Assembly (NCBI GenBank): GCA_012519415.1
Contig: JAAYQG010000007.1
Span: 1-32,253, forward strand
Direction: 5' to 3'
Origin: Treponema sp.
Lineage (GTDB): Bacteria > Spirochaetota > Spirochaetia > Treponematales > Treponemataceae
DNA: 32,253 nt
In this document: in pieces, positions 1-32,253 of the stretch
Layout of the letters: every line of letters starts with the position of its first letter
How positions within the stretch are numbered: the first letter of the stretch is position 1
Translations under genes and position numbers: made by a program
Notes under the pieces: model-generated
Database searches by the model: none
What the model was told of the DNA's origin: nothing
What the model saw: the letters and a program-made list of their open reading frames with translations, nothing else

Positions 1-1122
1 ATCTGTTTTGTTTCTGCCAACGCCAAGTGAACAGCCTGCAATACCTGTTTTGTATGCTTCTATATAAAGAAATCCGTCTTGTTCTGCAAATATTTCTGTT
101 TTGTATTTGCTTCTTCTGTTGTTTAGTTCTTTTTGAAGCTGAGCTGCATTTCCGCCTTGAGCTTCGACATTTTTGTAGAAAAGCTCCAAAGCTTTTCCGC
201 TTTCAAGAGCATTTTTACAGAGCAATTTACCTTCTTCAATTGTTTTTGCTTTTTCTCCAAGCACGCACATCCATGCGCCAAAAGTGTTTGTAAGTTCCAT
301 TACATCCGCTGGACCTTTTCCTTTAAGACATTCAACTGTTTCTTCAATTTCAAGAAAATTACCGATTTTACGTCCGAGTGGAGTATTCATGTTAGTCAAA
401 ATTGCTGTTGATTTTTTGCCCATTGATTTTAGAGTGTTGACCATGCTTATAGCGAGCTGTTCCGCTGCTTCTTCGGTTTTCATAAATGCACCGGAACCAT
501 ATTTTACATCAAGAACAAAAGAATCAGAGCCTTCAGCTACTTTTTTAGAAAGAATGCTTGCAGTAATTAACGGAATTGATTCAACTGTTCCTGTTACATC
601 ACGAAGTGCATAAAGAAGTCTGTCTGCCGGGACAATTTCTTTCGTTTGTCCTATCATTGCAAAACCGCATTCATTTAATATTTTTTTGAACTTTTCTTGA
701 TTAAGTGAAACATTAAATCCTTCGATTGATTCGAGTTTGTCGAGAGTTCCGCCAGTATGTCCAAGTGCACGTCCGCTCATCATTGGAACTTTTATACCAC
801 AAGCGGCAACAAGTGGTGCAAGTGGTAGTGATATTTTATCTCCAACTCCGCCGGTAGAGTGTTTGTCTACAAAAGGACCTTGAATGTCGGAAAGATTAAA
901 TGTTATTCCTGAATGAAGCATTATATCGGTCAAAATGCCTGTTTCTTGAAAAGTCATGCCGTTAAAATATATAGCCATGAGCCATGAAGAAATCTGATAA
1001 TCGGGAATTTTACCGTTAACATAACCATTAATTAAAAATGAAATTTCTTCTCGATTGAGTTCTTCACCTTTGGGATTTAAAAGATTTCCTCTTTTTTTTG
1101 TAATTATATCTACAGCTCTCAT
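1..1122 (-). CDS. deoA: Pyrimidine-nucleoside (thymidine) phosphorylase, 3' end cut by window edge
   Basis: Open from an ATG at 1122 to the left edge, 374 codons without a stop; the C-terminal end lies outside the window. The enzyme phosphorolyses thymidine or uridine to the base and (deoxy)ribose-1-phosphate in cytoplasmic nucleoside salvage. Visible motifs are the phosphate-binding KHSTGGVGDK at residues 87-96 and the family signature SGRALGHTGGTLDKLE at about 116-131. A late Gly-rich segment (LGVGRNKTD) reaches the edge, as expected for the C-terminal domain. An AGGAG-type ribosome site sits just before the ATG (plus-strand CTCCT near 1131-1135). It lies 34 bp downstream of recO on the same strand and may be co-transcribed. 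Thymidine phosphorylase and broader pyrimidine-nucleoside phosphorylase cannot be separated from the sequence; the symbol is therefore provisional. Confidence 0.93.
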   Translation of the reverse strand, partial: MRAVDIITKKRGNLLNPKGEELNREEISFLINGYVNGKIPDYQISSWLMAIYFNGMTFQETGILTDIMLHSGITFNLSDIQGPFVDKHSTGGVGDKISLPLAPLVAACGIKVPMMSGRALGHTGGTLDKLESIEGFNVSLNQEKFKKILNECGFAMIGQTKEIVPADRLLYALRDVTGTVESIPLITASILSKKVAEGSDSFVLDVKYGSGAFMKTEEAAEQLAISMVNTLKSMGKKSTAILTNMNTPLGRKIGNFLEIEETVECLKGKGPADVMELTNTFGAWMCVLGEKAKTIEEGKLLCKNALESGKALELFYKNVEAQGGNAAQLQKELNNRRSKYKTEIFAEQDGFLYIEAYKTGIAGCSLGVGRNKTD

Positions 1123-1156
1123 ATCAACTTCTCCTATTGGGTTAAAATTCGAAAAT

Positions 1157-1924
1157 CTATTTGAATATTATATTTGCCGTTTCAAGAGTTTTTAATTTGC
1201 AGCTTGTTGTGTTATTTGTGCGTTCAAGTAAGAAACCTTGAAGACTATTGAATGTTTCTAAACTTATTTTAAGCGAGCGTACTTCTTTTGGTGTTGCATT
1301 TTCAATTGCTTGAAGATAAAAAACTCCTTCAATAGGAATTGGATTCATTATTGGAATATCAGTTCCAAATTTGCAACAATCAGGACATAAAAAACCGCCA
1401 CCGCTTTGCAGAGGTTGTGCTTTCTCATTTGGTGAAAAACCGCTTAGTAGGGCACCGCATTGAATACATGTTGCGGTATTATATTGCAATCCGAGTTCAC
1501 ATTGGTATCGCCATAAAAAACGAAGTAGCCCTGTTTTGGATTGCTCTTCTCGCGCTATATCAAGACCATCAAGAAAACCTTGCACAAGGTTGTAAGTGCT
1601 TTCTCCTTGTGCATATGTTTTGATTATAAGTTCCGCACATAAAGAGGCTGCCCATGTTTTAAAAAGGTTTTCTCTTATACCGGGTCTAAAATTTTGAACA
1701 TCAAAGTCAGAAATTTTACATGACTTACGAACGGAATCTGTATAAAGCCACATTCTGCCTCTATGATATGGCGAAACTATGGCACGAAGTTTACTTTTAG
1801 AACCGCCGTAAAGCATCGCTGTAATAACGCCTTCTTTTGGTACAAAAAGCGTAACTAGCTTGTTTTGTTCTGCAACTTGTTTTAATGTAAGCACAGTAGC
1901 TTCTGTATTGGAATTGCGGTTCAT
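1157..1924 (-). CDS. recO: DNA repair protein RecO
   Basis: 255 aa, a typical RecO length. RecO binds SsbA/SSB and ssDNA, works with RecR to load RecA in gap repair, and anneals strands. The N-terminal third is an OB-fold-like beta segment (EATVLTLKQVAEQNKLVTLF). The zinc-site cysteines are at C153, C156 (CIQCG) and C180, C183 (CPDC), with the usual Gly-rich lead-in GGGF. The ATG at 1924 has no Shine-Dalgarno sequence. Instead a TATAGT hexamer ends 6 nt before it, with TTTAGA 16 bp further up, so the mRNA may begin at the start codon. The upstream intergenic region holds a C8 tract and two stem-loop repeats. The gene precedes the nucleoside phosphorylase gene. Confidence 0.92.
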   Translation of the reverse strand: MNRNSNTEATVLTLKQVAEQNKLVTLFVPKEGVITAMLYGGSKSKLRAIVSPYHRGRMWLYTDSVRKSCKISDFDVQNFRPGIRENLFKTWAASLCAELIIKTYAQGESTYNLVQGFLDGLDIAREEQSKTGLLRFLWRYQCELGLQYNTATCIQCGALLSGFSPNEKAQPLQSGGGFLCPDCCKFGTDIPIMNPIPIEGVFYLQAIENATPKEVRSLKISLETFNSLQGFLLERTNNTTSCKLKTLETANIIFK

Positions 1925-1930
1925 ATATAA

Positions 1931-1958
1931 ACTATATCACAAAACAAGATTTTCTAAA
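1931..1958 (-). promoter_or_regulatory. Candidate sigma-70 promoter of recO (leaderless arrangement)
   Basis: On the minus strand, TTTAGA (4/6 match to TTGACA) is followed after 16 bp by TATAGT (5/6 match to TATAAT). Only 6 nt separate the -10 element from the recO ATG, so the expected +1 coincides with the start codon. Confidence 0.4.
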
Positions 1959-2000
1959 AGCAAAACCGCAAATGCACAATCAACCCCATTGCGCAAATCG

Positions 2001-2008
2001 CCCCCCCC
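2001..2008. repeat. C8/G8 homopolymer tract upstream of recO
   Basis: Eight consecutive C on the plus strand, G8 as read towards recO, about 77 bp upstream of the recO start codon. It is directly followed by ACACAC and A7. Homopolymer G tracts are known slipped-strand sites in Treponema pallidum; variability here is inference. Confidence 0.4.
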
Positions 2009-2032
2009 ACACACAAAAAAAGCGGACTACGC

Positions 2033-2065
2033 CAGCTTAAACCCAAAACTATAGCTCAATTCCAA
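2033..2065 (-). repeat. Stem-loop repeat copy E (conserved centre, degenerate stem)
   Basis: Read on the minus strand this is the 33-nt centre of the repeat family (TTGGAATTGAGCTA then TTTTGGGTTTAAGCTG). The flanks do not pair convincingly, unlike the other copies. It lies next to copy D, separated by a GTAGTTT/AAACTAC hairpin (2082-2088 with 2100-2106). The D-hairpin-E order echoes the array at 29913-30210. Confidence 0.55.
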
Positions 2066-2108
2066 CCGATACACGGGCCTTGTAGTTTACGCGAAGTGAA
2101 AACTACGG

Positions 2109-2157
2109 GGGTTCGCCAGATTAACCCAAAATTTTAGCTCAATCCCAATGCGAACCC
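2109..2157 (-). repeat. Stem-loop repeat copy D
   Basis: GGGTTCGC (2109-2116) pairs perfectly with GCGAACCC (2150-2157) around a 33-nt centre (2117-2149) that matches the other copies (minus strand ATTGGGATTGAGCTA, then TTTTGGGTTAATCTG). It overlaps the 3' end of the glycoside hydrolase gene: the last codons and TGA stop (2139-2141) are inside the repeat. Confidence 0.7.
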
Positions 2158-4772
2158 TCCAATATATACCAAAGTGTTGGTGTATATGGCGAAAGTTGTA
2201 TAATTTTTCCTGTTTTTAACGCTTGGTTGATTCTGTTTCCGGATAAATCTACTTGATATAATTTCAGATTTTCTTTGTTATAGATTTCCAGTTTGCCACC
2301 TCCACCTAAAGCAAAAGCAGGACCTCTGCCTAGCGTTGGACTTGTAGTAAGGTTTATTTCATTGCGATAAATCTTTTTTGAACCTTTTGTTCCATATTCA
2401 GCTAGATTTTCCCCTTTGTTTCCGCTCCAGCTGCATAAAAAAAGAATGTAAGAATTATTTTCTTTTATTGCCATCATTGTTGTAAAATCATTGTTATTAG
2501 TTAAAGGTTGTAAGATACCATTTTTTTTCCATTGTTCAGGATATGCTGGTAGAACAGAATTTTTACCAGTTACTGTAATTGTAACATCTTGATTGCATAC
2601 AATGTAAACTCCTGAATCTCTGTCCCAATAAATCTGATTAGTTTCATCAAAAGTTTTTCTGCTAGAAAAACTCGGAGCATTGATAAGCAGATTTACAGCA
2701 TTTTTAGGAACATTGCCGTTAACAGCAATACCGATTTTTGAAACAAGAGATACATCCGGAATCATTCCATAAATTACAGTATTTCCGATATTCCATGAAT
2801 TAAATTTATGCAAATTTTCTCTTTCCGTTTTCTCATCTAAATTTATGTAATAATTCGTTTTTGCGGGTTTAACAAGAAAGTTTCTAAATATTTTACTGGC
2901 AATAGGCGAGGCGCATGATTTTGCAGGATTATTTCCTTGATCAAAGTATCCTGTAATTTTGAGGTTTTGCCCGTTTTTATTAGTTGGAAGCGTAGAACAA
3001 AAAGTAAAAATACAATCCCAATCCTGAAAAGAAGCAAAACTTGCAATCATTGGATACATTTCCGCAGAAAATTGATTCGGATAAGGATGATCATATTCAC
3101 TTACGCTAAAAGGTTTTCCGTAAACTCGATATTTCGCAAGTGTAGCTAGAGTGCTGTCTATTGTGCTTTTTGTAAGAGTTTTGTTTGCAACATAATAATG
3201 ATTTAGATCCCACGCAGTTTTTGGAAAAACCGGATGGTTCCAATAGGCATGAGAATCTATAATATCGAAGCAGTTTTGCAACATTGTGCTGCTACAACCC
3301 ATAGAAGTACCCATAATGAGTGCTTTGCTTCCTATTTCGTTTGTTATATAATTTTTAATATCAAGCCAATAGTCCGCTTCTTTTTCCCACAAAAAGTTCA
3401 GAATGAGATTTTGATATTCAGCCGGAAGCAATTGGTATTCTTCATATTTTGGAAAAGCGACTAATTTATTTTTTTTCGAATTTTTACTAAGTCTGATAAC
3501 ATCAATTTTTCCACCTTCTGTTAAAGAAAGATTCTTTATTACGATAGTTTTGCCGGAAAGAAATCCCATAGAGGAAAAAATAACTCTAAGATTTTCATCA
3601 TCCATTAGATTTGTTATCGTAAATTCATAATCTGTGAAGTTTTTTTCGAGGTTCAATTTTTTTTCAAAACCGGCGTTTTGCCATGGTGCGTGTGCCTGTG
3701 CGAATGCAACATCTATTTCACAATTATCAGACGCTTTTGCTGAAAATTTAAGCGTATAAATTTTATCGCTTGAAATATTTAATTTTGAACGAGCATATTG
3801 AATATGCCATGAAGATAAGCCGTTTTTTGAAATTTTTATTGTGTGAGTTCCGTTTTTTGTTTCAACGTTAGATTTTGCTCCTTCATGATTTTCTAAAATC
3901 CATTGTGTTGTTTCTGAATAATCTATGAGAGTTTTTCCGGTAGGTTCAGATATATTAAAATTTGATTTTAAACTATCATAAGATTTTCCTTGCTTTTCAA
4001 GCCAATTATTCCACTCAAGTTCAAGATTTTGCCAGTATTCATTTTCAGCATTAAACTCTTTAAGCCAATTGCAAAGATAAGCATGTAGAAAACCGTTTTC
4101 ATTATTGATTTCTATAATTGCAACAGCCGGATCATCTTTATACGCAATATTTGTGTATGGGTTGACGTGCGAGATTAAATCAAATGCATATTTTTTTTGC
4201 ATTTTTCGAGCGTTATCGTCCCAAAAGCCTAGAACATGAGGAGCTTTCCATTCGGAAATATTGTCGATTTCAGGCAAAAAACCTTCTTTTGAGTTATAGA
4301 TTCTTCCTGTGAGAAGGTTAATGTTTGAATAAATTCCATTTTGCTTAAGCAAATAGAAAAAATAATCAAATGCATCAAGTCTTGCTTTATCAATGCTGGT
4401 AGTTCCGTCTGCATTATACTTTATGAAACAATTAGTCCAGTTTGAATCTGTATGATGAAAACGAATGCAGTTGTAGCCTTGATTTGCAAGTGCTTTTGCA
4501 GCGAATTCTGCTTGCTTTTTTGAGGTTGGAAATTCTGTAAGATTAGTTCCAAAAATTCGAATGCGTTTGCCGTCAGCTTCCAGATGTCCTTCTTTGTTCA
4601 CATAGATTCTGTCTTTTTCCGTAATCTGTTTGTTCAATTTTGCTGCCGAAATTTCAGAATCCGGTTTAAGCTTATAATGATTAAAATGAAATGATTTTGA
4701 AGTATCAAAATCCTGAGCAAAAAGCATTTCTCCGACACAAAAAATAACCAAAAATAAAAAATATTTCTTCAT
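2139..4772 (-). CDS. Secreted GH5-like (clan GH-A) glycoside hydrolase with inserted CBM-like domain
   Basis: 877 aa from the ATG at 4772; an upstream in-frame TTG at 4790 is unlikely because it would put six polar residues before the signal peptide. Residues 1-20 form a signal peptide (hydrophobic core FLFLVIFCVG, likely cut after LFA or FAQ), so the enzyme is exported. A TIM-barrel-like start (IFGTNLTE 74-80, RFHHTD 104-109) leads to the probable acid/base Glu225 in NNENG. The probable nucleophile Glu559 lies in SVSEYDHP. Between them, about 289-420 resembles a beta-sandwich CBM4/9-type module (Trp291, ISSDKIYTLKFSAKA, closing VIKNLSLTE). The C-terminal 250 residues look like beta-rich accessory domains. 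The substrate is probably a plant or host beta-glycan, but that is inference. The final codons and stop come from stem-loop repeat D. Confidence 0.8.
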   Translation of the reverse strand: MKKYFLFLVIFCVGEMLFAQDFDTSKSFHFNHYKLKPDSEISAAKLNKQITEKDRIYVNKEGHLEADGKRIRIFGTNLTEFPTSKKQAEFAAKALANQGYNCIRFHHTDSNWTNCFIKYNADGTTSIDKARLDAFDYFFYLLKQNGIYSNINLLTGRIYNSKEGFLPEIDNISEWKAPHVLGFWDDNARKMQKKYAFDLISHVNPYTNIAYKDDPAVAIIEINNENGFLHAYLCNWLKEFNAENEYWQNLELEWNNWLEKQGKSYDSLKSNFNISEPTGKTLIDYSETTQWILENHEGAKSNVETKNGTHTIKISKNGLSSWHIQYARSKLNISSDKIYTLKFSAKASDNCEIDVAFAQAHAPWQNAGFEKKLNLEKNFTDYEFTITNLMDDENLRVIFSSMGFLSGKTIVIKNLSLTEGGKIDVIRLSKNSKKNKLVAFPKYEEYQLLPAEYQNLILNFLWEKEADYWLDIKNYITNEIGSKALIMGTSMGCSSTMLQNCFDIIDSHAYWNHPVFPKTAWDLNHYYVANKTLTKSTIDSTLATLAKYRVYGKPFSVSEYDHPYPNQFSAEMYPMIASFASFQDWDCIFTFCSTLPTNKNGQNLKITGYFDQGNNPAKSCASPIASKIFRNFLVKPAKTNYYINLDEKTERENLHKFNSWNIGNTVIYGMIPDVSLVSKIGIAVNGNVPKNAVNLLINAPSFSSRKTFDETNQIYWDRDSGVYIVCNQDVTITVTGKNSVLPAYPEQWKKNGILQPLTNNNDFTTMMAIKENNSYILFLCSWSGNKGENLAEYGTKGSKKIYRNEINLTTSPTLGRGPAFALGGGGKLEIYNKENLKLYQVDLSGNRINQALKTGKIIQLSPYTPTLWYILEGSHWD

Positions 4773-4778
4773 ATGATT

Positions 4779-4806
4779 ATTATATAACAAAAAACGTCAG
4801 TTTGAA
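4779..4806 (-). promoter_or_regulatory. Candidate promoter of the glycoside hydrolase gene (leaderless arrangement)
   Basis: On the minus strand TTCAAA (4/6) is followed after 16 bp by a perfect TATAAT (4784-4779). Exactly 6 nt separate it from the ATG at 4772, and no Shine-Dalgarno sequence is present. Transcription from this site would start at the A of the ATG. The -35 overlaps a short dispersed repeat (4798-4830). Confidence 0.45.
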
Positions 4807-4830
4807 ACTTCTCATCGACTTTTTTTGGGA
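4798..4830 (+). repeat. Dispersed terminator-like repeat, degenerate copy
   Basis: The segment CAGTTTGAAACTTC followed by TCATCGACTTTTTTTGGGA matches 7119-7151 (AGTTGAAACTTCC, then TCATCAACTTTTTTTTGGGA) over about 32 bp with few differences. In the 7119 copy AGTTGA/TCAACT form a hairpin before a T tract; here the pairing is partly lost. Confidence 0.5.
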
Positions 4831-4945
4831 ACTTTTTCTTGTGCTTCTAAAATTGTGAACTAAAATTGTGAAAATCAAAAAACAATGTAGAAAATCCGCA
4901 TTACGTTCGTAAGTGTACGAGCATAGTTCAATCAGGCTGGCATCG

Positions 4946-4994
4946 GTTTTGCCAGCCTAATCTTTATTTTGTAGATTAATCCCAATTGCGAAAC
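4946..4994 (-). repeat. Stem-loop repeat copy F
   Basis: Minus strand: GTTTCGC, a 35-nt centre beginning AATTGGGATTAATCTA and ending TTAGGCTG, then GCAAAAC; the stem has a single mismatch. It starts about 16 bp after the glgC stop codon. A second hairpin, GGCTGGC/GCCAGCC (4935-4941 with 4951-4957), overlaps one arm and would be an alternative fold. No T tract follows on the minus strand, so it is not a classical glgC terminator. Confidence 0.55.
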
Positions 4995-5010
4995 GGGATG
5001 TAATAAAAAA

Positions 5011-6294
5011 CTAGATAATAGTTCCTGTAGGAACTATTGTGTTTTTTGGAATAACAATAATATCATCTGCAACAAAGAATATTCCATGATCGCCATCTTC
5101 ATATTTTTTGCCAGTATGACCGATTGAACAATTATCGCCGATTCGTGCATTTTTATCAATGATACATTTCTTGATTCGACAGTTTTTGCCAATGCCTACA
5201 CTTGGACGACCTAAGCGTTTGTTTTCTTCTTTTTCTTCTGCCGTTTCGTAATAGTCTGCGCCCATACAAATTACACCGTCAAGATAAGAACCTGCTTCGA
5301 CAATGCTTCTCAAACCTACAAGTGAATTGTTGATTGTTGCTTCTGTTATTATGCAACCTTCGCTTGCTAATGCATTGTTCATATTTGCATTATTCATTTT
5401 AGAAGACGGTAAGTTTCTCGAATGTGTAAAAATTGGCTTATCTTCATCGTAGAAATTGAACTTTGGCGAGATGTTTGTTAAATTGAGGTTTGCTTCATAG
5501 AAGCTTTTGATTGTACCTATATCTTCCCAGTAGCCATCGTAAATATACGATTGAACCTTATGGTTTTTAATTGCTGCCGGAATAATTTCTTTTCCAAAAT
5601 CTGTAGAATCATTGTCGAGAACTTTATAAAGTGTTTCTGCATTAAAAATATAAATTCCCATTGAAGCTAGATAATCTTTACCTTTTGTTGCACCGGCTGT
5701 ACGACTTTCATCTGGAATGATCCAGTCATTAATATCAAGATTGGCAGCAGGTTTTTCCATAAAAGCTGTGATTTCTCTTTTTTTATTAACTTTCATAATG
5801 CCGAAACCCGTTGCATCTTCACGTGTAACAGCTGTTGTTGCAATAGAAATTTCAGCTCCAGATTCAATATGATTGTCTAAGAATTCACGCAAATCCATCT
5901 GATAAAGCTGATCGCCAGAGAGAATTACATAATAAGCCGGTTTTTGTGTTCCAAAATGTGCAAAATTTTTGCGTACTGCATCGGCTGTGCCTTCAAACCA
6001 GCCTGAATGTTCAAACGTTTGTTCTGCTGCAAGAATTTCAACAAATCCGCCTGAAAATGTATCAAAACTGTATCCATGTGAAATGTGCATATGCAAAGAA
6101 GCAGAGTTAAACTGAGTTAAAATATACACTTTATTGAAACCCGAGTTAATACAATTTGAAATTGGAATATCTACAATACGATGTTTTCCGCCGAAAGGAA
6201 CAGCCGGTTTTGAGCGTTCTTTCGTTAACGGATAAAGCCGAGTACCTTTTCCACCGCCAAGAATAATTGATAAAACTTTAGTATTTTTTGCCAC
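5011..6294 (-). CDS. glgC: Glucose-1-phosphate adenylyltransferase (ADP-glucose pyrophosphorylase)
   Basis: 427 aa from a GTG at 6294. That start is chosen because AAGGAG lies at the right spacing (minus strand, about 6301-6306) and a good promoter at 6317-6345 would exclude the further upstream in-frame start at 6372. GlgC makes ADP-glucose from ATP and glucose-1-phosphate, the committed step of bacterial glycogen synthesis. Residues 13-20 are the nucleotide-binding GGGKGTRL, followed by RSKPAVPFGGKHRIVDIPISN, the fructose-bisphosphate/substrate region. The C-terminal part is the left-handed beta-helix with hexapeptide-like repeats (IGKNCRIKKCIIDKNARIGDNCSIG). No other glg gene is nearby; the flanking genes are an XRE regulator upstream and the hydrolase downstream. 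Confidence 0.95.
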   Translation of the reverse strand: MAKNTKVLSIILGGGKGTRLYPLTKERSKPAVPFGGKHRIVDIPISNCINSGFNKVYILTQFNSASLHMHISHGYSFDTFSGGFVEILAAEQTFEHSGWFEGTADAVRKNFAHFGTQKPAYYVILSGDQLYQMDLREFLDNHIESGAEISIATTAVTREDATGFGIMKVNKKREITAFMEKPAANLDINDWIIPDESRTAGATKGKDYLASMGIYIFNAETLYKVLDNDSTDFGKEIIPAAIKNHKVQSYIYDGYWEDIGTIKSFYEANLNLTNISPKFNFYDEDKPIFTHSRNLPSSKMNNANMNNALASEGCIITEATINNSLVGLRSIVEAGSYLDGVICMGADYYETAEEKEENKRLGRPSVGIGKNCRIKKCIIDKNARIGDNCSIGHTGKKYEDGDHGIFFVADDIIVIPKNTIVPTGTII

Positions 6295-6316
6295 ATTAAA
6301 CTCCTTACTTTCATTT

Positions 6317-6345
6317 AGTATAACCTCACTTAGTCGAAAAGACAA
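6317..6345 (-). promoter_or_regulatory. Sigma-70-type promoter of glgC
   Basis: Minus strand TTGTCT (6345-6340, 4/6), 17-bp spacer, TATACT (6322-6317, 5/6). The expected start near 6310 leaves a leader of about 16 nt carrying the AAGGAG site before the GTG at 6294. This also argues that glgC is transcribed independently of the XRE gene. Confidence 0.6.
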
Positions 6346-6411
6346 TAAAAAAATATCTAATACCTCGAACATTGGGTTCTAAAGAAAATGAGTTTGTATT
6401 TTTATGGAAAT

Positions 6412-6738
6412 TCAGCTGCTTATTTCTTTAATCATGCGGATTATAGCATCGCGCTGTTTTTCGGGAAGCGAATCGAGTTGTTTTAGAGTATTGTAATATT
6501 TTTTGGTGAGATTCTGAGGAGATTTTGTTTCGGAAACTTCGCTTGATTCGCCTGTAAGATATTCTACTGATACATTCAAGGCTTTTGCAATCTTTACAGC
6601 AGTTTCAACGGAAGGAGAGCTTCCAAGTTTGATACCTCTTCCTATACTTGAAGGGTCAAACCCGCATTTTTCAGCAAGCGATTTGTTTGTCAAACCTTTG
6701 TAATCAAGTTCAGCGACTACGTTTTCCCAAAATCCCAT
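6412..6738 (-). CDS. XRE-family helix-turn-helix transcriptional regulator
   Basis: 108 aa from the ATG at 6738 (an in-frame ATG at 6765 would add nine residues; neither has a ribosome site). Residues 10-65 form a Cro/CI-type HTH: NKSLAEKCGFDPSSIGRGIKLGSSPSVETAVKIAKALNVSVEYL, with the helix 2-turn-recognition helix order and the typical closing VEYL. The remaining 40 residues are charged and helical (KKYYNTLKQLDSLPEKQRDAIIRMIKEI), probably for dimerisation. It is likely autoregulated through repeats at 6782-6823. It lies upstream of glgC, but glgC has its own promoter, so a regulatory link is only inference. Confidence 0.8.
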   Translation of the reverse strand: MGFWENVVAELDYKGLTNKSLAEKCGFDPSSIGRGIKLGSSPSVETAVKIAKALNVSVEYLTGESSEVSETKSPQNLTKKYYNTLKQLDSLPEKQRDAIIRMIKEISS

Positions 6739-6781
6739 GACACTTATAATATGGATTTTTATCATTTTTTACTTTTAATGC

Positions 6782-6823
6782 TTGATAATTATCTATTTTG
6801 ACTATAAACTATTGATAATAATC
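6782..6823. promoter_or_regulatory. Candidate operator: two direct repeats 30 bp apart
   Basis: TTGATAATTATC at 6782-6793 (containing the palindrome GATAATTATC) and TTGATAATAATC at 6812-6823. The 30-bp period is close to three helical turns, so two repressor dimers would sit on one face. It lies 44 bp upstream of the XRE start, fitting autoregulation. Confidence 0.35.
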
Positions 6824-6999
6824 CATTCTTAGCCCGAAAAATTGAAAATATATTCTGTATAGGGCTGAAATCTTGGAAAAATTAAGATGAAATCACATCA
6901 AGTTATATACGGCAACAATATTGTTTATTTTGCTGTTTACGGAACTAAACTGGAGCGTTTTCAACTTAAAGACAACAATGATTGATTATGGAGGAGTGC

Positions 7000-7062
7000 A
7001 ATCAAAACTTTGCCGAAAATGGCGTCAAAGTTTTGATTCGCAAAGTTTGCGTTGCAAACTTT
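7000..7062 (+). repeat. Double-hairpin repeat, full copy (terminator-like)
   Basis: AATCAAAACTTTG (7000-7012) pairs perfectly with CAAAGTTTTGATT (7026-7038) around a 13-nt loop. It is followed by AAAGTTTGC/GCAAACTTT (7042-7050 with 7054-7062, 3-nt loop) and more T residues, giving a terminator-like end on the plus strand. The segment from AAAGTTTTGATT to GCAAACT recurs at 9518-9551 between flgG and flgJ. Confidence 0.6.
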
Positions 7063-7115
7063 TTTATTTATTGCTGTTTTTCACTTCGTTGCAAAACAGC
7101 GTAAAAACTCAATTC

Positions 7116-7148
7116 GGAAGTTGAAACTTCCTCATCAACTTTTTTTTG
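7116..7148 (+). promoter_or_regulatory. Possible attenuator in the lipoprotein leader
   Basis: GGAAGT/ACTTCC (7116-7121 with 7126-7131) and AGTTGA/TCAACT (7119-7124 with 7135-7140) share bases and cannot form together. The second is followed directly by T8 and then the GGGAG ribosome site (7148-7152). The layout is that of an antiterminator/terminator switch, but the stems are short and no ligand or peptide is evident. Confidence 0.25.
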
Positions 7149-7158
7149 GGAGATAAAA

Positions 7159-7542
7159 ATGCACAAGGGAAAATTGGTATTATTTGTTGCATTGCTTGGT
7201 ATTACATTAATGGTCGCAAGCTGCGGTGGTGGTGGCGGAGGCGGCGGTTCTGCACCAGCCCCTTCTGATAAATATGCCGGAACTTTTACAGGTGATTTTT
7301 CTGGCACATGGGAAATGTCTGTAGATTCAGCAGGGAACATTACAGGCACTTTTAAAGAAGATGGCTTTGGTGATATGCCTGCTACTGGAAAATTAACTAA
7401 TGGAAACATTACTGGCCAGATGGTGGGTGGTGGTGTTGAGATAGATTTTACAGGAACTGTTGATTCTTCAGGCAAAGTCAACGGAACATGGAATAATGTT
7501 ACAATTGGTAAAAGTGGTACGTTTACCGGAAGCAAAAAATAA
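7159..7542 (+). CDS. Small Gly-rich lipoprotein of unknown function
   Basis: 127 aa; ATG preceded by GGGAG with 6-nt spacing. Residues 1-22 form a signal peptide ending in the lipobox VASC, so the Cys is lipidated and the protein membrane-anchored, probably on the periplasmic face or outer surface. Eight consecutive glycines follow the Cys as a flexible tether, then APAPSDK. The rest is a repeated beta-strand pattern (TFTGDFSGTWEMSVD, NITGTFKEDGFG, KLTNGNITGQMVGGG, DFTGTVDSSGKVNGTWNNV, SGTFTGSKK). It resembles the antiparallel beta sheets of small bacterial lipoproteins with G-T-W/G-T-F turns. I do not recognise a named family. A hairpin terminator follows at 7557-7602. It appears monocistronic. 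Confidence 0.8.
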   Translation: MHKGKLVLFVALLGITLMVASCGGGGGGGGSAPAPSDKYAGTFTGDFSGTWEMSVDSAGNITGTFKEDGFGDMPATGKLTNGNITGQMVGGGVEIDFTGTVDSSGKVNGTWNNVTIGKSGTFTGSKK

Positions 7543-7556
7543 AATCTAATCAAAGA

Positions 7557-7602
7557 GAGCATATGATATGAAGTTCCGCATAACATATGCTCCTGCTTTT
7601 TA
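7557..7602 (+). terminator. Rho-independent-like terminator after the lipoprotein gene
   Basis: GAGCATATG (7557-7565) pairs with CATATGCTC (7584-7592), 9-bp stem and 18-nt loop, followed by CTGCTTTTTAG. It starts 14 nt after the stop codon. The T run is short, so strength is uncertain. Confidence 0.5.
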
Positions 7603-7711
7603 GCTGTTTGTCGAACATATAAAAATAGAATAACCTATCCAAAAAAATACTGCACGGCGCAGAGAATCAAGTCAAATTATTTTTATTTCCTCATTTGAAA
7701 AGAAGTAAATC

Positions 7712-7738
7712 TTAATATTTTTTTTGCAGTTCCGATAA
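7712..7738 (+). promoter_or_regulatory. Possible sigma-28 (FliA-type) promoter for the rod operon
   Basis: TTAA (7712-7715), 15 nt, then TCCGATAA (7731-7738), against the enterobacterial FliA consensus TAAA-N15-GCCGATAA. The match is 3/4 and 7/8. It lies about 140 bp before flgF. FliA consensus use in treponemes is assumed, not shown here. Confidence 0.3.
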
Positions 7739-7878
7739 TCTTATTGTAGCGCATTATTCATGTTGAGCTGTGCATGATTCAGTGAACGGAAACTGCGTTT
7801 TAATTCCAAAGCATTTGAGTTTTTGGGGAATCTTTTTTAGAAGCTGATGTTTCTTTGTTTATTGTGGAGGCCTTTTTT

Positions 7879-8673
7879 ATGGTACAAGGTTGGTACACCG
7901 GTGCAAGCGGTATGATTGCACAACAGAACCGCTTGGATGCAATTTCAAACAATCTTGCAAATGTAGACACGACAGGCTACAAACGCGATGTTGCAGTCAA
8001 TAAAAACTTTTCTGAATTATTGCTCCGCAGAATGCGCGACAACGGTGAATATACTTTCTGGGGTGGTTCCGCAGATGTTGCTCCGATAGTGGGTAAAGTT
8101 GGTCTTGGTGTTGAAACTAATGAACTTTACACAGTTTTTGAGCAAGGTTCATTTAAAAACACAGGTGCTGCTACGGATATTGCGCTTGCAGGTGAAGGCT
8201 TTTTTGCCGTTCAGACACCAGCAGGCGAACGATACACACGAGCAGGAAATTTCCTAATTGGCAAAGAAGGCATTCTTGAAACAAAAGAAGGTTATCCTGT
8301 TCTTGGCGAAAACGGTATAATTCGTTTGCAGGACAAGCATTTTAAAGTGAATGACGATGGAATTATTACTGTAGATGGAGACAGGACTATTGACCGCCTC
8401 AAACTTGTCCGTTTTGAGAATGAGCGTTATCTAAAAAAACAAGGCGAAAATCTTTGGGTAGATAACAATATTTCCGGCAAAGCTTATATTGCGGAAGGAA
8501 ATGAACGTCCTGCATTATTGCAAGAATATGTAGAAACTTCAAATGTTAATGTTGTCAATGAAATGGTTCAGATGATTGAAGTGAACCGTGCTTATGAAGC
8601 AAATCAAAAGACAATTCAAACTGAAGATACAATGATGTCAACGTTGTGGTCAAAAGTTGCAGTTTTACGCTAA
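7879..8673 (+). CDS. flgF: Flagellar basal-body rod protein FlgF
   Basis: 264 aa from the ATG at 7879, preceded by GGAGG (7866-7870); an in-frame TTG at 7855 lacks a ribosome site. A component of the proximal/distal rod that carries torque through the periplasm; in spirochaetes it sits at the base of the periplasmic filaments. The N-terminus GWYTGASGMIAQQNRLDAISNNLANVDTTGYKR is the rod/hook family signature (SNNLANxxTxGYKR). The middle contains the conserved GEGFFAVQTPAGERYTRAGNF. The C-terminus ENVNVVNEMVQMIEVNRAYEANQK-type segment (VNVVNEMVQMIEVNRAYE) is the paired coiled-coil helix. First gene of flgF-flgG-flgJ, 31 bp before flgG. Confidence 0.93.
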   Translation: MVQGWYTGASGMIAQQNRLDAISNNLANVDTTGYKRDVAVNKNFSELLLRRMRDNGEYTFWGGSADVAPIVGKVGLGVETNELYTVFEQGSFKNTGAATDIALAGEGFFAVQTPAGERYTRAGNFLIGKEGILETKEGYPVLGENGIIRLQDKHFKVNDDGIITVDGDRTIDRLKLVRFENERYLKKQGENLWVDNNISGKAYIAEGNERPALLQEYVETSNVNVVNEMVQMIEVNRAYEANQKTIQTEDTMMSTLWSKVAVLR

Positions 8674-8704
8674 AAGTCGTTAAAGGAAAAGGGAGAATAA
8701 TTTT

Positions 8705-9499
8705 ATGGTAAGAAGCTTATGGACAGCTGCAACCGGAATGAACGGTCAGCAGGCTAACATTGATACGATTTCTAACAACTTGTCAAATGTAAACACAAGT
8801 GGATTCAAAAAACAGCGAGTTGAGTTTGAAGATTTGATTTATCAGAACGTAAAAGCAGCTGGAACTCCTGCAACAGAAGATACAGTAACTCCTGTCGGCA
8901 TTCAAATGGGAAGCGGTGTTAAAGTTGCCGCTACACAACGTATGTTTGACCAAGGTGCATTGCAGAGCACATTGAACTCAACAGATTTAGCGATTGAAGG
9001 CGAGGGATTCTTTAGAGTTCAGCAGTATGATGGCAGTTACGCATATACAAGAGACGGTTCTTTTAAAATTGATTCAAACGGTCAGCTTGTTACATCGAAT
9101 GGTCTACGTGTAATGCCGGAAGTTATTATGCCGGAAGGTTTTAGACTTGAAACATTAGCAATAAGCCGTGACGGTAGAATTACTGTAAAAGTTGCTGGTG
9201 CGGATGATCCTGTAGATGTTGCACAAATTGAACTTTACAGATTTCCAAATCCGGTTGGACTTGCTGCTGATGGCGACAATCTTTTTAAGGTAACTAATGC
9301 TTCGGGAGATCCTATTGCAAATAGACCGGGATTTGAAGGCATGGGCGAAACTCATCATAAATTTCTTGAAATGTCAAACGTTTCAGCCGTAAACGAAATG
9401 GTTCAAATGATTGTTGCCCAACGTGCGTATGAGTTCAGCTCAAAGGCAATTCAGACGAGCGACACAATGCTTTCAACTGCTACAAATCTTAAAAGATAG
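8705..9499 (+). CDS. flgG: Flagellar distal rod protein FlgG
   Basis: 264 aa. FlgG polymerises into the distal rod between the FlgF-containing proximal rod and the hook. N-terminus MVRSLWTAATGMNGQQANIDTISNNLSNVNTSGFKK is typical of FlgG (starting LWTAATGM rather than the YTGASGM of FlgF). The central GEGFFRVQQYDGSYAYTRDGSF and the C-terminal SNVSAVNEMVQMIVAQRAYE helix complete the family pattern. A GGAAAAGGGAG ribosome site precedes the ATG. A repeat copy (9518-9551) lies between it and the next gene. Confidence 0.95.
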   Translation: MVRSLWTAATGMNGQQANIDTISNNLSNVNTSGFKKQRVEFEDLIYQNVKAAGTPATEDTVTPVGIQMGSGVKVAATQRMFDQGALQSTLNSTDLAIEGEGFFRVQQYDGSYAYTRDGSFKIDSNGQLVTSNGLRVMPEVIMPEGFRLETLAISRDGRITVKVAGADDPVDVAQIELYRFPNPVGLAADGDNLFKVTNASGDPIANRPGFEGMGETHHKFLEMSNVSAVNEMVQMIVAQRAYEFSSKAIQTSDTMLSTATNLKR

Positions 9500-9517
9500 C
9501 AGTAAATATGTGGTAAA

Positions 9518-9551
9518 AAAGTTTTGATTTACAAAGTTTGCGTTGCAAACT
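9518..9551 (+). repeat. Double-hairpin repeat, partial copy between flgG and flgJ
   Basis: The sequence AAAGTTTTGATTTACAAAG, continuing to GCGTTGCAAACT, matches 7027-7060 with two changes. It keeps the AGTTTGC/GCAAACT hairpin but lacks the partner of the upstream 13-bp stem and the T tract. It lies 19 bp after the flgG stop and may attenuate or stabilise the operon mRNA. Confidence 0.55.
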
Positions 9552-9577
9552 ATCATTGATTAGGATAGGAAAAATAA

Positions 9578-10150
9578 ATGGCATCAGCTTTAGATATTGC
9601 ATCTTTTCAGAATTTTAATTCAAATCAAGTAAAAGTTCCTATTGGTGGAGTTGGCGGAACGTCTGCGTCAAATGCTGCTAAAATGCAGCAGGAAATTAGC
9701 AAATTTCAATCTTTGATTGACGGAATTCAAGCCGGAATGAATAATTCTGAAAGTAAAAGCACTCTTTCATCAAGTCAAATTATAGAAGACGGTCGCATTA
9801 ATGGAGATTATACATCTTCTTTAGCCGGTGCTTTTAATAATATTGCTGATAAAGCAGCTCTTCCTTCTGGTGCAGCTGCAAATGCTGCCGGTGCACATGG
9901 ATATTCACCTGATATAAAAATCGACAAGACAAGCAAGCTCTATCAACAATCGCTTGAGCTTGAATCATATTTTGTAAAGATTATGCTCTCTTCAATGCGA
10001 AACACAGTTACAAAAACAAATCTTAGCGGCAAGCAGAATGAATATGCTCAGAATATGTATGAAGATATGCTATATGATGAACTATCAACTACAATTACAA
10101 AATCTGCCGGTTTTGGTCTTGCCGACCAGATTTATATTCAGCTTTCATAA
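9578..10150 (+). CDS. flgJ: FlgJ-like flagellar rod-binding protein (no muramidase domain)
   Basis: 190 aa, preceded by AGGATAGGA. The C-terminal half matches the rod-binding domain of FlgJ (PF10135 type): QQSLELESYFVKIMLSSMRNTV, then NEYAQNMYEDMLYDELSTTITKSAGFGLADQIY. In enterobacteria this domain caps the growing rod. The C-terminal glucosaminidase domain of enterobacterial FlgJ is absent, as is usual in spirochaetes, so another hydrolase must open the peptidoglycan. Residues 1-105 are Ala/Ser/Asn/Gly-rich and probably flexible. Last gene of the rod operon; its terminator (10208-10240) is inside the convergent CPBP gene, whose stop lies only 2 nt away. Confidence 0.88.
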   Translation: MASALDIASFQNFNSNQVKVPIGGVGGTSASNAAKMQQEISKFQSLIDGIQAGMNNSESKSTLSSSQIIEDGRINGDYTSSLAGAFNNIADKAALPSGAAANAAGAHGYSPDIKIDKTSKLYQQSLELESYFVKIMLSSMRNTVTKTNLSGKQNEYAQNMYEDMLYDELSTTITKSAGFGLADQIYIQLS

Positions 10151-10152
10151 GC

Positions 10153-10881
10153 TCAGTTGAAAAATATATACAATGCAAAAATGAGGCAGTTATAAAAACA
10201 GTGAATAAGACAGACACTTACCACAGTGTCTGTCTTTTTTATGTTCCATCTGAGAAGTGCGCCGGAAATAAAAGCATGAAAAACTGCAAATATGCCTAAA
10301 TATCGGTGTGCTAATGCAAAAAGCAAAATTGATAAAATTTCACCGACAGCAATAAAAAATTTTCTAGCTGCAATGTTTTTATTATGAAATATTCCGATTG
10401 AAAAATATTTAAATGTTTTTGGTAAATAATATCTGTAAAGAATTTCTTCTGTACATGCAAAAACACAAGTAATCAGAAAAAAAACAATCCATTCAAATAT
10501 CGTTTTTTGTGGAATAGTAAAATCGTTCGGAGTTTCAAAAAAGCTTATAATAAATCCGCTTGCAAAAATGAGAAAAAAAGTTAATAAACTCGATTTATAT
10601 TGTTTTACGCATTTTCTAAATTTAATCTGAAACTTTATGCTTGAAAAAACAAAAAAGTGTTTGATTCCCGTTGTACTGAAAGTTGAATTTCCATGATTTT
10701 GAGTGTAAACAGCAAAAATACCGACAGAACTCCAAAGAAAAGCAAGCAAAACAGGAACAATGGAATATTCAGGAAAGATGTTTGCTTCGCTACTTGTTTG
10801 GCTAAGTATAGGCGGCATAAAACAATAGAAAAAAATCGCAAAAAATAGTAGAAAATGTAAAATAAATGACTGCTTTTTCAT
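10153..10881 (-). CDS. CPBP-family intramembrane metalloprotease (CAAX-protease/Abi homologue)
   Basis: 242 aa, strongly hydrophobic with about six or seven membrane segments. Motif 1 is EEILYR with E145, E146 and R150; motif 2 is FALAH with His192; a further His202 (FHAFISG) and Asn/His near 227 (LIHCFYN) complete the usual glutamate-histidine metal site. The family includes Rce1-type prenyl proteases and bacteriocin self-immunity proteins; the substrate here is unknown. The ATG at 10881 has only a weak AGAA before it. Codons 216-223 (KKTDTVVS region) double as the perfect stem of the flagellar operon terminator on the opposite strand. Confidence 0.8.
   Translation of the reverse strand: MKKQSFILHFLLFFAIFFYCFMPPILSQTSSEANIFPEYSIVPVLLAFLWSSVGIFAVYTQNHGNSTFSTTGIKHFFVFSSIKFQIKFRKCVKQYKSSLLTFFLIFASGFIISFFETPNDFTIPQKTIFEWIVFFLITCVFACTEEILYRYYLPKTFKYFSIGIFHNKNIAARKFFIAVGEILSILLFALAHRYLGIFAVFHAFISGALLRWNIKKTDTVVSVCLIHCFYNCLIFALYIFFN
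10208..10240 (+). terminator. Strong rho-independent terminator of the flagellar rod operon
   Basis: AGACAGACACT (10208-10218) and AGTGTCTGTCT (10225-10235) form a perfect 11-bp stem with loop TACCAC, followed by further T residues to 10240. It lies 58 bp after the flgJ stop and wholly within the antisense coding sequence of the CPBP gene. Confidence 0.85.
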
Positions 10882-11008
10882 TAATTCTGTGTTATTATAA
10901 TTTGAAGATTTTGTAAAGATGTGGTTATTTTCATTATTTGTAAATAAAAATGAAAATGCAATATTTATGCAACTAAAATGAAGCTGTATAAATAAAGGTT
11001 ATGTTAAA

Positions 11009-12016
11009 ATGAAGCTAAAAACGATTTTAAACTTCTATACAACAGGTTTTGATTCGGGATTTACTTTTAAACAGATGCGATTAGTTCGAAAACTTGCAAA
11101 AATGGCACATATAGAAGATCCAACTACTCTTTTTTGGTCTGTGCCTGCTATAAATCGTGCTATTGCTATAGTTGTTCAAATTGCAAACAATGTCGGTTCA
11201 ATTAATAATTCTCATACAGCAGAATTATTGAATAAGTTTTATGCATATCGAAGCAAAATAGAATTAGATCCACCTTTGAAGACAGGATTAAGAAATACCG
11301 CATTTATTCGTCCCGGACAAAGATTCAAAATTGTTCTTCCATCTAACGGCATTTTTTATTCAGTTGTGTTAAATAATGATTCACTTATTACTGTAACTTA
11401 TCCTGAACCTGCAAAACCTCAGTATAGATGTTATGATTGGCGCAAAAAGAGAATAGCTGTGTATTTTTGGCGAAAAAATGATGCAGGTTATGTTTTTGAT
11501 ACTGAAGTTCATGGTGTAGGTCATTATCGTGGCAGACCTGTCTTGTTTTTACAACAAACAACCAATCTTCAACGTTCTCAAAAACGCCGTAGCATTCGCT
11601 GTCCATGTTCAATTATGGCAGATTTATATTTGTTGACCGATGCTCGCACAAAAAACATAAATTCTTTTGAACTTGAGCAAGGCATAAAATGTCTTATTGA
11701 AGATTTATCTGAAGATGGTGCTCTTATTAGAATTGGTGGAAAAGGTCAAGAAGGTATGTCTGTTAAGCTTCAATTTAAGCTTGGGGACAAGACTATTGTG
11801 ATGAGCGGAATTGTTAAAAGCGTTGAATTTAATCAAAAAACTAACCAATCTCGTCTTCATTTTCAAGCTTCCGGTGTAGATGAACTGATGCGTCAAACAA
11901 TATCTATGTATGTTTATTCAATTCTTCCGGAAGAACAAAAAGAAAATTTTGATTCGATTTCTTTGTTTGACGATGAGAAAAAAGTTCAATCGGATTCTGA
12001 TTTGGAAGAGTTATGA
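11009..12016 (+). CDS. PilZ-domain c-di-GMP-binding protein
   Basis: 335 aa. The N-terminal 100 residues are helical (FKQMRLVRKLAKMAHIEDP), then a PilZN/YcgR-N-like beta domain (about 105-180). The PilZ domain begins at about 189: R189-S-Q-K-R193-R-S-I-R197 gives the RxxxR motif, and D232-L-S234-E-D-G237 gives DxSxxG, together the c-di-GMP contact residues. This suggests an intact receptor. In other motile bacteria such YcgR-type proteins brake or steer the flagellar motor; its place just after the rod operon fits, but regulation of motility is inference. The C-terminus is acidic. It is transcribed divergently from the CPBP gene; the ATG has AAAGG about 10 nt upstream. Confidence 0.85.
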   Translation: MKLKTILNFYTTGFDSGFTFKQMRLVRKLAKMAHIEDPTTLFWSVPAINRAIAIVVQIANNVGSINNSHTAELLNKFYAYRSKIELDPPLKTGLRNTAFIRPGQRFKIVLPSNGIFYSVVLNNDSLITVTYPEPAKPQYRCYDWRKKRIAVYFWRKNDAGYVFDTEVHGVGHYRGRPVLFLQQTTNLQRSQKRRSIRCPCSIMADLYLLTDARTKNINSFELEQGIKCLIEDLSEDGALIRIGGKGQEGMSVKLQFKLGDKTIVMSGIVKSVEFNQKTNQSRLHFQASGVDELMRQTISMYVYSILPEEQKENFDSISLFDDEKKVQSDSDLEEL

Positions 12017-12042
12017 TACGGGAATGTTTCGTAATTTGATTT

Positions 12043-12101
12043 AATCTAAAGTTTGGAGATTGAGCTGGCGAAAATTGTAGGCTTTATTTTAAACTTAGAT
12101 T
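12043..12101 (+). repeat. Possible stem-loop repeat copy G (divergent)
   Basis: AATCTAAAGTTT (12043-12054) pairs with AAACTTAGATT (12091-12101) except for one bulged A. The enclosed sequence starts GGAGATTGAGCTGGCG, matching the family centre's GGGATTGAGCT and its TGGCGAA end as if internally deleted. It lies in the 224-bp gap between the PilZ gene and ileS, which otherwise shows no gene. Confidence 0.35.
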
Positions 12102-12240
12102 GAAAATCTTGAATTTTATGTTAATTAAAAAAACTAAATTAAAATTATTACATCTTTCATTCTCCTATGGAATAAATTGTATGTTTATGTCATACTCAAA
12201 CAAGTGAAAGCATTTTTTTGCTTTTTTTTGGAGGAATATT

Positions 12241-15200
12241 TTGTACGAATCAGTCGATCCTAAGGTCAGTTTTCCTGAACAAGAAGAAAAAATCCTTAAA
12301 TTTTGGGAAAAAAATGATATTTTCAAAAAATCAATTTTACAGAGAGAAGGTTCTCCTGAGTATGTTTTTTATGATGGCCCTCCTTTTGCAACAGGTTTGC
12401 CTCATTTTGGTCATTTTTTGCCAAGCACAATAAAAGATATTATTCCCCGATACCAAACGATGAAAGGCAAAAAAGTAGAACGTCGTTTTGGCTGGGACTG
12501 TCATGGTCTGCCTGTTGAAAATCTTATAGAAAAAGATCTCGGTCTTAATTCAAAAACAGACATTGAAAAATACGGTGTAGATAACTTCAATGAAGCATGT
12601 CGTTCAAGTGTTCTTCGCTATACAAAAGAATGGCAAGAAACTATTACTCGTCTTGGACGCTGGGTTGATTTTGAAAATGATTACAAAACGATGAATCCTG
12701 ATTATATGGAATCAATATGGTGGGTTTTTAAAAGCTTGTGGGATAAGGGGCTTATTTATGAAGGGCATTATATTTTGCCGACCTGTCCGCGTTGTGCAAC
12801 TCCGCTTTCAAACCATGAACTTGCACAAGGTGGCTATAAAGATGTTCACGACCCTGCAATTACGGTTCGTTTTAAGATAACTGAAGCAGGACCTGCATCG
12901 AAAGACTCTGATATGGCAAACGGTTGTACATATCTTCTTGCATGGACAACAACTCCATGGACATTGCCGTCGAATCTTGGTCTTGCAATGGGACCGGATA
13001 TTGATTATGTAAAAGTTCACGATGGTGATGAATATTATATTCTTGCGGAAGCTCGCCTTAGTTCATATTATAAAAAGCCTGAAGAATGTGAAATTATCTG
13101 GAAAAAGAAAGGTTCTGAACTTATTGATACACGATATGAGCCGCTTTTTCCATATTTTGCGAATTTATATAATTCAAATAATGGTAAAGATGGAACTGAA
13201 CCTCATAATGGTGCATTTCGTGTATTAAATGCAGATTTTGTTTCTACAGAAGACGGAACAGGTATTGTTCATACAGCACCGGGCTTTGGCGAAGACGATA
13301 ATAAAATTTTTAAAGGAACCGGCATTCCTATAGTTTGTCCTGTTGACAATGAATGCAAATTTACTGCTGAAGTTCCTGATTATCAGGGGCGGTTTGTAAA
13401 AGATTGTGATAAAGATATTATGGACCGTCTTAAAAATGAGGGAAAACTTGTAAAGAGAGATCAGATTCTTCACGCTTATCCATTTTGTTGGCGATGTTCA
13501 AGTCCGCTTATTTACCGCGCTGTAGGTAGCTGGTTCGTTCGAGTTGAAAAAATCCGAGATGAAATTGTTGCTGTAAACCAAGAAATTAAATGGCAGCCTG
13601 AACATTTGAAAAACGGACGTTTTGGCAAATGGCTAGAAGGAGCTAGAGATTGGGCAATCAGCCGAAATCGTTATTGGGGAAATCCGATTCCTGTTTGGAA
13701 ATGTGCTGATTGCGGTGAGGCAATCTGTGTCGGAAGTAGAGAAGAACTTGAAAAATTTTCAGGAATTTATCCGGAAGATTTACATAAGCATTTTGTTGAT
13801 AAAATTACAATTCCGTGCAAATGTGGTGGAACAATGAAACGCATTCCAGAAGTTCTTGATTGCTGGTTTGAGTCAGGTTCAATGCCATATGCACAGAATC
13901 ATTATCCGTTTGAAAATAAAGATTATTTTGAGGAACATTTTCCTGCCGATTTTATTTCGGAGGGATTAGACCAAACGCGCGGCTGGTTCTATACGTTGAC
14001 AGTTCTTGCAGCAGCTCTTTTTAACAAACCTGCATTTAAAAATGTAATTGTGAGTGGGCTTGTTCTCGCTGCTGACGGTAAAAAAATGTCAAAAAGTTAT
14101 AGAAACTATACAGATCCAGCTCTTGTTATCAAGCAGTTTGGTGCAGATGCACTTCGTCTTTTCCTTATGCACAGTACTGCTGTAAAAGCTGATGACTTAA
14201 AATATAGTGATGACGGAGTTCGTGATGTTCTTAAAGGCATTTTAATTCCTTTGTGGAGCAGTTATAGTTTCTTTATTACATATGCAAATATTGATAATAT
14301 TCAGTGTGATGGTAGATATTTTTCAGATGGCAAAACAATTTCTTTGCCTGACAATCCGCTAGATCGCTGGATTTTGTCTATAACGCAGAAAATGGTCAAA
14401 GACACAACGGAAGCAATGGATTCTTATGATTTAAGTCATGCAATTGATCCGATTGTTTTATTTATTGAACAGATGAACAACTGGTATATCCGCCGAAGTC
14501 GTCGCCGTTTTTGGAAAAGCGAAAATGATAACGATAAAAATGAAGCATACGAAACATTGTATGCTTCTTTGAAAACATTTGCTCTTATTGCGGCACCTGT
14601 AATTCCGTTTCTTACAGAAAGTATGTGGCAAAATCTTAGACTTGAAGAAGATCCGGTTTCTGTGCACTTAGCTGATTATCCCGTTTATAATGAATCAATA
14701 CGGGATACAACACTTGAATTCAAAATTGATACAGTTCAGCGAGCTGTATCAATGGGTAGAAGCCTTCGCTATCAGTACAACTTAAAGATTCGTCAGCCTC
14801 TTAAAAGTGTTGAGCTTGTAACCAGAGATATAGAAGAAAAAAAAGTTCTTCTTGAGATGGAAGATTCAATACGAGATGAGTTAAACGTAAAAAAAGTTGT
14901 TTTCCACGAAAAAGAATATGAGCTTGTTGAATATAAAGCCAAAGCAAACTTTCGAACACTTGGAAAAGAACTTGGTTCTCTTATGAAAGCTGCTTCTATA
15001 AAAATTGCTTCTCTTGATGCTGATGTAATTCAATCAATTATAGACGGTTCTATTATTTCTATTGATGTTGAAGGCAAAAACGTTGATTTGAATACTGATA
15101 AAATTATTGTTGAACGTATTGAAAAGGAAAATCTCAAAGTTATAAATGAAGGAACATTGACAGTTGCTCTTGATACTGAAATAACGGAAGAACTTAAGCT

Positions 15201-15453
15201 AGAAGGTTATGTGCGTGATTTTATTCGTGGTGTTCAGAATTTGCGTAAAGAAACAGGTCTTGAAGTTACAGACAGGATTGAGCTTACAGCCGGTGGAGCT
15301 GATATTCTTAAAAAAGCATTTGAAATGTTTGCTGATTTTATTGCTGCTGAAACTCTTGCAGTAAAAACTTTATGGGATGAAAACTGCAACGGAACGGAAA
15401 TTCAAACCGGCGAAGAAAACTGGAAAGTGGTGGTAAAACGTGTACAAATTTAA
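12241..15453 (+). CDS. ileS: Isoleucyl-tRNA synthetase, eukaryote-like (IleRS2) type
   Basis: 1070 aa from a TTG start with GGAGG just upstream (about 12230-12234). A class I synthetase charging tRNA-Ile. Residues 55-58 HFGH are the HIGH motif within PPFATGLPHFGHFL; KMSKS is at 615-619. The editing (CP1) domain includes the TTTPWTLPSN-type motif (AWTTTPWTLPSNLGLAMG) and GTGIVHTAPGFGEDD. The C-terminal extension after about 800 is the anticodon-binding and long IleRS2-type region. The sequence around HIGH (WDCHGLPVE) and the overall length match the eukaryote-like bacterial class, known to be naturally insensitive to mupirocin. Upstream is a T-rich stretch (a weak AAAGC/GCTTT hairpin plus T8) abutting the ribosome site. 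Confidence 0.95.
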   Translation: MYESVDPKVSFPEQEEKILKFWEKNDIFKKSILQREGSPEYVFYDGPPFATGLPHFGHFLPSTIKDIIPRYQTMKGKKVERRFGWDCHGLPVENLIEKDLGLNSKTDIEKYGVDNFNEACRSSVLRYTKEWQETITRLGRWVDFENDYKTMNPDYMESIWWVFKSLWDKGLIYEGHYILPTCPRCATPLSNHELAQGGYKDVHDPAITVRFKITEAGPASKDSDMANGCTYLLAWTTTPWTLPSNLGLAMGPDIDYVKVHDGDEYYILAEARLSSYYKKPEECEIIWKKKGSELIDTRYEPLFPYFANLYNSNNGKDGTEPHNGAFRVLNADFVSTEDGTGIVHTAPGFGEDDNKIFKGTGIPIVCPVDNECKFTAEVPDYQGRFVKDCDKDIMDRLKNEGKLVKRDQILHAYPFCWRCSSPLIYRAVGSWFVRVEKIRDEIVAVNQEIKWQPEHLKNGRFGKWLEGARDWAISRNRYWGNPIPVWKCADCGEAICVGSREELEKFSGIYPEDLHKHFVDKITIPCKCGGTMKRIPEVLDCWFESGSMPYAQNHYPFENKDYFEEHFPADFISEGLDQTRGWFYTLTVLAAALFNKPAFKNVIVSGLVLAADGKKMSKSYRNYTDPALVIKQFGADALRLFLMHSTAVKADDLKYSDDGVRDVLKGILIPLWSSYSFFITYANIDNIQCDGRYFSDGKTISLPDNPLDRWILSITQKMVKDTTEAMDSYDLSHAIDPIVLFIEQMNNWYIRRSRRRFWKSENDNDKNEAYETLYASLKTFALIAAPVIPFLTESMWQNLRLEEDPVSVHLADYPVYNESIRDTTLEFKIDTVQRAVSMGRSLRYQYNLKIRQPLKSVELVTRDIEEKKVLLEMEDSIRDELNVKKVVFHEKEYELVEYKAKANFRTLGKELGSLMKAASIKIASLDADVIQSIIDGSIISIDVEGKNVDLNTDKIIVERIEKENLKVINEGTLTVALDTEITEELKLEGYVRDFIRGVQNLRKETGLEVTDRIELTAGGADILKKAFEMFADFIAAETLAVKTLWDENCNGTEIQTGEENWKVVVKRVQI

Positions 15454-16438
15454 TTTTAAAAGTTTTTCTGTTGCATTTATTATAATTTTTGTATTGGTAT
15501 TTTTTACAAACTGTGCAACAGGTAAAACTGTAAAAGATGCAGATGCAAAAACAGAACAACAAACTGTACGCATTGCACATCCATATGAGTTTTTTGATTT
15601 TAATAAAGATTTGTATTTAACTTTTCCTGTTTCTGGAAATGAAGTTCTTTTACAGAAGCTTGTTAAAAAAATTGCACCGAAAATGACAGATTTTGCTTTA
15701 AAACAGCTTATTGACAAAACTGATAATTTTTATCTGGCAAGCTCACTTGATTTTCTTACAATAGAAGGGAATAGACCACTTTTTCAGTTTGTTGCGACAG
15801 GTTCGTTTCCTGTTTCATATAATTCAAAGCTATTTACAAACGCAAACGGCTTTAGAGCAGTTCATGAAGAGCAGGCGGAGCGTATATACGATTATTATTA
15901 CAACAATGCAGCAGGTTTTTATATAGGCATTCCATTAGATGGTTATTGTTTTGCAGATACTGAATATTTATCCGGAATGCTTTTAGCTCAAGAAAAAACT
16001 CGCGCCGGAGAAATTTATAAACCTGATTGGCCGGAATCTGTTTATCTAAAACATTTTTTATTGCAAAAAAATGAAACAATTGATTGGTATTTAGCTTCCA
16101 CAGAAACTGCCGTAAAGATGCTGCTTGGGGCAAATGTTAAACTTCCGCTTAGTTATGCGTATGGCTCAATGGTTCGCATAAAAAATCAGCCGAAAAACAG
16201 TATGCTTTATTCTCTTGATGCTGTGTTGGAAATAGCAGATAAGCGTTTTGTTAGACCGAATGTTCTTGTACTGAATAAACTTATGCAATCTATTGATAAA
16301 GGCAGTTTAGAGCGAAAAGATGCTGTGTCTGTTGTTGCAGTTAATGAAACTCAGATAGAAATAAAAAATCTAATAATTGATATGTCGAATCTGATGAATC
16401 GTTTTGATGTAAAATCAACTGAAAAAAAAGCAGAATAA
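15440..16438 (+). CDS. Putative lipoprotein, unknown function
   Basis: 332 aa from a GTG at 15440 that overlaps the end of ileS by 14 nt in another frame, with GGTGG-type sequence before it inside ileS. Residues 1-25 are a signal peptide (VAFIIIFVLVFF) ending in FTNC, a relaxed lipobox acceptable in spirochaetes. The mature part has no family I recognise; it alternates beta-like segments (FQFVATGSFPVSY, AAGFYIGIPLDGYCF) and helices. It looks like a soluble periplasmic domain. The overlap implies translational coupling to ileS. A hairpin terminator follows at 16445-16471. Confidence 0.75.
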   Translation: MYKFNFKSFSVAFIIIFVLVFFTNCATGKTVKDADAKTEQQTVRIAHPYEFFDFNKDLYLTFPVSGNEVLLQKLVKKIAPKMTDFALKQLIDKTDNFYLASSLDFLTIEGNRPLFQFVATGSFPVSYNSKLFTNANGFRAVHEEQAERIYDYYYNNAAGFYIGIPLDGYCFADTEYLSGMLLAQEKTRAGEIYKPDWPESVYLKHFLLQKNETIDWYLASTETAVKMLLGANVKLPLSYAYGSMVRIKNQPKNSMLYSLDAVLEIADKRFVRPNVLVLNKLMQSIDKGSLERKDAVSVVAVNETQIEIKNLIIDMSNLMNRFDVKSTEKKAE

Positions 16439-16444
16439 ATTATA

Positions 16445-16478
16445 AAACCGTTTGTAAATTGCAGACGGTTTCGTATTT
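16445..16478 (+). terminator. Probable terminator after the ileS-lipoprotein pair
   Basis: AAACCGTTTG (16445-16454) pairs with CAGACGGTTT (16462-16471) with one T-G wobble and a 7-nt loop, followed by CGTATTTTG. It starts 6 nt after the lipoprotein stop codon. The T run is short and interrupted. Confidence 0.5.
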
Positions 16479-16540
16479 TGCAATAATCAGTGTGATACTT
16501 AAAAATAATTTTAAATGACATATATGCAGGAAGGTAAATT

Positions 16541-17614
16541 ATGGCAAATAAAGTTATTCTAAAAGCAGAAACACTTGACGGTTATCTTACGGAAGAAGAT
16601 AATGCATATCTTGCAAAAATTCATAAGTTATATGAAGCAACAAACGATTCGTATAAAATATTATCTACTGAAAAAGATAAATATAAGATAGAAACAGAAA
16701 AGCAAAAAATAATAGATATTTACAGTAAAATAAGCAAATCATTGCAGGAAATATGTTGCAAAAACCGAAATTTGAAAATATTTCCATTTGAAACAGAAAA
16801 TGATTCTCATGCAGAAGCTTCTCGCATTATCTCAAAACTACGAGATGTAAAAACAACTCGAAATGAGTTTATCTACTATACTCAAAAATCATACGAAATG
16901 TTATTTAAGCTTGCATATCTTATGCCTGAAACTAGAGAAAAAGAACATCTTTTTGTAAAAACTCCGGTTGAAATGCCTGTTCAACAATATTCCGTTCATC
17001 AAATACCAGATATAAGCAAAAAAATTGAAAATTCTGTTATGTGTGTTATGCTTCGCGGTGCTCTTTTACCTTCAATGATTATGTCGAAAGAAATTGAAGG
17101 ATATTCCATAAGTGAATATTTAACGCCTTTCGCATTATTTAAAATTAAAAGAGATGATTCAAAGCATGAAACTAATATGGAATATATTCTTGATTTGGAT
17201 AATTCTTTTTTTGATATTAATAAACTAAATGATAAAGATTTGATTTTTGCTGATCCTATGAATGCTACAGGCGGTTCCTTTATAACTATTGTTAACTACC
17301 TTAAAGAAAAAGGCGTAAAATATAAATCTATCAGCTTTTTTAATATTATTTCTGCTTTGAAAGGTTCTTTGCGTGTTATAAGAGCTATAGAAAACTGCAC
17401 AGTTTATACATTATGGCTAGATCCAGTGCTGAATGAATCTGCATATATTTTGCCAGGGCTTGGTGATGCGGGCGACAGGCTCAATGGTTATGATAATTTT
17501 GATTCCCCAAGAACCATAATTCAGCTTATTGAAAATTACGGTTCAAATATTGTTGAGTTGTATCGTTCTCAAGTTAGAATGATTGAAAGCATTGTTTTAG
17601 GTGATTGTAAATGA
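16541..17614 (+). CDS. Uracil-phosphoribosyltransferase-like protein with N-terminal helical extension
   Basis: 357 aa, preceded by AGGAAGG. The C-terminal 200 residues match UPRTase: LRGALLPS corresponds to the LRAG.PM region, DPMNATGGS (238-246) is the PRPP-binding loop (usual DPMLATGGS, Leu changed to Asn), and PGLGDAGDR (305-313) is the uracil-binding signature. UPRTase forms UMP from uracil and PRPP. Ordinary bacterial UPRTases are about 210 aa; here about 150 extra N-terminal residues are charged and helical (KLYEATNDSYKILSTEKDKYK), with no kinase P-loop, so it is not a uridine kinase fusion. Enzymatic activity is likely but not certain. The stop overlaps the next gene's ATG (ATGA), so the two are coupled. 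Confidence 0.75.
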   Translation: MANKVILKAETLDGYLTEEDNAYLAKIHKLYEATNDSYKILSTEKDKYKIETEKQKIIDIYSKISKSLQEICCKNRNLKIFPFETENDSHAEASRIISKLRDVKTTRNEFIYYTQKSYEMLFKLAYLMPETREKEHLFVKTPVEMPVQQYSVHQIPDISKKIENSVMCVMLRGALLPSMIMSKEIEGYSISEYLTPFALFKIKRDDSKHETNMEYILDLDNSFFDINKLNDKDLIFADPMNATGGSFITIVNYLKEKGVKYKSISFFNIISALKGSLRVIRAIENCTVYTLWLDPVLNESAYILPGLGDAGDRLNGYDNFDSPRTIIQLIENYGSNIVELYRSQVRMIESIVLGDCK

Positions 17615-18357
17615 AACTAATTAATTCCTTTTTTTATTTAAATAGAAAAATTTCTAAAACTTTGATGTTTGTTTTGCTTATGCTGTTTTTTTTAAATGAA
17701 TTGTGTTTTTCAATTCCATTTGAAAGAAGTGTAAGAAAAGAAAATGAATGCGCAGAATATGCTGCTATTGCCGATGCGTATTATGAGCAGAAAAACTATA
17801 AAAAAGCTTCTGAATATTATGAAAAAGCGCGTAAATCAAAAAAACATTACGATGCAATGACTTATAAACTTGCTTGTTCAAAAGCTTTTTGTGGAGAATA
17901 TCTTGTAGCAAAAGAACTATTTGAAGAACTTCTTGCAAAAGAACAAACAAATAGAACGTTGAGAGAATCTTTAGCTTATTGTACGGTTATGACCGGTGAT
18001 ATAAATACTGGCATTGATATATACGAATCTCTTATTGCTGAAAATTCGGAAGATGGAATTTTACGCAGAAACTATATAAAAGTTTTGATTTTTTCTAACC
18101 AACTAGATTCTGCAAAAAAACAAATAGAAAAATTTGAAAAGCTATATGGAAAAGATGATGAAACTGAAGCTTTGCGCGAAAGAATAGAATTAAAAGCTAA
18201 AAAAGAAAAATCAGAAAATCATGAAAATTTACAAACTGATTCTGAAAACAAAACTAATGAACAAAACGATGTTTCTGTCGAAAATCAGAAAGAAGAAAAT
18301 GAAAATACAAAAACAGAAGAAAATTCTATACCAGATTTCACAGAGGACTTTGATTAA
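17611..18357 (+). CDS. Exported or membrane-anchored TPR-repeat protein
   Basis: 248 aa; ATG overlaps the preceding stop as ATGA. Residues 17-35 (TLMFVLLMLFFLNELCFS) are a signal peptide or signal anchor after a basic N-terminus. About 45-185 are tetratricopeptide repeats: YAAIADAYYEQKNYKKASEYYEKARK, YKLACSKAFCGEYLVAKELFEELL, RESLAYCTVMTGDINTGIDIYESLI, then RRNYIKVLIFSNQLDSAKKQIEKF. The last 60 residues are Glu/Lys/Asn-rich and probably disordered. Such proteins scaffold envelope complexes; the partner is unknown and the coupling to a UPRTase homologue is unusual. Confidence 0.75.
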   Translation: MKLINSFFYLNRKISKTLMFVLLMLFFLNELCFSIPFERSVRKENECAEYAAIADAYYEQKNYKKASEYYEKARKSKKHYDAMTYKLACSKAFCGEYLVAKELFEELLAKEQTNRTLRESLAYCTVMTGDINTGIDIYESLIAENSEDGILRRNYIKVLIFSNQLDSAKKQIEKFEKLYGKDDETEALRERIELKAKKEKSENHENLQTDSENKTNEQNDVSVENQKEENENTKTEENSIPDFTEDFD

Positions 18358-18399
18358 AATAAGTTTTGTAGAGCTTGTTGCTTTTACTCGAGATTTAAT

Positions 18400-19608
18400 C
18401 TAATAAATCACTCTGCTTTTATTAGCTAGTTCAAATTCTTCAGAAAGGAATTGTTTGTATCGTTCAGCATTAACTTTAAAAGCAACTATTGGCAATTCCG
18501 GTTCTTCAAGAGCTTTGTTTACAGCTTCAATTGATTCTTTTACAAGACGAATTCCTGAAACAAGACGCATTGTTCTTGTAGAAATTCCTATAACGAGTTG
18601 GTTTGTCAGATTAAAACTTGAAATTATTTGTTTTAATTCTTGATAAATATATTCACTTAACGAAAGGGTTTTGGTTAAATCTACATTAGGTAAAACACAA
18701 ATGTAACTATCATCGCCAAATTCAAAAATTAAATCTCTGAATTTGAAAACATCAATTAATGTGGCAGCTATTTCTTTTGCACAAGGATGATTATGCAAAA
18801 GGTTTGTTACCTTAATTTGAACAAGCGAAAGTTCCTGTTCAGAAGATGCTGCTCTTATAAGTTCAGCATCAAGGCGTGTTTCAAGATAAGATTCCCAACA
18901 TAAACCTGTTGCCGGCGAAAAAAGCCCCATAGGATCAATTGTTCTAACAGATTCTTTCTTCATTGGATCTGAATGGATTCTTCGTTTTGAAGAAAAATCG
19001 TTTTCTGTTAATTCTGTTTCTATAGAAGATTGTTCTGCACCAGAAAGAGTTTCTTTATTTGAAATATTATGAGCAGTTTTTGTTTTTTTGCTTCTTTTTA
19101 CAAGCAAGAGAACAATCAAAGAAAGGAAAGTTCCTGCTGCTATAATATAAAAGCTATAAAGGGCATAATCAAAAATTTTACTAGGCTTAATTAAATAAAC
19201 TGCGGCTTGAACTTCAGTATCAATTGTATCTGTATAAGGAATTCCTGTAGTTCTAACAATTAGTGCCGGAGACGTTACAAAGATTTTTGGACTTGCAGAA
19301 GAAGCAGAAATATATTTTGAAGAAAGAGGGTATGCAAAATAAGTATTGCTTTCACTTTTTATTGTTACAGCTGCGATATATTCATTTTGCTGAATTAGTT
19401 CCCTTAATTTTTCAAGATATGTAGGTGAAAGATAAGGTGCGTTTGAAATTTCATAATTCATATTTGCAAGAAAACTTCTAAACTGTGTGTCTGCTTCTGA
19501 AGAACCTTTTTTGTAATCGTCAGCAACATTTATTACAAAATAAAAAATCCCTAGAGAAAAAATAAAGATTATCAATATAGAAAAAACAACCACAGCTTTG
19601 TTGGTCAT
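18400..19608 (-). CDS. Membrane protein with periplasmic sensor and degenerate GGDEF domain
   Basis: 402 aa, preceded by TTGGAG. Residues 7-27 are a first membrane segment; about 30-148 a periplasmic sensory region (double-PAS/dCache-like size; TIKSESNTYFAYPL); 150-171 a second segment; then a charged linker. From about 229 the SPATGLCWESYLETRLDAEL segment follows the LTGLxNR start of diguanylate cyclases, and the signature position reads FEFGDDSYICVLP (297-301 FGDDS instead of GGDEF). Loss of the catalytic motif suggests it does not make c-di-GMP but may bind nucleotides or partners. Last gene of the five-gene operon, 41 bp after the second Maf gene; it may feed signals to motility. Confidence 0.7.
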   Translation of the reverse strand: MTNKAVVVFSILIIFIFSLGIFYFVINVADDYKKGSSEADTQFRSFLANMNYEISNAPYLSPTYLEKLRELIQQNEYIAAVTIKSESNTYFAYPLSSKYISASSASPKIFVTSPALIVRTTGIPYTDTIDTEVQAAVYLIKPSKIFDYALYSFYIIAAGTFLSLIVLLLVKRSKKTKTAHNISNKETLSGAEQSSIETELTENDFSSKRRIHSDPMKKESVRTIDPMGLFSPATGLCWESYLETRLDAELIRAASSEQELSLVQIKVTNLLHNHPCAKEIAATLIDVFKFRDLIFEFGDDSYICVLPNVDLTKTLSLSEYIYQELKQIISSFNLTNQLVIGISTRTMRLVSGIRLVKESIEAVNKALEEPELPIVAFKVNAERYKQFLSEEFELANKSRVIY

Positions 19609-19649
19609 AAAAACTCCAATAAGGCTAAAACTTGATATTCAATGTGGTT

Positions 19650-21281
19650 TCACATTGTCTGTTTGCTTGCCATTTTATGTGCATATTCAAAAACAAACAG
19701 AATTGAACCGCTGGAACTTTTGTAAAGTTTCATTCGTTCGCACCATGCAGCAAGTGGCAATATTGCTGCGGTAATGGCGGGGTCATAACTTTTAAGCAAA
19801 TTCAATAACCATACTTTAAAATCGGCATAATCAAACGACTTGTAAAGTGTTTTAGACAAAAAAATTGGAATAAAATTTTCTGTTGCATGAATATTAGCAA
19901 AAATATGTGTCATGTTTTTATTAACATATTTATGAATATTAATTTTTGTTTTACATTTAGCCAAATATTCATCAAGCGATTTTGCGTATCTATTTAATAC
20001 TGCTGTTGTAACTGTTGTGTTATTTTTTCGAATAACAGGAGTTCGGAACATTAATGCGTTAAATAATGTTTCTTTAGATGATAACAGTGTAGATGCGTTT
20101 TCAAATGTAGAATCTAAATATGAACCTTTCGCATATGGTTTTGATTTTGTATATGCAAAATCTGCACCAAACAATTCAATTTCTGTAAAACCACATTTTA
20201 CTGCAAAATCTAAAGCTGCTATTGTTACAGTTCCGGATGTAGTATCAATTTCAGGCGGAAAATAAAAATTCTTTTGAGCAGCGTATTGACGGATAAAAGT
20301 GCATAAAGGATGATTAGACGCAACAAATTGAATACGGTTGCCGTTTTTTAATGCTTTTTCTGCTACTGTAGGATGTGCGCATAAATCTATAACAAAACAA
20401 GTTTCTTTATTTGGAAACTTATCCATAAAATGCCTGTACGAAATGTTTTGTCCGTCAATGGTAACAACAGCGTCTGCACTTATATTATACTGAAGCAAAA
20501 TGCGCCAGGCTGTATCTGTTGCAATAATAAAATAATTTTTTCTATTGATTTTCAAAAAATCAATGCTTTCATCTAAACTTGGACCTGCACCAATAATTGC
20601 TGCTTTTTTTTCAGTAGGAAAATCGAAATTTTCTTGATTTATTTGTGATAAAGTTTTTATATTGCGCAGAATATTTCGCTGCCATATTTTTGCAAAATGT
20701 GCTTGAACCGAATAATCTGCGCTTATATGCTCAAGACAATTTTTCAAAATAATTTGAATTTTTTCTTCTGTTTCGGCATTATATTGTGCCCATGGACGAA
20801 GTGCAAGGTGCAAAAATTTACCATGTAGCTGTGGAATATAAGAATTTTTAAACGTTTCTTCAAGGTCATTCAAAGTACATAACGAAAAATTCTTGTTATT
20901 CAAAAAACGAACAAAATCAAAATAATTAAATAAGTCTGCTATTGATTCTGCATTTTTTTCAATAATTAAAATATGTATATTTGCAAAATTTAGAGCTTTT
21001 GTTAAATGTTGTGCATTTGCAAGCGATGAAACAGCAATAAATTGATTTTCATCAAAATTTATATCTTTTAAAAAATTGTCTGCATCTTTTGCAGGATTAT
21101 AAATAGAAAATAAAGCTTTCCCGTCTTTAAGTAAAGGAACCAGTTCGTTGTTTTTTGCTATAACTGGTGCAGAATAACAAGAATCGGATTTGTCTGATAC
21201 ATTTTTGATAATATTTGCAAGATTAATATTGCTCAATTTTAGTGCGTTATAATTTGTTTCAAATTTTGAATTATTTTTCAT
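19650..21281 (-). CDS. Maf/DUF115 (MptE-like) protein, second copy
   Basis: 543 aa. The central domain begins KKAAIIGAGPSLDESIDFL (GPSL at 233-236), followed by ATDTAWRILLQYNISADAVVTIDGQ and later FGADFAYTKSKPYAKGS, the pattern of motility accessory factor proteins that transfer nonulosonic or other sugars to flagellin in some bacteria; the fold is related to 6-hydroxymethylpterin diphosphokinase MptE. The N-terminal domain has the YNPAKDADNFL motif shared with its upstream paralogue. Its ATG overlaps the end of that gene by 11 nt. The acceptor is probably flagellar FlaB, but no flagellin gene is in view. Confidence 0.8.
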   Translation of the reverse strand: MKNNSKFETNYNALKLSNINLANIIKNVSDKSDSCYSAPVIAKNNELVPLLKDGKALFSIYNPAKDADNFLKDINFDENQFIAVSSLANAQHLTKALNFANIHILIIEKNAESIADLFNYFDFVRFLNNKNFSLCTLNDLEETFKNSYIPQLHGKFLHLALRPWAQYNAETEEKIQIILKNCLEHISADYSVQAHFAKIWQRNILRNIKTLSQINQENFDFPTEKKAAIIGAGPSLDESIDFLKINRKNYFIIATDTAWRILLQYNISADAVVTIDGQNISYRHFMDKFPNKETCFVIDLCAHPTVAEKALKNGNRIQFVASNHPLCTFIRQYAAQKNFYFPPEIDTTSGTVTIAALDFAVKCGFTEIELFGADFAYTKSKPYAKGSYLDSTFENASTLLSSKETLFNALMFRTPVIRKNNTTVTTAVLNRYAKSLDEYLAKCKTKINIHKYVNKNMTHIFANIHATENFIPIFLSKTLYKSFDYADFKVWLLNLLKSYDPAITAAILPLAAWCERMKLYKSSSGSILFVFEYAHKMASKQTM

Positions 21282-22827
21282 AGCGATTTAATAGTTCCTC
21301 AAGTTCATATATAGCTGTTTTTAGATTTTCGTACATTTTTTCGGTCATGCTTTCATTGCGTTGAGTAAGAGAAAGATAATCTCCAAGTGATAATGATTTA
21401 AACCAAAGTTCAAGTTCAAATGGCGCATTTTCAAGCAATAATTTGGAAGAAAAAAAATCATATATGTTTTTCTTCAAGTTTGAAAAATATAATTCCAGTT
21501 TTTTTATGCGTTCTTTTTTAGAAAAAAGACTTTGGAATTTTGTATCTATATGATGTTGAAATTGTTGAAAATTTTCTTTTGAAGAATCTTGAATAATTTT
21601 TTCAAATGTTTCTGCTGTTATGTCCGAAATATTTGGGAGAGATTTTCTTTGTTGAGAATCTTTTTGATATACCCGTTTAATTCTGTTTGAAAATTCTTTA
21701 GGTCTTGTTGAAAACCAATTGCGATATATTTTCAGTTGTTCATTTTCAAATGTATTTAATGATATGCGTGTTTCGACAGGAGAAAATTTTGTATCAAAAG
21801 GAATTTTATCAAGCTCCAGTTCATTCGGCTGTATGTGTTGAAAGCCATTTGAAGTGCATAAATCCAATCCACAAAAGAAAATATCTTTATCTGTAAGCTT
21901 TAATGCAAGTTCTGCCGCAGTTCCGCTTACTGTGCCGTTTCTTTCTGCTTTTAGTGCTTTTATTCCCGCTTGTTCCAACAATATAGCTTCAACCCCATCT
22001 TTATAAGATAGAGGAATAATTTTTTGTGTTTTGAGCATTTTATTGTTTGAATAACTTTCGGTGCTTAAAAAAATCGGTATATCAGGGAAAAATTTAAGTT
22101 GTTTTAAATGTTCTTGTGCATACCAGCCGCCGTCTGTTGAAATAACTGCATCAGGCAAAATCTTCTGCGTTAAAAGAGGTTTTAACGCAGAAGAAACTGC
22201 AAGAAGAAAAAAACAATTTCGATGTTCTTTTAGAGTAGGCAGCATATGTTTTAAACTTGGACCAGATGCAGCAATGACAATAGGTTTTGTTATTTTGCAA
22301 AAATTTATATCAACTGCATTTTCTAAAAAAATAGAAAATTTAATAACATTTTTATTCCATCTTTTGTTGAAATAAATTCGTGTACCTAGTATATCTCTGG
22401 AAAGAGTAATAAAAGATTTAATGCTTTGCCATGCAGAAAAAAAACAATCGGTAAAAGCATTTTCTGATGGTTTCCATGAAACAAAAAAAAGAGAATTTAC
22501 TAATTCTTCTCCGAAATAATCAAATAGTTGGTTTTGTAAGTTATCATTTTTTAAGTAAAAAACTTTGTCCCAAAGATTATCAAATTCATTAAAACTATCG
22601 CAAAATCTTATTGCGCAAAATTTTGAATTCGGAAATTTTTCTTTTAAAAAGGGGATCGCATAAGATAAAGCCGGTTCTGTAACAATAATGGCAGATGGCA
22701 TATAATCCGGTTTGATTGTTTCAACAAATCTTTCAGCTTCTTTTTGCGGATTATAGTTTGAATGCAAGTAAAACCCGTCTTTTATACATATATCCGCACC
22801 GTTTTTTGCCTTTGCAAAATTAATCAT
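21271..22827 (-). CDS. Maf/DUF115 (MptE-like) protein, first copy
   Basis: 518 aa from the ATG at 22827, chosen because GGAGA stands at the proper distance and the previous gene ends 1 nt before it; the frame is open further up to 22926 but that overlaps the upstream gene. Motifs: YNPQKEAERFV (about 25-35), KPIVIAASGPSLKHMLPTL (GPSL 189-192), SSALKPLLTQKILPDAVISTDGG, and IFFCGLDLCT. These match the Maf/DUF115 family, as in the next gene, but the two proteins are otherwise well diverged, so the pair is an old duplication or a heteromeric partnership. Role: probable glycan transfer for flagella; inference. Confidence 0.8.
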   Translation of the reverse strand: MINFAKAKNGADICIKDGFYLHSNYNPQKEAERFVETIKPDYMPSAIIVTEPALSYAIPFLKEKFPNSKFCAIRFCDSFNEFDNLWDKVFYLKNDNLQNQLFDYFGEELVNSLFFVSWKPSENAFTDCFFSAWQSIKSFITLSRDILGTRIYFNKRWNKNVIKFSIFLENAVDINFCKITKPIVIAASGPSLKHMLPTLKEHRNCFFLLAVSSALKPLLTQKILPDAVISTDGGWYAQEHLKQLKFFPDIPIFLSTESYSNNKMLKTQKIIPLSYKDGVEAILLEQAGIKALKAERNGTVSGTAAELALKLTDKDIFFCGLDLCTSNGFQHIQPNELELDKIPFDTKFSPVETRISLNTFENEQLKIYRNWFSTRPKEFSNRIKRVYQKDSQQRKSLPNISDITAETFEKIIQDSSKENFQQFQHHIDTKFQSLFSKKERIKKLELYFSNLKKNIYDFFSSKLLLENAPFELELWFKSLSLGDYLSLTQRNESMTEKMYENLKTAIYELEELLNRYEK

Positions 22828-22828
22828 C

Positions 22829-23794
22829 TTAATTCTCCGCAACAGAGATAAATTTAAACAGCACTTCTGTATCTTTTGATATTCCCTTAAAAAGAATTTG
22901 CAGTTTTTCAAGCAGAGATATTTCAATATATGGTTTTAATAGAAAAAAAAGCTTTTCTTTGAAAAGTTCCATATTAAGTTTGAAATGACTAAAAGCAATT
23001 AATTTAATGCACATTTTTGAAACTCGTATGCATATACTTGTGTCGTCTAAAGCTTTTTTTAATTCAGCAAAAAGAAAATCAATCATAATATACGAGTCAG
23101 CTTTTGTATTATAAATTATAAGTTCATCTATAAAACGATTCATGTTTATTGTAATCATATTGCCTTGTAAATCGTCGGTAAGACATCGCTCAAATAATTC
23201 ATCTTTATTATCTAATAATTTATCAGTTTCTTCTAGTTTTTGCACTTCAATGTAATAATCTACAATAGGCAAAAAAGCTTCTGTGAGTATATTCCAGTTG
23301 TTATCAATAGAATCCAAAATATGGTCTGTAACTAATTCATACATATTAGGCTGTGTGGCGATAATTATGCAGTTTTGAGTTTTTCCGATATTACAGAATT
23401 TTAAGTGCAACATGGCGATATTATCACGGTCTTTTAATGAAAATAACTGCAAAAAAGAATCTAAACTCGCTGCTGATTGTTGATACCATGTGTTTTCTTC
23501 AGGATTTTCACCAATTGCGCTAAGCCAAAAATTAATTGAAGAATTACTTTGAAGTGTAGTTTCAAAATCAAAACCATGATTAACAATTAAATTATAATTG
23601 TCGTTAAACGGAACATAAAGACCTATATGTGAAATACCGTGTTTATTAAGCAAATTATGAATATTTTTAAATGGAATTGAAAAATATAAATCGTTTTCGT
23701 CTTTTGATACAGAAAAAGTACAGCAGGAACTTTCTGCTGTACTTATCTGTTTTAGTTTAGTTAGATATGAAATGCCAGAACTTAACAATCCCAT
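22829..23794 (-). CDS. Conserved-looking cytoplasmic protein, unknown function
   Basis: 321 aa with no signal peptide and no motif I recognise. It begins MGLLSSGISYLTKLKQI, followed by a mixed alpha/beta region (FSIPFKNIHNLLNKHGISHIGLYVPFND) suggestive of a sensory or GAF-like fold, but that is weak. The C-terminal half is helical (RFIDELIIYNTKADSYIMIDFLFAELKKAL, KEKLFFLLKPYIEISLLEKLQILF). It lies 3 bp after the acidic-protein gene and 1 bp before the first Maf gene, so it is certainly part of the operon and may link the acidic protein to the Maf pair. Base composition is like its neighbours. Confidence 0.7.
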   Translation of the reverse strand: MGLLSSGISYLTKLKQISTAESSCCTFSVSKDENDLYFSIPFKNIHNLLNKHGISHIGLYVPFNDNYNLIVNHGFDFETTLQSNSSINFWLSAIGENPEENTWYQQSAASLDSFLQLFSLKDRDNIAMLHLKFCNIGKTQNCIIIATQPNMYELVTDHILDSIDNNWNILTEAFLPIVDYYIEVQKLEETDKLLDNKDELFERCLTDDLQGNMITINMNRFIDELIIYNTKADSYIMIDFLFAELKKALDDTSICIRVSKMCIKLIAFSHFKLNMELFKEKLFFLLKPYIEISLLEKLQILFKGISKDTEVLFKFISVAEN

Positions 23795-23797
23795 AAA

Positions 23798-26700
23798 TCA
23801 AGAAATACCAAGCTCCTTAAAAAGCTTTTTGTATGTTTCAAAATAGCTCGATTGGGCAAATTCTTCGATTTTTTCATCCGGAAGATTTTCAAGAAGTTGA
23901 TCCATATAAAGAAGAACAGCTTTAATTTCTTCTTTCAAATCTTTTTGGTCTTTATCAGCAAATTGATCAGCTTTTTTGCGAACAGATTCAACATCTGCAT
24001 CGTCTTCAACAGATTCAACATCTGCTGTATCGTCTTCATCGATAGGAAGCTCAGCTTCATCGTCGTCTTTCCACTGTTCACTTTCAAAAACAGCATCTGT
24101 CGGTGTTTCATCTACTTCTGAGAAAGGACCATCATCTTCATCGCTATCTAGCAATACTTCTTCTGTTTCTTCAATAGGAGCATCTAAATCGTCAACAATT
24201 TCAGTAGTTACTTCAGGTTCTGAATCTAAAATATCTTCTGTTGGCTGCACTTCAGATGGAGTATCATAAATCTCTTCATCGTTTGGCTCTTCTTCGAGAT
24301 ATTTGATAGTATCATTTGAAATAGAATCTTCCGTTTCAGTTTCTGTGCTTTCAACAAAACTATCATCGGAATCAACAATAATATCATCTATTCTTGGAAC
24401 ATTAATTTCTTCGATATCAGATTCATCTTCAATGTCATGAAGTTCAATTTCAAGATTTTCCGGTTCTTCAAGTGTTTCATCGAAGTCCATAATAGGAGCT
24501 GTCGGAACTTCATCATCAGAAATAATTTGGGCAGAATCTTCTGTTGTATTATCTACATATTCTTCTGTAAAGTCAGCAGTATTAAGAATATTGCTTAATT
24601 CATCACCAGAAAGAGCAATTGTTTCGTCTTCAACATCTCCGTCAAAAAATCCGGTAGATTCAGAAGGAACAACAGGTGGAGATTCATATTCAATTTCTGA
24701 TTCTTCATCTAATGTATCATCAAGTTCTTCTGTTGCAACACATTTATTTGTGTTAGCGTTAGAAACAAATGAATCAAGTCGAACATTTGAAAGTTCTTGT
24801 TTTAATTGAGAAATTTCGGAACGGAGCATGGACAACTCGTTAGATATTTCTTTAAGAACAGCTTCTGAAATATTTGATGTCAATCCAGGTACTCCTTTTG
24901 CAGATTGTTCTAATATACCCGAATCTTGTGTAGCTTCATCAAAATCCATGTTGCGCTCATCCTCCTTGTGTTCAGTATACTCTGATTTTTCGGCAATATC
25001 AAGCAGATTTTTATCAGACTCATTTTGATCTTCTTGTTCATCTTCTGCAACTGATCCTGCAATAATCGAATTATATAACGATACATCTGATATTTTACTT
25101 TCTTCTTCATCGTATAAATTATTAGAAAAAGAAAGATTTGTATCAATTTCTTCATCTGAAAATTCAGTGTCTGTCAGTTCAGGGTCAGAAAAATCATCTG
25201 AAGTTGTATCTGATGTAATATCGTCAAAAGACGGTAGTTCATTATAAGAAATATCATCTACAACATTGATATCATCAAAACTTGGAAGTTCATCGTTTTC
25301 TTCTTCTAAAGTAGAATTATCAAATTTACCAAAAGATAAAGAATCTGTCGATAAAGAATCGGAATTATCTTCTGCTGCAAGATTATCAGCAAGTTCTGCA
25401 GCATTAATAAAATCTTTGTCGTTTTCATCTAAAGATTCAATGATATAATCATTCGTCGCTTTTTCAGATGTTTCTTTTTCACTTGCATCACATACGTTAT
25501 TTTCTTCATTAGCAACAGATTCATCAAAATTATTTGAAATCGAAACATTTTCTGCTTCTTCTTCAAAATAAAAATCATCTAATATAGGTGGAGTTTCAAG
25601 AATTTCGTCAGTATCGTCGTCTATATAAGGGATTTCAATGCCGTCAACGTCAGCTTCGTCATTATCTAAAAGTAAATCGTCGTTAAAATCTAATTCAATA
25701 TCGTTATCTGTAAAATTAGATTCATCTTCAGATTCAATTTCATCTTCAAGAGTCGAATTTTCATCAAGAGGAATATCAAAATTTTCTACATTTTCAGTTG
25801 AAGAATATGTATCTTGTTCCGTTAAAAGTTCCTCCGCTAACGAATCATCATCTTCTGTAATTTCAGAAAAATTATCTTCGTTCGACAAAATATCAGGCAG
25901 AATATCAGCATTATCCAAAATATCAGATGTTTCTGAAATTTCATCATCTTTTGCGATTGAAGAAATATAAGATTCTTCAGAATCTTCTTGGAGTGGAAGA
26001 GGTGTATCATCTGTAGAAATCTCTGATGTTTCTGGCGAATCAAAATCAGCTTCGTCATTGAGTTTAATATCAAAATCGTCTTCAGATATTAATGGCACAG
26101 TAAATTCGTCTTCGTTAATTATATCTGAATCTATCGAATCTTCAGTTGATAACGGCGTTTCATCTTTTGAAACAGTTTCTATGGCAGGCTCTCCAATATT
26201 TTCTGCATCAGCAAAAAGATTTTCATAGAAATCATCATCTTCGGACTTTTCATGAGTTGCTTTTATCGGAGCTGGAGCAGCTTCTTTTTCTGCTTGTGGA
26301 ATAAATGCAACTTTATTGCCGTCTGTGTCTATTTTCGTTCCATAAAGCGGAATAGATTCTGATGTTTCAAAGTCGTCAGAAACTTCTACTGTTGTTGTTT
26401 TTGTAATATTTGCGTCTTCTTGCGAAACAGTAATATCGTAGTCAATTTTTTCAGCTTTTTTTGCATTAGTATTTTCTGTTTGTATACTTGGAATATCATC
26501 AGAAGAAAGAAAATCATCGAATTCTGTAACTTCATCAAAGCCAGAATCAACAGTTACTGTTTCTGTAGAAGACGAAACATCCGGAGATTCATTTTGAATA
26601 GATGAAAACATTTCATCAAAATTATCTTCAACAGCAGAATCTGTTTGAGTTGAATCTTTAAACATTTCATTGAAATTACTTTCTTCATCGATAGTATCGC

Positions 26701-27997
26701 TTACATCTATTTGAATTTCAGAAACAAACTGATCGTCAAATTCAAGATCTATATCTATCGGCTCTTCATTTAAAATTTCCGTTTTTTCTTCTGCAGAACC
26801 GCCGAATTCGGCATTCAAATCACTTAAAAAATCATCTGTTACGTCAAAACCTTCATCTGAACTTATACCAAATTCATTAGATACATCAATTTCGCCGTCA
26901 TCGCTTATAAAATCATCAATAGAAAGTCCAATTTCTTCAGATTTTTCAGCTTGAGTATTATCAGCAGATGAAAGATTTTCTATATCATCATCTATTTTAT
27001 CAAAAGAAGTCATATCTGTTTGTTCAAAATTATCAGTTTCAGGATTAGAAAAATCATAACTTGAATTTTCTGAAATATTGTCTTCTGGCAAAGTTGTTTC
27101 AAACATTGTATCAAAATCATCTTCGATATTGTTTATAACGTTTGGCGTTTCTTCAGATAAAGAAAATTGATTTATATCATCAGAAACATTTTGAACATCA
27201 TCGGTAATATTATTATCAATTGAATCATTAAATTCCGGTGAAGCTGTTATCGATTCAGAAAAAACATCGGTTTTAATATCTTCTGTTTCCGGTGTAGCAC
27301 CAAAATCAGCCAAGCCAAAAACATCTTCTGTTAAATTTAGAGTTTCTGTTTGGTTTTCGGAATTATTAGAATCATCGGAATTATTAGAATCAATAAAATC
27401 ATCAAAGGCATTCGATGATAATTCTGAACTATTTTTTTCGATTTCATCAAATGAGGAATCATCTGTTAAATCTATAGCATCAAATGATTCTGTAGTTTCT
27501 TCTATAGTAGGTTTCTTTAATGAATTTTCCAGTTCACTTTCGGAAGGTACTTCAAGCGGTGGAACTTCAATATTTTCAACAGATGGATAATCATAGTGTG
27601 GTGCATCATCAAGCGGCTCCCAGTTTTCGGCAGAATCTTCTTCTTGAAAATCTTGAAAAGTAGAAGAAACTTCATGTGATACAGGAGCTGAAAATGTAGT
27701 TTGTGTAGATTCATCACTGTTTTCAAAAGATTCACTTGAGATTTCTTCTTGTTCTTCTATAAAATCATCAGTCAAATCTGCTGCATTTATGTCAGGGGTA
27801 TTATCAAAATCAGGTTTAGATAAATCTGAAAGAGGTGATGTTGAATCAGAAAAATCTACCGGCTGAACAGAATTGTCTGCTTCTGAAAAAATAGAGTCAT
27901 TTTGCGAAACATCTTCGGGGGCCTTTTTGACCCAAATACCAAACTGTTCAATGTCTTTGGCGTTAGAATCAAAATCATCTTTCTTATCAAAAGCCAT
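23798..27997 (-). CDS. Giant acidic, probably disordered protein; putative scaffold
   Basis: 1399 aa from an ATG with ACGGAG upstream. The composition is dominated by Asp, Glu, Ser, Thr and Asn, with very few basic residues, so the body should be intrinsically disordered and very acidic; no signal peptide or membrane segment. Recognisable islands: an N-terminal IEQFGIWVKKAPEDV (16-30); Phe-containing short motifs FDTMF (295-299), FNEMF (442-446), FDEMF (460-464), FYENLF (590-595); a coiled coil starting AVLKEISNELSMLRSEISQL at 1046 to about 1074; LSGDELSNILN (1129-1139), which resembles the CheY-binding N-terminal motif of FliM; and a helical C-terminal domain (about 1339-1399) with KEEIKAVLLYMDQLL and YKKLFKELGI. 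First gene of the operon with the Maf pair. A hub role is inference. Confidence 0.8.
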   Translation of the reverse strand: MAFDKKDDFDSNAKDIEQFGIWVKKAPEDVSQNDSIFSEADNSVQPVDFSDSTSPLSDLSKPDFDNTPDINAADLTDDFIEEQEEISSESFENSDESTQTTFSAPVSHEVSSTFQDFQEEDSAENWEPLDDAPHYDYPSVENIEVPPLEVPSESELENSLKKPTIEETTESFDAIDLTDDSSFDEIEKNSSELSSNAFDDFIDSNNSDDSNNSENQTETLNLTEDVFGLADFGATPETEDIKTDVFSESITASPEFNDSIDNNITDDVQNVSDDINQFSLSEETPNVINNIEDDFDTMFETTLPEDNISENSSYDFSNPETDNFEQTDMTSFDKIDDDIENLSSADNTQAEKSEEIGLSIDDFISDDGEIDVSNEFGISSDEGFDVTDDFLSDLNAEFGGSAEEKTEILNEEPIDIDLEFDDQFVSEIQIDVSDTIDEESNFNEMFKDSTQTDSAVEDNFDEMFSSIQNESPDVSSSTETVTVDSGFDEVTEFDDFLSSDDIPSIQTENTNAKKAEKIDYDITVSQEDANITKTTTVEVSDDFETSESIPLYGTKIDTDGNKVAFIPQAEKEAAPAPIKATHEKSEDDDFYENLFADAENIGEPAIETVSKDETPLSTEDSIDSDIINEDEFTVPLISEDDFDIKLNDEADFDSPETSEISTDDTPLPLQEDSEESYISSIAKDDEISETSDILDNADILPDILSNEDNFSEITEDDDSLAEELLTEQDTYSSTENVENFDIPLDENSTLEDEIESEDESNFTDNDIELDFNDDLLLDNDEADVDGIEIPYIDDDTDEILETPPILDDFYFEEEAENVSISNNFDESVANEENNVCDASEKETSEKATNDYIIESLDENDKDFINAAELADNLAAEDNSDSLSTDSLSFGKFDNSTLEEENDELPSFDDINVVDDISYNELPSFDDITSDTTSDDFSDPELTDTEFSDEEIDTNLSFSNNLYDEEESKISDVSLYNSIIAGSVAEDEQEDQNESDKNLLDIAEKSEYTEHKEDERNMDFDEATQDSGILEQSAKGVPGLTSNISEAVLKEISNELSMLRSEISQLKQELSNVRLDSFVSNANTNKCVATEELDDTLDEESEIEYESPPVVPSESTGFFDGDVEDETIALSGDELSNILNTADFTEEYVDNTTEDSAQIISDDEVPTAPIMDFDETLEEPENLEIELHDIEDESDIEEINVPRIDDIIVDSDDSFVESTETETEDSISNDTIKYLEEEPNDEEIYDTPSEVQPTEDILDSEPEVTTEIVDDLDAPIEETEEVLLDSDEDDGPFSEVDETPTDAVFESEQWKDDDEAELPIDEDDTADVESVEDDADVESVRKKADQFADKDQKDLKEEIKAVLLYMDQLLENLPDEKIEEFAQSSYFETYKKLFKELGIS

Positions 27998-27999
27998 GA

Positions 28000-28301
28000 A
28001 AAACTCCGTAAAAAAATTTATGCACTTTTAGTATAACATTAAAATTGTCTTCCTGCAGAAAAAATCAACAAAAATATGGTAATTTCAATATTATTTTTGA
28101 AAATTTAATCCGACAATAGCTTACTCTTTCTTATTTCGGCAGAAATCGCAAATTTGTCCATATTCTTTTTTATGCGCCGATTTTTGAAGAAAATTTTAAT
28201 TTCAAAGCAAATGAATGCATTATTCTAAATTGAATGAGCTTGTTTTGCAAGAAAATTTGAAAAAACTTTTGTATAAATTTTGTATAAAAAACGGAAAATG
28301 C
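28000..28301. other. Divergent intergenic region between the acidic-protein and FtsB-like genes
   Basis: About 300 bp, AT-rich. It contains the minus-strand extended -10 (28030-28038) for the acidic-protein operon. An in-frame ATG at 28215 would extend the FtsB-like gene into it but has no ribosome site. No RNA gene or repeat was seen. Confidence 0.4.
28030..28038 (-). promoter_or_regulatory. Extended -10 promoter element for the acidic-protein operon
   Basis: TGTTATACT on the minus strand fits TGnTATAAT with one change. There is no good -35, as expected for extended -10 promoters. It is 32 bp before the ATG at 27997, leaving room for the ACGGAG site. Confidence 0.4.
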
Positions 28302-28820
28302 ATGGAGAAAAACAGCATTCATGCCGTTATTAGTCTTATGACACGTATGAAAGTTTTAGTGGCTGCGTTTTTTGGCACGCTTGTCTATGTGTTTATTTCT
28401 GTCGGTTTTGGACCTGAGGGGTTTTGGGCAGTTTCTCAACTGGAAGAACAAAAACAGATGATAACGGCTAATTTGCAATCAATTCAGCAAATTAACGATG
28501 GGCTTAAAATTGAATTTCAAGGTTTGAGAGTAGACCCAGATGTAATTGCCGCTTATGCTAAAAAATTAGGCTACAAAAAGGAAAATGAAAAATTAATTCG
28601 CCTTCAAGGCCTATCTTCGCAAACTGAATTTGTTCCGGAAATCGGTAATCCGGTAACACTTGGAAAGATAAATTATATTCCTGAATGGTTGTGCAAAGTT
28701 TCCGGTTTGTGTATTTTTTGCTTTTTTATGGCAATTTTTGCTATGCAAGATTTGCGTAAAAAATTACAGCAAAAACGAACTGTAAATCTTTATTATGAAA
28801 ATACTCAAAGAGCATTCTAA
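28302..28820 (+). CDS. FtsB/DivIC-like septum-formation protein with extra C-terminal membrane segment
   Basis: 172 aa from the ATG at 28302; the frame is open from 28215 and an ATG at 28338 is also possible, so the start is uncertain. A membrane segment (VLVAAFFGTLVYVFISVGF) is followed by a coiled coil (LEEQKQMITANLQSIQQINDGLKIEF) and then the DPDVIAAYAKKLGYKKENEKLIRL block, which matches the post-coil region of FtsB/DivIC (A..LGY..p.E). These proteins join FtsL and FtsQ/DivIB in the divisome. Unlike classical members (about 100 aa) it has a second membrane segment (SGLCIFCFFMAIFAM) and a basic tail. It overlaps tsaC by 26 nt, so the two are co-expressed. Confidence 0.7.
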   Translation: MEKNSIHAVISLMTRMKVLVAAFFGTLVYVFISVGFGPEGFWAVSQLEEQKQMITANLQSIQQINDGLKIEFQGLRVDPDVIAAYAKKLGYKKENEKLIRLQGLSSQTEFVPEIGNPVTLGKINYIPEWLCKVSGLCIFCFFMAIFAMQDLRKKLQQKRTVNLYYENTQRAF

Positions 28821-29364
28821 TTCAGCAGAATGCGTTGCTGAATGTATAAAAAAATTCGGTGTAGTAATTATTCCAACAGATACGATTTATGGATTCTCTT
28901 CCATTGTTGGCGATGATGGAGAGAAAATTCGACAAATAAAGGGTAGGGCAGAAACAAAACCTTTTATTGAACTTGTAGATTCTATAGAATCTGCGTTTAA
29001 GATTAGCACTGTAGAAATTCCTGATGATATTTTGAAATTTTGGCCTGGTGCAGTTACGGTGATTGTTCCACGAAAAAAAGAATTAGGTGGAGGCACTGTA
29101 GCTTTGCGCTGTCCCGGAGATTCTTGGCTTAGGAATGTGATAAAACTTTCCGGTAAAAGCATTTACTCAACAAGTGTAAATCGCTCTAATTTTCAGCCTT
29201 TATCTAAAATCGAAGAAATTATTAAAGAATTTGAAGATGAAGTTTCTTTAATAGTTTGCGATGGAGATAAACCAAACGGAATTGCTTCAACTTTAGTAGA
29301 TATTACTTCTGGAAAAATAAAAGTGCTTAGGCAAGGTTCGGTTTTGATTAAAGAAACTTTTTAA
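28795..29364 (+). CDS. tsaC: Threonylcarbamoyl-AMP synthase (Sua5/YrdC/TsaC)
   Basis: 189 aa, the length of single-domain TsaC/YrdC. It makes threonylcarbamoyl-AMP from Thr, bicarbonate and ATP for tRNA t6A37 formation. Motifs: VIIPTDTIYGFSS near the N-terminus, IKGRAETKPF (the KxR-type ATP/substrate loop), WPGAVTVIVP, VALRCPGD, and STSVNRSNFQPLS with the conserved Ser/Asn pair. No Sua5 C-terminal domain. It starts within the last codons of the FtsB-like gene. It is convergent with smpB; the 40-bp gap shows no clear terminator. Confidence 0.92.
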   Translation: MKILKEHSNSAECVAECIKKFGVVIIPTDTIYGFSSIVGDDGEKIRQIKGRAETKPFIELVDSIESAFKISTVEIPDDILKFWPGAVTVIVPRKKELGGGTVALRCPGDSWLRNVIKLSGKSIYSTSVNRSNFQPLSKIEEIIKEFEDEVSLIVCDGDKPNGIASTLVDITSGKIKVLRQGSVLIKETF

Positions 29365-29404
29365 ACTTTGTATGAAGAAATGTGTATTTTTATTATGCAA
29401 ATTA

Positions 29405-29872
29405 TCAATGATTCATTTTATTTCTGAATTCTATTTGCATATCTCGACGAATATCTCTTTCTTTAATATCTGAGCGTTTATCGAAAAGTTTTTTGCCTTT
29501 ACAAATGCCAATATTCACTTTTACACGGCCGTTTTTAAAATAAAAATCTAACGGAATTAGCGTGTATCCTTTTTCTGTAACTTTTCTTTCAAGTCTTTTA
29601 ATTTCTTCCCGATGAAGCAAAAGCTTTTTGGGACGGTCCGGTTCATGGTTAAAAACTGATGAATATGGATTTTCTGAAATATGAAGATTTTTTAGCCAAA
29701 CTTCATGATTTGAAATTTCTGCAAATGCATCAGGGAAAGAAATGGTTCCATCTCTGAAAGATTTTATTTCAGTTCCTTTAAGTTCAATTCCGCATTCTAT
29801 AGAGTCTTCGATTGTATAATTAAATCGCGCCTTTTTGTTCTGCGCAATAAGTTTAATTCCTTTCTGCTTCAT
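29405..29872 (-). CDS. smpB: SsrA (tmRNA)-binding protein SmpB
   Basis: 155 aa, standard length. SmpB carries tmRNA into stalled ribosomes for trans-translation. Motifs: KLIAQNKKARFNYTIEDSIECGIELKGTEIKS, the NLHISEN segment (usual NxHI), RPKKLLLHREEI, and a basic C-terminal tail KKLFDKRSDIKERDIRRD that mimics mRNA in the ribosome channel. No tmRNA gene is recognisable in the window. The ATG at 29872 lacks a Shine-Dalgarno sequence; a good promoter (29880-29908) puts the transcription start at or next to it. Confidence 0.95.
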   Translation of the reverse strand: MKQKGIKLIAQNKKARFNYTIEDSIECGIELKGTEIKSFRDGTISFPDAFAEISNHEVWLKNLHISENPYSSVFNHEPDRPKKLLLHREEIKRLERKVTEKGYTLIPLDFYFKNGRVKVNIGICKGKKLFDKRSDIKERDIRRDMQIEFRNKMNH

Positions 29873-29879
29873 GCGCCAA

Positions 29880-29908
29880 AGTATATCATTTTAATGAGAG
29901 TTTCTCAA
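29880..29908 (-). promoter_or_regulatory. Sigma-70 promoter of smpB, leaderless arrangement
   Basis: Minus strand TTGAGA (29908-29903, 5/6), 17-bp spacer, TATACT (29885-29880, 5/6), then 7 nt to the ATG at 29872. This is the best -35/-10 pair in the window, and it leaves no room for a ribosome site. Confidence 0.6.
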
Positions 29909-29912
29909 TATT

Positions 29913-29967
29913 GGCGTTTTGCGTTTGGGATTGAGCTATGAATTTGGGACTATGTTAGCAAAACGCC
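29913..29967 (+). repeat. Stem-loop repeat copy A
   Basis: GGCGTTTTGC (29913-29922) pairs perfectly with GCAAAACGCC (29958-29967), 10 bp, around a 35-nt centre with GGGATTGAGCTATG and TTTGGGACTATGTTA. First of three tandem copies in the smpB-lepB gap. Confidence 0.75.
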
Positions 29968-29974
29968 GAAGTTT

Positions 29975-30061
29975 GCACTTTAATCAGACTTCCTTGTCTG
30001 ATTAAAGTGCCGAGTTTTGCTTCACAAAACTCGTCGCTTGTGCACTGCGTCCTTGCAGTGC
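29975..30061 (+). repeat. Three consecutive perfect hairpins between repeat copies A and B
   Basis: GCACTTTAATCAGAC/GTCTGATTAAAGTGC (29975-29989 with 29996-30010, 15 bp, loop TTCCTT); CGAGTTTTG/CAAAACTCG (30011-30019 with 30025-30033, 9 bp); GCACTGC/GCAGTGC (30042-30048 with 30055-30061, 7 bp). None has a T tract suited to termination. Together with copies A-C they fill nearly the whole intergenic region with paired sequence. Confidence 0.7.
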
Positions 30062-30076
30062 GGGTTTGTAAGGGGT

Positions 30077-30127
30077 GCGTTTTGCTTTGGGATTAATCTT
30101 AAATTTGGGGTTATGTTAGCAAAACGC
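30077..30127 (+). repeat. Stem-loop repeat copy B
   Basis: GCGTTTTGC (30077-30085) pairs with GCAAAACGC (30119-30127), 9 bp, around a 33-nt centre (TTTGGGATTAATC, then TTTGGGGTTATGTTA). A further perfect 11-bp hairpin CAAGTTTTTGC/GCAAAAACTTG (30128-30138 with 30142-30152, loop GGG) follows directly. Confidence 0.75.
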
Positions 30128-30160
30128 CAAGTTTTTGCGGGGCAAAAACTTGAGGTTTGG

Positions 30161-30210
30161 GCGTTCACTTGGGTTTTATCTACGAAATTGGGGTTATGTT
30201 GGTGAAACGC
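30161..30210 (+). repeat. Stem-loop repeat copy C
   Basis: GCGTTCAC (30161-30168) pairs with GTGAAACGC (30202-30210) with one bulge, around a 33-nt centre (TTGGGTTTTATC, then TTGGGGTTATGTTG). The stem end changed from TTTGC/GCAAA in copies A and B to CAC/GTG on both sides, a compensatory change. It lies just before the signal peptidase gene and could include its start codon region. Confidence 0.7.
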
Positions 30211-30246
30211 TTGTTTTTTATGTTCTCATTATGTTATCTTCTTGTT

Positions 30247-31005
30247 ATGGCTTCTAATTTAAGTGGAATTGAATATTCATATTTATTAAAACAGCATCGC
30301 CGAAAAAATACAATTTTTTTAGTTGTGTTTGTTTTCATTGTTTTTATTGTTTGCACATCATGGCAAAGATTTGTGTTTTTTCCGATAATCGTGTCTTCTG
30401 TGTCGATGCAACCTTTGCTTGATTCTGGGGATGTTGTTTTTGTAACACCTCTTGCGTCTGTAAAGCCTGTTGAAGACAAAATACCTGTTGTATCTTCGGT
30501 TCTTCATTGTATAAATTTGAAACGCGGAGATGTTGTTTTAATTTCACCTGATTTAAAAAATGAAAAATCCATATTTATGAGCATAATTGATTATGTTACT
30601 GAATTTATTACATTTCAAAGGCATAGTTTTTTTAAAAAAACTAATTTAGTTACACAGTCCAATACTGTTCGCCGCATTGTGGGTTTGCCTGGAGATACAA
30701 TTTATATGAAAGATTGTATTTTGTATGTTAAACCAAAAGGCGAAACTTATTCACTTACAGAATTTGAGCTTTCCGATATTCAGTATGATATTTTTATTGA
30801 GGGAACAGATGTTACATGGAGCCGTGAAATCGGGTTTCCAGGCGAAATGAAAACAATAATTTTAAAAAATGATGAATATTTTGTGCTTGCCGATAATCGT
30901 TCTCATGGAATTGATTCACGTTATTACGGACCGGTTAGAGGACGCAATATAAAAGGGAAGTTATTTCTTCGTTATTGGCCTATAAAGAAAATTTCACTTT
31001 TCTGA
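30247..31005 (+). CDS. lepB: Signal peptidase I (S26 family), catalytic Lys position reads Arg
   Basis: 252 aa from the ATG at 30247; ATGs at 30196 and 30220 are in frame and possible, the first inside repeat copy C with GGGG before it, so the start is uncertain. The enzyme removes signal peptides from exported proteins. One membrane segment (TIFLVVFVFIVFIVC) is followed by the catalytic Ser53 in SVSMQP. The usual box D is Y-[IV]-K-R-[VI]-[VI]-G-L-P-G-D; here it reads TVRRIVGLPGD (codons CGC CGC), so the general-base Lys is replaced by Arg142. Box E is present as ADNRSHGIDSRYYGPV. The insert between box B and box D is long. Co-directional with hemW, 4 bp downstream. Confidence 0.85.
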   Translation: MASNLSGIEYSYLLKQHRRKNTIFLVVFVFIVFIVCTSWQRFVFFPIIVSSVSMQPLLDSGDVVFVTPLASVKPVEDKIPVVSSVLHCINLKRGDVVLISPDLKNEKSIFMSIIDYVTEFITFQRHSFFKKTNLVTQSNTVRRIVGLPGDTIYMKDCILYVKPKGETYSLTEFELSDIQYDIFIEGTDVTWSREIGFPGEMKTIILKNDEYFVLADNRSHGIDSRYYGPVRGRNIKGKLFLRYWPIKKISLF

Positions 31006-31009
31006 ATTT

Positions 31010-32158
31010 ATGGCGGATGTTTCTCTTTATGTACACATTCCTTTTTGTAAATCGAAATGTGCATACTGCGATTTTTTTTCGGTTGAAAAAAATGAAATTG
31101 AAAATCTATATATTGAAAAATTGATTGCAGAAGCAGAACGCAGGGCTGTTCAATTTGATGTTTCCGAATGGAAGACAATTTATATCGGAGGTGGAACGCC
31201 GAGCTTGCTTAAAGAAAATCAGATTGAGCTGCTTTTTTCCGGTTTGAATAAAATCTGTCCTGTTGCTGAAAATGCGGAAATTACATTTGAATGCAACCCC
31301 GACGACATTACAAAAGAATTGTTAAATCAGCTAAAAAACTGCGGTGTGAATCGCCTTTCTGTTGGAATTCAGTCTATGGCTGATGTGCCGTTGAAAATCG
31401 TAAACAGACGTGCCGGCAGAAAAGAAAATCTTGAAGAAATTGAATTAATAAATAAATTCTGGCTTGGTAAAAATGAACTTACCGCAAAGAAAAATCGTTT
31501 TTCTGTCGATTTGATTTGTGGACTTCCGAATCAAACTTGTGAAAGCTTTTTTAAAGATATTGATGAAATTATAAAAAGCGGTGTTGACCATATTTCACTT
31601 TATTCTCTTATATTGGAAGAAAATACGCCACTTTATAATTATGTTAAAATGGGAAAAATAAACCTACCTGATGATGATGAAGCTAGTTTATGGTGGATAA
31701 ATGCTCGTAATATTCTTGAAAAGAACGGCTTTGAACAATACGAAGTTTCAAACTTTGCAAAAAAACATTGTAAAAGTGAACATAATTTAACTTATTGGCG
31801 TATGCAGCCATATGTTGGCATAGGTGCCGGAGCGACAGGTACTGTAAATGATTTTCGTTACACAAACAGCAATTCCATTCAAGAATGGTTATATGATAAT
31901 TTAGAAGAATGTGAGACTTTATCAATTAGCACACAAAAGTTTGAATATTTAATGATGTGCTTTAGAACTTTGGAAGGCGTTGATGTTTTTGAATTTGAAA
32001 AAAGATTTGGCGAAAGTATAAATGTAATTGAGCCGCTGTTTTCAAAATGGCTTAAAAAAGGGCTTGCCGTAAAGTCTAAAAAAAATTATGCACTTAACAA
32101 AAAAGGGCTTTTATTTCTAAATAGATTTCTTGATGAACTTTTAAATATTATTGAATAA
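31010..32158 (+). CDS. hemW: HemW-type radical SAM protein (heme chaperone, HemN-like)
   Basis: 382 aa. Residues C13, C17 and C20 in CKSKCAYCDF form the radical-SAM 4Fe-4S site. The residue after the third Cys is Asp-Phe rather than the extra Cys of true HemN, and EHNLTYWR is the HNxxYW mark of HemW. GGGTPSLL and NRLSVGIQS are further family motifs. HemW proteins bind and deliver heme; they are often misannotated as oxygen-independent coproporphyrinogen III oxidase. Starts 4 bp after lepB. The 3' end overlaps a convergent gene by 11 bp. Confidence 0.92.
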   Translation: MADVSLYVHIPFCKSKCAYCDFFSVEKNEIENLYIEKLIAEAERRAVQFDVSEWKTIYIGGGTPSLLKENQIELLFSGLNKICPVAENAEITFECNPDDITKELLNQLKNCGVNRLSVGIQSMADVPLKIVNRRAGRKENLEEIELINKFWLGKNELTAKKNRFSVDLICGLPNQTCESFFKDIDEIIKSGVDHISLYSLILEENTPLYNYVKMGKINLPDDDEASLWWINARNILEKNGFEQYEVSNFAKKHCKSEHNLTYWRMQPYVGIGAGATGTVNDFRYTNSNSIQEWLYDNLEECETLSISTQKFEYLMMCFRTLEGVDVFEFEKRFGESINVIEPLFSKWLKKGLAVKSKKNYALNKKGLLFLNRFLDELLNIIE

Positions 32159-32252
32159 CAATTCGAGCTTTTTCGGCAGCAACCATATATAGAAGAAAAA
32201 CAACTACTGAAAATAAAATACCCCAAAAAAGCATCAAAAAGGGCTTAAAAAT
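32148..32252 (-). CDS. 3' end of a membrane-protein gene, cut by window edge
   Basis: 34 codons open from the right edge to a TAA at 32150-32148. The peptide has a hydrophobic segment LMLFWGILFSVVVFLLYMVA followed by AEKARIVIQ, typical of a C-terminal membrane helix with a short cytoplasmic tail. It converges on hemW and overlaps it by 11 bp. With only 34 residues no family can be named, and a chance frame is possible. Confidence 0.45.
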   Translation of the reverse strand: MFKPFLMLFWGILFSVVVFLLYMVAAEKARIVIQ

Positions 32253-32253
32253 G

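Follow-up and report, generated by a model that had tools for sequence, protein, structure and literature searches.

MITEs and the mosaic repeats BOX, ERIC and NEMIS are short intergenic repeats that are modular and non-autonomous. REP and BIME sequences, of the GTAG and CGTC super-families, occur with the TnpA-REP (RAYT) protein; their hairpin loops are mostly 2–5 nt, and an unpaired GTAG or CGTC stands at the foot of the hairpin (PMC3733652, PMC8266576). Most of the high-copy palindromes that have been studied are tied to Y1 transposases, and a family without such an enzyme in its genome raises the question of what moves it. Here we describe a large, clade-specific family in treponemes, in which the loop is kept while the stems are swapped, that looks like a new REP-like family of mobile DNA and harbours copies of an already described candidate small RNA. 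We did not find the element described in the papers on Treponema palindromes that we searched.

The stretch analysed (the window) comprises 32,253 bp, contig C146 of a Treponema sp. genome of 2.45 Mb in 189 contigs (G000). An earlier note, made from the letters alone, reported four clear copies (A–D) of a stem-loop, here called X, with a conserved loop and differing stems that stayed paired, plus a few weaker copies, and read this as selection on a folded RNA or ssDNA. We searched with two covariance models, R1, built from 35 X copies, and R2, built from many stem classes. All four copies lie exactly where they had been placed, the weaker ones in the window number three, and the other hairpins that had been noticed between A and B proved to be a three-hairpin block resembling the TD-2 RNA. 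The features of the window are as follows:

29913–29967, + strand: X hairpin copy A; stem GGCGTTTTGC/GCAAAACGCC, 35-nt loop; 73.1 bits with R1; fold z −4.5
29973–30060, − strand: three-hairpin TD-2-like RNA block with two A(N)GGA loops; Rfam RF03162 (TD-2), 41.6 bits, full length 1–98
30077–30127, + strand: X hairpin copy B; stem GCGTTTTGC/GCAAAACGC; 67.4 bits with R1
30128–30152, + strand: Y hairpin directly 3′ of X copy B; CAAGTTTTTGC/GCAAAAACTTG, 3-nt loop; read from the sequence
30161–30210, + strand: X hairpin copy C, X2 class; GCGTTCAC/GTGAAACGC, one bulged base; 39.8 bits with R1
2109–2157, − strand: X hairpin copy D; GGGTTCGC/GCGAACCC; 61.6 bits with R1, 53.6 bits with R2
2032–2068, − strand: copy E, loop kept and stem lost; 30.3 bits, model positions 11–47 only; no fold
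4942–4998, − strand: further X copy; 55.6 bits with R1
12022–12078, + strand: decayed, weak X copy; 28.9 bits with R1, E 1.3e-4

Compared with shuffled sequences, copies A, B and D fold with z scores of −4.5, −3.6 and −4.1, and C more weakly (−2.3); copy E (2020–2079, − strand) folds no better than its shuffles (z +0.9). Copy C belongs to a second class, X2, that is found within arrays and has a bulged, less perfect stem. The interior of copy D supplies the stop codon of an 883-aa ORF (2139–4790, − strand). Elsewhere in the window, two 34-nt repeats (7027–7060 and 9518–9551), 94% identical and with a lone Y-like hairpin (AAGTTTGCGTTGCAAACTT), flank two ORFs (7855–8673 and 8705–9499). The terminal 90 bases of the contig (window 32162–32253) are found again in contigs C149, C185, C70 and C69 at 99–100% identity and represent a separate repeat.

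The family is real and larger than the earlier note stated. The loop motif with at most two mismatches occurred 34 times in G000 and not at all for a reversed control, and R1 gave 152 matches there with 150 candidates scored, so that the copies number at least 150; tens would have counted as support in the earlier note. R1 also found 65 copies in G006, matched G004, G003 and G001 as well as one place in G007, and had no match in G002 or G005. R2 matched five species (G000, G001, G003, G004 and G006), in which all or nearly all of the scored candidates were matches, and had no match in 140 other genomes of the family or in 295 other genomes of the phylum. When an exact pattern was run against 84,980 named species, the only matches were in four Spirochaetaceae/Spirochaetales MAGs, including RGIG8276 (water-buffalo rumen) and RUG14308, and the plasmids, phages and viral contigs searched held no X match. 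On present evidence the family does not extend beyond a single clade within a treponeme genus that is uncultured and largely rumen-derived. Of the 109 strong G000 copies, approximately 18% sit no more than 300 bp from the end of a contig, where 5% would be expected, suggesting that assembly breaks probably hide further copies. In contig C84 of G000 (17394 bp), stretches L021 and L022 are exact reverse complements, probably an assembly artefact, so the two X copies there are probably one.

X consists of an 8–10 bp stem and a 30–36 nt loop. On the R2 strand the loop reads (C/T)AGATTRRNCYnnnnnTGTAGATTRRNCYnnn, that is, two direct copies of GATTRRNCY, and the same loop is common to eight or more stem classes, each with its own complement (GCGTTTTGC, GCGTTTCGC, GGGTTTTGC, GGGTTTGC, GGGTTCGC, GGGGTTGC, CTTTTCGC, CTTTTCAC, GGTGCGC and GGTACGC). 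A candidate inner helix within the loop (GATTAATC/GATTAATC) was unsupported, with many A-G and T-T cells, so it is as sequence that the loop is conserved. Within a few nucleotides 3′ of the X 3′ arm lies a second hairpin, Y, with a 7–12 bp stem and a short loop, of the form CAAGTTTnnG../..CnnAAACTTG on the R1 strand; the Y stem that follows X copy B, CAAGTTTTTGC/GCAAAAACTTG, is found 3′ of 22 X copies among those examined in G000. A hairpin followed the X 3′ arm in 97 of 137 copies in G000 and 32 of 38 in G006, compared with 11 and 1 before the 5′ arm and 9/685 and 4/190 at random places (a background of 1–2%); since Y stems were listed by requiring pairing, it is this contrast with the background and the opposite side, not the pairing itself, that is the evidence. 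The basic unit is two adjoining hairpins, X then Y. Neighbours within G000 arrays share orientation in 63 cases and oppose in 2, and those in G006 (3 same, 5 opposite) are not mostly head-to-tail. A longer repeat of ~220–280 nt also starts with an X-class hairpin (L157 9485–9756 and 17479–17750, on G006:C29); it is present in dozens of copies in G004, G001, G003 and G006 and holds a large imperfect palindrome, GGTTCAAAA..TTTTGAACC around GTTTGTTG..CAACAAAC.

The combination of a conserved loop with variable yet complementary stems holds throughout G000 and across five species. Far from running out of copies or losing pairing beyond the window, the family has many copies, and 95.5% of outer-stem cells are paired among 140 distinct copies in G000. 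Both sides of a pair had changed in 60 of these cells, against 15.7 (sd 3.1) in shuffles, and the covariation score was 0.160 against 0.069. The corresponding values in G006 were 96.5% paired, 31 double changes against 8.2, and a score of 0.289 against 0.115. The covariation that the earlier note had named as support is present in both genomes, with 0 of 500 shuffles reaching the observed score in either, where both alignments were model-fitted and cells count copies, not events, three stem subfamilies making up 102 of the 150 aligned G000 copies. The pair counts of one alignment, A7, are partly circular because it was picked for paired stems. Freer of model-fitting bias is a loop-only profile made from G000 and run on other species, used because a stem-free regular expression was too noisy there: 15 of its 27 matches had a perfect stem of 7 bp or more, against 3.9 (maximum 8) when the partners were shuffled.

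The main rival for this covariation, and a serious one, is that the stems covary without functional selection because quasi-palindrome correction, a template switch in replication, rewrites one arm from the other, with only ordinary recombination and duplication spreading the copies. The double changes are mostly full swaps (C-G to G-C in 28 cells, T-A to C-G in 26) with few wobble intermediates, G-T wobbles are no commoner than A-C mismatches (19 each), and the concentration of copies in three subfamilies also fits such a process. It leaves unexplained the conservation of one loop across many stem classes, the X-then-Y order and the dispersal to many unlinked sites, and we consider it rather unlikely as the whole account; correction may act together with mobility.

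A second possibility is that X-Y acts as a structured RNA, either cis-regulatory or working in trans, and owes its repetition to the regulation of many genes. Structure and conservation are both present, and the arrays carry TD-2-like blocks, a type that Rfam classes as sRNA. The window block matched TD-2 with E 4.5e-5 in a 361-base scan, at 41.6 bits, below the gathering score of 48.7, and further G000 matches at L008, L017 and L003 (41.9–44.1 bits, 1–98 of 98) were also under that score. The G000 DNA examined contains about a dozen blocks that are complete or almost so, as well as fragments, and such blocks lie inside X arrays also at L003, L008, L017, L126, L139, L120 and L115. Their long H1 stem pairs perfectly in 12 of 13 copies and shows compensatory changes (GCAC..GTGC, GCAG..CTGC, GCAGA..TCTGC). 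After most blocks come AAACTTC and then an X stem, i.e. these blocks occupy the usual position of Y. Their A(N)GGA loops may resemble CsrA-binding hairpins, judged by the CsrA consensus; the stretches of DNA examined, which cover part of the genome, contained no CsrA gene. A curated yet unexplained RNA is hereby linked to repeat arrays.

X itself had no match in a scan against Rfam, and its stems show no excess of G-U over A-C. A transition from a Watson-Crick pair gives either G-T or A-C, and selection on RNA from one strand should favour one of these, so the 19:19 balance gives no preference for either strand as a transcript. Copies are mainly intergenic (in G000, 110 of 147 lie wholly outside called ORFs and 15 partly) and stand in either orientation relative to genes: by crude ORF calls the flanking genes were divergent in 32 cases, tandem opposite in 31, tandem same in 20, and convergent in 13. 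Neither the wobble balance nor this mixed orientation suggests a transcript, and a structured RNA seems to us improbable. Of the two substrates that the earlier note had left side by side, folded RNA and ssDNA, the data lean towards DNA, and part of the covariation could come from template-switch correction instead of the selection that it had proposed.

Comparison of orthologous sites shows that some positions are specific to a species and others old. At the site of the window array (29905–30213), X is absent from G001, which has ~126 bp there, and from G002, which has a short spacer; G003 carries another X-Y unit there. Between the genes that flank L157 8833–9774 there are 59 bp in G000, an X unit with extra sequence in G006 and three X-type hairpins in G004. 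At the ndk site, G000 and G006 share an X copy at one position and in one orientation, suggesting that some copies are old or kept, and G004 carries another X class. The differences from relatives that the earlier note had named as support are there in that positions differ, but none of the orthologous sites compared was cleanly empty with a target duplication.

We then considered what could move the units. The REP-type transposase for which the earlier note had proposed a check is missing: neither G000, at 98% completeness, nor G006 contained Y1_Tnp (PF01797), and the single genes in G002 and G004 have no X in the DNA examined around them. RAYT/IS200, reverse transcriptase, Rpn and integron were all rejected as movers, as G000 lacked RVT_1 reverse transcriptase, PDDEXK_2/Rpn (PF12784) and any integron integrase over cut-off. 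Nor did any protein family recur beside X in G000, the only recurrences being overlapping loci and spurious ORFs that run through the repeats. That Rpn (PD-(D/E)XK) proteins move X units would accord with the X copy found within ~900 bp of about five or six of the 16 Rpn genes in G006, yet G000, the genome richest in copies, has no PF12784 gene, and eight such genes lie in G002 and seven in G005, neither of which has X, making this very improbable. Similar Rpn genes or pieces, at 82–89% DNA identity, occur at L157 2311–3309 (− strand) and in G006 contigs C22, C50, C46, C56, C4 and C5, some near X. The idea that X represents integron attC sites or their relics, which draws on the attC principle of folded ssDNA sites with covarying stems and on the integron integrases of G006 and G001, can be dismissed, as the G006 attC repeats differ in sequence (ATAACATGCACTTCAAATC onward), no integrase over cut-off is present in G000, and X arrays hold no cassettes. 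A chromosomal integron with attC repeats and an IntI of 420 bits lies at L205 (G006:C28:30000–42042), and the integron integrase of G005 is split into two pieces.

We favour, with some reserve, the reading of X-Y as palindromic DNA elements of a REP-like, non-autonomous family, which takes up the directly observed copy number, covariation, hairpin order, clade limit and differences in position between species. Against it count the absence from G000 of all the mover families searched for, the lack of a clean empty site, the ndk copy shared by G000 and G006, and the mixed orientation of neighbours in G006. Beyond these we infer recognition as ssDNA and mobility in trans. In a single-stranded DNA state X and Y would fold; a trans-acting enzyme would read the loop, needing a paired stem of no particular sequence, and would cut or copy the unit into new places. 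Recombination between copies might then expand the arrays, which the X-Y units build in intergenic DNA with TD-2-like RNA blocks as passengers. More tentatively, the family might be a hairpin mobile element of a new class: a two-hairpin unit read by its 30–36 nt loop, free in stem sequence, moved by an enzyme outside Y1/RAYT, reverse transcriptase, Rpn and integron integrase, and carrying TD-2-type RNAs to new sites.

Among the described systems, Rfam TD-2 RNA shares with the blocks the three-hairpin layout, the GAGUUUUG..CAAAACUC middle stem and the (N)GGA loops; the blocks differ in scoring under the gathering score and in lying within X arrays, and X has no TD-2 match. Integron attC sites are likewise hairpin DNA with covarying stems, but X differs in sequence, has no cassettes and conserves its loop, where attC conserves end boxes. 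Like MITEs, BOX, ERIC and NEMIS, the units are short, intergenic and modular. Their orthologous sites differ between species, with no clean empty site among them, and we saw neither target duplications nor terminal inverted repeats belonging to a known transposase. REP is the nearest case. X-Y acts like a REP family, yet we do not file it as REP because three features differ: its conserved loop is 30–36 nt, not short; no unpaired GTAG or CGTC tags its foot, which is followed by CCAAGTTT of Y or by variable DNA, GTAG occurring only within the X loop or the stem of some Y hairpins; and G000 has no cognate Y1 (RAYT) transposase. With its ~150 copies, 110 of 147 wholly outside ORFs, X is nevertheless a high-copy extragenic palindrome, and in both X and REP/BIME (PMC3733652, PMC8266576) such palindromes are grouped and form sub-families that differ by complementary stem changes.
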